A stretch of 64,000 nucleotides of DNA from Halobacteria archaeon HArc-gm2 (lineage in GTDB: Archaea > Halobacteriota > Halobacteria > Halobacteriales > Haloarculaceae), in NCBI GenBank assembly GCA_025517465.1, contig JAOPKE010000003.1, positions 248,001-312,000 on the forward strand. The letters run 5' to 3'. Made by a program: the position numbers and the translations under genes. Under the pieces are notes generated by a model. It had not been told where the DNA came from. It saw only the letters and a list, made by a program, of their open reading frames with translations, and made no database searches. This document shows positions 1 through 64,000 of the stretch, piece after piece (within the stretch, counting starts at the first letter, position 1; every line of letters begins with the position of its first letter).

Positions 1-1
1 C

Positions 2-859
2 GTCGAAGTCTGCGGGTCGGCGCTGTCGGTTCGAACCGTCGACGACCCCGCCGACGCCCGCGACGACCCGGAGACCATCGACGTGCTCGACCTCGACAAC
101 GTCGACGACCTCTCCTACGGCGACCTCCGGGAGGCCTACGGCGCGGCGAGCCTGGAGTACGTCGAGCGCGCCATCGAACTCGCCAGAGCAGGCGCCGTCG
201 ACGCCATCACGACGGCGCCGATCAACAAGCAGGCCACCCGCCTGGCCGGCAGCGAGTACGCCGGGCACACGGGGATGCTCGCCGACGCCACCGACACCGA
301 CCACTACTCGATGCTGCTCGTCGAGGACGACCTGCGCGTCTCCCACGTCAGCACGCACGTCCCACTGGCCGAGGCCTGCGACCTCGTCACGGAGGAGCGC
401 GTGTTCCAGACGGTCCGCGTCACCGACGAGGCGCTGCGCTCACTGGGCGTCGCCGATCCAACCGTCGCCGTCGCGGGGCTCAACCCCCACGCCAGCGACG
501 GCGGCCTGCTCGGTGACGCCGAGGCCGAAGCAATCGAGCCAGCTATCGAGCGTGCTCAGAACGAGGTGGGCATCGACGTCCTCGGCCCCGAGTCGCCAGA
601 CACCGTCTTCTCGCAGGCCGCCGCGGGCGACGACGTCGACTGCGTCGTCGCGATGTACCACGACCAGGGCCACATCCCCATCAAGATGCTCGGCTTCCAG
701 TCCGGCGGCGTCAGCGGCGTCAACGTCACCATCGGGCTCCCCATCGTCCGGACGAGCGTCGACCACGGGACCGCCTTCGACATCGCCGGCGAGGGAATCG
801 CCTCCGAGGAGAGCCTCGTCGACGCCGTCGACCTCGCGGCGAAGATGACCTCGGATTAG
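2..859 (+). CDS. PdxA-family 4-phosphate dehydrogenase (5' truncated)
   Basis: The reading frame is open from base 2, so the start lies outside the window. The visible 285 residues carry PdxA-family motifs in order: TTAPINKQA, AGHTGML, STHVPLAEAC, GLNPHASDGG, MYHDQGHIPIK and VDHGTAFDIAG; the His residues in AGHTG, YHDQGH and VDHG are the expected divalent-metal ligands. Known PdxA acts in bacterial PLP synthesis, but haloarchaea normally use the PdxS/PdxT route. I therefore infer a PdxA2-type role, NAD-dependent oxidation of D-threonate- or erythronate-4-phosphate in acid-sugar breakdown; this is not proven. It ends tail to tail with a LarA-like gene and overlaps it by 3-4 bp, which supports a sugar-acid context. 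A DUF1537-type kinase gene just upstream would be the expected partner. Confidence 0.88.
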   Translation, partial: VEVCGSALSVRTVDDPADARDDPETIDVLDLDNVDDLSYGDLREAYGAASLEYVERAIELARAGAVDAITTAPINKQATRLAGSEYAGHTGMLADATDTDHYSMLLVEDDLRVSHVSTHVPLAEACDLVTEERVFQTVRVTDEALRSLGVADPTVAVAGLNPHASDGGLLGDAEAEAIEPAIERAQNEVGIDVLGPESPDTVFSQAAAGDDVDCVVAMYHDQGHIPIKMLGFQSGGVSGVNVTIGLPIVRTSVDHGTAFDIAGEGIASEESLVDAVDLAAKMTSD

Positions 860-2166
860 AGCGGCGTCTCCAGTTCGCCGTCGGCGTCGAACGCGAGCGC
901 TTCGAGGTCCCCGACGGTGACCTCGGGGTGGTCCGCGAGTTCGTCGGCGACCGGCTCCGACACCAGCAGGTCGTCGGGTTCCAGCGTGTTCTCGATGCGC
1001 GCGACCCGAAGGTCCGCCGGGTCGCGGACACCGGTCATCGAGCAGGCCACGAGGAGCGCCGTCGCGTCCGCCGGGACGGTGTAGGGCAGGCGCGCCCGCG
1101 AGGGCTCGCCGCTCGTCGCGATGTTGACGTACGTGTCGCCCAGGTCGATGGCGTCGAGGACGTCGACGTGGGCGAAGTCGGCCAGCCCGACGCCCACCGC
1201 GTTCCCGTGGGACGCCTCGGTGAGCGAGCGGACGTAGATACGGGTGATATCAGGTGCGTCGGGCTCGGCCTGGCCGTGGAAGTTCACGCGCCCGAGGACG
1301 TTGGTGTCCATCCCGGTGCCGCTTACCTCCTTGCCCATCTCGTCGACGACCAGCAGGTCCAGGTCGTCGACCGGCAGCGTCGCGAGCAGGTCCTTCGAAC
1401 GGTCCAGCAGTTCGGGCTCCTCGTCGAGGATCCGGTCCGCGGGGAGGCCGACGATTTCGGCCGCCCGCTCGTGAGCGTTCTCCAGCAAGGCCAGGCCGCC
1501 GACCACCGGTGCGGCGTCGAGGACTATCTCGGCGCGCTCGCCGATCACCGCGTCGAACCCGCGGGCCAGCGCGGCGTTGTGGGTCACTTCGGCGCCGCGG
1601 TGTTTCCCCATCCCGACGACCGCCATCTTCGACAGTCCGCTCTCCAGCCCGCCGCTGTAGTCGGTGTGGGCCTTCACCCGGTTCGCCAGGACGACGCCGT
1701 CGGCCGCCAGCGCGTCCGCCGCGACGTACACCGGCCGTCCTTCCTCGTCGGTTCCGACCTCTTCGACCGCCATCGACGACCGGATCGGACAGCCCACTCG
1801 CTCCTCGGTTATCCCCACCGACCGGAGCGTCTCGACCTGCCCCTCCGCGGTCGCCCCGCCGTGGCTCCCCATCGACGGGAAGACGAACGGCTCGTACCCC
1901 CGCGAGTCGAGGGCCTCGACGAGGGCCGAAAGCAGTTCGGGCGCGTCCGCGATACCCCGACTCCCGGCGGTTATCGCCACCTCGCCGCCGGCCGGGACGG
2001 CCGAGAAGTCGAGTTCGTCGACCGCCTCGAGCGTCGCAGCCCGGACGTCCTCGACCGCCGGCGGGTCGCGGTGGCGCGTCGCCCGTGCGAACCGCGGCAG
2101 GTCCTCCAGATCGTAGTCGTTGGCACCCTCCAGCCGTTCGCGGCCGGGGATCGAGAGATCGACCAT
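856..2166 (-). CDS. LarA-like (DUF2088) racemase/epimerase family protein
   Basis: This 436-residue protein resembles the LarA superfamily of nickel-pincer-nucleotide enzymes. Residues matching the LarA catalytic set are visible: H102 (PSMGSHGGAT), H167 (VKAHTDYSGG), K180 (SGLSKM) and H196 (EVTH). The K-to-H spacing of 16 equals that of LarA K184-H200. The ATG at 2166 was chosen because residues before it (MSSGRSS...) look like non-coding extension and the family N-terminus (VDLSIPG) follows directly. It converges on the PdxA-like gene, so an epimerase or racemase for a sugar acid is a reasonable inference, but the substrate is unknown. It may also need LarB, LarC and LarE maturation proteins, which are not in this window. 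Confidence 0.75.
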   Translation of the reverse strand: MVDLSIPGRERLEGANDYDLEDLPRFARATRHRDPPAVEDVRAATLEAVDELDFSAVPAGGEVAITAGSRGIADAPELLSALVEALDSRGYEPFVFPSMGSHGGATAEGQVETLRSVGITEERVGCPIRSSMAVEEVGTDEEGRPVYVAADALAADGVVLANRVKAHTDYSGGLESGLSKMAVVGMGKHRGAEVTHNAALARGFDAVIGERAEIVLDAAPVVGGLALLENAHERAAEIVGLPADRILDEEPELLDRSKDLLATLPVDDLDLLVVDEMGKEVSGTGMDTNVLGRVNFHGQAEPDAPDITRIYVRSLTEASHGNAVGVGLADFAHVDVLDAIDLGDTYVNIATSGEPSRARLPYTVPADATALLVACSMTGVRDPADLRVARIENTLEPDDLLVSEPVADELADHPEVTVGDLEALAFDADGELETPL

Positions 2167-2220
2167 GTTGGTACACGTTGGCGGTCCCGGATGCTTGACG
2201 GTGTCGGCGGTGAAAGAAGA

Positions 2221-2625
2221 CCGACCGCTGCTCACGGGTCGCTAGCGCTCCCCGTTCGCAATAAGGCGCCCCCTCGCTGCGCTCGGCGGCGCCCTGCTCA
2301 CGGGTCGCTAGCGCTCCCCGTTCGCTCATACGTCGGGCCGTTCGCTTCGCTCGCGCCCCGACCGCTGCTCGCGGGTCGTTCCTCCCCGCTCGCAATAAGG
2401 CGCCCCCTCGCTGCGCTCGGCGGCGCCCTGCTCACGGCTCACTTCGTTCGCCGGAAGACTCACTCTGTTCGTCTTCCGAGCCCTGGCTCGCTCCGCTCGC
2501 CAGGACGCCGTTCGCATTCTGCAGGCCCCTCACTTCGTTCGGCGCCTGCCTGCTCGCGTGTCGCTAGCGCTCCCGCTCGCAACAAGGCGCCACCTCACTT
2601 CGTTCGGCGGCGCCCTGTCAACACT
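2221..2625. repeat. Chain of seven intergenic hairpins with variable stems and constant loops
   Basis: This 400-bp gene-free stretch holds consecutive hairpins at 2265-2293 (stem GGCGCC), 2332-2362 (GTCGGG), 2399-2427 (GGCGCC), 2452-2478 (CGGAAGAC), 2482-2504 (CCTGG), 2521-2549 (GCAGGC) and 2586-2614 (GGCGCC). The loops are near constant (CTCACTTCGTTCGG or CTCGCTGCGCTCGG), while the stems differ. Spacers such as CTGCTCACGGGTCGCTAGCG recur. A perfect 47-bp direct repeat occupies 2257-2303 and 2391-2437. No protein-coding signal is convincing here, although open frames run through the repeats. Confidence 0.85.
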
Positions 2626-2656
2626 TTCTTACGCGCCCTCGGCCAATTCATGCCTA

Positions 2657-3910
2657 ATGAGCGAGCAAGAGCAGGAGCAGACAGACAAACAGAAGTACGA
2701 GTTCCGGAAGGTGATAGAGGAACTCAAGGGCTACGACGGGTCCGGGACCCAGCTCGTCTCTATCTACGTTCCCGAGGACAAGCTCATCAGCGACGTCGTC
2801 GCCCACGTCACGCAGGAGCACTCCGAGGCGTCGAACATCAAGTCGAAGGACACCCGAACGAACGTCCAGGACGCCCTGACCAGCATCAAGGACCGGCTGC
2901 GCTACTACGACCACCACCCGCCGGAGAACGGCACCGTACTGTTCTCCGGGGCGGTCGACGCCGGCGGCGGCCAGACCAACATGGTCACCGAAGTGCTCGA
3001 CAGCCCGCCCGAGCCCATCCAGTCGTTCCGCTACCACTGCGACTCCCATTTCCTGACCGAGCCCCTGGAGAACATGCTGGCCGACAGCGGCCTGTTCGGT
3101 CTCATCGTCCTCGACCGGCGCGAGGCCAACGTCGGCTGGCTCAAGGGCAAGCGCGTCGAACCGGTCAAGTCCGCCTCCTCACTGGTCCCCGGCAAGCAGC
3201 GCAAAGGTGGCCAGTCCGCCCAGCGATTCGCCCGGCTGCGACTGGAGGCCATCGACAACTTCTACCAGGAGGTCGCCGGGATGGCCAACGACCTGTTCGT
3301 CTCGCGGCGCCACGAACTCGACGGCGTCCTCGTCGGCGGCCCCTCGCCGACGAAAGACGAGTTCCTCGACGGCGACTACCTCCACCACGAGCTCCAGGAC
3401 AGCGTCCTCGGCAAGTTCGACGTCGCCTACACCGACGAGTCGGGACTGTACGACCTGGTCGACGCCGCCAGCGAGGTGCTGGCCGAACGCGAGATGCTGG
3501 AGGACAAGCAGGCGATGGAGCAGTTCTTCAAGGAGCTCCACGACGGCAACGAGGCCACCTACGGCTTCGAGCCGACCCGGGAGAACCTCATCATGGGCGC
3601 CGTCGACCAGCTGCTCATCTCCGAGGACCTGCGCCAGGACGTCGTCACCTACACCTGCGAGAACGGCCACGACGAGCGCGAGATGCTCGACCGCCGCAAG
3701 TCGACGCCCGACCACGAGTGCTCGCGCTGTGGCGCCACCGTCGACGCCGAGCAGGCCGAGCGCGAAGACGCCATCGACCACCTGATGGAGATCGCCGGCC
3801 AGCGCGGGACCGAGACGCTGTTCATCTCCACGGACTTCGAGAAGGGCGACCAGCTACTGTCGGCGTTCGGCGGCGTCGCCGGCCTGCTCCGCTACTCCAC
3901 TGGCGTCTGA
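2657..3910 (+). CDS. prf1: Archaeal peptide chain release factor aRF1
   Basis: This 417-residue protein is the class I release factor that reads all three stop codons and triggers peptidyl-tRNA hydrolysis on the ribosome. Domain 1 carries the NIKS decoding motif at residues 60-63. Domain 2 carries GGQ at 184-186 within GKQRKGGQSAQRF. The C-terminal domain keeps two CxxC-like zinc-ribbon remnants (YTCENGH ... CSRCGA). Length matches the family. ATG 2657 is chosen because residues before MSEQEQEQ derive from the upstream repeat chain. A weak TATA-like TTTCTTACG lies about 30 bp upstream. It is transcribed alone, downstream of the hairpin-repeat region. Confidence 0.97.
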   Translation: MSEQEQEQTDKQKYEFRKVIEELKGYDGSGTQLVSIYVPEDKLISDVVAHVTQEHSEASNIKSKDTRTNVQDALTSIKDRLRYYDHHPPENGTVLFSGAVDAGGGQTNMVTEVLDSPPEPIQSFRYHCDSHFLTEPLENMLADSGLFGLIVLDRREANVGWLKGKRVEPVKSASSLVPGKQRKGGQSAQRFARLRLEAIDNFYQEVAGMANDLFVSRRHELDGVLVGGPSPTKDEFLDGDYLHHELQDSVLGKFDVAYTDESGLYDLVDAASEVLAEREMLEDKQAMEQFFKELHDGNEATYGFEPTRENLIMGAVDQLLISEDLRQDVVTYTCENGHDEREMLDRRKSTPDHECSRCGATVDAEQAEREDAIDHLMEIAGQRGTETLFISTDFEKGDQLLSAFGGVAGLLRYSTGV

Positions 3911-4152
3911 TCAGTTTTCTACCCGTCGCTCGCGAACGAGCAGAGGCACAAGTGTGGACGCCCCCGGAGGGGACGCCCACGATGCGGCAGTCCGGATGGT
4001 GGCATGGGACGGGTCGAAGGCGGACCCGGGGACTACGGAATGCCAAACTGTCAGAGGGATGGCTGCGTCCTCGGCATCCGCCGTGCCGTCGTTGCCGCAG
4101 CAGTTGGTATACAAGGCTTGCGTAAATCAGTCCTGCCTTACTAGTTAGGATT

Positions 4153-4545
4153 TCACAGCAATTGGGCCAGTTGACGCCGCCGTCCCCGGAGATCCGTCGC
4201 CGGTTCGAGCGCCGGGTCGTCCGCCAACCGGTCGACGACGAGCAACGGATCCGCGCCCGCCCGCTCGACTTGTTCGAGGAGCGCCGAGATCTCCTGGCGA
4301 TAGAGCGCGAGCGACGAGAGGAGGCCGACCATCAGGGCCGCCGGCACCGCCGCGTCGTCGTTCGACGGGAACGCGTCGCTGATCGCCGTGAAGTCGGGAA
4401 TCTCGTCGGAGGGATCCGACGTCGGGTGGAGCGTCAGGCACCGCCGGCAGATGGCCGCGCCCGATTCGTCGCCCGGGAGATACTCGCGATAGGCCTGTTC
4501 GACGGGGAAGACAAGCGTCGGCGCACCGCACTCCGGACAGTCCAT
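4153..4545 (-). CDS. Small zinc-ribbon haloarchaeal protein (DUF6276-like)
   Basis: This 130-residue protein begins MDCPECGAPT and has a second CRRC pair near residue 34, so a four-cysteine zinc ribbon is likely in the first 40 residues. The rest is predicted helical, with a hydrophobic stretch (VPAALMVGLLSSLALYR) near residues 67-83 and an Arg/Leu-rich tail. I associate it with the haloarchaeal DUF6276 type from its size and N-terminus, but that is memory, not a search. The function is unknown. The 240 bp between prf1 and this gene contain no feature I can identify. Confidence 0.7.
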   Translation of the reverse strand: MDCPECGAPTLVFPVEQAYREYLPGDESGAAICRRCLTLHPTSDPSDEIPDFTAISDAFPSNDDAAVPAALMVGLLSSLALYRQEISALLEQVERAGADPLLVVDRLADDPALEPATDLRGRRRQLAQLL

Positions 4546-4608
4546 GGCGCTACTGGACGCGGCACGGGGAAAAAGGACGCGGCGGTGGCACTCACCACCC
4601 AGCCGGAG

Positions 4609-6072
4609 TCACTGCAGGTAGCCGAGCCGTTCGAGCTGGGCCTTCCGGCGACCGTCGATAGTGACGGCGTCGTCGACGTTCGCGTGTTCGAACGAGTCCA
4701 GCCACTCGTCGAGCGTCTCTCCGAGGTCCGCCGCCGTCCTGGGATTCGACGCCGCGACGTCGGCCGTCTCACCGGGATCCGACCGGAGGTCGTACAGCGA
4801 CCGCGACCCGTCGGACCCGCGGACGAGCGCGTGCGACCTCGTCCGGATCGCACGGAGCGACCGGTCGTGTTTCTCGACGTGGGCAGGCAGGTCGCCGACG
4901 TGGTGTTCGAGCGCCGCCATCGACGGCTGGGGTGCCATGTACTCGCTGACGACGAACTCCCGGCTGCGCGCGTGCGTCGCCGGGTGGAACGAGCGCCCCT
5001 GGAACGTCGCCCGTGCGTCGTCGGCCCGGACCCCGGCCGCGTCGAGGAGCGTCGGCGCCAGGTCCACCAGGCTCACCAGGTCGGTCAGGTCGCCGTACCC
5101 GGTGAACGCGCCGCCGTGGACGACGAGGGGCACGTGGACCAGCGTGTCGTACAGGCAGTACTGGTGGTCCATCATGCCGTGGTCGCCGACGTTCTCGCCG
5201 TGGTCCGCCGTGACGACGAACACCGTGTCCTCCCACTCTCCCGTCTCGCGGAGTGCCTCGCTGATGGCGGCGATCTGTTCGTCGACGGCGGCGATTTCGG
5301 CACGGTAGAGCCCCCGGAGGGCACGCAACTCCCGGTCGCTGAGAGTGACGTTGCCGGCGAGGTACTCCCAGGGTTCCTGTGGGACCGCCATCGCCTCGTC
5401 GTAGGTGACGTCGGCGGGCAGGTGCTCCTCGGCGAGTCGCCGCGGCGGACGGTAGTCGAGATGTGGTTCGATGTAGTTGGCCAGCAGAAAGAACGGCCGA
5501 TCACCGGAGCGGTCACTCAGCCAGTGCTCGATCCACCGCGTCGACCGGGCGGCGCCGTCGTCGTTCCGGTCGCGGTTCCGGACGAGCGACTGGTAGAGCG
5601 CGTTGACACCGTTGACCACCGGGTTCCCCTCGAACAGCTTTCGGCCGACGGCGTCCACGCTACTCCCCTCGGTGACCTGCACGATCTCGCCCAGGCTCGT
5701 GTCCGACTGGACGAGCTGCCACATCTGGCGGAACTCGTCGAACCCCCGGTCGAAGCCCGAGGCCGAACTCAGCCACGTGTTGTTCGAGACGCAGACCGTC
5801 TCGTAGCCGGCGTCGCCGAGAAGTGCCGGGAGCGTCGGAAGTGACCCGTCGAGGCGCTCGTGACCAGTGTAGGCGCCGTGTTTCGACGGATACGAGCCGG
5901 TGAGCATCGACGCGTGGGCGGGGAGCGTCCACGGTGCGGTGGAGAACGCCCGCGTGACCCTGGTCCCCGCTTCGGCGAGTTCGGCGAGCGTCGGTGCGAC
6001 GCTCGGATCGAAGGCGTCGTCTGCGCGTGTCGTGTCGGCGACGAAGAGAACGACGTTCGGCTGCCCAACCAT
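4609..6072 (-). CDS. Sulfatase/alkaline-phosphatase superfamily hydrolase with Thr at the nucleophile position
   Basis: This 487-residue protein has the metal-site opening VLFVADTTRAD (D13-T14) and the later DHGENVGDHGMMDH metal motif of arylsulfatases. At the usual C/S-x-P-x-R site it reads T49-L-P-A-H-A-S-M-L-T-G, so the formylglycine-forming Cys or Ser is replaced by Thr. That suggests a phosphodiesterase- or phosphotransferase-like activity using Thr, or an unmodified sulfatase variant. No signal peptide is visible, so it is probably cytoplasmic. Many haloarchaeal sulfatase-like proteins sit near glycan genes; no such genes are next to it here. Confidence 0.85.
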   Translation of the reverse strand: MVGQPNVVLFVADTTRADDAFDPSVAPTLAELAEAGTRVTRAFSTAPWTLPAHASMLTGSYPSKHGAYTGHERLDGSLPTLPALLGDAGYETVCVSNNTWLSSASGFDRGFDEFRQMWQLVQSDTSLGEIVQVTEGSSVDAVGRKLFEGNPVVNGVNALYQSLVRNRDRNDDGAARSTRWIEHWLSDRSGDRPFFLLANYIEPHLDYRPPRRLAEEHLPADVTYDEAMAVPQEPWEYLAGNVTLSDRELRALRGLYRAEIAAVDEQIAAISEALRETGEWEDTVFVVTADHGENVGDHGMMDHQYCLYDTLVHVPLVVHGGAFTGYGDLTDLVSLVDLAPTLLDAAGVRADDARATFQGRSFHPATHARSREFVVSEYMAPQPSMAALEHHVGDLPAHVEKHDRSLRAIRTRSHALVRGSDGSRSLYDLRSDPGETADVAASNPRTAADLGETLDEWLDSFEHANVDDAVTIDGRRKAQLERLGYLQ

Positions 6073-6358
6073 TTGAGAGGGGTTGGGGTCTCGCGGGTAA
6101 ATTCATTCGGCGCTTACTCGGACTATCCACGGCTTACCGAAATCGCCAGACGCGACCGTCGCCACCGCGTGCGTCTCCGTCGAAAGACAGTGGCCAGAAA
6201 CCAGATCGGAGCGACGTCCCGTGACTGGCCGTCTCTGTAGCCCTCACCATCACTCGGAACTGAACCCCGGACCGGCTAGAGGGAACGCAATCGCAATACG
6301 ACACCTTACGCTCGCGAGTCGGTGACGAGGTATCTTCCAGCTACGTTCCCTTACGTAT

Positions 6359-6376
6359 CAATATTATAAAATTTAA
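6359..6376 (+). promoter_or_regulatory. AT-rich core promoter of the PhoD gene
   Basis: CAATATTATAAAATTTAA is the only strongly AT-rich stretch in the 330-bp gap between the sulfatase and phosphatase genes. It lies about 30-40 bp before the ATG at 6403, the right distance for a TATA/BRE element and a short leader. I saw nothing else in the rest of the gap (6073-6358). Confidence 0.6.
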
Positions 6377-6402
6377 CTGCCGATCTATGCGCGCCGAACG
6401 GT

Positions 6403-8604
6403 ATGGATCCACAAGATCCACCCGAACACGACGCGACGGGACAGAACCGGCGACAGTTCATGCGACGCACCGGCGCCGCCTCCATCGCGGCCGCCGTGGG
6501 CGTCACCGGTCAGGCGACGGCGATGACCGACGACGGCGAGTTCGAGACGGACCCATACTCGCTCGGGGTCGCGTCGGGCGATCCGCTCCCGACGGCGGTC
6601 GTCATCTGGACGCGGCTCGCACCGGACCCGCGGACGGCCGACGGCGCGATGCCCGACGAGGCTGTCGACGTCGAGTGGACCGTCGCCAACGACGAGTCGA
6701 TGAGCGACGTCGTCAAGACCGGCACCGCGACTGCCGAGCCAGCGCACGCCCACACGGTCCACGTCGACGTTCGCGAACTCGACCCGAACACCGAGTACTA
6801 CTACCAGTTCGAGGCCGGGGGGGAGACCAGCCCGGTCGGCCGGACGAAGACCGCACCGTCGCCCGACGCGAGCCCCGAGGAGTTCAACTTCGCGTTCGCC
6901 TCCTGCCAGCGCTGGGTCGACGGCTACTACACGGCCTACGAACACATGGCCGCGGAGGAACTCGACCTCGTCGTCCACCTCGGCGACTACATCTACGAGT
7001 ACGGCATCGGTGCGAACGGTGGAGCCCGCGACGAGTCGGTCCCGATCCAGTACCGGGAGGAGATCACCACGCTCGACGACTACCGCCTGCGCTACGGGCT
7101 CTACAAGTCCGACCCCGACCTGAAGGACGCCCACGCCAGCGCTCCCTGGCTCGTCACTCGCGACGACCACGAGGTCGACAACAACTGGGCCGGCGACGTG
7201 CCGGAGGACGACCAGTCCACCGAGGCGTTCCGCCAGCGCCGGGCCGCGGCGCTCCAGGCCTACTACGAACACATGCCGTTCCGGATGTCACAGAAGCCCG
7301 ACGGGCCCGACCAGAAGCTCTACCGGAACTTCACGTTCGGTGACCTCGTCGAGTTCAACGTCCTCGACACGCGTCACTACCGCGACGACCAGGCCTGCGG
7401 CGACGTCGGCGCCGCCGTCGGCTGCGACGAGCGTTTCGAACGCCAGATCCTCGGCGACGCCCAGCGCGAGTGGCTGCTCGACAACCTGCAGAACTCGACG
7501 GCGACCTGGGACGTGCTGGCCAATCAACTCCCCATCGCCCGGGTCGACCGCGTCGAGGGCGAGGAAGAGGGGTACCGGACCGACCAGTGGGACGGCTACG
7601 TGCCGAGCCAGGAGGCCGTCTTCGGCGCCTTCGAGGAGCACGTCGACAATCCCGTCGTCGTCACGGGCGACGTCCACTCCCACTGGGCCAACGAGATCCG
7701 CAGCTTCGACGACCCCGCCAAGCCCATCGGGACCGAGTTCGTCGGCACCTCCATCGCGTCGAACGGTGACGGACGCGAGACGACCGAGTTCGGACAGATG
7801 GTGCTAGCGGAGAACGACAACGTCCTCTACCACAGCGCGAAGCGGGGCTACGTCAGCTGTCGGATCACGCCCGACCAGTGGCAGACCGACTACAGGGGCG
7901 TCGACTACGTCACCGAACGCGGCGCACCGATCCGGACCGACGCCCGGTTCGTCGTCGACGAGGGGCAACCGGGGCTCCAGGGCCAGACGACCGTCGCGCC
8001 GACCCCGACCACGATGGCCAACGGCGATTCGGCCGCTGCCGAACTCGTCGCCCGGTGGCTACCCGACGGGCTGGCCGGCGGGAAGGTCACCGTCTCCGTC
8101 GCCGACCCGTCCGTCGCCGTCATCGACGACGTGACGGTCGCCGACGCGTTCGGTGCCCAGACCGTCTCCGTCGCCGACGACGGGAGCGAGGCGACATTCC
8201 GATTCGTCGACCTGGAGGACGAAATTCAGACCGTGGGCTCCGACGGCGAGGTTACCCTCGCCGCCGTGGCACTGTCGGGCACCGGGGCCGGTGGGACCGA
8301 CCTCGACGTCGCCGTCGACCGGCTGAGCGACGACGACGGCGCCGACGTCCCCACCGCGGCCGAGTCCGGGCCCGTCTACGTCGGCCCGCCCGCCGTCGGC
8401 GGCACCGCACCGACCGACCCCGACGATGACGGCCTGTACGAGGACGTCAACGGGAACGGACGGCTGGACTACGACGACGTGGTCGCGTTCTTCGAGGACC
8501 TGGAGTCCGACCCCATCGCCAGCTACCCGAACGCTTACGACTTCAACCAGAACGGCGACATCGACTACGACGACGTCGTCGCACTCTACCGCGAGATGAA
8601 CTGA
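6403..8604 (+). CDS. Tat-exported PhoD-like phosphatase/phosphodiesterase with cohesin-like domain and C-terminal dockerin
   Basis: This 733-residue secreted enzyme opens with a twin-arginine signal (NRRQFMRRTGAA, about residues 15-40). A PhoD N-terminal domain (about 45-150) and the PhoD metallophosphatase core follow, with motifs such as HLGDYIYEYG, RDDHEVDNNW and VVTGDVHSHW. Residues about 530-660 look like a cohesin-type beta domain. The last 62 residues hold two calcium-binding F-hand loops, DVNGNGRLDYDD and DFNQNGDIDYDD, as in type I dockerins. The likely role is phosphate release from phosphodiesters outside the cell, with calcium-dependent attachment to another surface protein inferred from the dockerin. 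The combined cohesin-like plus dockerin tail recurs on haloarchaeal exoproteins. Confidence 0.9.
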   Translation: MDPQDPPEHDATGQNRRQFMRRTGAASIAAAVGVTGQATAMTDDGEFETDPYSLGVASGDPLPTAVVIWTRLAPDPRTADGAMPDEAVDVEWTVANDESMSDVVKTGTATAEPAHAHTVHVDVRELDPNTEYYYQFEAGGETSPVGRTKTAPSPDASPEEFNFAFASCQRWVDGYYTAYEHMAAEELDLVVHLGDYIYEYGIGANGGARDESVPIQYREEITTLDDYRLRYGLYKSDPDLKDAHASAPWLVTRDDHEVDNNWAGDVPEDDQSTEAFRQRRAAALQAYYEHMPFRMSQKPDGPDQKLYRNFTFGDLVEFNVLDTRHYRDDQACGDVGAAVGCDERFERQILGDAQREWLLDNLQNSTATWDVLANQLPIARVDRVEGEEEGYRTDQWDGYVPSQEAVFGAFEEHVDNPVVVTGDVHSHWANEIRSFDDPAKPIGTEFVGTSIASNGDGRETTEFGQMVLAENDNVLYHSAKRGYVSCRITPDQWQTDYRGVDYVTERGAPIRTDARFVVDEGQPGLQGQTTVAPTPTTMANGDSAAAELVARWLPDGLAGGKVTVSVADPSVAVIDDVTVADAFGAQTVSVADDGSEATFRFVDLEDEIQTVGSDGEVTLAAVALSGTGAGGTDLDVAVDRLSDDDGADVPTAAESGPVYVGPPAVGGTAPTDPDDDGLYEDVNGNGRLDYDDVVAFFEDLESDPIASYPNAYDFNQNGDIDYDDVVALYREMN

Positions 8605-8667
8605 GAGAGACGAAGAATCGGCGGCGCGGCCGCCGCCGCACCGATACGGCGTCGAACGGAGGAACGC

Positions 8668-8748
8668 ATAGTGTCGGTTGTACGCCCTACCGGCGTTCGA
8701 CGCGACCGGTGCCGTCTACCGCCGGTGAAAAGTCACAACCGACGCTAT
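8668..8748. repeat. About 80-bp element with 14-bp terminal inverted repeats, copy A
   Basis: ATAGTGTCGGTTGT (8668-8681) and ACAACCGACGCTAT (8735-8748) are inverted repeats with one mismatch. The interior (TACCGGCGTTCG ... CGCCGGT) aligns with a second copy at 22723-22802. The right end touches the stop codon of atpD (8748-8750). It may be a miniature mobile element or a transcribed structured RNA or terminator. Confidence 0.7.
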
Positions 8749-9443
8749 CAGTCGTCGTCGGCCGCGACGGTCGCCAGTTCCTCTTCGGCCGCTTCTTCCG
8801 CACGCTCGGCCTTCTCCTCTTCTTCCTTCTTGGCCTTGATCTTCTTCATGCGGAAGATCTCTTCGCGCTCCTGCTCCTCGAGTTTCTGCTCGATGTACTC
8901 CTGGTTGTCGTAGAGGTCGGGCAGGAGCTTGAACTCCAGGGCGTTGACGCGGCGCTTGGTGGTCTCGATCTCTTCGAGCATCTTCTTCATCGCCGTCTCG
9001 ACCTCCGCGGCGAGGATGATGTTCTCGATGAGTGCCTCGTAGGAGTCGGCCGCCTCGTCGATGCGTGCGGAGGTGCCCATCACGCCGTACCCACGCTCGT
9101 CAAGGGACTTGCGGACCTTCGAGGACTCGATCTGTGGGACGACGACGCCCATGATGTTCTTCGACTGGGTCGTGATCTCCGGGTGTTCCTTGAGCGCCGC
9201 GGCGGCCCCGCGGACGGCGACGTCGCCCTCCATCGCGCGGGCCATGTTGATGGCACGCTGGGCGCGCTCGTAGGAGTCGTCCAGGTCCGAGCGGACGTCC
9301 TGGGCCTGGTCCAGGATGTCCATGAACTCCATGATGAGCCCGTCGCGTTTCTTTTCGAGGGTGTCGTGGCCACGCTCGGAGAGCTCGATGCGGTCCTCGA
9401 TCTGCATGAGCTCCTTGCGCGTGGGTTTGACGTCCTTTGCCAT
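8748..9443 (-). CDS. atpD: A-type ATP synthase subunit D
   Basis: This 231-residue protein is the central-stalk subunit that rotates inside the A3B3 head. The N-terminus [15 protein letters not shown] and the long alpha-helical termini are typical. A very charged Lys/Glu C-terminal extension (about 195-231) ends in an acidic tail, as in halophile homologues. It is separated from atpB by a DUF892 gene and repeat sequence rather than following directly, so it probably has its own promoter in the 9444-9600 gap. Confidence 0.95.
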
Positions 9444-9605
9444 TACTGGGGGCTTACGGACCGAGGCAGTTAATCGTTTTCAGTTGTTCGCGGCGGTTTC
9501 GGCCGTTCTCGTCAGGCGGACGGGGCAGATGGCACAGACGTGGCTCGGAACTGCTGGCGACGGAGAGGAAACGGACCGGGTACCGTACGTGATCCGGACT
9601 CACGG

Positions 9606-9698
9606 AGCCCGATTCCGGCGTGAACGTACGGCTCACGGCTCACTCCGTTCGCCGTTCGCCCGCAAGCTGGCCCCTCCCAGTAGTCGGCGCCGGCCCGA
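9606..9698. repeat. Modular hairpin repeat upstream of atpD
   Basis: The stretch contains GGCTCACTCCGTTCGCC and GCTGGCCCCTCCCAG...GCCGGC, the same loop and spacer modules seen at 2221-2625 and 36427-36566. It lies between atpD and the DUF892 gene, at the point where the ATPase cluster is interrupted. Confidence 0.6.
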
Positions 9699-10199
9699 CT
9701 AGGCCGCCACGATCTGCTGGTAGTCGAACTCCTCGGCCATGCGCTGGAGGTCCTGCAGCGCCGACTGTTCGTCCGCCAGGTTCGCCTCGATGGCCTCGAT
9801 GATCTCCCGGTCCATGTCGGCTTCCTGGGCCCACTGGAGCATGTTCTCGTAGGCCGTTATCTCGTAGCGTTCGGTCTTCTGGGCGGCGCCGATGGCGTAG
9901 CGGTTGGCGACCTGCTCGGCCGGGGCTTTCTCCTCGAAGAACTCCTCGGTCTCCTCGATCATCCCCTGGATGCCCTCGCACTCCTCGCGTTCGGGCTCCT
10001 CGCCGAGCGTCTCGAACGCCTGCTCCAGGTGCTGGATGTGTCGCTCCGTCTCCTCCCTGTGTTCCTCGAAGGCCTGCTGGGCTTCCTCCTGCGTCGTCTG
10101 CTGGCTCAACTCGTCGAGCGCGTCCAGCAGGCGGTGTTCAGTGTCGTAGACGTCTTTCAGCTCGATCAGGAACAGGTCTTCGAGTGTTTCTGCGGGCAT
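9699..10199 (-). CDS. DUF892 (YciE/YciF) ferritin-like protein
   Basis: This 166-residue, almost fully helical, Glu-rich protein starts MPAETLEDLFLIELKDVYDTEHRLLDALDEL, the signature of the DUF892/YciF family. Known members are four-helix ferritin-like proteins linked to stress responses; carboxylate residues in ELKDVYDTEH and the later helices could bind a di-metal site. ATG 10199 fits the family start; the upstream extension is not conserved in character. It lies between atpB and atpD on the same strand, with 115 bp to atpB. I infer a later insertion into the ATPase cluster rather than a role in ATP synthesis. Confidence 0.88.
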   Translation of the reverse strand: MPAETLEDLFLIELKDVYDTEHRLLDALDELSQQTTQEEAQQAFEEHREETERHIQHLEQAFETLGEEPEREECEGIQGMIEETEEFFEEKAPAEQVANRYAIGAAQKTERYEITAYENMLQWAQEADMDREIIEAIEANLADEQSALQDLQRMAEEFDYQQIVAA

Positions 10200-10314
10200 A
10201 CAGATCGACGGACGGGCGTCCTGTGGGTAGTCGTAGTGCCTGCAGTGGCAACCCGCAGACGGCGGCGTGACTGGCGGTTTGAGAAACAGAAAACGGGGAT
10301 AGAGAACTGCGGCG

Positions 10315-11727
10315 TCAGTCCGCGGCGACTTCTTCGGCTTCCTGTTCCTCGTAGTACTCCTCGATGAGGTCCTCGTCGATACGGTTGAGTTCCTCCTTCG
10401 GGAGCATCGAGAGCAGGTCCCAGCCGATGTCCAGCGTCTCGTCGATGGAGAGGTCGGCGTCCGACCCCTGGTCGACGAACTCCGCCTCGAAGCGGTCGGC
10501 GAAGTCGAGGAACCGGTTGTCACGCTCGGAGAGCGCCTCGCGACCGACGATGTTCACGAGGTCGCGCAGGTCCTCACCCTCCGCGTACGCGGCGTACATC
10601 TGGTCGGAGACGTCGGCGTGGTCCTCGCGGGTGAGGCCCTCGCCGATCCCGTCGTCCATCAGCCGCGACAGGCTCGGCAGCACGTTGACGGGGGGTTCGA
10701 TCCCCTCGCTGTGCAGGTCACGGTCCATCATGATCTGCCCCTCCGTGATGTACCCCGTCAGGTCGGGGATCGGGTGCGTGTCGTCGTCACCCGGCATCGT
10801 AAGGATGGGGATCTGCGTGACAGAGCCCTCGCGACCCTTGATTCGACCCGCGCGCTCGTAGAGCTGCGCCAGGTCGGTGTACATGTACCCGGGGTAGCCA
10901 CGGCGACCCGGGACCTCCTCACGCGCGGCGCCGATCTCTCGCAGCGCCTCGCAGTAGTTGGTCATGTCCGTCAGGATGACCAGCACGTGGTATCCCTTGT
11001 CGAAGGCGAGATACTCGGCGGTGGTCAGCGCGAGTCGCGGCGTGATCGTCCGCTCGACGGCGGGGTCGTCCGCCAGGTTGGTGAAGACGACGGAGCGTTC
11101 CAGCGCACCGGTGCGCTCGAAGTCCGCCATGAACTCGTTGGCCTCTTCCTGGGTGATACCCATGGCGCCGAAGATCACTGCGAACTCGGAACCGTCGTCG
11201 TCACCGTCCTCCTCTTCCTCCGGCACCGTCGCCTGGCGTGCGATCTGCAGCGCCAGGTCGTTGTGCGGCAGGCCGGAGGCCGAGAAGATCGGCAGTTTCT
11301 GGCCGCGGACGAGCGTGTTCATGCCGTCGATGGCCGAGACCCCGGTCTGGATGAACTCCTCGGGGTACTCCCGGGAGTAGGGGTTGATCGCCTCGCCGAC
11401 GATGTCGCGGCGTTCGTCCGGGACGATCTCCGGGCCGCCGTCGATGGGCTGGCCGGAGCCGTCGAGGACGCGCCCGAGCAGGTCCTCGGTGACGGGCATC
11501 TTCATCGTCTCGCCCAGGAAGCGAACCGAGGAGTTGCGGTCGATACCCTCGGTCCCCTCGAACACCTGGATGGCGACGTGGTCGCTGGCCGATTCGAGCA
11601 CCTGGCCGCGGCGCGTCTGGCCGTCGCCGGTCTCGATCTCGACGATCTCGTCGTAGCCGACCGGTTCGTCGGTCTCGACGAACACCAGCGGACCGCTGAT
11701 TTCGGTGATGGTCTGGTATTCTTTCAT
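10315..11727 (-). CDS. atpB: A-type ATP synthase subunit B
   Basis: This 470-residue non-catalytic regulatory subunit alternates with subunit A in the hexameric head. It starts [18 protein letters not shown] and lacks a P-loop, as expected. Conserved stretches include [30 protein letters not shown] and [17 protein letters not shown] insert ([14 protein letters not shown]) near residue 173 is a halophilic feature. It starts 2 bp after atpA ends, so translation is likely coupled. It is the last contiguous gene of the cluster before the DUF892 gene. Confidence 0.97.
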
Positions 11728-11729
11728 CG

Positions 11730-13490
11730 TTAGTACATCTCCTGGAGTTCGGACTCGATGTCGTCGACGAGCTCGTCGACGAACTCGTCGTAGTCCTCCT
11801 GGACGCCGATGCGGTTGATGCGCGGCGCGGCGTCGATGTCGGTGATCTCCTCGACGGGAACGCCCGCGTCGAGGGCCTCGAAGGCCGCGTCGTTGTACGC
11901 GCGGATGGCGCCGAGGAGGAGGTAGGTCTTCTCCGGCGGACAGTAGGTGTCGACCGGGTGGAAGCCGTTCTGCTGGAGCCACGCCTCGCGGAGGTAGCGC
12001 GCGACCTCGAGGGTCAGCTGCTGGTCCTCCGGCAGCGCGTCCTTGCCGACGAGCTGGACGATCTCCTGCAGTTCCGCTTCCTCGTCGAGCACGTCGATGG
12101 CCCACTGGCGCTGTTCGGGCCAGTCGTCCTCGACGTTCTCGACGAACCACGGGTCCAGCTGGTCTCGGTAGAGCGAGTACGACTCGTTCCAGTTGATAGC
12201 CGGGAAGTGCCGACGTTCCGCGAGGTCGGCGTCCAGCGCCCAGAACGTCTTGACGATACGCAGCGTGTTCTGGGTGACCGGCTCCGAGAAGTCACCGCCC
12301 GGGGGCGAGACCGCGCCGATGACCGACACGGAGCCCTCGGTGCCGTTGACGTTCTGGAAGTAGCCGGCGCGCTCGTAGAACTCCGAGAGGCGCGCGGCGA
12401 GGTAGGCCGGGTAGCCCTCCTCGCCGGGCATCTCCTCGAGGCGCGAGGAAATCTCGCGCATGGCCTCGGCCCACCGGGAGGTGGAGTCGGCCATCAGTGC
12501 GACGTCGTAGCCCATGTCGCGGAAGTACTCCGCGATGGTGATCCCGGTGTAGACGCAGGATTCACGCGCGGCGACGGGCATGTTCGACGTGTTCGCGATG
12601 AGGCACGTCCGGTCCATCAGCGTGTTGCCGGTGGTCGGGTCCTCCAGCTCCGGGAAGTCCTCGATGACTTCCGTCATCTCGTTCCCGCGCTCGCCGCAGC
12701 CGACGTAGACGACGATGTCCGCGTCGGCGTACTTGGCGAGCTGGTGCTGAGTGACCGTCTTGCCCGAGCCGAACGGGCCCGGAATCGCGGCCGTCCCGCC
12801 CTTCGCGATGGGGAACAGGCCGTCGAGGATGCGCTGCCCCGAGATGAGGGGCGTCGTCGGCGTCTGCTTCTCCTCGGCCGGTCGCTGCTGGCGGACCGGC
12901 CACTCCTGGCGCATCTGGATCTCCTCGCCGGAGTCCAGTTCGACGACCGTCTCCTCGACGGTGAACTCGCCCGATTCGATCGAGACGACTTCGCCGCCCT
13001 CGGAGCCGGGCGGTACCATCACTTTGTGGTCGATACTCGGCGTCTCGGGAACGGTGCCGACGATGTCGCCGGTCTCGACGACGTCGCCTTCGTCGACCTC
13101 GGGCTCGAACTCCCAGGTCTTCTCCAGGTCGATACCCGGGGCGTCGACGCCCCGATCCAGGTACGGCGACCCCATCTTCTCCTCGAGGACGTCGAGGGGG
13201 CGCTGGACGCCGTCGTAGATGGCGTCGAGCATGCCCGGCCCGAGGTCCACGGAGAGGGGTGCACCGGTCCCTTCGACCGGTTCGCCGGGGGAGACGTCGG
13301 AGGTCTCCTCGTACACCTGAATCGTGGTGATGTTTCCTTCGATCTCGATGACTTCACCCATCAGCCCTTCGTGACCGACGTACACGACGTCGTTCATCCG
13401 GGCGTCGAGGTCGGTCGCGGTGACGACCGGTCCCGAGACGCTCTCGATAACGCCGTCCTCTCGGACGTCAGATTCTGTGGCTTGACTCAT
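11730..13490 (-). CDS. atpA: A-type ATP synthase catalytic subunit A
   Basis: This 586-residue catalytic subunit holds the ATP site. The P-loop GPFGSGKT is at residues 238-245. The bulge or non-homologous region typical of A/V-type enzymes precedes it (about 115-185), and the [17 protein letters not shown] stretch is present. No intein interrupts the P-loop region, although some archaeal A subunits carry one. The gene lies between atpF (1 bp away) and atpB (2 bp away) in a tightly packed operon. Confidence 0.98.
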
Positions 13491-13491
13491 G

Positions 13492-13815
13492 TTAGTCTTC
13501 CTCCATCAGGTCGATACCGATCGCTCGCTTGATCTGCTCGCGCAATCCGCCGCTGCCGGCGCCGCCGCCGAGCGTCACCAGCACCGGTTCGACGCTGGTC
13601 TCGGCGTCCTGGCGCACCCCGCGGGAGAGCGCGTCCATGTCCTCGCTGTGCATCACGACGATGCCGACGTCGTCGTCGTCGAGCATCTCCTCGACGGCCT
13701 CGTCGAGGCGTTCGTCCTTCTCGTCGTCGGGAACGTCGGCGAACTTCCGGACGCCGGCCAGCCGAAAGCCGGTCGTGAAGCTCGGGCTCCCGATCACGCC
13801 TATCTCCTGGCTCAT
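13492..13815 (-). CDS. atpF: A-type ATP synthase subunit F
   Basis: This 107-residue rotor-stalk subunit begins [23 protein letters not shown], with the conserved GVIG...TGFRLAG start of the AtpF/NtpG family, and later [15 protein letters not shown] 13815 is chosen because it gives the family length and overlaps the end of atpC by 4 bp (ATGA type), which indicates translational coupling. The upstream open frame belongs to a shadow of atpC. Confidence 0.95.
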
Positions 13816-14891
13816 AGGGTCACCAGCTCCTGTTCGATCTCGTCGGGTTCGAGCCCCGCCTCGCGGCCGCGGGCGATGGCCCGGATGTTGTCGACCTCGC
13901 GCTCCTTGGCGAGGACGTACGAGAGAACCGGACAGACAGACAGCGTGTAGCGGTTCGATAACCGGTCGGCGTACTCCAGCAGGGCCGCGTCCAGCGCCCG
14001 CTCGAAGTCGATGAGGTTGTTCGCGTCCTCGAGGGCGTCGAGCGCCGCATCGAGGTCGTCCCCGTACGTGCTCTCGCGGACGCGCTGGACGAGCTGGTCC
14101 GTGTTCGTCGCCAGCTGCCGGATGGTCGTTTCGTCGAAAAGCTGTCCGCCCTCGATGTAGTACTCGGAGGGGTCGATGTCGGCCCCGCTGCGTGCGAGCC
14201 GCAGTGCGTTCCGGAGGTTCCGGAAGTCGATCTCCGTGGTGAGGAACTCGACGTACAGCGCGGTCGGCGTGTCGGGCTCCGTCACCGTCGGGAGTCCGTC
14301 GACGAGCAGCTCGTAGAAGGCGCGGTCGAGCGCGTTCTCGAGCGGGACGAGCACGTCCATCTCCTCGAAGACCTCGTAGGCCGCCGACAGGCCCTCGTCG
14401 TACACGGTGCCGTCCAGAATGGTGACGACCTCCTCGATGGACCCCGCGTTGACGAGCTGGTCGACGACGTCGTCGGGGAGCTCGCCGGCGCGGATGAGGT
14501 CGTCCTCGATGTGGCTCGCGTCGGCGCCCGCGTAGATGCCGCGGATGACCGTCTTGACGTTCCAGACGTCGAACTTTCGCAGGTAGCGGGCGATGTAGTC
14601 GTACAGCTCGCCCTCTGCCCACCGGAGCAGGTCGTCGAAGTGCTTGGCGAGGTTCCGGTTGAGCGCGTACTCGACGAGGTCGACGCCCCCGTACCGCGAG
14701 CCGAGGGCGTTCATCTCGGTCTCGTACTCGGTCTCCTCCATGAACCGAGCGATCTCGCCGGTTCCCATGCGGACCAGTTTCCGGTAGTCGTCGTCGTCGA
14801 ACAGGGCCGCCCGGCGGGCGCGGACGCGAGCGTTGACGTACTCGTAGTTCCCGGCCCCGCCACTTGTCTGTTCGTCGACTTGCACGGTCAT
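13812..14891 (-). CDS. atpC: A-type ATP synthase subunit C
   Basis: This 359-residue all-helical funnel subunit joins the rotor ring to the central stalk. It shows the internal pseudo-threefold helical pattern of the V-ATPase d/AtpC family, with YEYVNARVRARRAALFDDDDYRKLV at the start and typical segments such as WNVKTVIRGIYAGA. ATG 14891 overlaps the last codons of atpE by 4 bp, so the start is well supported. A longer frame start 16 codons upstream lies inside atpE and is rejected. Confidence 0.95.
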   Translation of the reverse strand: MTVQVDEQTSGGAGNYEYVNARVRARRAALFDDDDYRKLVRMGTGEIARFMEETEYETEMNALGSRYGGVDLVEYALNRNLAKHFDDLLRWAEGELYDYIARYLRKFDVWNVKTVIRGIYAGADASHIEDDLIRAGELPDDVVDQLVNAGSIEEVVTILDGTVYDEGLSAAYEVFEEMDVLVPLENALDRAFYELLVDGLPTVTEPDTPTALYVEFLTTEIDFRNLRNALRLARSGADIDPSEYYIEGGQLFDETTIRQLATNTDQLVQRVRESTYGDDLDAALDALEDANNLIDFERALDAALLEYADRLSNRYTLSVCPVLSYVLAKEREVDNIRAIARGREAGLEPDEIEQELVTL

Positions 14892-15472
14892 TGCTCCTCG
14901 AACAGCCGCGAGCTGACGTCTCGCAGGTTGTCCTCCCACACCGATTCGATAACCGAGTCGAAGGTGTTGTTGACCCGGACGCGCGAGGCGTCACTTTCGA
15001 CGACGACGCCACCGAGGCAGTCGTACTCGCCGGCGTAACTGAAGCCGTCGTAGTCGGCGAGGACGCCCTCGATCAGTTCCTCGTCGTCAGCGCGGCCGTA
15101 GACGTCAACGTCGGCGTCGGCGTCGAACTCGGTGGCGGCCGCGTCGACGAGCGACCGGGTGAGTTCCTCGCGAGTGTCGCCCTCGAGGCCGGCGATTTCG
15201 GCCTCGACCTGTTCGCGGACGTCTTCGAGGACGTCGCGGCGGGCCGAGAGCCGTTCCTGCTTGGCCTCGAGCTTGGCACTGGAGAGGCGCTGTTCGCGCT
15301 CCTGCTCCACCTCGCGCTCGGCCTCGCGCTCGCGCTCTTCGCGGATCGACTCGGCGTCGGCCTCCGCGTCGGCGATGATTTCGTCGGCCTCTGCCTCGGC
15401 CTCCGACCGGAGCGCTTCCGCGCGTTCCTGGGCCTCCTCTCTGATGTCCTCTACGACAGTCTCCATGCTCAT
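14888..15472 (-). CDS. atpE: A-type ATP synthase subunit E
   Basis: This 194-residue peripheral-stalk subunit has a long N-terminal coiled coil (about residues 5-100, rich in EAEAEADE-type heptads) and a globular C-terminal domain that binds the head. The start is ATG 15472 (MSMETVVEDI); a second ATG six bases downstream is possible. An in-frame extension of 85 codons upstream has no coding character. A TATA-like box at 15636-15649 would give an untranslated leader of about 135 nt, unusually long for haloarchaea. It overlaps atpC by 4 bp. Confidence 0.92.
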   Translation of the reverse strand: MSMETVVEDIREEAQERAEALRSEAEAEADEIIADAEADAESIREEREREAEREVEQEREQRLSSAKLEAKQERLSARRDVLEDVREQVEAEIAGLEGDTREELTRSLVDAAATEFDADADVDVYGRADDEELIEGVLADYDGFSYAGEYDCLGGVVVESDASRVRVNNTFDSVIESVWEDNLRDVSSRLFEEQ

Positions 15473-15635
15473 AGTTCGACGGAAGACGTCCCCGGGCTCG
15501 GTTCGTGCGACGTCGATCGACGCCGTCCGGCCGGCCTGGACGGTTTCAGTGGGGTAGCGAGTGTATCCAAGTTCATGATCGTGAGCCTCCTGTAGTTGAT
15601 CGTCCGAACGGGTCAATCTCGGCCTAGACGACCCA

Positions 15636-15649
15636 TAAAACTTCCCAAA
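15636..15649 (-). promoter_or_regulatory. Shared ATPase promoter motif upstream of atpE
   Basis: On the minus strand this reads TTTGGGAAGTTTTA. It matches TTTGGGAAGGTTTA in front of atpK at 13 of 14 positions. The TTTTA part fits a TATA box. The rest of the 342-bp gap between atpE and atpK (15473-15814) shows nothing recognisable. Confidence 0.6.
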
Positions 15650-15814
15650 CGCGCCGATATTCACGCCCCAGACAGCAACCCTCGCCGTCCGTCGAGACCG
15701 CGTCGAGCAAGCCGAAAAGGCCGTCACGGCTCGCGGGTCGTTCGTCGGGCCGATACGCCGACGGGTGATGGCCGGTCGCCCCGGCCGTCCGCCCGGTGAT
15801 CGCTACCGTCGCGA

Positions 15815-16081
15815 TCAGGCCAGGAAGAAGACGACGAACGCGATGATAATCAGGGTCTCGGGGAGCGCAGTGAAGATCAGCGCCGAGACGAACAGATCGT
15901 CGTCCTCGGCGATGGCGCCGACCGCGGCCGACCCGATACCACGCTGTGCGTAGCCGGTACCGAGGGCGGCGAGCCCGACGGCGATCGCGGCGGCGGCAGG
16001 TCCCTCGAGCGCAGGGGCGGCAGCGGCTGCCCCCTCTGATTGCAGTGCGACGTTGGCGAGTTCTGTGATAGTTGCAGTCAT
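15815..16081 (-). CDS. atpK: A-type ATP synthase proteolipid subunit K (rotor ring)
   Basis: This 88-residue membrane protein has a short polar N-terminus followed by two transmembrane helices (about 28-52 and 63-87). The ion-carrying carboxylate is probably E75 in TALPETLIII of helix 2; the small polar loop YAQRGIGSAAVG joins the helices. This is a simple two-helix c subunit rather than a duplicated one. The gene is separated from atpI by 165 bp and from atpE by 342 bp, which suggests separate transcript control of the most abundant subunit. Confidence 0.95.
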   Translation of the reverse strand: MTATITELANVALQSEGAAAAAPALEGPAAAAIAVGLAALGTGYAQRGIGSAAVGAIAEDDDLFVSALIFTALPETLIIIAFVVFFLA

Positions 16082-16138
16082 TGTTTTAGGTCGCGTTTAC
16101 TTCTCTCCGAACAGTTTGCCGTTCTGCGGTTGCGTTCT

Positions 16139-16152
16139 TAAACCTTCCCAAA
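16139..16152 (-). promoter_or_regulatory. Shared ATPase promoter motif upstream of atpK
   Basis: On the minus strand this reads TTTGGGAAGGTTTA, about 58-71 bp before the atpK ATG. It pairs with the near-identical motif before atpE. The spacing fits a TATA/BRE element with a leader of about 30 nt. Confidence 0.6.
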
Positions 16153-16246
16153 TACACTGACCGATTCGGCCGAAAACGGGTGATACGGTGGCCACTACTG
16201 GCGTGTCAGGGGTTTCCACATGTAGAAAATCGGAAGGATCTTCGCG

Positions 16247-18502
16247 CTACTCCTCGGCGGTGTACTCGCGCTCGTGACCGAACGGCGAGTAGGCCGTGCC
16301 GCCACCGTCGTAGAACTTCGAGAAGAACTCGAAGTACTCGAGTCGGATTGCCTGGATGCCCGAGGACGTGACGCCGAGCACGAGCACGACCAGGTGGCCG
16401 ACGATCAGGACGGCGATGCCAGCGACCGTCAGCGCGATGCCGCCGTGCATCATCCCGCCGAACATGACCTCCGCTTCCGGATAGTGTTCGGCCACGTACT
16501 CCGGCCCGTAGCTCAGCATGAAGTGGAACTCGCCGTGGTGCTCGTAGGCACCGAAGAACAGGAGATTTACCGCGAAGGCCATCCCCGCTTTGGCGAGCAG
16601 CACTGCGCTGATTCGCAGGTAGGAGAGGGCGTGAGCGAGCACGACGTGGATCTCGACGAGCTCGTGGGTCGGTCCCACGAGGATCATCAGGATGGCGACG
16701 AGCAACATGGCCGCACCGAGCAGGCCGACCCACTCCGGGAGCCCGGTGAAGCCGAGTTTGAAGGCCGCTTTCTCCCCGCTAGCGAACGCGGTGTAGAGGA
16801 ACTCGGGCTTCGAGTTCGCACCGAGCCGGCTGAAGATGAACAGCCAGAGGCCGACCAGAGCGAACAGCCAGGACCCCGTTTCGAGCATCGCCTCCTTGAA
16901 TCCGTGGAGCGAGTAGTTCTCGGCGAACTCGAAGACGTAGCCCAGGCCCATGTGGACGACGCCGAACAGGGCGGTGATGAGGAACCAGGCCTCGGCCCAG
17001 TACGCGTTGGCCGGCATGAGTCCCTTCTTGATCGGCGCCCCACCGATCAGCGGGTCCCACAGCAGGGTCGAGATCGTGTGCAGACCGAATATCTCACCGT
17101 AGAGGACGCCGAAGACGAGCGTCGAAATCCCGGCCGCGGCGGTGATGAGGCCGAAGTTCTTCATCGCGTCGCCGTCGAACGACTTGTACATGTAGTAGCC
17201 GATACCGGTGTAAATGGCACCGTAGCCGACGTCGCCGATCATGAACCCGAACATGAGCGGGAACGTCAGGAACAGGATTATCGTCGGGTCGAACTCCGAG
17301 TACTTCGGGTTACCGACGGCGTTCGTCAGCAGCTCGAAGGGCTTCGTCGCCTTGGGGTTGTCCTGGACGACCGGCGGGTCGTCGTCGCCCATGGTCACGA
17401 CGCCGCCGTCGGCGACCGTCTCTTTCTCCTGACTCGTCTCTTCCTCGGCGGCGGCCGCTTCGTCGGTCTCGCCTTCGTCTTCGAGCCTGACGGTCGACCC
17501 GTGTCCGTCGACCGTCTTGCCGGGACCGGCTTCCTCCGCGACGGCCTCGTGGCCCTCGTGGTGGCTGACCCGGTCGTACTCGGCCTGTTCGAGCTCCTCG
17601 ACCTCGACGTGGTCACCGACGGCCGCTTCGAGCGCCGAGACCAGCTCGTCGTAGCGGTCGGTCGGCACCCATCCCTCGGCGACGAAGGCGTTGTCGGTCG
17701 TCGCGAAGCTCAGCGGCGCCTCGCGCTTCTGCACTGCGATGGTGAGCGTCTCCTCGGCCGCCAGGAGGAAGCCCGCGACGTCGTCCTTGATGCCCTCAAG
17801 GTCCCGGTCGACGCCGTCGAGTTCGGATTCGAGTTCCGCCTTCCGCTCGCGCAACTCGGCCAGTTTTGCCTCCGGGTTCCCCTCGGCTTCGGGGACGTCG
17901 TAGGCCTGGAACGGCACACCGACGAGCAGGTCGGCGACGGTGACGTCCTCGTTGGCCGGGTAGACGAACACCGCGACGGCGCCGTCCTCGGCGAACACCT
18001 CGTAGGCATCGACGGCGTTCGAGCCCGCAAGCTCCGATTCGATCAGCTCGGCGTCGCCCTCTCCGACGGCGACTTCGAGCGAGTCGTACCCGGAGAGCAG
18101 GTCGAGGTCGATCCCCAGGTCGACGAAGGGCTCGAACGAGCCGATACGGTCCTCGACGGTCCGTAACTCGTCGCGAAGCTCGGAGCGGCGGTCGTCGAGT
18201 TCGTTGACGTCGGCCTGGATCGAGGCGACCTCCGATTCGAGCGCGTCCCGTTCGACGAGCTGCGTCGGTCCCGCGTCCTCATCCTCGACGTCGAGGATGG
18301 ACTCCAGTGACCGGACCGTGACGAGCAGTTCGGAGGCCTCGTTAGCCCCCTCGGCTGGGTCTCCTGGCTCGAACCCCTCCCACGAGCCGTCGTACTCGGA
18401 GAGGTGGAGCAGGTCGAGACCGTGGACCGTCTCGACGACGTCGTCGACGACGCGTTTGGATCCCGTGACCGAGACCCGGCTCATTCGCTCAGGTCTGAGC
18501 AT
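16247..18502 (-). CDS. atpI: A-type ATP synthase membrane subunit I (a-type)
   Basis: This 751-residue protein has a long cytoplasmic N-terminal half (about 1-400) with coiled coil, an acidic low-complexity stretch near 330-385, and a membrane half with about seven or eight helices (about 405-735). The helix containing LSYLRISAVLLAKAG carries a conserved Arg likely to face the rotor carboxylate. It works with the K ring to pass ions. The start MLRPERMSRVSVTG overlaps the 3' end of atpH by 14 bp. The N-terminus is the expected peripheral-stalk attachment. Confidence 0.95.
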   Translation of the reverse strand: MLRPERMSRVSVTGSKRVVDDVVETVHGLDLLHLSEYDGSWEGFEPGDPAEGANEASELLVTVRSLESILDVEDEDAGPTQLVERDALESEVASIQADVNELDDRRSELRDELRTVEDRIGSFEPFVDLGIDLDLLSGYDSLEVAVGEGDAELIESELAGSNAVDAYEVFAEDGAVAVFVYPANEDVTVADLLVGVPFQAYDVPEAEGNPEAKLAELRERKAELESELDGVDRDLEGIKDDVAGFLLAAEETLTIAVQKREAPLSFATTDNAFVAEGWVPTDRYDELVSALEAAVGDHVEVEELEQAEYDRVSHHEGHEAVAEEAGPGKTVDGHGSTVRLEDEGETDEAAAAEEETSQEKETVADGGVVTMGDDDPPVVQDNPKATKPFELLTNAVGNPKYSEFDPTIILFLTFPLMFGFMIGDVGYGAIYTGIGYYMYKSFDGDAMKNFGLITAAAGISTLVFGVLYGEIFGLHTISTLLWDPLIGGAPIKKGLMPANAYWAEAWFLITALFGVVHMGLGYVFEFAENYSLHGFKEAMLETGSWLFALVGLWLFIFSRLGANSKPEFLYTAFASGEKAAFKLGFTGLPEWVGLLGAAMLLVAILMILVGPTHELVEIHVVLAHALSYLRISAVLLAKAGMAFAVNLLFFGAYEHHGEFHFMLSYGPEYVAEHYPEAEVMFGGMMHGGIALTVAGIAVLIVGHLVVLVLGVTSSGIQAIRLEYFEFFSKFYDGGGTAYSPFGHEREYTAEE

Positions 18503-18821
18503 GCACCGCCTCCTCGAACAGCTCCGTCACGTAGTCGACCACCTCGTCCGTTCGGTCCTGCGCGGTCGCCTCGAGTTCCTGGCGGGCCTGTTCACCCTCC
18601 TCGAGAATGCGGTCGCGCTCGGCCTCGATCTCCTCGCGTGCCTCGGCGAGGCGCTCCTCTGCGGCCGAATCGGCCTCGTCGCGAGCCTCCTCCCGGATCG
18701 CTTCGGCCTCCTCCCTGGCCTCCGCGACGATCTCCTCGCGGTCACGCTCGGCCTCGTCGACGATCTCGTCGGCCTCCTGTTCGGCCTCCTTGATCTGGTC
18801 GAGAACTTGTGGCCGTGGCAT
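18489..18821 (-). CDS. atpH: A-type ATP synthase subunit H
   Basis: This 110-residue peripheral-stalk protein is almost entirely coiled coil, built from E/A/R-rich heptads, as in archaeal AhaH, which pairs with subunit E. It is the first gene of the nine-subunit cluster on the minus strand and overlaps atpI by 14 bp. The region upstream (18822-18875) contains short A/T-rich words but no clear TATA box, and is followed by hairpin repeats. Confidence 0.92.
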   Translation of the reverse strand: MPRPQVLDQIKEAEQEADEIVDEAERDREEIVAEAREEAEAIREEARDEADSAAEERLAEAREEIEAERDRILEEGEQARQELEATAQDRTDEVVDYVTELFEEAVHAQT

Positions 18822-18875
18822 TTTCTAATCGTCTTCAGGTAGCTCTAGGGAGTATTTGGTAGTTGCGAAGTAAGC

Positions 18876-18999
18876 TTGGTTCTGATCGGAGTGAAGAACC
18901 AAGTTATTGCGAACGGGGAGCGCCAGCGACCCGTGAGCAGCGGGGTCGCGAACGGAGTGAAGAACCAGGTTATAGCGAACGGCGACCGGAGGAAGCCGT
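18876..18999. repeat. Modular hairpin repeat between atpH and the methyltransferase gene
   Basis: A perfect 8-bp stem (TTGGTTCT/AGAACCAA, 18876-18902) with loop GATCGGAGTGA is followed by spacer GCGAACGGGGAGCG, CCCGTGAGCAGC and a second related hairpin. Stems and spacers match the modular repeat style of 2221-2625. It occupies the divergent promoter region of the ATPase cluster. Confidence 0.65.
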
Positions 19000-19069
19000 G
19001 AGCAGCCCCGAACCGCGCCGACCGAAATCCCCGGAGTTAATGCCCGACCCCTCGAAATCGCCCGTAGCA

Positions 19070-19693
19070 ATGGGAGTGCTCGAAGACAAGTCCCGCGCGC
19101 GCACGTTCTACAAATATCTCTCGAAGGTGTACGACCGGGTGAATCCCTTCATCTGGAACGAGGAGATGCGCGACGAGGCCATCGGGCTGCTGGGGCTGGA
19201 GCCGGACGACGACGTCCTCGACGTGGGGTGTGGCACTGGTTTCGCCACGGAGGGGTTGCTCGAACACGTCGACCGGGTTCACGGCCTCGACCAGAGCGAG
19301 CACCAGCTCGAACGAGCCATCGGCAAGTTCGGGACGGACGGGCCGGTGGAGTTCTGCCGCGGCGACGCCGAGCGCCTCCCCTTCGACGACGACTCCTTCG
19401 ACGTCGTCTGGTCCTCGGGCTCCATCGAGTACTGGCCCAACCCCGTCGTCGCGCTGCGGGAGTGCCGGCGCGTGACGCGGCCGGGTGGCCAGGTGCTCAT
19501 CGTCGGCCCGGACTACCCGAACCAGACGGTGTTCCAGAAGCTCGCCGACGCCATCATGCTGTTCTACGACGAGGAGGAGGCCGACCGGATGTTCCACGAG
19601 GCGGGCTTCGACAGCTGGCGCCACCACATCCAGCAGTCTCGGCCAGGGAGCCCGCGGGCGATTACGACGCACGCGCAGGTTCCCGAAAACTAG
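19070..19693 (+). CDS. SAM-dependent methyltransferase (quinone-type, class I)
   Basis: This 207-residue Rossmann-fold methyltransferase carries motif I VLDVGCGTGFATEG (about residues 45-58), an acidic motif II (VHGLDQSEHQ) and the motif SFDVVWSSGSIEYWPNP. The sequence is closest in style to MPBQ/MSBQ or menaquinone C-methyltransferases, so a role in modifying menaquinone is a reasonable guess, not shown. Start choice: ATG 19070 follows GTAGCA directly; an alternative ATG at 19040 would add ten residues. It ends 4 bp inside the convergent pilin-like gene. Confidence 0.8.
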   Translation: MGVLEDKSRARTFYKYLSKVYDRVNPFIWNEEMRDEAIGLLGLEPDDDVLDVGCGTGFATEGLLEHVDRVHGLDQSEHQLERAIGKFGTDGPVEFCRGDAERLPFDDDSFDVVWSSGSIEYWPNPVVALRECRRVTRPGGQVLIVGPDYPNQTVFQKLADAIMLFYDEEEADRMFHEAGFDSWRHHIQQSRPGSPRAITTHAQVPEN

Positions 19694-20151
19694 CTCGCCC
19701 GCGAACGCACCACGACGACAGTCTGTTTCTCCCGCGCGATCCGGGCAGTCACCTGATCGCCCTCGTCGATAGTCGGCGAGTTCGTCGAGGCGAGCCTGAA
19801 CCCGGCGGTCTCGCCGGCGCGCCAGGTGGTGTCGCCGCCGCTGTTGAACGGCCCGGTCGGCCCGCTCACGAAGCCGGTCGCAGCGAAGAAGGGGACCGGC
19901 GGTTGTTCGGTCAGCGGCGTCCCATCGATCGTGATCGAGAGGGAGAGGCGACTGACGTTTAGCGTGTCTCCGCCGCGGTGGGTGAACCGGAGGCGGTCGG
20001 TTTCGGCGTCGACCGAGAGCGAGACAGCGGCACTGGTGGGTTCGTCCGGCGTTTCGAGCACGAGTACCGCAGTTCCGACGGCGGACGCCGTCAGCACTGT
20101 AATCGCGAGGAGGAGAGCGACCCCGACGACGGGCGCCACGGCGCGGTCCAT
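19690..20151 (-). CDS. Archaeal type IV pilin-like protein
   Basis: This 153-residue protein begins MDRAVAPVVGVALLLAITV. The short basic leader followed by a hydrophobic helix is the class III signal expected to be cut by the prepilin peptidase PibD. The rest is a polar beta-rich domain with a Gly/Asn-rich region. Haloarchaeal homologues make adhesion pili or minor pilins. No assembly ATPase or membrane platform gene is nearby, so it would have to use machinery encoded elsewhere. Confidence 0.8.
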   Translation of the reverse strand: MDRAVAPVVGVALLLAITVLTASAVGTAVLVLETPDEPTSAAVSLSVDAETDRLRFTHRGGDTLNVSRLSLSITIDGTPLTEQPPVPFFAATGFVSGPTGPFNSGGDTTWRAGETAGFRLASTNSPTIDEGDQVTARIAREKQTVVVVRSRAS

Positions 20152-20190
20152 GGCGGCGCTGGCACCCTCATCGTATATGAATGTCCGCCC

Positions 20191-21414
20191 TCAGTCGGGG
20201 AGGTAGACGCTCACGGACTCGTTGTCCTCGGTCGTCGCGGTGATCCGGTCGGGGCCCCGTGGTTCCACGAGCCAGAGACTCCCGTCGGCCCCGGTGTGGC
20301 CGACCGGTTCGCCGTTGACCGTGACCGTCGCGTTCGTCGGGACGGCGGTCTCGTTGTGCGAGAGGTCGACGTGGAGCGGCCCGCTCTCGTAGGTCTTGTT
20401 CACGCGCATGTCGAGCGATTCGTTGTGGGCGGTTATCGTGTTGCTGACCGGCATGGCCGAGAGTTTGTGGCGCTGGGACTCGCGGAACACGTTCGTCGTG
20501 GCGCCGTCGATGTACGCGGTCAGTTCCCCGTTGGTGAAGTCCGCAGTGAACCGGTAGATGCCGGTCCGTCCCAGGCCCTGGATGGCAGGGGAGAGCGAGT
20601 GGTTCGTGACCCACGGGTACAGTTCGTAGCCGCGGAGCCGAGCGGCGTTGCCGCGCGGGACGTCGGCCTCCATGAAGGTATCAGTCGCGTTCTCGTCCCG
20701 TTCCGTGGCGAGATACGTCTCGCGAACGTAGGAGTCGTCGGTGACGTACGCCAACGTGTACCCGTCGCCGGAGGTCTCGGCGTAGATTGTCTGGCCGGCC
20801 GTCTCTCCCCCAGCGGCCCGGCTGACGTGTTCGCTTGCCGGCCCCTGGAGCACCTCCAGTTCGCCGTTGATATCCGCCAGCCTGACTCGAATTCTCGTGG
20901 ATGGGGAGTAGTCGTCGTCAGCGCGAGCGACGGCGTCGACGTGCTGGATCGTCGCCCGCAGGTGTTCGGAAGCATTGTGGATCCGGGCCCGTTCGCGGGT
21001 GAACTCGGCTGCGGTCATCGATCCGTTGGCGTACGCGGACACGGCGGCCTTGTCACGGCGTTCGAGGGCCTGCTGGCGGCGTTCCACGCTATCGGCGGCG
21101 TTCCGTATCGCGGCAGTCTTCTCGGTATCGTTCGCCGCCGATTCGAACGATCGCTCGAAGGAGATTCTGATGAACTCGCTCTGCATCCCGGTCGTGTCGC
21201 CGTCGATAGCGGTCGCGAGTGAGAGACCGTCGGCAGTCGTTCCGGTCGTCGTGACTTCGTTCGCCGGGACGGTGAGGTAGTTCGACGTGTTGTCCATCGA
21301 CACGATCAGTGGACTGGTCTGGGCGGCGTCGTCGGCACCGGCACCCAGCGGTGCGAAGGCGCCGACGACGAGGAGGAAGAGGAGGGAGACCAGTAGGGCG
21401 AAACTTCGACGCAT
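20191..21414 (-). CDS. Secreted haloarchaeal protein of unknown function (DUF7096-like)
   Basis: This 407-residue protein has a Sec-type signal peptide (MRRSFALLVSLLFLLVVGAFAPLGAGA). The middle (about 75-160) is helical, and the rest is beta-rich with many N-x-S/T sites, as for a glycosylated surface protein. It ends in a short Ig-like segment (TVNGEPVGHTGADGSLWLVEPRG). I liken it to DUF7096 from memory. It is divergently paired, across 156 bp, with a gene for a membrane-anchored winged-helix protein, and the two may form a sensing pair. Confidence 0.7.
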   Translation of the reverse strand: MRRSFALLVSLLFLLVVGAFAPLGAGADDAAQTSPLIVSMDNTSNYLTVPANEVTTTGTTADGLSLATAIDGDTTGMQSEFIRISFERSFESAANDTEKTAAIRNAADSVERRQQALERRDKAAVSAYANGSMTAAEFTRERARIHNASEHLRATIQHVDAVARADDDYSPSTRIRVRLADINGELEVLQGPASEHVSRAAGGETAGQTIYAETSGDGYTLAYVTDDSYVRETYLATERDENATDTFMEADVPRGNAARLRGYELYPWVTNHSLSPAIQGLGRTGIYRFTADFTNGELTAYIDGATTNVFRESQRHKLSAMPVSNTITAHNESLDMRVNKTYESGPLHVDLSHNETAVPTNATVTVNGEPVGHTGADGSLWLVEPRGPDRITATTEDNESVSVYLPD

Positions 21415-21490
21415 TTCCGAGTGAGTACAGGACGAATCACCAAAAACCCATCTCTTTGTCCACCCGGAGCGGACACCCGAGAGGAGTGAA

Positions 21491-21520
21491 GACGTTTTAA
21501 AACGGCCGCTGACGTTTTAT
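21491..21520. promoter_or_regulatory. Palindrome and direct repeat in the divergent promoter
   Basis: CGTTTTAAAACG at 21493-21504 is a perfect palindrome. The word GACGTTTTA occurs at 21491 and 21511, exactly 20 bp or two helical turns apart. They lie between the secreted-protein gene and the membrane winged-helix gene, so they could be TATA elements, an operator for the winged-helix protein, or both. Confidence 0.5.
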
Positions 21521-21570
21521 TTGCGGATGGAAAGGGTTTTCCTCCCGGGCACTGGAATCACCACAGAGAG

Positions 21571-22722
21571 ATGTCCGCCCGGTTTCGTCCCGCCCTCCTC
21601 GCCCTCCTCGCGCTCACGGTGGCCGTCGCGCCGCTGGCGGCCACCGGGGCGTCCCTCCCGTCAGCGACTGGGTCCGCCATCGCTGCCCAGACGACGGCGA
21701 CGCCCACGGAGACGATCCCCCCGGAGACGACCCAGATCGAGATCCAGCTGCAAGCGAACGGCGACGCCGCCTGGACGATAACGACGCGCCTCGACGCCAC
21801 GACCGAGGAAGAGAACGCGACGTTCCGCGACCTGGCGGACCAGTACGAGAGCGGACAGAAGACTCCGCCGTGGCTCGATACGGTTCGCGCCGCTGCCGCC
21901 GCGTCGTCCCAGGCGAGCGGCCGTCAGATGAACGTCACCGACGAGCGTTTCACCAGCGACGTCAACAGCTCCACGTTCACTCTTCGCTTCACCTGGACCG
22001 ACTTCGCGCGCGAAGATGGCGATTACATGGCTGTCGACGACGCGTTCAACACGACACGGGGCACCTGGCTCGACGGGCTGACCGAGAGCCAGGAGCTAAC
22101 CATCGAACTACCGGATGGATATGCGGCTGTCAGCGCTCCCAAGGCAGTTCAGAACGGTCAGTTCCACTGGCAAGGCCCCCAGCAGTTCGAGCCGGGCTAC
22201 ATGACCATCGTCTACGACGGTGATGGCGGTGTCGTCAGTCCGAATCCGGATCCCCCACGCGAGAGCCTCATCTGGGGCGGGTTCTTCGTCGTCGGCATCA
22301 TCGCTGTCGGCGCGTACGTCTTCGCCAGGCGAAACGGGGGCCTGCCGTCGCCAGTGCTTGGAGGAGGGGACGGAACCGATTCCCCGTCCGCGAGTCCGCC
22401 CACGTCGCCGTCGACCGGTGACGCAGACGAAGAGACGGTCACGACGGGTACCGTCGAACCGACCACCGAGGAGTCCGAACCGGACGACGACGTCGACGAG
22501 GAACTGCTCAGCGACGAAGAGCGCGTCGAACGGCTCCTCGAGGCCAACGGCGGCCGCATGAAACAGGCGAGCATCGTCAAGGAGACCGGCTGGTCGAACG
22601 CGAAGGTGTCGCAGTTGCTCTCCGCGATGGAGGACGACGGGGCCATCAACAAGCTTCGCATCGGTCGCGAGAACCTCATCTCCTTCCCGGACGAGGACGT
22701 GACCGAATTCGACCAGGACTGA
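21571..22722 (+). CDS. Membrane-anchored winged-helix regulator with extracellular domain
   Basis: This 383-residue protein has a signal peptide (about 1-35), an extracellular beta domain (about 50-225), one transmembrane helix (about 233-251), an acidic disordered linker (about 255-310) and a C-terminal winged helix (about 312-378: ERVERLLEANGGRMKQASIVKETGWSNAKVS region). The layout matches haloarchaeal DUF7345/DUF7343 proteins. A DNA-binding domain tethered inside the membrane and a sensor outside suggests direct signal-to-promoter control. The GACGTTTTA repeats just upstream are candidate targets. The partner gene is the divergent secreted protein. Confidence 0.8.
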   Translation: MSARFRPALLALLALTVAVAPLAATGASLPSATGSAIAAQTTATPTETIPPETTQIEIQLQANGDAAWTITTRLDATTEEENATFRDLADQYESGQKTPPWLDTVRAAAAASSQASGRQMNVTDERFTSDVNSSTFTLRFTWTDFAREDGDYMAVDDAFNTTRGTWLDGLTESQELTIELPDGYAAVSAPKAVQNGQFHWQGPQQFEPGYMTIVYDGDGGVVSPNPDPPRESLIWGGFFVVGIIAVGAYVFARRNGGLPSPVLGGGDGTDSPSASPPTSPSTGDADEETVTTGTVEPTTEESEPDDDVDEELLSDEERVERLLEANGGRMKQASIVKETGWSNAKVSQLLSAMEDDGAINKLRIGRENLISFPDEDVTEFDQD

Positions 22723-22802
22723 TAGTGGTGGTTGTAACTTTGTACCGACGTTCGCCGGAACCGTCCACGTCGAACGCCGGTAAGGGCTTACAACCACCAC
22801 TA
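22723..22802. repeat. About 80-bp element with perfect 15-bp terminal inverted repeats, copy B
   Basis: TAGTGGTGGTTGTAA (22723-22737) and TTACAACCACCACTA (22788-22802) are perfect inverted repeats, 50 bp apart. The interior TACCGACGTTCGCCGG ... CGCCGGTAA aligns with copy A at 8668-8748. It follows the stop codon of the winged-helix gene directly. Confidence 0.75.
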
Positions 22803-22872
22803 TGAGACCTGCGGCCGAGCATTCGGGACACGGCGGCCGGAAACGGATGTCACGTGGGTGAGAGTTCGGAAA

Positions 22873-22882
22873 CGTTTATTCG
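22873..22882 (+). promoter_or_regulatory. TATA box of etfB
   Basis: CGTTTATTCG lies about 22-31 bp before the GTG start of etfB, preceded by a GGAAA BRE-like run. The distance indicates a leaderless or near-leaderless transcript. Confidence 0.6.
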
Positions 22883-22903
22883 CCCGCCGGACCCACGTCT
22901 GGT

Positions 22904-23695
22904 GTGAAAATTCTTGTCACGGTCAAGGAGGTGACCGTCGTCGACGACGAGTTCGAGATCGACGGGCTCTCGATCGACGACCGGTACGTGACCTACGACC
23001 TCAACGAGTGGGACGAGTACGCCGTCGAGGAGGCCGTCACGATAGCCGAAGACGTCGAGGACGTCGAGGTGGTGACCGTCACCGTCGGCCCGGAACGCGC
23101 CGACGAGACCATCCGGCAGGCGCTGGCCAAGGGCGCCGACCGCGCCGTTCGCGTCTGGGACGACCGACTGGCAGAGGCGAGCATGCTGGATCCGGCGACG
23201 AAAGCACGCCTGCTCGGTGCCGTCGCCGAGGAAGAGGACCCGGACCTCGTCCTGACCGGCGTGCAGTCGGGCGACGATAGCCTGGGCGCCACCGGCGTCT
23301 CGCTGGCCGAACGGCTCGAGATGGGCTGGGCGGCGGTCGTCAACCAGCTGGATCTCAGTGCGGACGAGGGTGTGGCGCACGTCCACCGCGAGCTGGAGGG
23401 CGGCGTCGACGAGATATCCGACGTCGAGCTCCCGGCGGTGTTGACCATCCAGACGGGCATCAACGACCCGCGGTACGCCAGCCTCCGCGGGATTCGCCAG
23501 GCCCAGAGCAAGGACTTAGCCGTGAAGTCACTCGACGACCTCGGGCTGGGCCCCGACGCCCTCGACAGCCCGATCGAACAGACGGCGCTGTACGAACCCG
23601 AGACCGAAGGCGAAGCGACCCTGTTCGAAGGCGGTGCCGGGGAGACAGCCGGTGAACTCGCCGGACTACTCCGGGAGAAGGGGGTGGGCCAGTGA
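22904..23695 (+). CDS. etfB: Electron transfer flavoprotein subunit beta
   Basis: This 263-residue beta subunit accepts electrons from acyl-CoA dehydrogenases and passes them on with EtfA. It uses a GTG start (MKILVTVKEV), the standard family N-terminus. It shows the conserved GADRAVRVWDD, LVLTGVQSGDDS and PAVLTIQTGINDPRYASLRGI segments of the ETF beta fold. The stop overlaps the GTG of etfA by 4 bp (GTGA), which points to coupled translation. Confidence 0.95.
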   Translation: MKILVTVKEVTVVDDEFEIDGLSIDDRYVTYDLNEWDEYAVEEAVTIAEDVEDVEVVTVTVGPERADETIRQALAKGADRAVRVWDDRLAEASMLDPATKARLLGAVAEEEDPDLVLTGVQSGDDSLGATGVSLAERLEMGWAAVVNQLDLSADEGVAHVHRELEGGVDEISDVELPAVLTIQTGINDPRYASLRGIRQAQSKDLAVKSLDDLGLGPDALDSPIEQTALYEPETEGEATLFEGGAGETAGELAGLLREKGVGQ

Positions 23696-24642
23696 CGGTC
23701 CTCGCCGTCGCGGAACACCGCCGCGGGGAACTCCGTGACGTGAGCGACCAGCTCGTCGCCGCCGGGTACGACCTCGCGGACGAGACCGACAGCGAGCTCC
23801 ACGTGGCCGTCGTCGGCGGCGACACGGCGGAGTACGGCGACCGGCTGAACCGACCGAGCGTCGACGTCGTCCACACCGTCGAGGCCGGTGCGGAGTTCAA
23901 CCACGACGTCTCCGTCCAGGCGGTCGAACAGCTGGTCGACGCAGTCGACCCGACCGTCCTCCTCCTGCCACACACCGTCAACGGGATGGACTACGCCCCC
24001 GCGGTGGCGAGCCAGCTCGATCGACCGCTGGTCACCGACGCGGTCGACCTGGCCGTCGACGACGACCTGACGGTGACGCGCGAACTGTACGGCTCGAAGG
24101 TGGAGACGACCGTCGACGTCCACGCTGACCGCGCCGTCGTGACGGTCCGGCCCGGCGAGTGGCCACCGGCGGACGGGAACGGCGAGGCCAGCGTCGAGGC
24201 ATTCGACGCGACTATCGACGAGTCACAGGTCCGCTCGACGGTCACCGGGTTCGAGGAGGCCGTCAGCGGCGACGTCGACATCACGGACGCCGACGTCCTG
24301 GTCTCGGTCGGCCGCGGCATCGAGGAAGAGGAGAACCTCGACCTCGTCCGCGACCTGGCCGACGCCCTCGGCGCGACGCTGTCGGCGTCCCGACCGATCG
24401 TCGACAACGGCTGGCTCCCCGCCGACCGCCAGGTCGGTCAGTCCGGCAAGGTCGTCACGCCGGACGTCTACCTCGCCATCGGCATCTCCGGCGCCGTCCA
24501 GCACGTCGCCGGCATGAAGGGCGCCGACACCATCGTCGCCATCAACAAAGACCCCAACGCGCCCATCTTCGACATCGCCGACTACGGCATCGTCGACGAC
24601 CTCTTCGACGTCGTCCCGGCCCTGACCGAGGAGTTTCAGTAA
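23692..24642 (+). CDS. etfA: Electron transfer flavoprotein subunit alpha
   Basis: This 316-residue FAD-binding alpha subunit carries the C-terminal FAD signature [20 protein letters not shown] and [17 protein letters not shown]. It pairs with EtfB. Its last 19 codons ([18 protein letters not shown] plus stop) are repeated 161 bp further on as [18 protein letters not shown] plus stop, with mostly third-position changes. The intact copy is the one joined to the gene. A hairpin terminator follows. Confidence 0.95.
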
Positions 24643-24647
24643 TCGAA

Positions 24648-24679
24648 CACGCCCGAGCACTGCGAGGGCGTGCCTTTTT
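24648..24679 (+). terminator. Hairpin-T terminator of etfA
   Basis: CACGCCC (24648-24654) pairs with GGGCGTG (24666-24672), followed by CCTTTTT. The same structure recurs at 24809-24840 in the duplicated unit. Confidence 0.75.
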
Positions 24680-24742
24680 CGCCCACGTTTTTCGACGAGC
24701 GGTTCGCGAGCACAGCGAGCGGACCCGAGGAGAAAAAGGTGG
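24680..24742. repeat. CGCCCACGTTTTT...AAAAAGGTGG hairpin module, etfA locus
   Basis: This 63-bp module begins CGCCCACGTTTTTC and ends GAAAAAGGTGG; the ends are near-perfect inverted repeats. The core CGAGCGGTTCGCGAGC is also palindromic in style. A related module at 45757-45812 sits in the same position at pitA. Its left 39 bp (24683-24721) recur exactly at 24895-24933, without the right half. Confidence 0.75.
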
Positions 24743-24845
24743 TACTGGCATCGTCGACGACCTCTTCGACGTCGTGCCGGCGCTAACTGAAGAGTTCAGG
24801 TGATCGATCACGCCCGAGCACCGCGAGGGCGTGCCTTTTTCGCCA

Positions 24846-25059
24846 CCGGGAGAGCAGCGCTCTCCCGAGCCCACGCTCGCTCCGCTCGCGTGGACCACGT
24901 TTTTCGACGAGCGGTTCGCGAGCACAGCGAGCGAACGGATCCCACAGAGCCACGCGTCCAGGGGGTACCGTTCCTGGACGAACGACGACACCGTCGTCGA
25001 AAACACACCCACGATCGCATCCGTCAGCTACTTGCCCACCTCTCCCAAAGCCACGCCAC
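24846..25059. repeat. Further hairpins before the prenyltransferase gene
   Basis: Perfect hairpins GGGAGAG/CTCTCCC (24848-24866) and CCACGC/GCGTGG (24871-24893) are followed by the partial module at 24895-24933. The remainder up to 25059 should hold the promoter of the next gene, but I see no clear TATA box. Confidence 0.6.
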
Positions 25060-25902
25060 ATGGAATACCTGGAACGGCGCCGGGACCAGGTGGAGGACCG
25101 CCTGGTCGAGGTGCTCGACGCCGTCGAGCCCGGCGAGCTCGCCGACCAGGTCCGGCACGTCACGCTCGCGGGCGGCAAGCGCGTTCGCCCGACAGTGACC
25201 GTCCTCGTCTGTGAGGCACTGGGCGGCGAGCCGACCGACGCCACAGACTACGCCGTCGGTATCGAACTCGTCCACAACGCTTCGCTCGTCATCGACGACA
25301 TCATCGACGAGTCCGACGTCCGCCGGGGGACGCCCTCCGCGTGGGCCGAGTACGGTCACGGGCCGGCGATCATCGCCTCCGACGGGTTACTCGGCGAGGC
25401 GTTCGGCCTCTTCTCCGCCGACGAACGCGCGATGCAGGCCGTCTCCGAAGCGATGGTCGAACTCGGCGAAGGGGAGGCGACGGAACTCGTCGCCCGGCCC
25501 GCCTCGGAGGACGAATACATGGAGCTCGCCCGGCGGAAGACCGGCGCGCTCTTTCGTGCCGCCGCGGAGCTGGGGGCCATCGCCGCCGACGCCGACGCCT
25601 ACACCGTCGAGGCCTTCGGCACCTACGCCGAGCGCGTCGGCGTCGCCTTCCAGATCCGCGACGACGTGCTGGACGCGACGGCCGACTCCGAGAAACTCGG
25701 CAAACCCGCCGGCCAGGACGCCGAGATGGAGCGACCCTCGTTCGTGGAGGTGACCGGCCTGGCGCCCGAGGAGGCCAACGAGCGCGCCCGCGCCGAGTCC
25801 GACGCCGCCCTGGAGGCGCTGTCGACCGTCGACGCGCCCGACTCCCAGGCCATCGAGTACCTCCGGGACCTGGCGGAGTTCGTCGTCGTAAGAGAAAAGT
25901 AG
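25060..25902 (+). CDS. idsA: Polyprenyl (geranylgeranyl-type) diphosphate synthase
   Basis: This 280-residue all-helical trans-prenyltransferase condenses isopentenyl diphosphate with allylic diphosphates to make C20 (or longer) chains for archaeal lipids, carotenoids or menaquinone. The first aspartate motif DDIID is at 79-83 and the second DDVLD at 201-205. Small residues (A74, S75) precede the first motif, which disfavours a short C15 product. It is somewhat shorter than the usual 320-350 residues, lacking N-terminal extension; no upstream start restores more. The product length is not certain. Confidence 0.85.
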   Translation: MEYLERRRDQVEDRLVEVLDAVEPGELADQVRHVTLAGGKRVRPTVTVLVCEALGGEPTDATDYAVGIELVHNASLVIDDIIDESDVRRGTPSAWAEYGHGPAIIASDGLLGEAFGLFSADERAMQAVSEAMVELGEGEATELVARPASEDEYMELARRKTGALFRAAAELGAIAADADAYTVEAFGTYAERVGVAFQIRDDVLDATADSEKLGKPAGQDAEMERPSFVEVTGLAPEEANERARAESDAALEALSTVDAPDSQAIEYLRDLAEFVVVREK

Positions 25903-25984
25903 GACGCTCCGACCGCAGGGAGGAGCATCTTCAAACCGAACGAGGAGTGGAACGACCCGTGAGAAGGCCGGCGCGATCGAGTGC

Positions 25985-26362
25985 CTACCCGTGGAACCGG
26001 TACAGCGACGTGACGTAGGGGAGGCGGTTGAACATCCAGATGGCCAGCGGCAGCCCGACGATAGTTATCGCCAGGAACGACGCGACGTTGGCCCAGAGCC
26101 ACGAGAGCCACCAGCCGACGAAGACGAAGTAGACCGCCCGTATCGGGAGCGACTGCTGCCCGCGAGCGGAATCGGGGTCGTCGAGCGACCGGGGTTCGGC
26201 CAGCGTGAGCGCCGTCGGAACCAGGTTCGTCAGCTTGATCCCGACCGGGATGAGGACGATGGTCGCGTTGCAGAACCAGGCGACGTTGACGAGTATCGGC
26301 GTGAGCCACCAGCCGACGAAGACGAACCAGAGGGCGCGGACCGGGAACGAGCGCTGGGCCAT
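25985..26362 (-). CDS. YccF-domain membrane protein with internal duplication
   Basis: This 125-residue integral membrane protein has two similar halves: RALWFVFVGWWLTPILVNVAWF (about 9-30) and RAVYFVFVGWWLSWLWANVASF (about 75-96). Each half is followed by a second hydrophobic stretch ending VGI or LPLAIW. This is the YccF (DUF307) pattern. The function is unknown. The 83-bp gap before it and the 77-bp gap after it hold no evident feature. Confidence 0.85.
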   Translation of the reverse strand: MAQRSFPVRALWFVFVGWWLTPILVNVAWFCNATIVLIPVGIKLTNLVPTALTLAEPRSLDDPDSARGQQSLPIRAVYFVFVGWWLSWLWANVASFLAITIVGLPLAIWMFNRLPYVTSLYRFHG

Positions 26363-26439
26363 ACCAGGGGTAGGGCCTCATCGCACAAAGCGTTGGCCGA
26401 ACGTAGTCCTTAAGCGCGGCGTGGGACAACGAAGTGGCA

Positions 26440-27015
26440 ATGACAGTCATCGCGACGGTCGGTCTGCCCGGCAGCGGCAAGGGCGAGGCCGCGAACGTCG
26501 CCGAGGAACTCGACGTCCCCGTCGTGACGATGGGCGACGTCATCCGCGCGGAGTGTCGCGACCGCGACCTCGACCCGGCCACCCACCACGGGCAGGTCGC
26601 ACAGGCGCTCCGGGAGGAAAACGGCCCGGCAGCCATCGCCGAGCGCTCGCTCCCGCTGATCGAAGACGCGCTGGAAGACAGCGACGTCGTCCTCGTCGAC
26701 GGCGTTCGCTCGGGCGTCGAGGTCGACGAGTTCGAGACGGCCTTCGACGGGGAGTTCGCGCTCGTCAGCATCGAGGCCCCCTTCGACGTGCGCGCGGAAC
26801 GAATCGACGAGCGCGGCCGCGACAAGGGGAGCGACGAGGGCGGCGAGTCCCTCGAAGCGCGCGACGAGCGCGAACTCGGCTTCGGCATGGGCGAGGCCAT
26901 CGACCGCGCCGACGTCAGCATCGACAACACGGACAGCCTCGACGCGTTCCGCGCCCGCGTACGGACACTGCTGACCGAGGGCGTCGCCGCCTACCGGAGC
27001 CAGTACAGCCAGTGA
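26440..27015 (+). CDS. UPF0200 family nucleoside/nucleotide kinase-like protein
   Basis: This 191-residue P-loop protein has the motif GLPGSGKG at residues 8-15. The fold resembles adenylate or dephospho-CoA kinases, with a lid-like segment DKGSDEGGESLEARDERELGFGMGEAI. Substrate unknown. ATG 26440 is preferred over the GTG two codons upstream because the family begins directly at (M)xVIxxxGLPGSGK. The UPF0201 gene follows 40 bp downstream on the same strand, a pairing often seen in archaea, so the two are likely co-transcribed. Confidence 0.85.
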   Translation: MTVIATVGLPGSGKGEAANVAEELDVPVVTMGDVIRAECRDRDLDPATHHGQVAQALREENGPAAIAERSLPLIEDALEDSDVVLVDGVRSGVEVDEFETAFDGEFALVSIEAPFDVRAERIDERGRDKGSDEGGESLEARDERELGFGMGEAIDRADVSIDNTDSLDAFRARVRTLLTEGVAAYRSQYSQ

Positions 27016-27055
27016 CAATGACCGCGCTCGATTCCACCACTCGCGCTCTCCAGCA

Positions 27056-27475
27056 ATGACCACCATCTACCAGATCGACGTTCAGATAACGGCTCCCGTC
27101 GCCGACACCGAGGTGACCGACCGGGTCGCCGACGCCATCACGAACCTCTTCCCGAACGCCGACCCGGAGTTCCGCCACGGCGAGCTGTTGGCGGAGACCC
27201 ACGACATGGACCACTTCTCCGAGTTGCTCCACCGCTTCGAGATCCTCGACACCGCCCGCTCGGTGTTCTTCGACGAACTGGACGGGGACACCATCGCCTT
27301 CGACCTGAAGAAACAGGCCGCCTTCGAGGAGCGGATCAACTTCGCCGTCGGCGACCCCGCCGAACTGGGCGACATCCACGTTCGCGTGCGCGTGAACGAA
27401 CCCTCCGCCGAGGAGTTCATCGACCACGTCGCGCCGCCGACAGAGGAAGGCAAACCGGTCGACCTCGACGGGTGA
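27056..27475 (+). CDS. UPF0201 family (RNA-binding-domain-like) protein
   Basis: This 139-residue small alpha/beta protein opens with ITAPVADTEVTDRVADAITNLFPNAD, typical of UPF0201 (DUF54). It has been annotated elsewhere as an RNA-binding-domain protein related to the L5/ribosomal-type fold. No catalytic motif is visible. It follows the UPF0200 kinase-like gene in the same direction. Confidence 0.82.
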   Translation: MTTIYQIDVQITAPVADTEVTDRVADAITNLFPNADPEFRHGELLAETHDMDHFSELLHRFEILDTARSVFFDELDGDTIAFDLKKQAAFEERINFAVGDPAELGDIHVRVRVNEPSAEEFIDHVAPPTEEGKPVDLDG

Positions 27476-27584
27476 GTGTCGCGACCGCCGGCGCTGACGG
27501 CGCCGCACTGGCCCGCCGCAATCCCCATCCGCCGCAATCCCGTCCCGTCGCAACCCATTTGTCCCCGACTCCCGACCGCCCGGT

Positions 27585-28223
27585 ATGGCCACCGACACCG
27601 TCGTCTGTTTCGACCTCGACGGGACCCTGGTCCACTTCGACCGGGCGTACGACCGCATCCTCACCGAAGCGTTCGACCAGCACCTCGACGGAACCGACGA
27701 CGTCCACCTCGACGCGTACGACGAGGCCTTCTTCGCCGCGTTCGACGCGCTGGAGGCCGACCCCTACGCCGCCGGCGTTTCGGCCGTCGCCGACCAACCG
27801 GACGTCGAGACCGCACTGGACCGCGACGAGGTGGTCGCGACCATCCGCGAAGCAGAGTTCGCCGCAGCCTCGGTCCCCGACGCCGCCCGGGAGTGCCTGG
27901 ACGAACTCACCGCGGACGACCACACCACCCTCGCCGTCGTCACGGACGGTGTCGGCGAGTGGCAGCGAGCCAAGCTGGACCACCACGAGCTGACCGACTA
28001 CTTCGACGAAGTTGTCGTCTCCTACGACGTCGGCGGCCACAAGACCGACGGCGCACCCTACGAGGCGATTCGGGACCGCCTCGACGCCGACGAGTACGTC
28101 ATGGTCGGCGACGACTACGGGTCCGACGTCGAGGGCGCGCGTGCGGCCGGGTTCGTCCCCATCCACTACGAGAACGGCGACGACGGCCCGGAACTGTTCG
28201 CGACGTTGCGGGCGATGATGTGA
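27585..28223 (+). CDS. HAD-superfamily hydrolase
   Basis: This 212-residue phosphatase-like protein has all four HAD motifs: FDLDGTLVHFD (nucleophile D10, acid D12), VVTDG (motif II), the Lys region VGGHKTDGAPYEAI (motif III) and MVGDDYGSDVEGARAAG (motif IV). The helical cap lies between motifs I and II (about 25-95), as in C1-cap phosphoglycolate-phosphatase-like enzymes. Substrate unknown. No other gene shares its transcript clearly; it is followed by the large repeat element. Confidence 0.88.
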   Translation: MATDTVVCFDLDGTLVHFDRAYDRILTEAFDQHLDGTDDVHLDAYDEAFFAAFDALEADPYAAGVSAVADQPDVETALDRDEVVATIREAEFAAASVPDAARECLDELTADDHTTLAVVTDGVGEWQRAKLDHHELTDYFDEVVVSYDVGGHKTDGAPYEAIRDRLDADEYVMVGDDYGSDVEGARAAGFVPIHYENGDDGPELFATLRAMM

Positions 28224-28278
28224 CTGGGAGTTGTTTCTGATGTAGTTTTTCAGGAGTACACTGGCGAGTGCCAACAGC

Positions 28279-28848
28279 CCGAAAGCCCTCGCGCCGCTCG
28301 ACCACTCCGGGGCTCGCTGCGCTCCAGCGGGTGCTTGCGTCGCCCGGGAGGGTTCGACCGCCGCTCGCCCTTTCAGTCCGCCAGGGACTGCATAGCTCGC
28401 GCGGGCTTCGCCACGCGCTCGCGATTGGTGCCACCACTCCTCCCCGGATTCGCGGCGTCCGCCGCGAATCACGCTTCCTGACCACACCGCCGTCAGAACG
28501 AAGTTCTGACGAGCATCGCCTCGCCGTGCTCGGCTCAACGCAACCGCGCGGCGGTCGGCCGGGAGCGCGTCCACGAGCAGCGGGCGGCCCGAGCGAAGTG
28601 AGGGCCGCCGGACGGGCGAGCGGGAGCGAAGCGACACGCGAGCCGCGAGGGGCGCGCGACCCGGGGAAAGGCAGGGCTGCCGGGAGGTCCTTGGAGGACT
28701 GAAAGGGCGAGTGCGTTTCCGGGAACCCCGGCCTCGCAAGCGACCGCGAGAGCTTCGCTCTCGCGTAGTCCTCAGCTCCGCTGAGGGCACCGGAACGAAG
28801 TGAGGCGCGCAGCAAGCCCCGGGACCGGAAACGCATGAGGGCTTTCGG
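28279..28848. repeat. About 570-bp nested inverted-repeat element, non-coding
   Basis: The outer ends are CCGAAAGCCCTC (28279-28290) and GAGGGCTTTCGG (28837-28848), perfect inverted repeats. An inner pair CTCGCCCTTTCAGTCC (28364-28379) and GGACTGAAAGGGCGAG (28696-28711) is also perfect. Small hairpins lie inside: 28447-28470, 28492-28510, 28745-28765 and 28770-28786. A modular repeat segment (GAGCGGGAGCGAAGCGACACGCGAGC type) is embedded near 28620-28645. No frame in it has coding character. It could be a non-autonomous mobile element or a structured RNA locus. Confidence 0.75.
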
Positions 28849-28872
28849 TTCTCGATAGAGAGTCTTCCAATC

Positions 28873-29982
28873 TCACTCCTCGAACCCGCTCACGAAAATC
28901 GCGACGGACTCACTTACGTCGCGCCGTCTGGTCACCCGGACGTCGGTCACCCACTTGACCCACTGGAAGCCACGCCGGCCGGGCGCGACGAGTCGCATCG
29001 GGAACCCGTGGTCGTGGCTGATGCGTTCACCGTCGACGTGGGTGGCCAGCAGCGCGCCGCGGGCCTCCTCCACTGGCAGCGACCACCGGTAGCCCGTCAC
29101 CGACCGGAACTGGACCCATCGCGCACTGTCCCTCGGTCCGACAGTATCGAGCAGGTCCCCGACGGCCAGTCCCTGCCAGTCGTGGTCCGAATACCAGCCG
29201 CTGGTGCAGTCGAGCACCGCGCGCTGTTGAGCATCGGTTCCCAGTTCGTCGGTCGCGAGCTCGTCCAGGCCGAACGTCGCGGGTTCATCGACGAGCCCGC
29301 CGACCCGGAGTTCCCAGTCCTCGGCGTCGATAGGGGCGGGGTCGTCGGCGACCCAGCTGGTCACCGGGAAGGCGTTCCCGTCGCCGCTGCCCTCCTCGCG
29401 GGAACCGGTGAACCGACGGTCAGCGCCGGCGGTGTCGAGCAGGTCGTTGGCGGCCCGCTGGCCGCGCCAGGCCAGGGCGCTCAGCCCGACGACGGCGGCG
29501 TACTGGAGCGCGGTCCGTCGGCCGTGGTGCGGCGCGTCAGCGGGGGAGTGATAGCGGTGTCGGAGGTGCCAGAGAAGGACGACCGGCACCGCGACGCCGA
29601 GGGTCATGTGGACCATCAGGAGTCCCCACGGGCCGACGCGGACCGAGCCGCCGAAGGCCCACCAGAGCCCCGTCCCGAGCGCGCCGAGGGAGGTGACCGC
29701 CAGCAGAACGGAGACGAGACGGACGCGCGTGAGCCGGTCCGGACGGAGCCGGGAGGCGACGCGGCGGAGCTTGAACCCGAGCAAGACGACGAGCGCGAAC
29801 GCCGCGATAGCGTGGACGTCGAACACCCACGCGCCGCTCGGGTCGCCGACGACGAGGCTGTAGAGGCCCGTGCCGACCAGAATCGCGACCGCGGCGGCGA
29901 GGGTCCAGTCGACGACGCGGGCTGGGGGTTCGAGGCGTCGGAGCGGATTCACCGTGAGCCGATCTTTGGTACGCAGACGCAT
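28873..29982 (-). CDS. Membrane cytochrome b-type domain fused to a sulfite-oxidase-fold molybdopterin domain
   Basis: This 369-residue protein has an N-terminal membrane domain (about 22-175, roughly four or five helices) with His57, His125 and His139 as candidate haem ligands, and a C-terminal Mo-cofactor domain (about 200-369). C259 in AVLDCTSGW fits the Mo-coordinating Cys of the sulfite oxidase fold. FPMRLVAPGRRGFQWVKW is typical of the YedY/MsrP branch. The layout is a one-chain version of bacterial MsrP plus MsrQ, or a respiratory oxidoreductase; the substrate is not known. The membrane domain is expected to carry electrons to or from the Mo centre. Confidence 0.82.
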   Translation of the reverse strand: MRLRTKDRLTVNPLRRLEPPARVVDWTLAAAVAILVGTGLYSLVVGDPSGAWVFDVHAIAAFALVVLLGFKLRRVASRLRPDRLTRVRLVSVLLAVTSLGALGTGLWWAFGGSVRVGPWGLLMVHMTLGVAVPVVLLWHLRHRYHSPADAPHHGRRTALQYAAVVGLSALAWRGQRAANDLLDTAGADRRFTGSREEGSGDGNAFPVTSWVADDPAPIDAEDWELRVGGLVDEPATFGLDELATDELGTDAQQRAVLDCTSGWYSDHDWQGLAVGDLLDTVGPRDSARWVQFRSVTGYRWSLPVEEARGALLATHVDGERISHDHGFPMRLVAPGRRGFQWVKWVTDVRVTRRRDVSESVAIFVSGFEE

Positions 29983-30052
29983 GGATTGTGCGGTCGGCGA
30001 GAACTGGCGAGGATCACGGGTCTGAGCCCGTCAGCGACTGCAGCCGCCACGC

Positions 30053-31027
30053 TCAGTACGACTCCTGGGCGACGACGGTGCCGTTCGCGTTGCGCACGGT
30101 CACGGTGTCGCCGTCGTTGTTCCAGATGGCGCCGTTCGAACTCCAGAAGTAAGCGGTTTCGTTGTCGGTGCCGGACCCGGAGTAGAGCCGGATCGAGTCC
30201 TCGGCCGGGACCCTCGCATCCGCGGGGAAGGTGTACTCGCGGTCCGCGACGTCGGTGACCGTCCAGCCGCCGATTTCCCATGGCTTCTCGTCGCCGTTGG
30301 TCAGCACGACGAACTCGCCGTTCAGGTGCTCGTTGTCGTCGCCGGGCGCGTCGGCGACGACGCGGACGTCGAGACCGTCGCTCGCACTCCGGGATGCGGG
30401 GTCGGCGCACTGCCACACGCCGATGCCGGCCTGCCGAGCCTCGGCTTCGGCGGCGTAGAACGAGTCGGCGCGGGTGAACGAGGTGTCGTAGACGCGGGCG
30501 TACCCCCGGGCGACGAGCTGGTAGTTCAGGTTCGCATCGTCCCGCACGACGTATGCGAGCAGGCGGTCGTACCGGTCCCGAGTGTCGGTCTCGGGGTCGA
30601 CGACGAGGGTGACGTCGGCCCCGTCGACCCACTCGGTCAGGGCGGTGGACGCCCGGTCACCCGCGTCGGCGAGGCACGCCCGGCCGGACTCGTTGCCGGG
30701 AACGCCCTCGAACTCCGCCGGGTCGGTCTGGCCGCGGGTCTCCGGGGTGTCGACGCCGACCAGCCGGACGGTGTCCGCCGAGCCGTCGGCGTAGCGAACC
30801 TCGACCGTGTCGCCGTCGACGACTCGCGTCACCGTGGCTTCGCGGCTCTCCCCCTCCGCCGGGACGCCCGGGTCGCCCGTCGCGTTCGGTGCCGCCGGGC
30901 TGGCCGGTCCGTCCAGGCCGTTGGCCGGCCCCTCGGTGGTGACCGAAACCGCGCCACAGCCCGATAGCGCGACGGCGAGCATGACCAGGAGCATCAGCGA
31001 GTGGTGGCGCCGGCGGCGGCGGTCCAT
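30053..31027 (-). CDS. Lipoprotein thermonuclease with lamin-tail domain
   Basis: This 324-residue exported protein has a basic N-terminus, a hydrophobic stretch and a lipobox LSGCGA, so it should be lipid anchored. The staphylococcal-nuclease domain (about 60-205) keeps the catalytic set: Arg and Glu in VRLVGVDTPETRG and Arg in RDRYDRLLAYV. A C-terminal lamin-tail-like (LTD) domain (about 225-324) has the NGEFVVLTNGDEKPWEIGGWTV pattern. It probably degrades extracellular DNA or RNA. ATG 31027 is chosen to place the signal peptide directly at the start. Confidence 0.88.
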   Translation of the reverse strand: MDRRRRRHHSLMLLVMLAVALSGCGAVSVTTEGPANGLDGPASPAAPNATGDPGVPAEGESREATVTRVVDGDTVEVRYADGSADTVRLVGVDTPETRGQTDPAEFEGVPGNESGRACLADAGDRASTALTEWVDGADVTLVVDPETDTRDRYDRLLAYVVRDDANLNYQLVARGYARVYDTSFTRADSFYAAEAEARQAGIGVWQCADPASRSASDGLDVRVVADAPGDDNEHLNGEFVVLTNGDEKPWEIGGWTVTDVADREYTFPADARVPAEDSIRLYSGSGTDNETAYFWSSNGAIWNNDGDTVTVRNANGTVVAQESY

Positions 31028-31144
31028 ACCGCACCTGCACCGCGCCGGCCTACAAACCTGGCGACCCGGTGGTCCGATCGTCGCGTCGATCGGGGCCGAT
31101 CGCACAAACAGTCAAATGGCTACCAGTCAACGACTAGACCAGAG

Positions 31145-32038
31145 ATGCTCGTGCCGACCCCGGTCCGGGAGATAATGCGGTCGCCCGTCGAACGGATATC
31201 GCCAGAAGCGGCCGTCGTCGAGGCGGCAGAACGGCTCCGCGACGGGGACGTCGGGTCGCTCGTCGTCGTCCACGGTGGCGAGCCAGTGGGGATCATCACC
31301 GAGAGCGACGTGGTCGCAGTGGCGGCCGCCCGCGGGGACACGGACGCACTCACCGTCGGGGACGTGATGTCGGAGGACCTGGTGACCGTCGACCCCGACG
31401 CCACCGTGGAAGCGGCCGTCGAGTCCCTGCGGGCCCACGACGTCGAGAAGTTGCCGGTACTCGAAGACGGGGCGCTGGTCGGCATCGTCACGACGACGGA
31501 CGTCGCCGACTACGTCCCCCGCGGCACCTGGACGGCGGGCGAGCACGCGCCCGTCCAGAAGCGCCACCGATTCACGCGCCCGGACACGGCCTACGAGGAC
31601 GAGGAGTGGGACTTCGAGAGCTACGGCACCGAGGACGGCATCGACGTCGGCGACCACGTGACCTTCACGAAGACGCTCGCCGAGAGCGACGTCCGGGCCT
31701 TCGCCGAGGCCTCGGGCGACACGAACCGGCTCCACCTCGACGCGGAGTACGCCGAGGAGACGCGCTTCGGTCGGCGAATCGTCCACGGGACGCTCGTCGC
31801 CGGCCTCATCAGCGCGGCACTCGCCCGGCTTCCCGGCCTCACCATCTACCTCTCACAGGAGGTGAGCTACCGCGGCCCGGTCGACCTGAACGAGCGAGTC
31901 ACGGCCCGTTGCGACGTCGTCGAAGCCCTGGGCGAGCGCCGCTTCCGGCTCACGACCGCAGTAGAGGACGCCGACGGCGAGACGGTCGTCGACGGCCAGG
32001 CGGTCGTCCTCTCCGACCCGCATCCCGAGGGCGTCTGA
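31145..32038 (+). CDS. CBS-pair fused to a MaoC-like hydratase
   Basis: This 297-residue protein has two CBS motifs (about 7-62 and 72-123), then a linker rich in acidic residues (about 130-162), then a MaoC-type hot-dog domain (about 163-297). The (R)-hydratase dyad is visible as D192 and H197 in GDTNRLHLD, followed by RRIVHGTLVAGLIS. A CBS pair normally binds adenosyl ligands, so I infer a hydratase or dehydratase tuned by AMP/ATP level or SAM. The fusion of these two domains is unusual to me. The gene is alone and divergent from the nuclease gene. Confidence 0.85.
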   Translation: MLVPTPVREIMRSPVERISPEAAVVEAAERLRDGDVGSLVVVHGGEPVGIITESDVVAVAAARGDTDALTVGDVMSEDLVTVDPDATVEAAVESLRAHDVEKLPVLEDGALVGIVTTTDVADYVPRGTWTAGEHAPVQKRHRFTRPDTAYEDEEWDFESYGTEDGIDVGDHVTFTKTLAESDVRAFAEASGDTNRLHLDAEYAEETRFGRRIVHGTLVAGLISAALARLPGLTIYLSQEVSYRGPVDLNERVTARCDVVEALGERRFRLTTAVEDADGETVVDGQAVVLSDPHPEGV

Positions 32039-32149
32039 ATGCAGTTCGGACGCGACGAAGCAGGCGTCGCGGTCCGAACGTCGCGATCCGGACGCCTCTG
32101 CACCCGAAACGGGGGTTTATGCCGCCTGCAACCGTATACCAATGCACGA

Positions 32150-32458
32150 ATGAGTGACGACGTGTTCACGGATCCCGAGGACGAAGCGCGGTCGCCAGGC
32201 GAGAACGGGACGGACCGGGCGGACGACGAGTGGGTCGACATCCGCATGACGGACCCGGCGGCCGGCGAGTGGAACCTCGACGCCGTCGTCGTGGACGGGC
32301 AGGTCGAGTACGTCGACCTGCAGGTCCGCCCGGACGTGCTCGCCGACTTCGTCGACTGCCTCGTCGCCGACGTGAGTCCGGAGCGCGCGAGGCGGATCCT
32401 GGAGCGCGTCGCCGCCGGCCAGGACATCGACCTCGGGGCCGAGCGCACCGACGCTTAG
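32150..32458 (+). CDS. Small acidic haloarchaeal protein of unknown function
   Basis: This 102-residue acidic protein starts MSDDVFTDPEDEARSPGENG (disordered) and then has a compact region, DEWVDIRMTDPAAGEWNLDAVVVDGQVEYVDLQVRPDVLADFVDCLVADVSPERARRILERVAAGQ. The beta-then-helix pattern looks like a small folded domain. I do not recognise a family. The ATG at 32150 fits the usual acidic N-terminus. It lies 110 bp after the CBS-MaoC gene and 63 bp before the YihY-family gene. Confidence 0.7.
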   Translation: MSDDVFTDPEDEARSPGENGTDRADDEWVDIRMTDPAAGEWNLDAVVVDGQVEYVDLQVRPDVLADFVDCLVADVSPERARRILERVAAGQDIDLGAERTDA

Positions 32459-32521
32459 TCCTGCGAGCGACGACACGAGTGCGGCCGGCGTCTCCCCGTT
32501 TCCGCGTTCCTCATCCGGCAT

Positions 32522-33301
32522 ATGTCCCGCCTCTCCCGCGTCCTGACCGCTGTGCTGACCGTCGCCCGAACCGCGGACGACCACGACGTCAAGTACCCGG
32601 CGGCGGCGATGGCCTACTACGCGTTCGTCTCGTTTCTCCCCCTGTCGGTGCTCGTCCTCGCGATCGTGGGCGAGTCCCTCGCGGGCGAACTCCAGCGAAC
32701 CACGCCGCGCTTTCTCACGCCCGAGGCCCAGGCGCTCGTCCGGGAGGGGTTGACGGCGGCGTCGGGCCGGGCCGGCGCCGTGGCCTTCGCCGTAGTCGTC
32801 ATCGCCTGGGGCGGGGCGAACGTCGTCCTCGGCTTCCAGACCGCCGTCGAGCGCGTCGAGGAGCGCGAGGGGGACCCGCTCGGCGAGCAATTGCGGGCCG
32901 CCGCCAGCATCCTGGGGTCGCTCGCCGTCGCCGTGGTCCTCATCGTCCTCACGAGCGTCACCTTCGCGTTGCTCCCCTCGGGGTCGCCGTTCGCGTTCGT
33001 CGGTCACGCCGTCCTGCTGCTCGTGCTCACCGTCGCCTTCCTCCCGATGTACACCGTCCCCTCGCAGGAGGTGACCCGCTTCGTCGAGGCCGTCCCCGGC
33101 GCGTTCGTCGGAGCGCTGGGCTGGACGATACTGCTGACGATCGCCCAGGTCTACGCCGCCAACGCGGCGAGCTACGCGATATACGGCGTCCTCAGCGGAG
33201 TCATCATCATCCTCACGAGCCTCTACCTGGGTGCTATCTTCCTCATGCTCGGTCTCGTGGTCAACGCGATTCGCGCCGACGGGACAGCGGTCAACAGGTA
33301 G
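32522..33301 (+). CDS. YihY/BrkB-family membrane protein
   Basis: This 259-residue integral membrane protein has about six hydrophobic helices (starting AAAMAYYAFVSFLPLSVLVLAIVG). The order and the sequence SYAIYGVLSGVIIILTSLYLGAIFLMLGLVVNAI near the end match the YihY/virulence-factor BrkB family (formerly miscalled ribonuclease BN). Its transported or bound substrate is not known. The N-terminus MSRLSRVLTAVLTVARTADDHDVKY precedes the first membrane span. Confidence 0.85.
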   Translation: MSRLSRVLTAVLTVARTADDHDVKYPAAAMAYYAFVSFLPLSVLVLAIVGESLAGELQRTTPRFLTPEAQALVREGLTAASGRAGAVAFAVVVIAWGGANVVLGFQTAVERVEEREGDPLGEQLRAAASILGSLAVAVVLIVLTSVTFALLPSGSPFAFVGHAVLLLVLTVAFLPMYTVPSQEVTRFVEAVPGAFVGALGWTILLTIAQVYAANAASYAIYGVLSGVIIILTSLYLGAIFLMLGLVVNAIRADGTAVNR

Positions 33302-33331
33302 GGACCCGGGCGCCGACGTGCGGTGGTGCCG

Positions 33332-34360
33332 TCACGCCAGCAACGCGACCACGGCGATACCGATGAAGACGACCTTCAGCGCGGTGTTGACGGCGACCAC
33401 CTTGGAACCGAACTCCGCGCCCCAGATGCCGTACTGGAACGGGATCGACCGTTTGAACGTCGACACCGCGAAGGAGACGATACCGCCGATGAGCATCGTC
33501 GCGACGGCCTGTCGCGGGGTGAACACCCCCTGTTCGATCAGCGGCGCGATGACGATGGCGCCGTTGGTCGTCTCGATAGCGAACACCGCGATGACCGGCA
33601 CGGCGGCGCCGGGAAGCCCGACGAGCCCCGCCAGCGTCTCCACGGGCGCGGCGAGGCCCGGAATCGACACGCCGACCGTGGCCTCTATGAACGCCGAGAC
33701 AGCGTCCTGCCGGGCGATCAGGACGGCCACGAGCACGTACACCACCAGCAATCGCGGCAGGATCGAACGGAGTTTGTCGCCCGTGCTCCAGACCGCCTCC
33801 CGGACCTTCCCGCGCGCCGTCGTCGGGCCGTCGTCGTCCTGGTCGCCGCCGGCCGCGTTCGACCCGTCGACGGCCGACATTGCGGCGGTGTCGACGTTCC
33901 CGCCGGAGAGGAGGAGACGGCCGGCCAGGATGCCCACGAGCGTGATTGCCAGCGCGATGGCCGCCCGGAACCCGACGTACAGCAAGCCGACTTCGAGGCC
34001 GAGGATGGGGATCAACACGGGCGCGTAGAAGGTGAAGATGTGCTGGGCGAAGCCGAAGAACGTGTTGATGGTGACGGCCACCAGCGTGGCGCGGTCGTCC
34101 AGCACCCCGGACTCGCGGTACTCGGCGAGCATGCCGTAGCCCGCCGTCGGCGAGGCCGTCGTCGCCAGGATGGCCGTCCCCACCTCTCTCGGGAGGTTGG
34201 CTGGCTCGGTGAGGTACCGCGAGAGCGCCGCGACGCGGTCGACGAGGCCGAACGAGACTGCCAGGTTCGCCAGCAACACCCCGATGGCGACGAGCACGCC
34301 GATACGGGCCACTCTGGGGAGGACGGTCCCGACGAGCAGGTCCACCAGCCACTCGGTCAC
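33332..34360 (-). CDS. Nucleoside-recognition (Gate) domain membrane protein
   Basis: This 342-residue protein has about eight hydrophobic helices in two blocks (about 10-150 and 215-340) separated by an acidic cytoplasmic loop (about 155-200). Segments such as TTASPTAGYGMLAEY and IETTNGAIVIAPLIEQG, plus the overall two-block layout, are those of the nucleoside-recognition (Gate) domain family. Members include transporters and spore-maturation proteins; the substrate here is unknown. No partner gene is adjacent. Confidence 0.75.
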   Translation of the reverse strand: MTEWLVDLLVGTVLPRVARIGVLVAIGVLLANLAVSFGLVDRVAALSRYLTEPANLPREVGTAILATTASPTAGYGMLAEYRESGVLDDRATLVAVTINTFFGFAQHIFTFYAPVLIPILGLEVGLLYVGFRAAIALAITLVGILAGRLLLSGGNVDTAAMSAVDGSNAAGGDQDDDGPTTARGKVREAVWSTGDKLRSILPRLLVVYVLVAVLIARQDAVSAFIEATVGVSIPGLAAPVETLAGLVGLPGAAVPVIAVFAIETTNGAIVIAPLIEQGVFTPRQAVATMLIGGIVSFAVSTFKRSIPFQYGIWGAEFGSKVVAVNTALKVVFIGIAVVALLA

Positions 34361-34570
34361 GGGAGAGGGTTTCGACCCCGGCGGCTAATGGTCGTCGTTT
34401 TCGGCGAAATTACGCGCCGGTGAGCACGCCACTGACAATGGTTGACGAAATGACCCGCTCAGCCCCTCTCGACGGCTCGCAGAGTTCGTCCGTACGTCTC
34501 TGTTTGTCACCGGTCAGTCACCCAACGGGAAAGGAAAGGGCTCATAACAGGGGAGGGAAATTTGATTGAC

Positions 34571-35239
34571 ATGGCGTCGACCTCGTGGAAGCGGGACTTC
34601 GCGAGCGGGCTCATCATCCTCCTGCCGATACTGGTCAGTCTGTACGTCCTCGCGTACCTCTACGGTATCCTCGCGGGCGCGCCGTTCTCGCTCGTCATCG
34701 ATGCGGGGACGCTCCGCGACCTGAACCTCCCGTCGATGCTCGTCAACAGCGCTTGGTTCCTCACCTTCGTGCGCGTGATGACGACGCTGTCCGTGTTCAT
34801 CCTGCTGGTGTTCTCCATCGGCTACCTGATGCGGACGGCGATGGGCGACTACGCCGAGGGAAAACTCGACGAGCTGATGAACCAGCTCCCGGGGCTGCGG
34901 GTGGTGTACAACGCCTCGAAGATGGCCGTCGAGACGGCCGTCTCGGGGACGGAGGACCTCCAGGCGCCGGTGAAAGTCGAGCCCTGGAACGGGATGCGGA
35001 TGACGGCGTTCAAGACCGGCAAGTCCACGCCGGACGGCCGGGACCTGCTCTTCCTGCCGACCGCGCCGAACATCACCAGCGGCTACGTCATCGAGGTCGA
35101 ACCCGAAGACTACGAGGAGGTGAACGAGAGCGTGGAGGACGCGCTCACTCGCATCCTCTCGGCCGGCTTCGGCGACACGGACGACGACACCCCGGCGATG
35201 ACCATCGGTGCCGTGACCGACGACGACGACGACGACTGA
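34571..35239 (+). CDS. DUF502 family membrane protein
   Basis: This 222-residue protein has two hydrophobic helices (about 9-34 and 60-87), followed by a soluble beta-rich domain. The LPILVSLYVL and LPGLRVVYNASKMAVET region with the GRDLLFLPTAPNITSGYVIEVEPEDY stretch is the DUF502 pattern. It ends in a run of Asp (DDDDDD). ATG 34571 is taken rather than the TTG nine bases upstream. The function is unknown; the upstream 210-bp gap contains no clear box. Confidence 0.85.
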   Translation: MASTSWKRDFASGLIILLPILVSLYVLAYLYGILAGAPFSLVIDAGTLRDLNLPSMLVNSAWFLTFVRVMTTLSVFILLVFSIGYLMRTAMGDYAEGKLDELMNQLPGLRVVYNASKMAVETAVSGTEDLQAPVKVEPWNGMRMTAFKTGKSTPDGRDLLFLPTAPNITSGYVIEVEPEDYEEVNESVEDALTRILSAGFGDTDDDTPAMTIGAVTDDDDDD

Positions 35240-35311
35240 CGACGCGACGACTGGCGGCCCAACGACTGTTTTCGCGAACGGACTGACTGAAATCGAAGCA
35301 GCGCTCGCCCG

Positions 35312-36232
35312 CTAGACGTAGGTGAACCACTCGTCGTACTGCTCGGGCGCCTCCTCGACGACCTCGAAGAAGCGGGTCTGGATCTCGTCGGTGACGGGGC
35401 CCTTGGTGCCGGCACCGATCTGGTTGTCGTCGACGCTGCGGATCGGGGTGACCTCCGCGGCGGTCCCGGAGAAGAACAGTTCGTCCGCGGTGTACAGTTC
35501 GCCCCGGGAGATGGTCGCGTCGTCGTGGACGGTGTAGCCCATGTCCTCGGCCAGGTCGATGACGGTCTGGCGGGTGATACCGTCGAGGATAGACTCCGCG
35601 AGGCCGGTGGTGTGAATCTCGCCGTCGCGAACGAGGAAGATGTTCTCGCCCGGTCCCTCGGCGACGTTACCCTCCTTGTTGAGGACGATGGCCTCGGTGT
35701 AGCCGTTCCCCTTGGCTTCGAGCGACGCGAGGACGCTGTTGACGTACGCGCCCGTGGTCTTGGCGTTCGTCGGGATCTGGCTGGAGGCGTGCTTGCGCCA
35801 CGAGGAGATGGCGACGTCGACGCCCTCTTCCAGAGCCACCTCACCGAGGTAGGCGCCCCAGGGCCACACCGCGATGGCGGTCTCGACGGGCGATTTCGAG
35901 GGGTTCAGCCCGAGCGGGCCGTAGCCGTAGTAGGCGATGGGCCGGATGTAACACGACTGGAGCTCCTCGCGGCGGATGAGTTCGAGCGTCGCCTCCGAGA
36001 GCTCCTCCTGTTCGAAGGGAATCTCGATGTCGTACACCTTCGCCGAGTCGTAGAGGCGCTGGAGGTGTTCCTCCCAGCGGAAGATGGCCGGGCCGTTGGC
36101 CGTGTCGTAACACCGGACGCCCTCGAAGACGCCCGTGCCGTAGTGGAGGCCGTGGGTGAGGACGTGCGTCGTCGCGTCCTCGAAGTCGACGAACTCCCCG
36201 TCCTGCCAGACGGTGTCGACGCCCTCGAACAT
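35312..36232 (-). CDS. ilvE: Branched-chain amino acid aminotransferase
   Basis: This 306-residue fold-type IV aminotransferase makes Val, Ile and Leu from their keto acids using Glu. The PLP lysine is K158 in SQIPTNAKTTGAYVNS, and the conserved THGLHYGTGVFEGVRCY and GYGPLGLNPSK segments are present. ATG 36232 fits the family N-terminus (VDTVWQDGEFVDFEDATTHVL). A TATA-like CTCTTAAC at 36356-36363 would give a leader of about 100 nt, long for haloarchaea; that leader also holds a 28-codon frame (MHSDDGG...) ending 17 bp before the start. Confidence 0.95.
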   Translation of the reverse strand: MFEGVDTVWQDGEFVDFEDATTHVLTHGLHYGTGVFEGVRCYDTANGPAIFRWEEHLQRLYDSAKVYDIEIPFEQEELSEATLELIRREELQSCYIRPIAYYGYGPLGLNPSKSPVETAIAVWPWGAYLGEVALEEGVDVAISSWRKHASSQIPTNAKTTGAYVNSVLASLEAKGNGYTEAIVLNKEGNVAEGPGENIFLVRDGEIHTTGLAESILDGITRQTVIDLAEDMGYTVHDDATISRGELYTADELFFSGTAAEVTPIRSVDDNQIGAGTKGPVTDEIQTRFFEVVEEAPEQYDEWFTYV

Positions 36233-36426
36233 CTCCGGGCGGTCGGTCACGCCGTCCACCCCCGGAACCCGTGGGTCGTCGTCCCGCGATGCTGTTCCCG
36301 GCGAGCCGTCCTGCCACCGTCGTCGGAATGCATATCCTGCCCATTGGACGGCACCGTTAAGAGTGTTGACGGTCCGCGCGTCGACGTGACACACCACCGA
36401 AATGCGTTTCCGGACCCTCGCATGTC

Positions 36427-36547
36427 CGGCCTGCTCACGGTTCGCTTCGCTCACCGTTCGCAAAACGCTGGCCCCTCCCTACGGTCGGCGCCAGCCTGCT
36501 CGCGTGTCGCTCACTCCGCTCGCTCCCGCTCGCCCATACCTCGGCGC
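36427..36547. repeat. Modular hairpin repeat between ilvE and the arylsulfotransferase gene
   Basis: It contains spacer CTGCTCACGGTTCGCTTCGC, a hairpin with stem GCTGGC/GCCAGC at 36467-36495 (loop CCCTCCCTACGGTCGGC), and spacer CTGCTCGCGTGTCGCTCACT. It runs into a further hairpin at the end of the next gene. The rest of the ilvE upstream region (36233-36426) shows the leader and TATA box noted under ilvE. Confidence 0.7.
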
Positions 36548-36566
36548 TCACTCCGTTCGCGCCGAG
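36540..36566 (-). terminator. Hairpin overlapping the arylsulfotransferase stop codon
   Basis: CTCGGCG (36540-36546) pairs with CGCCGAG (36560-36566) around loop CTCACTCCGTTCG. The last codons and stop (36548-36550) of the minus-strand gene lie in the loop and stem, so the modular repeat has become part of the gene end. Confidence 0.5.
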
Positions 36567-37999
36567 CGGAGCGACGTCACCCGGCGGTAGACCCGCTGTC
36601 GGTTGTAGACCAGCTCGGCCAGCAGCCAGCCGACCGACAGGACGAGCGCGCCCACGAGCGCGACGAACCCCCAGGGCGCCATCCAGACGGGCTTGACCCA
36701 CTGGGAGACCCCCTCCCAGGTCTCGGCGAACTCGTCGAAGGCGGCCTCGCCGGGCCAGCCCGCGGTCGTCTGCTGAATCCAGACGGGGAAGCTCGTCCCC
36801 TCGGTGCCGCTGCTACCGGTCCCGACCGTCGCGTTGTTCGGCTCGGCGTTCTGGAGCGGGAAACTCCCGTTGACGCCCTGGTCGCGCATCGTCGGGCCGT
36901 TCGATTCGGGACCGTACTTGACCCGCTCGGCGTCGTAGGGGCCCCACGGCGTGTTCACCTCCCAGACGATCTCACCGCTGGGAGTCACCTCGACGACCCG
37001 GTGGTTGAGCGAGTCGGTGATCAGCGTGTTGCCGTTCGGGAGGCGGTCGGCGTCGCGCGGCCAGCTCATGTTCTGGTCGCCCAGTTCCCAGACGAGGTTC
37101 CAGTGACACTCATCTGGCGGCGTGCCGGCGCCGAGTCCCGGGTCGGCGTCGCCGCAGTCGCGCTCGTACTCGACGATGCGGTCGTTGTCGCTGTCGGCGA
37201 CGAGCATCGTCGGCGTCCCGTCATCCGACTCCAGGTAGTCCGGGTTGTGTTGCTCGTTGAGGATCGAGTGGTTGTCGTCCTCGCCGAGCCGCATCTCGAT
37301 CTCCTTGGTCGAGCGGTTGACGACGATGGCCTGGTCGAAGTTCCGCGGCGAGACGAGGTAGCGTCCCTCCTCGATCTTGTCGACGTCGTTGACGTGGCTC
37401 CAGTCGGCGTTCATCCCGCCGTCCGTCGACTCGGGGTAGTGGTTCTTGAAGTACCACTCCCAGACGACCTCGTCGCTGGTGAGGTTGTAGACGAACAGCC
37501 GGTCGTTGCTGACCTCCCCGTTCCCGCCGCCGTTGCGCATGTTCGCGACGAGGAGTTCGTGCTCGTTCAACATCGCCACGTCGTGGGTGTCCTCGGCGTC
37601 GAACTCCTGTTCCCAGACGCGCTCGCCGGTCTCGGGGTTCAGTTCGTAGGCGAGCGTCGTGCCCGGGAGCGTGGACGTGACGAGCAGGTTGCCGTCGTCC
37701 AGCGGGTCGACGTCGTAGAACCAGGAGGTCCCCGTGTCGGTCCCGTTGGCCAGTTCAGTGATCCCGCCGGTCTCGTTGACGCGCAGCAGGCGTGCGGGCT
37801 TCTTCTCGCTCCCTTCGCCCTGGAAGTGGAATCCCTGGACGGCGACCGCAGTCGTGCCGTCTGCCGGGTCCTTGATCGTCCCGGCGCCGAGCTGGGGCGG
37901 TTCGTACCCCAGTGTCAGACCGGCACAGGCGACGAGGAGAACGGCGACGACGACCGCGGCGGTCCCACGGAGAACCGTGTGACGAGGATACGAATCCAT
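36548..37999 (-). CDS. Membrane-anchored arylsulfotransferase-like beta-propeller
   Basis: This 483-residue protein has an N-terminal hydrophobic segment (about 8-32), a large beta-propeller domain with repeated DGNLLVTS, GNTLITDSLNHRVVEVTPSGEIVWEV and SWPRDADRLPNGN motifs, and a C-terminal transmembrane helix (about 445-468). Haloarchaeal proteins of this build are annotated as arylsulfate sulfotransferases, and the catalytic His is hard to assign from sequence alone, so the activity is uncertain. It is exported and probably anchored at both ends. A clear TATA box lies 32-43 bp upstream. Confidence 0.78.
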   Translation of the reverse strand: MDSYPRHTVLRGTAAVVVAVLLVACAGLTLGYEPPQLGAGTIKDPADGTTAVAVQGFHFQGEGSEKKPARLLRVNETGGITELANGTDTGTSWFYDVDPLDDGNLLVTSTLPGTTLAYELNPETGERVWEQEFDAEDTHDVAMLNEHELLVANMRNGGGNGEVSNDRLFVYNLTSDEVVWEWYFKNHYPESTDGGMNADWSHVNDVDKIEEGRYLVSPRNFDQAIVVNRSTKEIEMRLGEDDNHSILNEQHNPDYLESDDGTPTMLVADSDNDRIVEYERDCGDADPGLGAGTPPDECHWNLVWELGDQNMSWPRDADRLPNGNTLITDSLNHRVVEVTPSGEIVWEVNTPWGPYDAERVKYGPESNGPTMRDQGVNGSFPLQNAEPNNATVGTGSSGTEGTSFPVWIQQTTAGWPGEAAFDEFAETWEGVSQWVKPVWMAPWGFVALVGALVLSVGWLLAELVYNRQRVYRRVTSLRSARTE

Positions 38000-38030
38000 A
38001 GTGGAGGGTAGTGAGGGAGGGTTCGGATCC

Positions 38031-38042
38031 GAAAAATAAAGG
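38031..38042 (-). promoter_or_regulatory. TATA box of the arylsulfotransferase-like gene
   Basis: On the minus strand CCTTTATTTTTC lies about 32-43 bp before the ATG at 37999, and is the only AT-rich run in this gap. Confidence 0.55.
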
Positions 38043-38064
38043 CTTTCCCGTCTCGGTCGGTCGG

Positions 38065-38733
38065 TTACGCGAACCGCTCGGCGATAGCGGCTCCCTCGAC
38101 GTACACCAGGCCGTGACGGTCGGCGTAGGCCCGGGCGGCCGCCGGGGGGAGCTCGGCACCGCTCTCGTCGTCGAGCATCTCGCAGACGACGACGGCGGGG
38201 GGCAGGTCGGCCGCGGCAGCGAGCGCGATGCCGAGTTCGGTGTGACCCTGACGCTCGGCCAGCGACGACGCGGCCCGGAGCAGGTGGACGTGGCCGGGCG
38301 CGCGGAACGTGGCGGCGAACGCCTCGGCGTCGGGATCTTCGCTCGCGGCAGCCAGCTCGGTGATCGTCAGCGCCCGCTCGGCGTCGGTGATCCCCGTCTC
38401 GGTGTCGCGGTGGTTGACCGTCAGCGAGAACGACGAGCGGTCGTCGTAGGAGAGCTGGTGGTCGTCGGTCAGCGGGTGGTCGACGGCCGCCTGGACGAAC
38501 GGCAGGTCGAAGGTATCGCTGACGGCGTCGGAGAGGGCGACGCAGACGAGTCCACCGGCGTCGTTGCGCAGCCGGGCGACGGCGTCGGCGGTGACGCTCC
38601 CGGCGGGGTACACCAGATCGGTCTCGCCCTCGCGGTCGGCGGCGTCGTGGACCAGCACCGGCTCGCCCCGCCGGAACGCCTCGACGGCGTCGTCGACCGA
38701 TTCCGCACTACTCACGTCACTGCTCGTCGACAT
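38065..38733 (-). CDS. ribB: 3,4-dihydroxy-2-butanone 4-phosphate synthase
   Basis: This 222-residue enzyme makes the four-carbon precursor of riboflavin from ribulose 5-phosphate. The active-site loop DREGETD is at residues 33-39, and [29 protein letters not shown] carries further substrate and metal residues. It starts 17 bp inside the 3' end of ribK, so the two are co-transcribed and coupled. Together they cover an early and a late step of flavin synthesis. Confidence 0.95.
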
Positions 38734-39415
38734 GGACAGTCACCTCGTCGCCGTCGGCCAGGTCGAGAACCTCGCGGAGTTTCTCCGGCGCGATGACCTC
38801 CAGCTGGTCCTCGCCGTGGTGGGTGCGCTCGGGGGCGATGACGTGGGCCGGTTCGTACTCGCCGTCGCCGCCGACGACGCTGGCGGGGTAGCAGTAGGCC
38901 GGGCCGTAGGTACGCTCCTCGTCCTCCCATCCCTCGATAGTGATGGGGTCGAACGCGCTCATTCGGGCGCGCTTGCGAACGCTCTCGTCGAGGAGGTCCA
39001 CGTTGAGCGTCCCGGCGAAGGGTTCGTAGCCCAGTTTCTCGACGAACTGCTCCATGTATCCCGGGAGAGTGATGTAGTGGCGTCCCTCGCCCATCCCGGA
39101 GGTGACGATGCCGCCCAGGTCGACGCCGACGCCGCGGTCGAAGATGCGCTGATAGTCGGCGTACTCCCGCTGGAGGGCGGCCTCGCCGACCTCGGTGATC
39201 GCGATCCGCTGGCCGTCGCTGACGATGTCACGCTCGATCAGATCCGCCTCCTCCAGGCGCTGTAGCCGGCGCGAGGCGGTCTGGTTCGAGGCCTCGAGCC
39301 GGTCGGCGATGTCCGCACACGACGCCTTCTCCTGGCCTTCGAGCGCGCCGTCGAGGGCCAGCAGCTTCAGCGTCGCGAGTTCGTCGTAGCCGACGGCCCG
39401 CGATGTGGTTGCCAT
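38717..39415 (-). CDS. ribK: CTP-dependent riboflavin kinase with N-terminal winged helix
   Basis: This 232-residue protein has an HTH region (about 1-85: [33 protein letters not shown]) followed by an archaeal riboflavin kinase domain (about 95-232) with GTLNVDL and the [18 protein letters not shown] region. The archaeal kinase makes FMN from riboflavin using CTP. The fused winged helix suggests self-regulation by flavin level, as proposed for similar archaeal proteins. ATG 39415 is chosen because it removes a poor upstream extension. Confidence 0.93.
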
Positions 39416-39480
39416 TGTCCGAGAGTCGGTCCCGCTTCTGATAAGCATAACGGATGTGGCACGCGTAACGCCTTTGGAGC

Positions 39481-40040
39481 GGGTTCCCGGGAGCGGTCGT
39501 CCCGGTCGAAATCGATCTCACTGACGGGGACGGCGTCGAGGCGTGGTGGACGAAGCGACCGGAAGGGGCGCGCTGCGCTTCGTCGCGAACGTCGACCGCC
39601 CCGACTGCGTCGCCGAGCGCCTCGACTCGCTGTGGGCGGCGATTGCCGCGTCGTCACCACCCGAACGCCGCCTCGCCGCCTGGACCAGAGTTTCGCTTCG
39701 TCGACTGGGTGAACGACTGGGTCGACGCAGAATACCTGCCCGACGAGCGGTTCAACCGCATCACGTTGGGGCGATCCAAACTGGACCGGACGGGCTCGCT
39801 CTCGGCGAAACTCGACAGGCGGCCGGCAGTCGTTCGGGACCTCGTGGTGGCGGGCGACCACAGGCCGAGACGTTCCTGGCCGACGTTCGGCAGATCGGCG
39901 CGGATCACAGTCGTTCCGACCAGTTCGCGATTCGCAGCCTGGGCGGCGAGCCAGCTTTCGGTCGCTGCGAGGGCGCTAGCGTCGGGCGGGTTCGAGTTGC
40001 GTCACACCGACTGGCGGTCGCAAGCACGCCCGCCCGGGCC
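39481..40040 (+). pseudogene. Frameshifted coding remnant of unknown origin
   Basis: No intact gene fits this 600-bp gap, yet coding-like sequence runs through it with a frame change. One frame reads [24 protein letters not shown]. The next reads LRFVANVDRPDCVAERLDSLWAAIAASSP. The first frame resumes with FRFVDWVNDWVDAEYLPDE and LGRSKLDRTGSLSA. GC-rich third positions and an acidic composition look haloarchaeal-coding. I do not recognise a family with confidence. Confidence 0.4.
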
Positions 40041-40043
40041 GAG

Positions 40044-41267
40044 TTACGTCTTGCCCCACTCCCACTGACTGCGCTCGACGGCCGCTTCGAGTTGGGCGAT
40101 GTCTTCCGCGAGGTCGTCGTGATCGGCGTCAGGCACGTGGTCGGCGAGGGCCTGTGCACGCTCGAGTGCCGACTTCGCGCGTTCGAATTCGTCCCCGTCG
40201 CCGTCGTCTGCCACCTCCTCCAGCCGTTCGGCCTCGGTCTGGAGGGCTTCGTACAACTCGACAGTGACTGCCCGGGCGCGCTCGGCCACGTTGGCCTCGT
40301 CGAAGGCCTCGACCGAATCCGCGACCGAACTGGCGGCCTCGAATCGGTGGCGGGCTTCCTCGAATCGGTCTACGGCCGCGAGTGGGTCGGCGTCCCGGGC
40401 CGCTTCCCTGGCAGTCGCCGCGTCGGCGAGGAACGCCTCGGCCCGTTCTTCGAGATCCGCCTCGACGCCGTCCAGGGCGGCGTGGACGTCCTCGTCGTCC
40501 ACCGACGACCGCGTCGCGGCCAGTGTCTCACACGCGTCCCGGAGGTGGCCACACGTCGCCTCGTCGTCGTCGGTCACCGCCGCCGCGTCGATGGCGTCTT
40601 CGACGTCCTGCACGCGGGAGTCGGTCTGCAACGCCTCGAACTCTGCAGCGACCCCATCGATAGCCGCGTTCATCACATCCTCCGGCGCCTCGTACTCCGA
40701 TGCTGGAATTTCTCGGGCCCGTTCGAGTTCGGACCGCACGGTCTCCGCGGCGGCCGCCGTGTCGGCACCAGCGGTTCGCCGCCGTTCGAACGTCTCCATC
40801 GCGTCCCGGACCGAGTCCAGGGCCGCGTCGAGGGCCGCCCAACTCGAACCGAGGCGCTCGACGTAGGAGACGAACCGGTCGGGCGCCCCGTCCGTCGGCG
40901 AGAACTCGATTGTCTGGTTCTGGCTCTCCACGACCACCGACGAACTCAGGAGCGAGTCGCGATACTCGGCCCCGGTCACGTCCGCGAGATCGATGACGAC
41001 GTCGGGTTCGCCGGCGTTCTCCTGGCCACCGACGAACACGAGGACGCGCCGGCTCGTGGCCATCGCGACGACGTCGTGGCCGGGTCCGGCATCGATTGTT
41101 ATCGTCCGACTGTTCTCCGTATGCGTGAGCTCTTTCGTGGTGACGAGCACGTGCCGGACGTCCTCGTCGTCGAGCACGCCCGACAGCGACTTCGTGGCTT
41201 TGTCGTACCGCGTCGGTACTCCCCCGGCACCCGCACGTTCAGCGGCGGCGATTACCTCATCAAACAT
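40044..41267 (-). CDS. PH-like domain plus coiled-coil protein, paralogue 1
   Basis: This 407-residue acidic protein belongs to a three-member family in this window. The N-terminal about 125 residues look like a bacterial-type PH domain (HVLVTTKELTHTENSRTITIDAGPG, MATSRRVLVFVGG, RDSLLSSSVVVES). The rest is a helical, Ala/Glu-rich body (about 140-395). The last residues SQWEWGKT carry the family signature W-x-W-G. No enzyme motif is visible. AT-rich sequence (41345-41378) is the promoter region. It stands alone, beside the pseudogene and twy1. Confidence 0.8.
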   Translation of the reverse strand: MFDEVIAAAERAGAGGVPTRYDKATKSLSGVLDDEDVRHVLVTTKELTHTENSRTITIDAGPGHDVVAMATSRRVLVFVGGQENAGEPDVVIDLADVTGAEYRDSLLSSSVVVESQNQTIEFSPTDGAPDRFVSYVERLGSSWAALDAALDSVRDAMETFERRRTAGADTAAAAETVRSELERAREIPASEYEAPEDVMNAAIDGVAAEFEALQTDSRVQDVEDAIDAAAVTDDDEATCGHLRDACETLAATRSSVDDEDVHAALDGVEADLEERAEAFLADAATAREAARDADPLAAVDRFEEARHRFEAASSVADSVEAFDEANVAERARAVTVELYEALQTEAERLEEVADDGDGDEFERAKSALERAQALADHVPDADHDDLAEDIAQLEAAVERSQWEWGKT

Positions 41268-41344
41268 GGTTCCCTCAATTTCCTAACTACACGGACCGTC
41301 TGGCTTGCACTCGGTCCCCCGTGACTACGCTGATGTGTTCCACC

Positions 41345-41378
41345 GACAATATAATAGTATTTGATTATAAAACGACAG
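41345..41378 (-). promoter_or_regulatory. AT-rich promoter region of paralogue 1
   Basis: Words such as TATAATAGTATT and ATTATAAAACG form a 30-bp AT-rich island about 80-110 bp before the ATG at 41267. The GC drop is marked against the flanks. Confidence 0.5.
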
Positions 41379-41480
41379 GTTCGTTCACCGCGCTCCTTCC
41401 TGGGCCAAGAACGGGGCGCCCCGACGCCTGCCTGGCGCGGCCTCACCGACGGCTGCCGTCGCCATGCCTCGCGGTCGTGC

Positions 41481-42461
41481 TCAGTAACTCACCACGGGGT
41501 CCCGCTCCCAGAACTCGCTCGACTTCTCCAGTTTGGGCACCCAGGTCTGCTCGTCGCGGGCGAGCACGGCGACGTTGGACGCCTCGACTTCCTTGATCGT
41601 GTCGTGGTCGGGCAGGAACTCGCCGACGTCCTTCGTGAACTGGAGCACCTCCTCGTGCTCGGGCATCGACTCGCGGTCCAGCCGCCCTCTGGAGTGGCCG
41701 ACGTGCATGTACGCCTTCATCTCGACGAAGTCGGCGTCGGCGCGATCGCACATCGCCGCGTACCACGCCGGATAGTGCATGTTGTGACCCTTGACGAGCG
41801 TCGTGCGGATGACTGTGCGAGTGTCGTCCTTCTCGGCGAGGACGTCCAGTGTGTCGATCAGCGACTCCCAGGCGCCGCCCTCGACGGCTTTGACGGTGTC
41901 GTCGAACGTCTTGCGGTCGGGGGCGTCGACGGAGACGTACAGTTGCGTGGGGTCACAGCGCTCCAGCACGTCGGGGTTCGTGCCGTTGGAGACGAGGAAC
42001 GTCGTGATGTCGCGGTCGTGGAACTCCTCGATGAGTTCCGGGAGGTAGGGGTAGAGCGAGGGTTCGCCGTCGAGCGAGATGGCGACGTGACGGGGTTCCA
42101 TGGCCTCCTCGAAGCGTTCGCGCGGGACCTTCTCGTTGCCGCCGAAGCCCGAGAGGAGTTTTTTCTGGAGTTCGAGGGAGGCGTCCGCGACGGCCGCTGG
42201 GTCGTCCCACTCGACGTCGCCGAGTTCGTAGGCGTGGCCGGCGTGGTCGCGCCAGCAGAAGACACAGCGCTCGTTGCACTTGACGACGGGCGTCATCTGG
42301 ATGCATCTATGGGACTCGATCCCGTAGAAAATGTACTTGTAACACTTGCCCTCCCCGCGCAGGGCGTTGGCCGTCCAGCCACAGGTCTGGGCGGCCGTGT
42401 GGTTCTCGCTGTGGTAGTCGGGGTCCGACACCTGCTTCGGACCGCCCTCGGAATCGCTCAT
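41481..42461 (-). CDS. twy1: Wyosine-synthesis radical SAM enzyme TYW1 (4-demethylwyosine synthase)
   Basis: This 326-residue radical-SAM enzyme makes 4-demethylwyosine at G37 of tRNA-Phe from N1-methylguanosine and pyruvate. The SAM cluster motif is C62-x3-C66-x2-C69 (KCNERCVFCW). C27, C40 and C53 match the second [4Fe-4S] cluster ligands of archaeal TYW1. The ATG at 42461 (MSDSEGGPKQ) is chosen, since residues before it read as basic repeat-like sequence. Length fits the archaeal enzyme without a flavodoxin domain. Confidence 0.95.
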   Translation of the reverse strand: MSDSEGGPKQVSDPDYHSENHTAAQTCGWTANALRGEGKCYKYIFYGIESHRCIQMTPVVKCNERCVFCWRDHAGHAYELGDVEWDDPAAVADASLELQKKLLSGFGGNEKVPRERFEEAMEPRHVAISLDGEPSLYPYLPELIEEFHDRDITTFLVSNGTNPDVLERCDPTQLYVSVDAPDRKTFDDTVKAVEGGAWESLIDTLDVLAEKDDTRTVIRTTLVKGHNMHYPAWYAAMCDRADADFVEMKAYMHVGHSRGRLDRESMPEHEEVLQFTKDVGEFLPDHDTIKEVEASNVAVLARDEQTWVPKLEKSSEFWERDPVVSY

Positions 42462-42704
42462 TGGAGAGGGCAACGGCGCCGGCGCTGAAACATCCTTTCC
42501 TCGGGGACGGCTTCGCCCGCCTTCGACGCGGCCCCGCCCATCGAGATGACCGCTGTGGCGCCCCCCAGCGATCGCGCCGTGGCGCCATCCCTCGAGGCCG
42601 TCCCAAGACGACCGCCTCGATGAGCCATCGTGACATACTGATTGTTTTAGGAACACGGCTAAGTACCACCCATTCGTATCGAAACTCAGGTGAAAGACAG
42701 ACGT

Positions 42705-43616
42705 ATGATTTCAACTATAGAAGAAAGTGCCCAGTATGATCGATCAGATGCGTCGTCGGCGTTCATCACTGGCGACGGGGAACTCGACGCGCTCCGGACA
42801 GCCGTCGTGGCCGACGTCGAGCAGGCGGTCGACGAGGCGGGGGCCGACGGCGTCGTCGTGGGTCTCAGCGGCGGCATCGACTCCACGCTGACGGCGTTCC
42901 TGGCCGCGGAAGCCCTCGGGAGCGACCGCGTCCTCGGAGTCACGCTTCCGAGCCGGAAAGGCCACCGGCCGGACGCCACCGACGCGAAGACCATCGCCGA
43001 CGGCATCGGCATCGAGTTCGCGGAGATACCGCTGTGGCAGTCCGTCGAGACCGTCGAGTCGGCGATAGCCGACGGGACCGGCGTCGAGGGTGACACGGTC
43101 GTCGGCGGCAACCTCGTCGCGCGCCTCCGGATGGCCGCGCTCTACTACGTCGCGAACGCCCGGTCCCGGCTCGTCGTCGGGACGGCCAACCGGTCGGAGC
43201 TACTGACGGGCTACTTCACGAAGTACGGGGACGGCGCCGCGGACCTGTACCCGATGGGCGACCTCTACAAGACCGAGGTGCGAGCGCTCGCCCAGCACGT
43301 CGGTCTCCCGCGGCGCATCGTCGCCAAGGAGTCGACCGCCGGGTTCTGGAGCGGCCAGACCGACGAGTCCGAACTCGGCGCGCCCTACGAGATCATCGAC
43401 GCGCTGTTCGTCCGGGTCGTCGACGAGGAAGCGAGCGTCGACGAGGCAGCCGAGGAACTCGACGTCGACCGCGCGATGGCCGAGGAGCTACTCGCCCGTT
43501 ACGTCGACACGCAGCACAAGCGCACGACGCCGCCGATACACGCGGTCGGCGGCCGGCGGTCGGCGTCGCGCCCGATTCCGGGCCGGGTCACCGACGCCAT
43601 CGCCGACGCTGACTGA
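42705..43616 (+). CDS. nadE: NAD+ synthetase
   Basis: This 303-residue enzyme amidates NAAD to NAD+. The PP-loop SGGIDS is at 55-60. Other NadE motifs are seen: GTANRSELLTGYFTKYGDGAADLYPMGDLYKTEVRALA and STAGFWSGQTDESELG. There is no amidotransferase domain, so free ammonia or a partner is the nitrogen source. The N-terminus has a 20-residue leader (MISTIEESAQYDRSDAS) that could be shortened by a later start. It lies 243 bp from the divergent twy1 gene and 57 bp before pitA. Confidence 0.92.
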   Translation: MISTIEESAQYDRSDASSAFITGDGELDALRTAVVADVEQAVDEAGADGVVVGLSGGIDSTLTAFLAAEALGSDRVLGVTLPSRKGHRPDATDAKTIADGIGIEFAEIPLWQSVETVESAIADGTGVEGDTVVGGNLVARLRMAALYYVANARSRLVVGTANRSELLTGYFTKYGDGAADLYPMGDLYKTEVRALAQHVGLPRRIVAKESTAGFWSGQTDESELGAPYEIIDALFVRVVDEEASVDEAAEELDVDRAMAEELLARYVDTQHKRTTPPIHAVGGRRSASRPIPGRVTDAIADAD

Positions 43617-43673
43617 TCGAACGCACGCGCGGACATGGGAAGTTTCCTTACCGTCCGCACGAAACCCTCGGAC

Positions 43674-45716
43674 ATGACGAGAGAGCCCCCACAGACCGAG
43701 GAGGGGTGGTACGCGCTCCACGACCTGCGACGCATCGACTGGGACGCCTGGCGGGAGGCGTCCGCCCGCGACCAGGAACGCGCCCTGGTCGACGGCATCG
43801 ACTTCCTGGAGTACTACGAGGGCGTGGAGGACGCCGAGGAGGGCCAGACGGCCGTCTACACCATCCAGGGCCACAAGGCCGACCTCATGGTCGTCCACCT
43901 GCGACCGACGATGGCCGACGTCGACGCCGCCGAGCGCCAGTTCGAGCAGACCGAGTTCGCCCGCTACACCGACCGCGCGACGTCGTACGTCTCCGTAACC
44001 GAGGCCTCGGGGTACACCGACAAGGCCAAGGAGTACTTCGACGGCGAGGTCGACGACGACTCCGGCCTGGCGAAGTACATCCGGTCGCGGCTCCACCCGG
44101 ACATCCCCGACGACGAGTTCGTCTGCTTCTACCCGATGAACAAGCGCCGCGACCCGGGGCAGAACTGGTACGACATGCCGTTCGACGAGCGCGCCGAGCA
44201 CATCGAGCGTCACGGCGATATCGGCCGAAGCTACGGCGGGAAGGTCTCGCAGATGATCGCCGGCTCCGTCGGCTTCGACGACTGGGAGTGGGGGATCACG
44301 CTGTGGGCCGACGACATGACCGACGTCAAGGACCTGCTGACCGAGATGCGCTTCGACCCCTCGACGTCGAAGTTCGCCGAGTTCGGCTCCTTCTACGTCG
44401 GCCGCCGCTTCCGGCCGGGCGATCTCCCCGCCGTCATGGCGGGCGAACGCGTCCCGACGGGCGAGGGGGAGTCAGCCGCGAGCGGTGAGCGGGTCGCCCA
44501 CGCCAGCGCTGGGAACAGTTCGCCGACCGGCGACGGCGACCGGCCGACGGCGACGACCGCCCGGACGGCCGGCGACGCAGGCGACACGGGTGGTGCCCAT
44601 CCCGGAAGCGCCGGCGAGGGCGACCACCCGCACGCCGGGGACGCTGCCAGCGACGACGGCGGTAGCACCGCGGAATCCGCGGACGACGAGAGGTCGGCGG
44701 ACGAGGATTCCTCGTCCGGCGGCCCGCCGATGGGCGGCGGCGGCGAGTTCGCCGAGGTCGACGATCTCGGGCAGCGTCTCGGCTCCCTCGGCGTCCGAGA
44801 AGGTGAGGACTACGACGCCGGTGACTACGGTCTACTGTTCCACTCCGAGGCCGACGCCGAGGAACTGGCCGAAGAGGTCGAGGGGCTGCGCTCGAACTTC
44901 GACCACTACGACCGCCACGTTCTGACGAGCGTCCGCGCCCAGGGCGGCCAGGCGGCCGTCGTGAGCGTCTGGACGGCGAAGGAGGCCGCCGAGACGGCCG
45001 CCGGCTTCCTCGGCGACCTCCCGGGCATCGACGAATGCTACGGTGGCCACCTCGGCGAAGGGGGCGGGGCCGGGGATGCCGACGCGACCGACGAGTCGGC
45101 AGCTGGTGACGCTGACGAGGACACCGACGAGGAGGACTCCATCCGCGAGGAACTGTCCGATCTCGACATCTACGCCGGAAAGCCCCACGGCGAGGACGTC
45201 TACGCGCTGGTGCTGTACTCGGAGACCGACCCCGTCGAACTCGCCGCCGAAGTCGACGGCCTGCGCGAGCACTTCGTCCGCTACGACAGCCACGTCAAGA
45301 CGGCGGTGTACAGGGACGCGCCCGCGGAGACCGTCGCCGTCGTCAGCCTCTGGAAGACGCGGGACGCCGCCGACACCGCCAGCGAGCACCTGGCGGACCT
45401 CCCCGGCGTCGTCGGCCGCCCGGAGCACGAGGACGGCTTCGGGACGATGGGGATGTTCTACACCGTCAAGCCCGAGCACCGCGAGGAGTTCGTCGAGACG
45501 TTCGGCGAGGTCGGCGGGATGCTCGCGGAGATGGACGGCCACCGGGAGACGGCCCTGCTGGCCAACCGCGAGGACGAGAACGACATGTTCATCGCCAGCC
45601 AGTGGGACGCGAAGGAGGACGCCATGGCGTTCTTCCGCTCGGACGCCTTCGCAGACACCGTCGAGTGGGGCCGGGACGTGCTAGCTGACCGGCCGCGGCA
45701 CGTCTTCCTGGCCTAA
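43674..45716 (+). CDS. pitA: PitA: chlorite-dismutase/HemQ-like haem protein fused to repeated ABM-type domains
   Basis: This 680-residue protein has an N-terminal HemQ/chlorite dismutase-like domain (about 8-265). H180 in ERHGDIGRSYGGKVSQ fits the axial haem ligand; a Gln follows 13 residues on, as in HemQ. A long acidic linker (about 270-355) leads to two similar domains (about 365-460 and 495-590, with GLLFHSEADAEELAEEVEGL and ALVLYSETDPVELAAEVDGL), then a C-terminal ABM domain (about 595-680). HemQ decarboxylates coproheme; haloarchaeal PitA is the known Cld-ABM fusion. Two internal domain copies make it longer than the simple fusion. Its last 46 bases are duplicated downstream. Confidence 0.9.
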   Translation: MTREPPQTEEGWYALHDLRRIDWDAWREASARDQERALVDGIDFLEYYEGVEDAEEGQTAVYTIQGHKADLMVVHLRPTMADVDAAERQFEQTEFARYTDRATSYVSVTEASGYTDKAKEYFDGEVDDDSGLAKYIRSRLHPDIPDDEFVCFYPMNKRRDPGQNWYDMPFDERAEHIERHGDIGRSYGGKVSQMIAGSVGFDDWEWGITLWADDMTDVKDLLTEMRFDPSTSKFAEFGSFYVGRRFRPGDLPAVMAGERVPTGEGESAASGERVAHASAGNSSPTGDGDRPTATTARTAGDAGDTGGAHPGSAGEGDHPHAGDAASDDGGSTAESADDERSADEDSSSGGPPMGGGGEFAEVDDLGQRLGSLGVREGEDYDAGDYGLLFHSEADAEELAEEVEGLRSNFDHYDRHVLTSVRAQGGQAAVVSVWTAKEAAETAAGFLGDLPGIDECYGGHLGEGGGAGDADATDESAAGDADEDTDEEDSIREELSDLDIYAGKPHGEDVYALVLYSETDPVELAAEVDGLREHFVRYDSHVKTAVYRDAPAETVAVVSLWKTRDAADTASEHLADLPGVVGRPEHEDGFGTMGMFYTVKPEHREEFVETFGEVGGMLAEMDGHRETALLANREDENDMFIASQWDAKEDAMAFFRSDAFADTVEWGRDVLADRPRHVFLA

Positions 45717-45721
45717 GTCAG

Positions 45722-45756
45722 CGGACACGAGCGAAGCGAGTGTCCGTTTTTTTTTT
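45722..45756 (+). terminator. Hairpin-T terminator of pitA
   Basis: CGGACAC (45722-45728) pairs with GTGTCCG (45740-45746), followed by ten Ts (45747-45756). The hairpin starts six bases after the stop codon. Confidence 0.75.
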
Positions 45757-45812
45757 CGCCCACGTTTTTGCGCGAGCGGTGCGCGGAGCGCACCCGAAGC
45801 GGAAAAAGGTGG
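45757..45812. repeat. CGCCCACGTTTTT...AAAAAGGTGG hairpin module, pitA locus
   Basis: This 56-bp module begins CGCCCACGTTTTTG and ends GGAAAAAGGTGG, like that at 24680-24742. Its core GAGCGGTGCGCGGAGCGCACC is palindromic. Confidence 0.75.
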
Positions 45813-45879
45813 AGTCGGGGCCGGGACGTGCTAGCTGACCGGCCGCGGCACGTCTTCCTGGCGTAGGCCGGCGCGCGAC

Positions 45880-46065
45880 GACCGAAGGGAGGGGCCGGTG
45901 ATATTGCGAGCGGGAGCGAACGAAGTGAGCGACACGCGAGCAGGCTGGTTCCGACCGAAGGGAGGAACCAGCTTACGGGCGAACGGCGTCCTGGCGAGCG
46001 GAGCGGGCCAGGGCCCGGAAGTCGAGCAACGCGAGTCTTCCGGCGAACGAAGTGAGCCGTGAGCA
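45880..46065. repeat. Modular hairpin repeat after pitA
   Basis: It contains spacer GCGAGCGGGAGCGAACGAAG, a hairpin GCTGGTTCC/GGAACCAGC at 45944-45972 with loop GACCGAAGGGA, and the further spacers GCGAACGGCGTCCTGGCGAG and GAAGTGAGCCGTGAGCAGG. Nothing coding is visible between pitA and the next gene. Confidence 0.7.
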
Positions 46066-46192
46066 GGCCGGTGACGGATCCCGCCCCCGTTCGATACCGT
46101 CACGAACTCCCGTTCAAGCAGTGCTTGCGCCGCCAGTCGACGCCAAAAGGTACCCCACGGTTAAGTCCCCCCTCGTGTTTGTCACGGGCAGT

Positions 46193-49009
46193 ATGACCGG
46201 GGACGAAAGGGGGCTGCTGGACGGCAGTCGTCGCTCGCTGCTGAAGGGACTCGCGCTCGGCGCCGTGGGGACGGCGGGCGCGAGCGTCGGGTGGCCGCAC
46301 GTCGCGCCGCACGTGCGAGGAACGGAGACGGAGGAACGCAGCCCGCAACAGGCGATGAACGCGCTCGTCGCGAACGAAGACGTGACCCACGTCGCGTCGG
46401 GTGGTCGCTGGGCAGACGCGAGTACCTGGGAGGAGGGGGAGATTCCCGACCACCGCGCCAGGGTGCACGTTCCGGCCGAGACGACCGTGACGCTCGACCA
46501 CGAGGACGACACCGAGCTGATGACGGTGCGGGTCGACGGGACGCTCGAGACCGATCCGGAGTCGACGGCGCGACTGCGCCTCGACACGCTCGTCGTCACG
46601 GGGAGCGGGACGCTCGAACTCGGGACGCCCGACGCGCCGGACGTCGCGGGGACGACGATTCGGTTCCGCGACGACGGCCCTATCGACGAGTCGTGGGACC
46701 CGACGCGGGTGAGCCGCGGCCTGCTGACGATGGCGGGCGCGACGGTCACCGCCCACGGCGCCGAGAAGGCGGGATTCCGCCCGACGAAGACCGGACCGCA
46801 GGCCGGCGACGAGTCCCTGACGTTCGCCGAGGCGCCGACGGGCTGGCAGGCCGGCGACTCCCTCGTCGTCGCGGGGATGAACCCGGCGAGCAACGAAGAC
46901 GAAGCGGTGACCGTCGCCGGCGTCGACGGGGCGACGGTGGCACTCGAATCCGCGCTGGAGTACGACCACCGCCCGCCGGCCGAGGACCTCTCGGCGTACG
47001 TCGCGAACCTCGACCGGACCGTCCGCCTGGCGTCCGAGAACGACCAGGCCAAGCGCCGCGGGCACGTCATGCTGACGTCCCGTGACGTCGACCTGGCCAA
47101 CGTCGGGTTCTACGACCTCGGACGGACGGAGAAGGCCCGGCCCTTCACCGACCCGCTGAACGGCAAACCGCCGGAAGACGTCCCGCCGAACCCCCAGGCC
47201 CGCTACGCCTGCCACTTCCACCGGACGGGAATCGACACGACCGCGGAGCCCCGTCGGGTTCGGGGCTGCGTCGTCCACGGGAGTCCCGGGTGGGGGTACG
47301 TCAACCACAACAGCTACGTCGAAATCGAGGACAGCGTCTCCTACGACGTGTTCGGCGCCGGCTTCGTCGCCGAGGTCGGCAACGAGGTCGGTTCCTTCCG
47401 GAACAACTTCGCGTTGCGTTCGACGGGCTCGGGCGGCTTGCCGGACAACCGCCAGTTCCACGAGGACGACGAGGGGTCCATCGACGACTTCGGCCACGGC
47501 GGTTACGGCTTCTGGCTACAGGGCCCCGGCGTGGCAGTCGAGGACAACGTCGCCGCCGGCCACCGCCACCACGGCTTCGTCTACTGGACCCGCGCCAAAC
47601 CCGACCACGAGGTCGATCCCGAGCGGATCGACGGCGTCACCGACGAGATACCCACCTTCCCCGTCGAGAACCTCGACGGCCAGGCCTACCTCGAACAGTC
47701 CGACGAGCTCGCGGACGGCCGGGTGCCCTCCGGGAACGTCAAACTGCGGTCGTTCAGCGGCAACACCGTCTTCGCCTCCGGCGGCGGGCTGGACATGTCC
47801 CGCCACCGCTTCGGCGACGACCCGCCCGAAGAGGGCGACCACGCCAGCGTCATCGAGGGATTCACGGCGTTCAACATCGGTGCGTTCGAGCCGGAGTGGG
47901 GCGGTATCAGACCACCGCGTAGCGCCGGGTCGCAAGGCGGCAACAACGGCATCTCGATCCGGTACAGCCGCCACGTCTCCATCGAGGACGTCCGCCTCGT
48001 CGGCGGCCGGGGCGACTCGCGCGGCATCGGGATCAACCACAACCACGCGCCCAGCGACGTGCGCGTCGAGGGTGGGGAAATCGAGGGCTGGAAGGTCGGC
48101 GTCCGCTCGTTCCCCCGCGGCGAGGCACCCATCCGCGACGTCGACTTCGACAACGAGGTGGACGTCCAGTTGACCGGCGGCGGGACGGACCACCGCTGGT
48201 CGGTCCAGTCCGTCCCCATCGAGGGCGCGTCGTTCGCCGACGGCGGCCGGGCGTCGGTGTACATGGGCACCGAACTCGACGAGGACCTCTACGGGCTGTT
48301 CTCGCCGGAGAGCGTCGCCTCCCTGAACGGAGAGTCCCTGTACTTCGAGTCCCAGCGGCCCGACTTCGTCCCGCTCCCGACGCGGGCCGACGTGAGCGAC
48401 GTCGACGAGGACGCGCTCTCGGACCTGACTGACGTCAAGCCCGGACAGCTCGTCGGCGAGACCAACGCCGACCTCTGGGACGAGTTCGGCCTCAGCGTCG
48501 AAGGCGAGGTCGTTCCCGACGACGCGGGGCGCGTGGCCAGCGTCGAGGGTGGATACCTCGGCGGTGCCAGTGGGTCAGGCGGCGGCTCGCCGGGGGGCCA
48601 GTCACCGCCCGGCCCCCTGGAGAGCGTGACGACGGCGACGGGGTCACTCGTCGAGTGGGGCCGACTCAGTCAGGGGAAGCCGCTGTACGTCTACGACGAC
48701 CCAGAGTTCCTGGCCATTCCAGGCAAGTACGCCAACCTGCCGTACCTCCGGTTCGAGGGCGAGGACGCCCACGAGGAGCGACGGTCGTTCACCTACCTCC
48801 AGTTCGACGCGCCGATGACGCTCTGGGTCGCACTCGACGACGAAGTCAGTCCGGGCTGGCTCTCGCGCTGGCAGAAGACCGGCGACACCCTCGGGACGAG
48901 CGACGACACTCGCGCCGTCTACCGAACCGAGGTCGACGCCGGGACGACGATTCTCGGGGACTCGGGAGAGAGCCACCGGATGTACACCGTCTTCTACCGG
49001 AACCGCTAA
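46193..49009 (+). CDS. Tat-exported G8-domain, right-handed beta-helix protein
   Basis: This 938-residue exported protein has a twin-arginine signal (SRRSLLKGLALGAVG, about 12-38). A G8 domain (about 65-190) begins with GRWADASTWEEGEIPDHRARVHVPAET; G8 domains occur in eukaryotic CEMIP and fibrocystin, and in some bacteria. The middle (about 290-720) has beta-helix rungs with repeated GxxxVxDN and HNSYVEIEDSVSYDVFG-like turns. A Gly/Ser/Pro linker (about 785-810) precedes a C-terminal beta domain. I infer extracellular polysaccharide binding or cleavage, but no catalytic residue can be assigned. Confidence 0.8.
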   Translation: MTGDERGLLDGSRRSLLKGLALGAVGTAGASVGWPHVAPHVRGTETEERSPQQAMNALVANEDVTHVASGGRWADASTWEEGEIPDHRARVHVPAETTVTLDHEDDTELMTVRVDGTLETDPESTARLRLDTLVVTGSGTLELGTPDAPDVAGTTIRFRDDGPIDESWDPTRVSRGLLTMAGATVTAHGAEKAGFRPTKTGPQAGDESLTFAEAPTGWQAGDSLVVAGMNPASNEDEAVTVAGVDGATVALESALEYDHRPPAEDLSAYVANLDRTVRLASENDQAKRRGHVMLTSRDVDLANVGFYDLGRTEKARPFTDPLNGKPPEDVPPNPQARYACHFHRTGIDTTAEPRRVRGCVVHGSPGWGYVNHNSYVEIEDSVSYDVFGAGFVAEVGNEVGSFRNNFALRSTGSGGLPDNRQFHEDDEGSIDDFGHGGYGFWLQGPGVAVEDNVAAGHRHHGFVYWTRAKPDHEVDPERIDGVTDEIPTFPVENLDGQAYLEQSDELADGRVPSGNVKLRSFSGNTVFASGGGLDMSRHRFGDDPPEEGDHASVIEGFTAFNIGAFEPEWGGIRPPRSAGSQGGNNGISIRYSRHVSIEDVRLVGGRGDSRGIGINHNHAPSDVRVEGGEIEGWKVGVRSFPRGEAPIRDVDFDNEVDVQLTGGGTDHRWSVQSVPIEGASFADGGRASVYMGTELDEDLYGLFSPESVASLNGESLYFESQRPDFVPLPTRADVSDVDEDALSDLTDVKPGQLVGETNADLWDEFGLSVEGEVVPDDAGRVASVEGGYLGGASGSGGGSPGGQSPPGPLESVTTATGSLVEWGRLSQGKPLYVYDDPEFLAIPGKYANLPYLRFEGEDAHEERRSFTYLQFDAPMTLWVALDDEVSPGWLSRWQKTGDTLGTSDDTRAVYRTEVDAGTTILGDSGESHRMYTVFYRNR

Positions 49010-49078
49010 CGGACTGCCGCGTCGAGGCTCCTCGCCAAAGCACAGGGCGTTTACCGCTCGCGTCTGAAACCAACCCAC

Positions 49079-50125
49079 ATGAACGCGGTGGAGATCTGGA
49101 TCCGCCTGCTCGCAGGGGTCGGACTGATCCTCGCGAACGGCTTCTTCGTGGCCATCGAGTTCGCCCTGACCAGGGTCCGCCAGTACCCGGAGTCGGAGTT
49201 CGACGAACCGGGGCTCCGCCGGGCCTGGGAGATGACCCACGAACTTGAGATATACCTCACCAGCTGTCAGGTGGGGATCACGGCGTCGAGCATCGCCGTC
49301 GGTATCGTCGCCGAACCGGCGCTCGCCGCCATCTTCGAACCGGTGTTCGCCAACACCGGGCTCGCCTCCGTCGGCGCCGGTGCCATCCTGGCGTTCGTCA
49401 TCATCAACCTCGTCCACCTCACCCACGGCGAGCAGACGCCGACCTACCTCGGCGTCGAACGCACCAAGTTCGTCTGCCGGTACGGCGCGACTCCGCTGTA
49501 CTGGTTCGCCTGGAGCATCCGGCCGGTGATGCGCATCGGCGACACCGTCGCCAAGTGGACGCTCGGGCTGTTCGGCATCGAGATGACCGGCGCCTGGCTC
49601 GAGACCGAGGAGGAGATAATCGAGACCAGAGCCGATCTGCGCAACCGGCTCGGGTCGCTGCTCGAGCGCGGCGACCTCTCCGAAGAACGCCACGACGAAG
49701 TGATCAGCGCGCTCGAAGTTGGGGAGGTCCCCGTCCGAGATATTATGGTGGACGTCGACGACGTCGTCTTCCTCTCGACGGACGCCGACCCCGAGGAGAA
49801 CTTCGACCGCATGGCGGGCACACCGCACGTTCGCTTCCCGCTGCTAGCCGACGACGACCCCGAACAGTTCGAGGGCATCGTCTACGCGCCCTCGATCGTC
49901 GACAACGTCGACGCCCTCCGCTCGGGGGAACAGTCCTTCGCCGACGTCGCCGCGCCGCCGATGACCGTCGCCGCCGACACGACGGTCAGCGACGCCGTCG
50001 ACCAGTTCCAGACCGAGAGCCAGGAGCTCGCACTCGTGATGACGGAGGGTGAAGTGGTCGGCCTGGTCACCGCGACCGACGCCTTCGAGGCGGTGATGGG
50101 CGAACTGGAAGATCCGCTCGACTGA
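49079..50125 (+). CDS. CNNM/CorC-type transporter with CBS pair
   Basis: This 348-residue membrane protein has a CNNM (DUF21) domain with about four helices (about 5-170), including ANGFFVAIEFALTRVRQYPESE, and a C-terminal CBS pair (about 215-340) with VRDIMVDVDDVVFLS and GEVVGLVTATDAFEAVMGE. Family members transport or sense Mg2+ or other divalent ions. The usual C-terminal transporter-associated domain is missing, so this is a short form. It is alone on its strand between the G8 protein gene and the convergent sufU. Confidence 0.85.
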   Translation: MNAVEIWIRLLAGVGLILANGFFVAIEFALTRVRQYPESEFDEPGLRRAWEMTHELEIYLTSCQVGITASSIAVGIVAEPALAAIFEPVFANTGLASVGAGAILAFVIINLVHLTHGEQTPTYLGVERTKFVCRYGATPLYWFAWSIRPVMRIGDTVAKWTLGLFGIEMTGAWLETEEEIIETRADLRNRLGSLLERGDLSEERHDEVISALEVGEVPVRDIMVDVDDVVFLSTDADPEENFDRMAGTPHVRFPLLADDDPEQFEGIVYAPSIVDNVDALRSGEQSFADVAAPPMTVAADTTVSDAVDQFQTESQELALVMTEGEVVGLVTATDAFEAVMGELEDPLD

Positions 50126-50142
50126 AAACTGGAAACGACCCG

Positions 50143-50565
50143 CTACTCCTCGGTGACCGTCTTGTCGAGTTCAGCTTCGCCGAAGTAGATCTCCGCCCCG
50201 TCCTGGGCCACTTTCTCCGCCAGCACGGCGCACTTGATCCGCATCGGCGAGATGTCGACGCCGAGCATGTCGACGACGTCGTCCCGGCCCATCTCCTGGA
50301 GTTCCTCGATCGTCGTCCCCTGTAGCTTCTCCGAGAGCATGGAGGCCGACGCCTGCGAGATGGCGCAGCCGTCGCCGCGGAAGGCGACGTGTTCGATCGT
50401 CTCCTCCGATTCGTCGAGGACGACGTCCATCTCGATGGTGTCACCGCACATCGGATTCTCGCCGACGTGGGTGAACGTGGGGTCCTCGATCTCCCCGTGG
50501 TTGCGGGGATTCTTGTAGTGGTCGAGGATCTGCTGTCGGTACATGTCAGAGCCGCCAATACCCAT
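50143..50565 (-). CDS. sufU: SufU-type iron-sulfur scaffold / zinc-dependent sulfurtransferase
   Basis: This 140-residue SufU/IscU-fold protein has the ligand set C40, D42 (NPMCGDT), C67 (DGCAIS) and C112 (RIKCAVL). SufU takes sulfur from the SufS persulfide for cluster assembly. ATG 50565 (MGIGGSDMY) was chosen for family length. In many genomes sufU is next to sufS; here both lie on the minus strand but 3.3 kb apart, with a pair of paralogous genes on the plus strand between them. Confidence 0.93.
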   Translation of the reverse strand: MGIGGSDMYRQQILDHYKNPRNHGEIEDPTFTHVGENPMCGDTIEMDVVLDESEETIEHVAFRGDGCAISQASASMLSEKLQGTTIEELQEMGRDDVVDMLGVDISPMRIKCAVLAEKVAQDGAEIYFGEAELDKTVTEE

Positions 50566-50599
50566 GTTGGCCGTATTTGGCGAGTGGGCGGCAAAAGGG

Positions 50600-50825
50600 T
50601 TCCGGGGCGGGTGGCGCGTGACGACCGGAGGGAGGAACGGGCCACCGGACGAGCGAACGGGAAGCGAAGCGACCCGTGAGCAGCGGACGATGCGAGCGAA
50701 GCGAGCATCGTCGAACGAGCGAGCGGGAGCGAACGCAGTGAGCGACACGCGAGCCGGTCGGGGCCGACCGAAGGGAGGGCCCGACGAACGAGCGAACGGA
50801 GTGAGCCGTGAGCAGGGCTGCGCGC
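50600..50825. repeat. Modular hairpin repeat upstream of sufU
   Basis: It contains repeats of GAGCGGGAGCGAACGCAGTG, GACACGCGAGC and GTGAGCAGC, and a hairpin GTCGGG...CCCGAC with loop GCCGACCGAAGGGAGGG near 50757-50783. It is the start of the 440-bp gene-free interval before the PH-like pair. Confidence 0.7.
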
Positions 50826-50879
50826 GACGAGTCGAGTGGCCACCGACAGCGCCCCATCTCGACGAACGTCGAGTACCGC

Positions 50880-50972
50880 CACCGCACTAGCAGTTATTTC
50901 CGCTATACAGCTAGCGTCAATTATACTGCCGTGGCAAACTTGATAGTAAATACCCAACAAAGCTTATTAGCT
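50880..50972 (+). promoter_or_regulatory. AT-rich promoter region of paralogue 2
   Basis: An AT-rich island includes AGCGTCAATTATACTGCC, GATAGTAAATACCCAAC and AAAGCTTATTAGCTC. The last, at about 50958-50972, sits 30-45 bp before the ATG at 51004 and is the best TATA candidate. The GC drop is strong relative to neighbouring genes. Confidence 0.5.
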
Positions 50973-51003
50973 CCCGACTATGTGAGGAACTAACGGAGTC
51001 GGG

Positions 51004-52266
51004 ATGCTCAACAGTATTCAGAGTCTATCTAACCCGTCGGGCACGTCGGCCGCCGGGAGCGACGCCACTGCCGCTCTCGATCCGCTCCTGCAGGACGGTG
51101 AGACGGTGCGGTACGTCCTGACGAGTTCGAAGGGAATCGAGCAGACCCAGGACGGGCGGACGACGACCGTTCAACCGGGCTCGAGCCACGACGCCTACGC
51201 CATCGTCACTGACTTCCGGGTGCTCTTTCTCGTCGGGAGCGATGCCGAGGAGCCCTCTATCGACATCGAGTTCGACCTGCCGATGGTCGCGAGTTCGAAG
51301 GCACGCAACAGCCTGCTGAGTTCGAGTCTCGTGGTCGCCTCCGAGGAAAAGACGACGGTCAAGTTCACCCCCTCTGGTGGCCCGGACGTCGAGGAGGTGG
51401 CCGAGTACATCGACCGCCTCAGCGACTGCTGGGCGGACTTCCACCGCGCCATCGCCGCCACGCGCGAGGCCATCGACGCGTTCGAGGCCACGCTCACGGC
51501 CGGCGAAGACGCCCAGGAGGAACTCACGACCGCCCAGTCGCGGCTCTCGAACGCCCATCACCACGCTACGCGCAACGAGGACGGGCCTGTCGAGGCCATG
51601 CTGGAGATACTGGAACCCGTCGAGGACGAACTCGACCAGCTCCAGGTCGAGGCCCGTCTCGACCGGGTGGACGACTTGCTCGCCGACGCCGAGGCAGAAG
51701 ACGCGTTCGACGACGCCGTCGCCGCGCTCGTCGAGGCCCGCGACCGCCTCGAAGAGGCCCGCGGGGCGCTCGACGAGGAGGCCCTCGCGGGTGAAGGTGC
51801 CGCGGAATCCATCGACGAGCGGACGGCGGCCATCGACGACTACGCGACGTCCCTGCTCGCCGACGCCGAGGACGCCTGTCACCAGGCACTCGACGCGGCC
51901 GACGCCGACGCCGCGGCGAAAGCCTGGGAGACCGCACTGGCGCGGTACCGGACGGTCCGCGACGCCGACTGGGACGAACTCGGCGGGGTGGACGAGGACG
52001 CGCTGGACTTCCAGATCGCCTGGGTCGTCGGCAACCGCATCGACGCCCTGTGTGCCCGCGGCGCGGAACTGGAGACCGAAGGTGACGACCTCGACGACAG
52101 CGGCGACGACGCGACCGAACGGTTCGAGGCGGCGAAGGACGCAGTGGAGACGGCCCAGACCCTCGCCGACGAGCATCCACACACCGACGCAGACCGCTTC
52201 GACGAGCGGCTCGAGGACCTCCAGGAGAAGGTCGAGGTCAGCGAGTGGCAGTGGGGCGACGCCTGA
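51004..52266 (+). CDS. PH-like domain plus coiled-coil protein, paralogue 2
   Basis: This 420-residue acidic protein has the family plan. A PH-like domain (about 25-145) contains YVLTSSKGIEQTQDGRTTTVQPG, AIVTDFRVLFLVGSD and RNSLLSSSLVVASEE. A long helical, Ala/Glu-rich body follows (about 155-405) with RLSNAHHHATRNEDGP and DFQIAWVVGNRIDAL. The C-terminus is EVSEWQWGDA. The helical body may be coiled coil or TPR-like. The function is unknown. It is followed in tandem by paralogue 3 and both lie inside the sufU-sufS interval. Confidence 0.8.
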   Translation: MLNSIQSLSNPSGTSAAGSDATAALDPLLQDGETVRYVLTSSKGIEQTQDGRTTTVQPGSSHDAYAIVTDFRVLFLVGSDAEEPSIDIEFDLPMVASSKARNSLLSSSLVVASEEKTTVKFTPSGGPDVEEVAEYIDRLSDCWADFHRAIAATREAIDAFEATLTAGEDAQEELTTAQSRLSNAHHHATRNEDGPVEAMLEILEPVEDELDQLQVEARLDRVDDLLADAEAEDAFDDAVAALVEARDRLEEARGALDEEALAGEGAAESIDERTAAIDDYATSLLADAEDACHQALDAADADAAAKAWETALARYRTVRDADWDELGGVDEDALDFQIAWVVGNRIDALCARGAELETEGDDLDDSGDDATERFEAAKDAVETAQTLADEHPHTDADRFDERLEDLQEKVEVSEWQWGDA

Positions 52267-52450
52267 GGGCGACGGTCCACAGTCGGTGAGACGGTCCGCA
52301 CTGTTTTTCGACGCCGGGACGACACGACGTCGCCGTCGAGCCATCGACTGATATCTCGAACCGGTAGGTCTCGGTACGCTTCGGCGGTACGACGGCCGTT
52401 AATGTCACGTTAAGCGCGACAGCCCCGGGAGTAGTTTTCTCCCGATCCAA

Positions 52451-52464
52451 GGTTATAATTATTC
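52451..52464 (+). promoter_or_regulatory. TATA-like box of paralogue 3
   Basis: GGTTATAATTATTC ends about 35 bp before the ATG at 52498. It lies in a short 231-bp gap, so paralogue 3 can be transcribed independently of paralogue 2. Confidence 0.5.
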
Positions 52465-52497
52465 GTGACGCTGTAAATTGTCAACGGGGGTTGGCTG

Positions 52498-53769
52498 ATG
52501 TTCAATCGAGTAAGCAAACTATCCAAGCAAGCGTTCGTCGCTGACGCGTCACAGACGCGGGGGGACCTCGATGTCGGGTCATTCGAGTCGTCGCTCGCCG
52601 ACGCCGAAGCGGTGCAGTACGTCCTCGCCAGCGCGGCGGGCATCGAACAGACGACGGCGGATCGCACGACGACCATCGAACCCGGCCCGGACACCGCCGC
52701 TTACGCGGTGGTGTCCAACCGGCGCGTCTACTTTCTGCTCGGCGACGACCTCGCCGAACCGGAGTTGACCGTGGACATGGAGCAGATCTCGAACGTAGAG
52801 CTGCGGAACGCCCTGCTCTCCACCACACTCGTCTTCTCGACGACGACGGGCACCGTCCGGTTCGTTCCGGCCGACACCGAGACGGCAGAGGTCGTCGTCT
52901 CCTACGTCTCCCGCGTCGGGACGGCCTGGGCAGACCTGTTCGAGGCCCTGGAGAAGGCCCACCGGTCGCTCGCGAGCGTCGAATCGGCCATCAAGGCCGG
53001 CGAGGACCCGGAGAGCGCCATCCAGCAGACGCGGACACGGCTCTCGAACGCGCACCACTGTGCGACCCACCACGACGACGCGCCGACGGAACTGATGCGG
53101 GACCAGATCCAGCCGGTCGAGGACAGGCTCGAGCAGCTCCGCTACGGCTCCCGACTCGATCGGGCGGACGGACTCATCGACGACGCCCGGCGCGCCCAGC
53201 GATCCGGGGCGTTCGAGGACGGCGTGGCCGCCGTCGTCGAGGCGACGGACGTCATCCGCGACGTCGCGTCGGTCCTGCACGACGTCGACGCACCCGGGCT
53301 CAGTGACCGGCTGACGTCACAGGCGAACACGCTCGACACCATCGCCCAGGCGCTCCTGAACGAGGCCGAGCGTGCCTGTCACCGTGCCCTCCAGGCCGCA
53401 GACGACGCAGCGGCCATCGCTGCCTGGCAGGAGGCGCTCGACCGCTACCGCGAGGCCGCCGCAGCCGGCTGGGACGGCCCCGCCGGGGCGAGCCAGGAGG
53501 CCCTGCGTTTCCAGCTGACCTGGGTCGTCGGCAACCTCGTCGACGCGCTCGTCTCCCGCGCCGACGAGCGGGAGGCCGCCGCCGAGGAGTTCGGCGGGAC
53601 CGGGTCGGACGCCATCGGACGCTACGAGGAGGCCTGCCGGAATCTTGAGCGCGCCCGCGACCTGGCCGAGGACCATCCGGAACTCGCTGCGGCCCCGCTC
53701 GAAGACCGGATCGGCACGCTCGAAGTGAAAATCGAACGCGCCGAGTGGCAGTGGGGCTCCGCCGACTGA
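52498..53769 (+). CDS. PH-like domain plus coiled-coil protein, paralogue 3
   Basis: This 423-residue protein has the same plan as paralogue 2. The PH-like region (about 30-150) carries YVLASAAGIEQTTADRTTTIEPG, AVVSNRRVYFLLGDD and LRNALLSTTLVFSTT. The helical body has TRLSNAHHCATHHDDAPTE, RFQLTWVVGNLVDAL and a final AEWQWGSAD. Conserved spots match paralogue 2 closely and paralogue 1 less so. It has its own TATA-like box. The gene is convergent with sufS, 140 bp away. Confidence 0.8.
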   Translation: MFNRVSKLSKQAFVADASQTRGDLDVGSFESSLADAEAVQYVLASAAGIEQTTADRTTTIEPGPDTAAYAVVSNRRVYFLLGDDLAEPELTVDMEQISNVELRNALLSTTLVFSTTTGTVRFVPADTETAEVVVSYVSRVGTAWADLFEALEKAHRSLASVESAIKAGEDPESAIQQTRTRLSNAHHCATHHDDAPTELMRDQIQPVEDRLEQLRYGSRLDRADGLIDDARRAQRSGAFEDGVAAVVEATDVIRDVASVLHDVDAPGLSDRLTSQANTLDTIAQALLNEAERACHRALQAADDAAAIAAWQEALDRYREAAAAGWDGPAGASQEALRFQLTWVVGNLVDALVSRADEREAAAEEFGGTGSDAIGRYEEACRNLERARDLAEDHPELAAAPLEDRIGTLEVKIERAEWQWGSAD

Positions 53770-53909
53770 GCCGGACGCCGTGACCCACATCGGTCCCGTC
53801 GCCGTGGCCGAGCGACGCGTCGACCCGAGCGACGGTGACGGACGCCAGCCCCCGTTTTGTCTCGTCCGGTTCGTCGTGACCAGTGCCGCTCGTGGTCGTC
53901 AGTAATCGA

Positions 53910-55151
53910 CTACGCGAACAGCTGCCGCGCCTCGTCCATCGCCTCGATCAGCACGTCGACTTCTTCCCTCGTATTGTAGATGTAGAACGACGCGCGGGCG
54001 GAGGCGGCGACGCCCAGTTTGTCGTGGAGGGGCTGCGTGCAGTGGTCGCCAGCGCGGATGGCGACGCCCGAGTCGTTGACGATAGAGGCCAGGTCGTGGG
54101 CGTGGACGCTCTCCAGGTTGAACGCGACGAGGCCCGAGCGGTCGTCGCCCGGCGGTCCGTATATCTCGATATCGTCGAACTCGCTCAGGCGGTCGTAGGC
54201 GTACTCGGCCATCGCCTCCTCGTGGCGGCGGACTCGGTCCATGCCGATGTCCTCGAGGTAGTCGACTGCGGCGGCGAGCGCGATGCCCTCGCTGATAGAG
54301 GGGGTGCCGGCCTCGAACTTCCAGGGGAGTTCGTTCCAGGTCGAGTCCTCGTAGGTGACCTTCGTGATCATGTCGCCGCCGTAGAGGTACGGCTCCATCT
54401 CCTCGAGGACTTCCTCCTTCCCGTACAGCGCGCCGCTACCGGTCGGGCCGCACATCTTGTGGCCCGAGAAGGCCAGGAAGTCACAGTCGATCTCCTTCAC
54501 GTCGACGGGGCGGGTGGGCACCGACTGGGCGCCGTCGACGAACGACAGCGCGTCGTGATCGTGGGCGATGTCGGTGATCTCCGCGACGGGGTTCACGGTA
54601 CCGAGCGTGTTGGAGACGTGGACGACGCTGACCATCTCGGTGTCGTCGGTGATCAGTTCGCGCGCGGCGTCCATGTCGAGGCGCCCCTGGTCGGTGATGG
54701 GGATGTACTTCACGTCCGCGCCGGTCTTCTTGCCGATCTGCTGCCAGGTCACCAGCGACGCGTGGTGTTCCATCTCGGTCAGGACGATCTCGTCGCCGGG
54801 ACCGAGTTCGTTCAGGCCCCACGCGTAGGCGACGAGGTTCTCGGCTTCCGTCGTGTTCTTGGTGAAGACGACCTCCTCGCGGCCGTCGGCGCCGACGAAG
54901 TCGGCGACGGTGTCGTGGGCCTCCTCGTAGGCGATAGAAGCCTCCTGACTCAACTGGTGGATGCCGCGGTGAACGTTGGCGTTGTAGTTGTAGTAGTAGT
55001 CGGCGATGGTGTCGACGACCTGCTTCGGCGTCTGGCTCGTCGCCCCGTTGTCGAGGTAGACCAGGGGCTCGCCGCCCACCTCCCGGTCGAGGACGGGAAA
55101 GTCCTCGCGGATGGCCGCGACGTCGAGAACGTCGGACTCGGATTGGCTCAT
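53910..55151 (-). CDS. sufS: Cysteine desulfurase SufS
   Basis: This 413-residue PLP enzyme removes sulfur from cysteine and passes it to SufU. The PLP lysine is K232 in SGHKMCGPTG and the persulfide Cys is C371 in RAGDHCTQPLH. Length and motifs match group II (SufS/CsdA) enzymes. ATG 55151 (MSQSESDVLDV) is preferred over an upstream frame extension that crosses the promoter. It is convergent with the PH-like paralogue 3 and 3.3 kb from sufU. Confidence 0.96.
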   Translation of the reverse strand: MSQSESDVLDVAAIREDFPVLDREVGGEPLVYLDNGATSQTPKQVVDTIADYYYNYNANVHRGIHQLSQEASIAYEEAHDTVADFVGADGREEVVFTKNTTEAENLVAYAWGLNELGPGDEIVLTEMEHHASLVTWQQIGKKTGADVKYIPITDQGRLDMDAARELITDDTEMVSVVHVSNTLGTVNPVAEITDIAHDHDALSFVDGAQSVPTRPVDVKEIDCDFLAFSGHKMCGPTGSGALYGKEEVLEEMEPYLYGGDMITKVTYEDSTWNELPWKFEAGTPSISEGIALAAAVDYLEDIGMDRVRRHEEAMAEYAYDRLSEFDDIEIYGPPGDDRSGLVAFNLESVHAHDLASIVNDSGVAIRAGDHCTQPLHDKLGVAASARASFYIYNTREEVDVLIEAMDEARQLFA

Positions 55152-55344
55152 TGTATAACTAGTTTTTCTGGATGGCCAACTTTCCTTCGATCCGACCGTC
55201 CGTCTCGGCGAGTACGACCGACCCCGACGGGGTGAAAACATGTCATCGAGTCGTGCGGAATCGGGCGCTGGGCGCGGTTTAACAGTGATATATTTCGTTG
55301 AACGATCGGAATGATTAATTCGTGGTGGGGACGCGTAGGGAACC

Positions 55345-55863
55345 ATGGGGGCTGACGGATCGAGGGGTCAGGAGGTCGTATCGAGTACAGAGCGACAGGC
55401 GATACAGTACGATCGCACGAAGACGGACCGGAGCCGGGCGTCGGTCAACGACCGGCCGGGACAGGACCGGCACGAACTGCCGGCGACGATACCCGTCGGC
55501 GAGTATCACGCGTACTTCCACCGGAACAGACACCGGGCCAACGAGCGACCGCTCCGGCGCGTCGGCGGGCGGGACCTGGACTGGCTGTCGACCGACCAGT
55601 GGCTCGCCTACGAGGTGGACGTCCCCGAGGCCGGGAGCTACGACCTGTCGCTGCGGGTCGCCGCCGAGAGCGCCTTCGGCGGCGGCGACGTCGGCGTCGT
55701 CCTGAACGACGACCCGCTCGCGCGACTGGCGTTCGACCCGACGGGGGGCTGGTACAGCTGGGAGGAGATCGGCGAGGAGATAGAGCTACCTGCGGGGGAA
55801 CACACCATCAGACTGGTCGTCTTCGACGGCGGGTGGAAGCTCGAAGCACTCACGATCGAGTGA
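55345..55863 (+). CDS. CBM6-like carbohydrate-binding domain protein
   Basis: This 172-residue protein has about 45 disordered residues followed by a CBM6/CBM35-type beta sandwich (about 50-172). Hallmarks are WLAYEVDVPEAGSYDLSLRVA, PTGGWYSWEEIGEEIELPAGEHTIRLVVFDGGWKLEALTIE. There is no signal peptide, Tat motif or catalytic domain, so where it would meet carbohydrate is unclear. It could be an accessory subunit of a cytoplasmic glycan protein, or the N-terminus may be mis-assigned. Confidence 0.75.
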   Translation: MGADGSRGQEVVSSTERQAIQYDRTKTDRSRASVNDRPGQDRHELPATIPVGEYHAYFHRNRHRANERPLRRVGGRDLDWLSTDQWLAYEVDVPEAGSYDLSLRVAAESAFGGGDVGVVLNDDPLARLAFDPTGGWYSWEEIGEEIELPAGEHTIRLVVFDGGWKLEALTIE

Positions 55864-56419
55864 CGTCGGGGGCGTCACCGTCACTTTCTACGTCCGCATC
55901 CACTACGCCGCCAGCGTCCGCCCTGCCGTCCGTATCCGCCGTGCCGTCCGCATCGGTCGCGCCATCCGCCTGCTCCGTGCGCCGGACGTACTCGGCGTGG
56001 CGGCGCTGGTACTCTTCGAGGCGGTAGTTGTCCCACGCCAGGTCCGAGAGGAGGTGGGCGTAGAGGACGACGGCGGTGAAAACGGCGAACGACTGGTCCC
56101 AGAGCCACAGCGCGGCGACCAGTCCGCCGGCGATGACGACGTGGCTGAACAGCCGCTGGATCGCCCAGAGGTCGTCGTTCGCGAAGATACCCGACGGGTC
56201 GGTGAGCGGGAGCAGCGGATTTCGGAGGACGCGGGCGAGCGCCGACCAGTCGCCGCTCACCAGGCGTGCGACGAGGAAGTGGTCGAAGTCGATGCCGACG
56301 CCGACGGCGAGGGCCCACCCGATTGCGGCCCACCACGGGACGACGTCCGGGAGCGAGAGGGCCCAGACGCCGACGACGCCGACGGCCAGCGAGATCAGGG
56401 CGTGGTCGCGTGAGTACAT
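55850..56419 (-). CDS. YdjM-like membrane protein with degenerate-repeat tail
   Basis: This 189-residue protein has three or four transmembrane helices (about 10-30, 33-55, 80-110, 115-135) and motifs DHALISLAVG, GIDFDHFLVARL and LYAHLLSDLAWDNYRLEEYQRRH, typical of the YdjM/DUF457 family of putative membrane metal-dependent hydrolases. The final about 45 residues are Asp/Ala/Gly rich (DGATDADGTADTDGRADAGG), coded by a decayed repeat of the type GCCGTCCGCATC. Its stop overlaps the CBM6-like gene tail by 14 bp. Confidence 0.75.
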   Translation of the reverse strand: MYSRDHALISLAVGVVGVWALSLPDVVPWWAAIGWALAVGVGIDFDHFLVARLVSGDWSALARVLRNPLLPLTDPSGIFANDDLWAIQRLFSHVVIAGGLVAALWLWDQSFAVFTAVVLYAHLLSDLAWDNYRLEEYQRRHAEYVRRTEQADGATDADGTADTDGRADAGGVVDADVESDGDAPDVTRS

Positions 56420-56452
56420 CTGCCCGGAGAATGCAGCGGCGCGACCGTAAAG

Positions 56453-56743
56453 TTACATCCAGAGGAGCTGTGCGTGGCGGGTCCCGTCGAGGTCGAGGAC
56501 GTTCTCCTCCTCCACGAAGCCGTGTTCGACGGCGAGAGCGACGCTGTCGGTGCCGACGAGGTTTGCGACGCTGCACCGCGCGAGGCTGTCGACGACGGTC
56601 TGTTCGTCGGCCTCCTCGCCGTCGTAGAACGCCTCGTCGACGGTGAGGGAGACCTTCCCGTTCTCGAAAGTCTCGCCCAGGACGTCGGGGTCGCAGACGG
56701 AGACGAGCAGCCCCTCGTCCGTCTCGCGTTCGTTGAGTAGCAT
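56453..56743 (-). CDS. DUF424 family protein
   Basis: This 96-residue small protein has the start MLLNERETDEGLLVSVCDPDVLGETFENGKVSLTVDEAFYDG and the middle GTDSVALAVEHGFVEEENVLDLDGTRHAQLLWM, matching archaeal DUF424 proteins. The function is not certain. It is 23 bp upstream-to-downstream of the TPR gene on the same strand, so the two are likely co-transcribed, with the TPR gene first. Confidence 0.85.
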   Translation of the reverse strand: MLLNERETDEGLLVSVCDPDVLGETFENGKVSLTVDEAFYDGEEADEQTVVDSLARCSVANLVGTDSVALAVEHGFVEEENVLDLDGTRHAQLLWM

Positions 56744-56766
56744 CGATCAGCGACCTCCAGGGACGA

Positions 56767-57546
56767 TCACTCGACCAGTTCCTCCTCGGCTCGTTCGCGC
56801 ATCTCTTCTGCCTCCTCGGCGATCTCCTGGGCGCGGTCGTACTCGCCGACTTCCTCGAGGGCGCGGGCTTTCTCCCCGAGGATCTCGGCGTTGCGAAAGC
56901 CCAGGCGGATGGCGTTGTCGAACGCCTCGACGGCGTCCTCCGCGAGGCCGCGCTCCAGGAGGAAGAAGCCGCGGTTGTACCAGGCTTCGGCGAAGCGCGG
57001 GTCCCGCTCGACGGCGCGCTCGGCGTGCTCCAGGGCCTGCTCGGTCTGGCCGGATTCCCAGAGCGCGTAGGCCAGGTTCGTCTCCGCAGTGGCGGTGTGT
57101 TCGCTGCTCGGGGCGCCCTGGCTCGCTCGCTCGGGGTCGCGTTCGGCGTCCTCCTCCTCGGCGATGGCGATGGCCTCCCGGTAGGCGCCGATGGCGGCGT
57201 CCCACTCCTCCATCTCGGCGTGGGCCGCGCCCTTGTTCGTCCAGGCCTCCTGTTCGATGGAGAGTCGCTCGGCGAACATCGCGGCCCGCTCGAACGTCTC
57301 GGCCGCCTGTTCGTACCGGTTGATCTGGACGTATGAGACGCCGACGCCGAGCAGTTCCTCGGCGTCGACTTCCCCCTTCGAGAGGTTGCGCTCGTCGAGC
57401 ATGTCCGTGACGACCCGGGAGTCGACCGGGTCCACCTTGTCGGGGTCGACGGACAGCTCCGGCGGGTCCAGGTCGAAGGGGTCGTACGGATCCCCGAAGC
57501 CCTGCCCCTCGGAGAACTCGTGGTCGTCGCGCTCTCGGTCAGTCAT
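56767..57546 (-). CDS. TPR-repeat protein
   Basis: This 259-residue cytoplasmic protein has an acidic disordered N-terminus (about 1-45), then four or five tetratricopeptide repeats (about 65-225) such as GVGVSYVQINRYEQAAETFERAAMFAE and AEAWYNRGFFLLERGLAEDAVEAFDNAIRLGF. The C-terminus is a charged coiled coil. TPRs bind protein partners; the partner is not known. It leads a two-gene unit with DUF424. Confidence 0.88.
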   Translation of the reverse strand: MTDRERDDHEFSEGQGFGDPYDPFDLDPPELSVDPDKVDPVDSRVVTDMLDERNLSKGEVDAEELLGVGVSYVQINRYEQAAETFERAAMFAERLSIEQEAWTNKGAAHAEMEEWDAAIGAYREAIAIAEEEDAERDPERASQGAPSSEHTATAETNLAYALWESGQTEQALEHAERAVERDPRFAEAWYNRGFFLLERGLAEDAVEAFDNAIRLGFRNAEILGEKARALEEVGEYDRAQEIAEEAEEMRERAEEELVE

Positions 57547-57696
57547 AGCCTCCGTTTGGCGAGGCGGAGTGTTAAGGGCTACGTCCCGCAGATATGGTGC
57601 CCGTCGCGGTCGCCCGCAACGATCGGTCGCTCAACTGCCTGAAGAATCGTTCCGCGGTTCGGTCACGCTACTCGAAACAGGGACGGAAGCGCCCCG

Positions 57697-57825
57697 TCAG
57701 TCGGCGCCGTGTCGAGGGACGTGCCCGCAGTCGGTGCACTCCCACGTGCCGACGCGTCGGGCGACCGCGCTCCCGCAGTCGGGACAGGTGTACGTCTCGG
57801 TCGTGGTCTGCTGTTGGGTTGCCAT
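57697..57825 (-). CDS. Short rubrerythrin-like zinc-ribbon protein
   Basis: This 42-residue protein, MATQQQTTTETYTCPDCG then SAVARRVGTWECTDCGHVPRHGAD, holds two CxxC pairs, so it is a single rubredoxin or rubrerythrin-like zinc ribbon. Similar tiny haloarchaeal proteins are common. The ATG at 57825 is chosen; longer frames run upstream without support. AATATTAG near 57863-57870 is a TATA candidate about 38 bp upstream. Confidence 0.8.
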   Translation of the reverse strand: MATQQQTTTETYTCPDCGSAVARRVGTWECTDCGHVPRHGAD

Positions 57826-57978
57826 TACCGGAGCGAAATCGGTGCGCGACCAAGAGGGTTGTTCTAATATTGCCATTACTGTACTAGCGACATATAATCG
57901 CATGGTAGCGGGTATCGACCGACCCGGGATCTGCCGACTGGCGCGGGATTTTCCCCGGCGGCGCACGCACCCCATGGT

Positions 57979-58536
57979 ATGAGCAAGCGACTGTTCGTCA
58001 GCGTCGACCTGGACGGCCTCGCCGAGGAGGTTGCCGCAGCCCAGGAGCTGTTCGCAGATGCGAGCGGGCTCAGCTTCACAGACCCCGAGCAGGCCCACGT
58101 CACGCTGAAGTTCCTCGGCGACACCGACGGGGGGCGCGTCGACGACCTGGTGAGAGAACTAGAGGTCGCCGTCGCGGACAGCGGCGTCGAGCCCTTCGAG
58201 GCGGCGTTCGGCGGCCTCGGCGTCTTCCCATCACTCGACTACATCAGCGTCGTCTGGTTCGGTACCCGAGCGGGTAGCGAGCAGCTCACCGCGCTCCACG
58301 AGGCCATCGAAGAACGCACCGTCGCGATGGGGTTCGAACCGGAGGACCACGAGTTCACCCCGCACGTCACGCTCGCGCGGCTGCAACACGCTGGCGGCAA
58401 GGAACTCGTCCAGGACGTCGTACAGAACCGCGATCCTGCCGTCGGCACGCTCTCAGTCGACGAGGTGCGACTCACCGAGAGCGTGCTCACCGAAGACGGC
58501 TCCGAGTACTCGACGGTCGCTTCGATTCCGCTCTGA
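57979..58536 (+). CDS. thpR: RNA 2',3'-cyclic phosphodiesterase
   Basis: This 185-residue 2H-phosphoesterase has the two HxTx motifs, H40-V-T42 (HVTLKFLG) and H129-V-T131 (HVTLARL), spaced as in ThpR/LigT. It opens 2',3'-cyclic phosphates on RNA, for example in tRNA end processing. Length and the start MSKRLFVSVDLDG fit. It is divergent from the zinc-ribbon gene and convergent with the next minus-strand gene. Confidence 0.93.
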   Translation: MSKRLFVSVDLDGLAEEVAAAQELFADASGLSFTDPEQAHVTLKFLGDTDGGRVDDLVRELEVAVADSGVEPFEAAFGGLGVFPSLDYISVVWFGTRAGSEQLTALHEAIEERTVAMGFEPEDHEFTPHVTLARLQHAGGKELVQDVVQNRDPAVGTLSVDEVRLTESVLTEDGSEYSTVASIPL

Positions 58537-58547
58537 GGAGCGCCGTG

Positions 58548-58823
58548 TCAGTTCAGCTCTGCGAACGGAACTGCCGGGCTCCCCGGGAGTACGCGGGTGA
58601 CCATCCAGTCCAGTCCCGCCGGGTCGACCGGAGCGAGGTCGAGGCGGACGGTACTGCCGACGTCGCGGGCGGCGAGTTTGTCCCTGAGCAGTGGGTCCGC
58701 GTAGTCCACCACGTGGAACGCCGTGTCGGTGACCGTCTCGATGACCGTGAGGTCACCGTCGTCGTCGACCGGATCCGCGACCCTGAACGTCCGTCGGCTG
58801 CTGATCTGTTTCGTCGTGGCCAT
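58548..58823 (-). CDS. Small haloarchaeal protein of unknown function
   Basis: This 91-residue protein begins MATTKQISSRRTFRVADPVDDDG and appears beta-rich, with LTVIETVTDTAFHVVDYADPLLRDKL and STVRLDLAPVDPAGLDWMVTRVLPG. I recognise no domain. It looks like a small single-domain protein and is preceded by a good TATA box, so it is likely expressed. It converges with thpR. Confidence 0.72.
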   Translation of the reverse strand: MATTKQISSRRTFRVADPVDDDGDLTVIETVTDTAFHVVDYADPLLRDKLAARDVGSTVRLDLAPVDPAGLDWMVTRVLPGSPAVPFAELN

Positions 58824-58847
58824 GTGAGCGAGGTGTCTGGAAAGCTG

Positions 58848-58857
58848 TATAAATTTT
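58848..58857 (-). promoter_or_regulatory. TATA box of the 91-residue gene
   Basis: On the minus strand AAAATTTATA lies 25-34 bp before the ATG at 58823, an ideal archaeal TATA position. Confidence 0.65.
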
Positions 58858-58975
58858 CCGTAGAAGGTGTGTAAGTAGCATAATGGCATACTAGGACAGA
58901 GGCCGCCCTGGTTTAGGACCGCCAAAACAATCAGTTTCGTGATAGTTATGTAGGCGGGCCGGACTACCGTCCAGT

Positions 58976-59779
58976 ATGCCGCTGGTCGAGAATCTGGTGC
59001 TCGTGTTCGTCGCCGGGCTGATTACGGCGCTAGCCACCGGGCTCGGAGCGCTCCCATTCTTCGTGGTCGACGACTTCTCAGACAGGTGGAACGTCGCCCT
59101 CTGGGGACTCGCCTCGGGAATCATGGTCGCGGCGTCGGTGTTCGGACTGCTCCGGGAGGGGCTCGCCTACGGGTCGCCGGTCCTGCTCGTCCCCGGGATG
59201 GCCGCGGGCGTCGCACTCGTGGTCGGCGGCCACCGCCTCGTCGACGGGATCGAACACAGCCCGAAACAGTACGAGGAGGCCGACTTCCGGAAACTCGTGC
59301 TCATCCTGGGCGTGCTGACCGTCCACAGCTTTCCCGAGGGCGTCGCGGTCGGCGTCTCCTTCGGCGAACTCGGGCTGGCCGGGGCCGAGACGGTCGGCGT
59401 CCTCGGCTTCGGCCTGCCCGTCCTCGCCGTATTCATGACCGTCGCCATCTCCATCCACAACGTTCCCGAGGGCGTCGCGATATCCATCCCGCTGCGGTCG
59501 CTGCACGTCAGCGAGTGGCGCATGGTGTGGTGGGCGGTGTTCTCCTCACTCCCGCAGCCCATCGGTGCCGTCATCGCGTTTTACTTCGTCTCGCTCGCCA
59601 AGGAGTTCCTGCCGCTGGGCTTCGGGTTCGCGGCGGGCGCGATGATCTATCTCGTCGCCACGGAGTTCGTCCCCGAGGCACTCGAGCACGGCGCCGACCT
59701 CCCCGGAAGGGGCCGTCGCGAACTCGTCGCGGGCGCCCTGGTCGGAGTCCTGATCATGGTCCCCCTCGCGTTCGTCTAG
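58976..59779 (+). CDS. ZIP-family metal transporter
   Basis: This 267-residue protein has about eight transmembrane helices. The metal-binding helix motifs HSFPEGVAVGVSF (TM4) and HNVPEGVAISIPL (TM5) are those of ZIP transporters of Zn2+, Fe2+ or Mn2+. A short loop with HSPKQYEEADF lies before TM4, instead of a long His-rich loop. Direction is normally into the cytosol. It is divergent from the 91-residue gene and ends 9 bp before the convergent lipoprotein gene. Confidence 0.9.
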   Translation: MPLVENLVLVFVAGLITALATGLGALPFFVVDDFSDRWNVALWGLASGIMVAASVFGLLREGLAYGSPVLLVPGMAAGVALVVGGHRLVDGIEHSPKQYEEADFRKLVLILGVLTVHSFPEGVAVGVSFGELGLAGAETVGVLGFGLPVLAVFMTVAISIHNVPEGVAISIPLRSLHVSEWRMVWWAVFSSLPQPIGAVIAFYFVSLAKEFLPLGFGFAAGAMIYLVATEFVPEALEHGADLPGRGRRELVAGALVGVLIMVPLAFV

Positions 59780-59788
59780 TTGCCTCCA

Positions 59789-60307
59789 TCAGAAGACGCT
59801 CCGCTGTTCGACGACTTTCAGGTCGACGAACGCGGACAGGTCCTCACCGTACTCGTCGACGCGATTCTCCAGCCGGTAGTTCGAGTGGTCGACGACGAAG
59901 TAGTACGGCCCGGTCGCGTCGAGCGGTTCGCGAGCGCCAGCGTCCTTCGTCGCGGCCTCGTACACGCCCTCGGCGTCGGCCTTCGGGACCGCGGCTTTGC
60001 TGAACGAAGCGTGGCCACGTGGCGTCTCCTCGGGTTCGTCTCCGCCGACGAACGCGTCGTAGTGGTCGAACTGCGCCTCGCCGACGAAGAAGTAGACGTC
60101 GAAGGCGCGCTGTCTCGACCTGACCGTGTAGGAGACGGCCCCGCCCGGGTCCGAGACGTCCGGCACCTCCCTGACCCAGCCGTCACCCGGTTCGACGCTG
60201 ATGCTCTCGGTGACGCCCACGACGACGTTGCCGCCGGTCCCGAGACAGCCGCTGCCGACCGCCATCGCGCCCACGCCAGCCGTCCGCAGGAACGTCCGTC
60301 GTCTCAT
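59789..60307 (-). CDS. Tat lipoprotein of unknown function
   Basis: This 172-residue protein has a Tat signal with lipobox: MRRRTFLRTAGVGAMAVGSGCLG, so it should be exported folded and lipid modified at C21. The rest is beta-rich with an aromatic pattern (GPYYFVVDHSNYRLENRVDEYG). The family is not recognised; the layout resembles haloarchaeal small Tat lipoproteins that bind ligands. ATG 60307 is chosen to place the twin Arg at the start. Confidence 0.78.
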   Translation of the reverse strand: MRRRTFLRTAGVGAMAVGSGCLGTGGNVVVGVTESISVEPGDGWVREVPDVSDPGGAVSYTVRSRQRAFDVYFFVGEAQFDHYDAFVGGDEPEETPRGHASFSKAAVPKADAEGVYEAATKDAGAREPLDATGPYYFVVDHSNYRLENRVDEYGEDLSAFVDLKVVEQRSVF

Positions 60308-60447
60308 GTCGATACGCTCTCTGATAGCCCCGCATAACTGTTCGTGGCCTATTCCCGCGGTTGATAACGGCGGTGACGTTCGCCGCCGGTCGCCCAGTGT
60401 GGCGGGGCCCGCCCGCCTCCCGCGCCCGCCTCCGGTGAAAAGAACAC

Positions 60448-60456
60448 ACATTTATG
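60448..60456 (+). promoter_or_regulatory. TATA box of the rpl39e cluster
   Basis: ACATTTATG, preceded by purine-rich GAAAAGAAC (BRE), lies 26-34 bp before the ATG of rpl39e. This is the only clear promoter before the ribosomal/eIF6 genes. Confidence 0.65.
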
Positions 60457-60481
60457 CCCCGGCACGGAACAGACGGACACT

Positions 60482-60634
60482 ATGAGCAAGAAGTCCAAGG
60501 CCAAGAAGCAGCGTCTGGCCAAACTCGACAACCAGAACAGCCGCGTCCCGGCGTGGGTCACCCTCAAGACCGACCGCAACGTCCAGCGCAACCCGAAGCG
60601 ACGCAACTGGCGCCGTAGCAACACCGACGAATAA
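60482..60634 (+). CDS. rpl39e: Ribosomal protein L39e
   Basis: This 50-residue basic protein starts [18 protein letters not shown] and contains [21 protein letters not shown], the L39e pattern near the exit tunnel of the large subunit. Its stop codon TAA overlaps the ATG of rpl31e by one base (TAATG). It opens the translation cluster. Confidence 0.95.
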
Positions 60635-60912
60635 TGAGCGCAAACGACTTCGAGGAGCGCGTCGTCACCGTCCCGCTCCGCGACGCCAAGGCCGAACCGA
60701 AACAGGAGCGTGCCGACCGTGCGATGTCGCTCGTCCGCGAGCACCTCGCCAAGCACTTCTCCGTCGACGGGGACGCCGTCCGACTCGACCCCTCGATCAA
60801 CGAGGCAGTGTGGGCCCGCGGCCGCTCGAAGCCCCCGAGCAAGCTTCGCGTCCGCGCCGCCCGCTTCGACGAAGAGGGCGAGAGCGTCGTCGAAGCAGAG
60901 ACCGCGGACTGA
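60634..60912 (+). CDS. rpl31e: Ribosomal protein L31e
   Basis: This 92-residue large-subunit protein has the conserved [26 protein letters not shown] and [28 protein letters not shown] segments. It overlaps rpl39e by one base and is followed 4 bp later by the TTG start of the aIF6 gene, so the three are one transcript. Confidence 0.96.
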
Positions 60913-60916
60913 TACC

Positions 60917-61582
60917 TTGCTCCGCGCGGTCTTCTCCGGGTCGGCGTACGTCGGTGTATTCGCTCGCGCGACCGACGACTGTCTCCTGGTTCGACCGGAC
61001 GTCGAGGACGACCTCCGCGAGGACCTGGGCGACGAACTCGAGGTTCCCGTCGTCCCGACGACCGTCGCCGGGTCGGGCACCGTCGGCGCCCTCGCGACCG
61101 GTAACGAGAACGGCCTGCTCGTCTCCAGTCGCGTCACCCAGCGCGAACGCGACCGGATAGCCGAGGCCACTGACCTGCCGGTCCACGAACTGCCGGGCCG
61201 GATCAACGCCGCCGGCAACGTCGTCTGCTGTAACGACAACGGCGCGTACGTCCACGCCGACCTCTCCCGGGAGGCCGTGCAGGCGGTGAAAGACGCCCTC
61301 GACGTCCCCGTCGAGCGCGGCACGCTGGCGACGGTCCAGACCGTCGGCACCGCCGCCGTCGCGAACAACCGGGGCGTCCTCTGTCACCCCAAGTCGACGG
61401 ACGGCGAACTCGACGCCCTCGAAGACCTGCTCGGCGTGCCCGCCGACATCGGGACGGTCAACTACGGCGGCCCGCTCGTCGGCTCCGGGCTGGTCGCCAA
61501 CGAGAACGGCTACGTCGTCGGCAACGATACCACCGGCCCGGAACTGGGCCGCATCGACGACGCGCTGGGCTACATCGACTAG
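60917..61582 (+). CDS. eif6: Archaeal translation initiation factor aIF6
   Basis: This 221-residue protein keeps the large subunit apart from the small one until joining. It has the five-fold pseudo-symmetric eIF6 repeat with [16 protein letters not shown] and [16 protein letters not shown]. The start is TTG at 60917 (LRAVFSGS), which directly follows rpl31e with a 4-bp gap and matches the usual MLRAxF N-terminus; ATG-starting alternatives would overlap rpl31e and are rejected. Confidence 0.92.
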
Positions 61583-61716
61583 ACGCGCCGGAATCGATTT
61601 CTTCGCCGTTCGTCGTCGCTTTCGTAGCGTAGCGAGGGTCTCGTCACCACGTTCCGCGGAGCCGCGAAAGAGGCGGAGACGGAAGATACTTCCCGCTATG
61701 ACTCGCACCCGCAGAC

Positions 61717-61890
61717 ATGAGTGAGTTTACTGTGACGGGTTCGTTCAAGGCCCGCGACGGTTGGCAGGACTTCGAGAAGACGATCGAGGCACCGAACGAG
61801 AACGTGGCCGAGGACCGCGCGTACGCGGAGTTCGGCTCCAAGCACGGGCTCAAGCGCACGCAGGTCGACATCAGTGAGGTGGCGGCATGA
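61717..61890 (+). CDS. rpl20A: Ribosomal protein L20A / LX
   Basis: This 57-residue protein, [18 protein letters not shown] ... [14 protein letters not shown], is the archaeal LX/L18a. A 134-bp gap separates it from eif6, with no strong box. Its TGA stop overlaps the ATG of pfdA by 4 bp, as is usual for this gene order. Confidence 0.93.
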
Positions 61891-62357
61891 GCCTCGGTGG
61901 TGGCGGCGGCGGCCAGGCCCAGCAGCTCGCCCAGGAGATCGAACAGATCGAGCAGGAGCAGGAGGCCATCGAGAACGAGATCGAGAACCTCCGCGACGAG
62001 CAGACGGAGATCGACGAGGCCATCGAGGCTATTCGTACGCTCGACAGCGGCGACACGGTGCAGGTCCCGCTGGGCGGCGACGCCTACCTCCGCGCGGAGA
62101 TCGCCGACATCGACGAGGTCATCGTCTCCCTCGGCGGCGGCTACGCCGCGGAGCGCGAGGAAGAGGGCGCCATCGACAGCCTCGAGACGAAGAAGGACAC
62201 CATCGACGAGCGCATCGAGGAACTGCAGTCTCAGGTCGCCGAACTCGAGAGCGAGGCAGAGCAGCTCGAACAGCAGGCCCAGCAGATGCAACAGCAGCAG
62301 ATGCAGCAGATGATGCAGCAACAGCAGGCCGAGCAGGGCGAGCAGGACGACGAGTAG
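61887..62357 (+). CDS. pfdA: Prefoldin subunit alpha
   Basis: This 156-residue coiled-coil chaperone subunit forms the hexamer with beta and hands unfolded proteins to the thermosome. It has two long helical arms (about 10-55 and 95-135) around a beta hairpin (about 58-88, [15 protein letters not shown]), and a Gln/Met-rich tail. It overlaps rpl20A by 4 bp and lies 7 bp before ftsY. Confidence 0.95.
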
Positions 62358-62364
62358 GGCAGCG

Positions 62365-63540
62365 ATGTTCGACGGACTGAAAGACAAGCTGGGCAGTTTC
62401 ACGTCCGACGTCGAGGAAGACGTGGACGAGGAGGCGCTCGAGGACGAAGCGGCAGACGCCGAGGCCGAAGACGACCAGCCTGCCGAACCCGAAGCGTCCG
62501 CCGAAACGAGTGCCGAGACGGCGGACGGGGAGTCGTCCGGCGACGCTTCCGACGAGGAAGAAGCCAACCAGGTTGGCGAGTCGGCAGTCGAACCCGAGGT
62601 CGAGGAAGATGCCGACGAGGAAGACACAGACGAAGACGAGGACGACGATTCGGGCCGCGGGTTCGCCCAGCGCGCGAAGATCCTCGCGTCGGGCAAGTCC
62701 GTCATCGACGAGGAGGACCTGGAGGGCCACCTCGACGACCTCGAACTCGCCCTGCTCTCCAGTGACGTCGAGATGAGCGTCGCCGGCGAGATTCTGGATG
62801 GCGTGAAGGAGAACCTGGTCGGCGAGACCCGTCGCCGACTCTCCAGCACGGGCAACCTCGTGCGCGACGCGCTCCGGGAGGCGCTGTTCGACGTGATCAG
62901 CGTCGGCCAGTTCGACTTCGAGGAGCGCGTCACCGAGGCCGACAAGCCCGTCGTCATCATGTTCACCGGCGTCAACGGCGTCGGGAAGACGACGACCATC
63001 GCCAAGCTCTCGCAGTACCTCGAAGAGCGGGGGCTCTCGTCGGTGCTGGCCAACGGCGACACCTACCGCGCCGGCGCCAACGAACAGCTCCAGAAACACG
63101 CCGACAACCTCGACCGGACGCTCATCTCTCACGAGCAGGGCTCCGACCCGGCGGCGGTCATCTACGACGCCGTCGAGTACGCCGAGGCAAACGACGTCGA
63201 CGTCGTGCTGGGCGACACCGCCGGCCGTCTGCACACCTCCGACGACCTGATGGCCCAGCTGGAGAAGATCGACCGCGTCGTCGACCCGGACATGACCGTC
63301 TTCGTCGACGAGGCGGTCGCCGGCCAGGACGCCGTCAACCGCGCACGTGAGTTCAACGAGGCGTCGGCCATCGACGGCGCCATCCTGACGAAGGCCGACG
63401 CCGACTCCCAGGGTGGTGCCGCGATTTCGGTCGCCCACGTCACGGGGAAACCCATTCTCTTCCTCGGGACGGGCCAGGGCTACGACGACATCGAACGGTT
63501 CGACCCCGAGGCGGTCGTGGACCGGTTGTTCGAAGAGTAG
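62365..63540 (+). CDS. ftsY: Signal recognition particle receptor FtsY
   Basis: This 391-residue SRP GTPase docks SRP-ribosome complexes at the membrane. It has a long acidic N-terminus (about 10-100), then the N and G domains. The P-loop GVNGVGKTTT is at 202-211, DTAGR at 284-288 and TKAD at 342-345. A perfect 12-bp hairpin terminator follows the stop. The order rpl20A-pfdA-ftsY is typical of haloarchaea. Confidence 0.97.
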   Translation: MFDGLKDKLGSFTSDVEEDVDEEALEDEAADAEAEDDQPAEPEASAETSAETADGESSGDASDEEEANQVGESAVEPEVEEDADEEDTDEDEDDDSGRGFAQRAKILASGKSVIDEEDLEGHLDDLELALLSSDVEMSVAGEILDGVKENLVGETRRRLSSTGNLVRDALREALFDVISVGQFDFEERVTEADKPVVIMFTGVNGVGKTTTIAKLSQYLEERGLSSVLANGDTYRAGANEQLQKHADNLDRTLISHEQGSDPAAVIYDAVEYAEANDVDVVLGDTAGRLHTSDDLMAQLEKIDRVVDPDMTVFVDEAVAGQDAVNRAREFNEASAIDGAILTKADADSQGGAAISVAHVTGKPILFLGTGQGYDDIERFDPEAVVDRLFEE

Positions 63541-63567
63541 GCTGGCGCGGCCTCCGGCCGCGCCAGC
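63541..63567 (+). terminator. Hairpin after ftsY
   Basis: GCTGGCGCGGCC pairs with GGCCGCGCCAGC around TCC, starting right after the stop codon. No T run follows, so it could also be a mRNA 3'-end stabiliser. Confidence 0.65.
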
Positions 63568-63665
63568 TACAGACCGAGCGGGGAACGGAGTAACCCGCGA
63601 GGAGTAGGTTGGGGCGCGAGCGGAGCGAGCGGTCCAACTATCGTCCGAACGGTGAGCGGAGTGAG
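63568..63665. repeat. Modular repeat after ftsY with a possible short copy of the gene end
   Basis: GAGGAGTAGGTTGG (63599-63612) resembles the ftsY end GAAGAGTAGGCTGG (63532-63545) at 12 of 14 bases and again keeps GAG GAG TAG as E-E-stop. It lies after hairpin and spacer GGGAACGGAGTAACCCGCGA. The remaining interval to 63917 shows no other gene; open frames there lack coding character. Confidence 0.45.
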
Positions 63666-63917
63666 GGCAAGGTAGCGGTAATTCTTTCCAGCACCAGTGA
63701 CGGCCGGGCCCACCGACTATCGTCTAAGACCGAGGAGCCGTCCGGTACTGGCCAGTAGACTCGTATGTTCCGAGAGCCGGACCCGCAACAACCAGCAATA
63801 TTCTCCTCATCAGAGTAGGTGAGGGGCATTTCGCCGTGACGAGTCGCTTGAAGAGCGTACGTGTCAACTAGAACTACGACATGAGTGATCGTGGCCCATC
63901 GTCGCGGAGGCGATACA

Positions 63918-64000
63918 GATGAATTCGGTCGAGCGGTACAAACAGGAGAAACACCCCCTCGACGTCGTCGAAGACGTCAGGGAGTACGCGGAGGATGGGC
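63918..64000 (+). CDS. Start of an unidentified gene, cut by the window end
   Basis: An ATG at 63918 opens a frame MNSVERYKQEKHPLDVVEDVREYAEDG that continues past the window. Acidic and GC-rich, it looks coding. The opening resembles N-termini of ferredoxin-dependent nitrite/sulfite reductases (KHPLDVxxDV), but 27 residues are too few to be sure. Confidence 0.55.

Follow-up and report, generated by a model that had tools for sequence, protein, structure and literature searches.

The window analysed here, a 64,000-nucleotide stretch of the genome of Halobacteria archaeon HArc-gm2, carries the complete gene pitA, whose product has chlorite dismutase and ABM domains (1040 bits against NCBIfam PRK09565) and whose 3' end is present twice (Table 1). 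As a sequence-only reading of the window had claimed, the 46-bp gene end at 45667-45712 is repeated exactly at 45817-45862 (spacing 150), and both copies run in the same tail frame into an in-frame stop codon (CTGGCC-TAA at 45714-45716 and CTGGCG-TAG at 45864-45866); across 57 nt the copies are 93% identical. The spacer likewise has the contents described, a hairpin with a tract of ten T residues followed by a module (hereafter M) of the form CGCCCACGTTTTT...AAAAAGGTGG. The true start of the second copy is position 45813, where AGT (equivalent to gene positions 45664-45666) is followed by an extra C and then by GGGGCC. The same reading had placed a second case at etfA, and this gene end does share the anatomy of pitA, in the order tail copy 1 (T1), module, tail copy 2 (T2), with diverged copies.

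Table 1. Features of the pitA and etfA gene ends (window coordinates).
Feature	Position	Strand	Remark
etfA (electron transfer flavoprotein alpha), complete gene	23692..24642	+	
etfA tail copy 1 with its terminator	24586..24682	+	tail proper to 24642; terminator to TTTTTCGC
Module M at etfA	24683..24742	+	
etfA tail copy 2 with terminator copy	24743..24844	+	TAC + extra T + GGCATC...; TGA stop at 24801-24803
Left-half module relic 3' of etfA tail copy 2	24895..24936	+	inner hairpin as in the module at 24683
pitA (chlorite dismutase/ABM heme protein), complete, including tail copy 1	43635..45716	+	start codon per longest ORF
pitA tail copy 1 (T1)	45664..45716	+	functional gene end, TAA
pitA terminator hairpin and T tract	45722..45756	+	CGGACACGAGCGAAGCGAGTGTCCG + T tract
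Module M at pitA	45757..45812	+	CGC-CCAC-G-TTTTT ... hairpin ... AAAAA-G-GTGG
pitA tail copy 2 (T2)	45813..45866	+	AGT + extra C (45816) + GGGGCC... to TAG

Of 53 predicted gene ends tested across the window, those of pitA (score 47) and etfA (37.5) are the only two accompanied by a tail copy, the next best scoring 16, and none of the ends lacking a module has one. The two-ended module pattern has one exact match in the window and none in 100 shuffles. Further intergenic hairpin-repeat clusters, of the GCGAGCGNAGCGAGC type, lie at 2228-2630 and 18873-18988 and show no tail duplication.

M is an imperfect inverted repeat of 52-72 bp. Its parts are an end stem of 4 bp, C(C/G)AC/GT(G/C)G, a G-G mismatch, a T5/A5 stem, an internal loop rich in purines, and a hairpin tip that varies. 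The one pair of the end stem that differs between modules does so by covariation in 91 of 91 cases, and the structure yields 18 double-changed cells as compared with 4.8 in shuffles. In single-stranded DNA folding, the pitA module is better than 200 of 200 shuffles (z -4.4), while that of etfA is not outstanding (z -1.2). No Rfam family matches either module: etfA gives only HgcF at 14 bits (cut-off 70), and pitA gives nothing. An outer pairing, CGC/GYG, beyond the module end was dropped as its covariation was not above that of shuffles, and a left-end repeat, ATAGAACNGTTNGCA, which adjoins some modules in genomes G002 and G005, was set aside as not general (4 of 59 genomes). A T5 tract is present on both strands of M, in the commonest form as T5C on both, and since in Haloferax volcanii T5C terminates ~95% of transcripts (PMC7237163), M is, to judge from its sequence, most likely a terminator that works in both directions.

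The sequence-only reading had argued from two unrelated genes for one mechanism rather than chance, and counts beyond the window strongly support that argument. The genome from which the window is taken has seven exact copies of the 13-mer CGCCCACGTTTTT, six of them with a duplicated gene end; wider patterns identify 25 modules there and a covariance model 29. Within 10 nt of the module 3' end, a tail copy was found for 12 of the 25 modules examined, at the genes etfA, pitA, ornithine cyclodeaminase (TIGR00300), argF, spt5, pheT (by inspection), a radical SAM gene, the gene at locus L029, malic enzyme/PTA, thiolase, phosphogluconate dehydrogenase and proS, with at least 13 of the 25 lacking one. 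Across 13 haloarchaeal genomes, ~46 of 104 modules (a set that is not fully independent, some loci being orthologous) are followed by a tail copy, always beginning at the module 3' end (-3 to +10 nt). These events score 18-143, the 95% quantile of control pairings between unrelated loci being 13.5; one decayed case (L067, score 12.5) was counted as a remnant. The covariance model finds matches in 122 of the 146 genomes of the order, with a tail copy at 11 of 45 sampled loci of that search. The pitA arrangement itself is present in at least eight species: in genomes G000, G001, G003 and G004 and, out of a further ~70 pitA ends that could be read, in Haloarcula amylovorans, Halorhabdus salina, Halegenticoccus tardaugens and Haloferacaceae XH8.

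Coincidence had been named as the explanation to adopt if most modules lacked flanking duplications. Here the outcome is borderline, as about half of them do, and these stand mostly in other contexts, with a convergent stop codon or tRNA 3' end adjoining. A convergent stop codon lies within 15 nt of 26 of the 58 modules without a tail copy but of only 2 of the 46 with one, and several further copy-less modules adjoin the 3' end of a convergent tRNA gene, as judged from the sequence. Both positions fit a bidirectional terminator. At L058, L093, L112, L123 and L158, the right end of the module lies directly against the 3' end of an apparent convergent tRNA gene.

Where a tail copy is present, the right end of M (GGTGG or GGTCG) is joined straight to a point, s, in the tail of the upstream gene. 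This junction has a fixed form, ...AAAAAGGT(G/C)G, three gene bases, often an extra pyrimidine, and then the gene tail. The three bases 3' of GGTSG match the gene in most events, and after them a single base, usually a pyrimidine, is inserted in at least 13 events at unrelated genes (inserted base in brackets: pitA AGT[C]GGGG, etfA TAC[T]GGC, thiolase CAG[C]GGG, radical SAM GAC[T]GGG, L082 ATG[C]GGG, ileS ATG[T]GAC); at pitA of Haloarcula amylovorans the junction reads TGG[C]GGCC. Completion of the outer stem by the extra base was tested as an explanation and is unsupported by covariation. The junction is too regular for random breakage, and its signature points to a defined enzymatic step. 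The remaining boundaries vary: the ~75-270 bp that begin at s and end shortly after the stop codon or terminator are found on both sides of M, the identity length of the tail copy ranges from ~25 to 200 bp, and T1 ends on the right at the stop codon, in mid-UTR or past the T tract.

Orthologous gene ends show how such loci differ between lineages. Automatic classification of 69 ends (12 genes, six genomes of the same genus) assigned 13 to M with T2, 3 to M only, 6 to a left-half relic and 47 to none; inspection by eye added five with T2 and a non-canonical M (argF in G004, the radical SAM gene in G002 and G004, pheT in G005 and spt5 in G002), and two of the three M-only ends (spt5 in G001, phosphogluconate dehydrogenase in G006) keep short remnants of T2. 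A full M without any tail copy is thus rare at these loci, indicating that M and T2 arrive together. Empty orthologous sites consist of one continuous tail (pitA in G002, G005 and G006, thiolase in G006 and the L004 gene in G006), and argF, spt5, ileS and pitA have each been struck at different points s in different lineages. At phosphogluconate dehydrogenase in G000 and G006 (L054, L194), tail copy 1 ends one codon before tail copy 2 does, its stop codon being supplied by ATAGCATAC at the start of the inserted hairpin block; in G006, ~10 nt of tail copy 2 are left.

Taken together, the fixed breakpoint at the 3' hairpin base of M, the free joining point within 75-270 bp and the joint appearance of M and copy are best fitted by staggered insertion, and we tentatively favor, at slightly less than even confidence, a recurrent process in which M is joined to a gene tail by staggered insertion with a long target duplication, followed by later recombination. 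Under this proposal M would insert, or a hairpin-ended strand would re-join, at a pair of staggered positions, with s on one strand and p, close to the terminator of the gene, on the opposite one; we infer this long staggered-nick geometry from the end products. Fill-in would then produce the long target duplication, a pyrimidine often being added three bases in. Such an event would disrupt the gene unless T1 rebuilt a complete end, so that survivors would be expected close to the 3' end of a gene or in intergenic DNA; if 3' ends seem to be targeted, this may accordingly reflect the survival of only those insertions that rebuild the end. T1-M-T2 could subsequently act as a direct repeat in homologous recombination, by which T1 and T2 would be made alike, the [T-M] unit amplified into arrays, or M cleanly deleted. 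The agent may be the cell's own DNA repair or a trans-acting enzyme, and is probably not a reverse transcriptase.

The main rival is re-priming by a hairpin-ended strand, which differs from staggered insertion only in whether M stood there beforehand. Here, M would already lie behind the gene, and after a break or stalled replication at the hairpin base, the M-ended strand would re-prime upstream in the same gene, copying [tail-terminator-M] in tandem. The breakpoint fixed at the hairpin base, the 3-nt match with an added base, which resembles the scar of a template switch, the occurrence of tandem arrays and the left-half module relic behind some T2 copies (etfA, argF, L030) all agree with tandem duplication of this kind. 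We nonetheless regard it as an unlikely, if serious, alternative, given that most T2 copies, including that of pitA, have neither a second M nor a relic downstream, and that full M without T2 is nearly absent at the orthologous loci.

Differences between the two tail copies bear both on their age and on a second alternative. Of 697 aligned codons, T1 and T2 differ silently in 98 and by replacement in 32, and 108 of the 141 base differences fall at third positions. This silent share lies above what neutral decay of T2 beside a constrained T1 would give (by our estimate, about half), indicating that allele exchange between lineages contributes. A preponderance of silent differences, like those between two diverged alleles, is also what would be seen if a foreign [gene'-terminator-M] segment had entered by homology on its left and illegitimate joining on its right, with the native tail staying behind M, and in G006 (L086) T2 is partly closer than T1 to the ortholog of G001 and G003. 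Such one-sided recombination leaves unexplained why the donor should end constantly and exactly at the 3' end of M, and the identical copies within one species (pitA, the G003 array, G031) need no donor at all; we consider it rather improbable as the origin of the loci. The perfect identity of the pitA copies had been read, against the silent changes at etfA, as a sign of different ages, an idea that the comparison of four species contradicts. G000, G001, G003 and G004 share the junction of the pitA event, yet its copies agree within G000, G001 and G004, diverge within G003, and differ between species. Agreement within and difference between species imply that the pitA copies have been homogenized and that their identity is no marker of age.

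Homogenization is also apparent in arrays. G003 contains six units of 154 bp, the proximal ones near-identical and the distal ones diverged, T-M-T-M-T arrays are found in G031 and G154, and an array in G034 duplicates intergenic DNA. The tandem arrays show amplification and homogenization by recombination, and the intergenic array shows that gene tails are not needed as targets but are tolerated. In the G003 array (L351; G003:C2:818700-820700, reverse strand), the six tandem [tail-terminator-module] units stand behind a glutaredoxin-like gene; C-terminal codons differ in the distal units, so that divergence forms a gradient.

Near-identical intergenic copies of ~160-300 bp that end in M also occur at unrelated places, namely L065 and L077 in G004, L063, L075 and L083 in G002, and L344 and L356-L358 in G065; CTGTAYTGACC is found at one or both ends of some of them. 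These dispersed copies look to have been mobile recently. Several dispersed copies in G002, G004 and G065, together with a gene end rebuilt on one side and a partial copy on the other, might suggest a mini integrative element that uses gene tails as attachment cores for a site-specific recombinase supplied in trans, in the manner of islands that regenerate tRNA ends. This is, in our judgment, very unlikely, because there is no common core, many unrelated genes serve as targets, identity lengths vary from 25 to 200 bp and the units carry no recombinase gene. Still less probable is retroposition, in which a reverse transcriptase would copy an RNA ending at the 3' end of M onto a nicked gene tail. 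The 3' end that is fixed, the 5' end that varies and the long target duplications of differing size recall non-LTR retroposons, but RVT_1 (PF00078) was found in none of the 13 module-bearing genomes, whereas control genomes matched, and the idea, which would now call for a hidden polymerase outside RVT_1, is mostly refuted. A Y1 transposase, the enzyme that a REP/RAYT or IS200/IS605-derived element would use, is encoded in 10 of the 13 genomes; its absence from G002, G017 and G020, two of which (G002 and G020) have tail copies, led us to reject it as a universal agent.

We propose, with somewhat greater reserve than the process itself, that M represents an order-wide class of mobile bidirectional terminators that insert at the DNA level with a long host duplication, the gene end being rebuilt and a spare tail left, in a manner both reversible and amplifiable. 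M may be an element, selfish or useful, that persists by restoring the gene it has entered. The result is a recurrent, precise rearrangement at the 3' ends of essential genes across haloarchaea, which accounts for many spare gene tails that would be overlooked in annotation or labeled as pseudogene fragments, and M loci constitute a natural assay for archaeal DNA joining and duplication at hairpins. That four species belonging to a single genus have unstable direct repeats at one junction raises the question of selection on the arrangement. In the openly accessible literature that we searched, we came across no account of gene tails being duplicated at hairpins of this kind.

Several known systems share part of this anatomy. 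The T5C intrinsic terminators of Haloferax volcanii (PMC7237163) resemble M in having a T5C tract behind a hairpin, but M has T5 on both strands within a conserved stem, plus the tail duplication. Integron attC sites are likewise imperfect palindromes behind genes, with conserved ends, an unpaired internal loop and a variable tip; GTTRRRY/RYYYAAC boxes were not seen by eye in M, however, and the genes with M are chromosomal housekeeping genes. REP/REPIN sequences, MITE-type hairpin repeats and haloarchaeal PATEs are, like M, short, non-coding imperfect inverted repeats that lie between genes and are present several times per genome. To our knowledge, none of them has the end of a neighboring gene copied behind it over 30-200 bp, and the usual form of M shows neither a GTAG/CGTC tag nor a short fixed target duplication. 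M does possess the terminal inverted repeats of a MITE or classical insertion element (C(C/G)AC-G-TTTTT / AAAAA-G-GT(G/C)G), while its duplications of ~25 to 200 bp differ from the fixed, short ones of such elements. The archaeal tyrosine-recombinase islands, integrative elements that restore the 3' end of a tRNA gene or another gene, also leave a complete gene end on one side and a partial 3' copy on the other. In contrast to these islands, M units are only 138-331 bp long, too short for an integrase gene, and lack a shared core, and instead of one preferred target they have entered pitA, etfA, argF, spt5, pheT, proS, ileS, thiolase and others.
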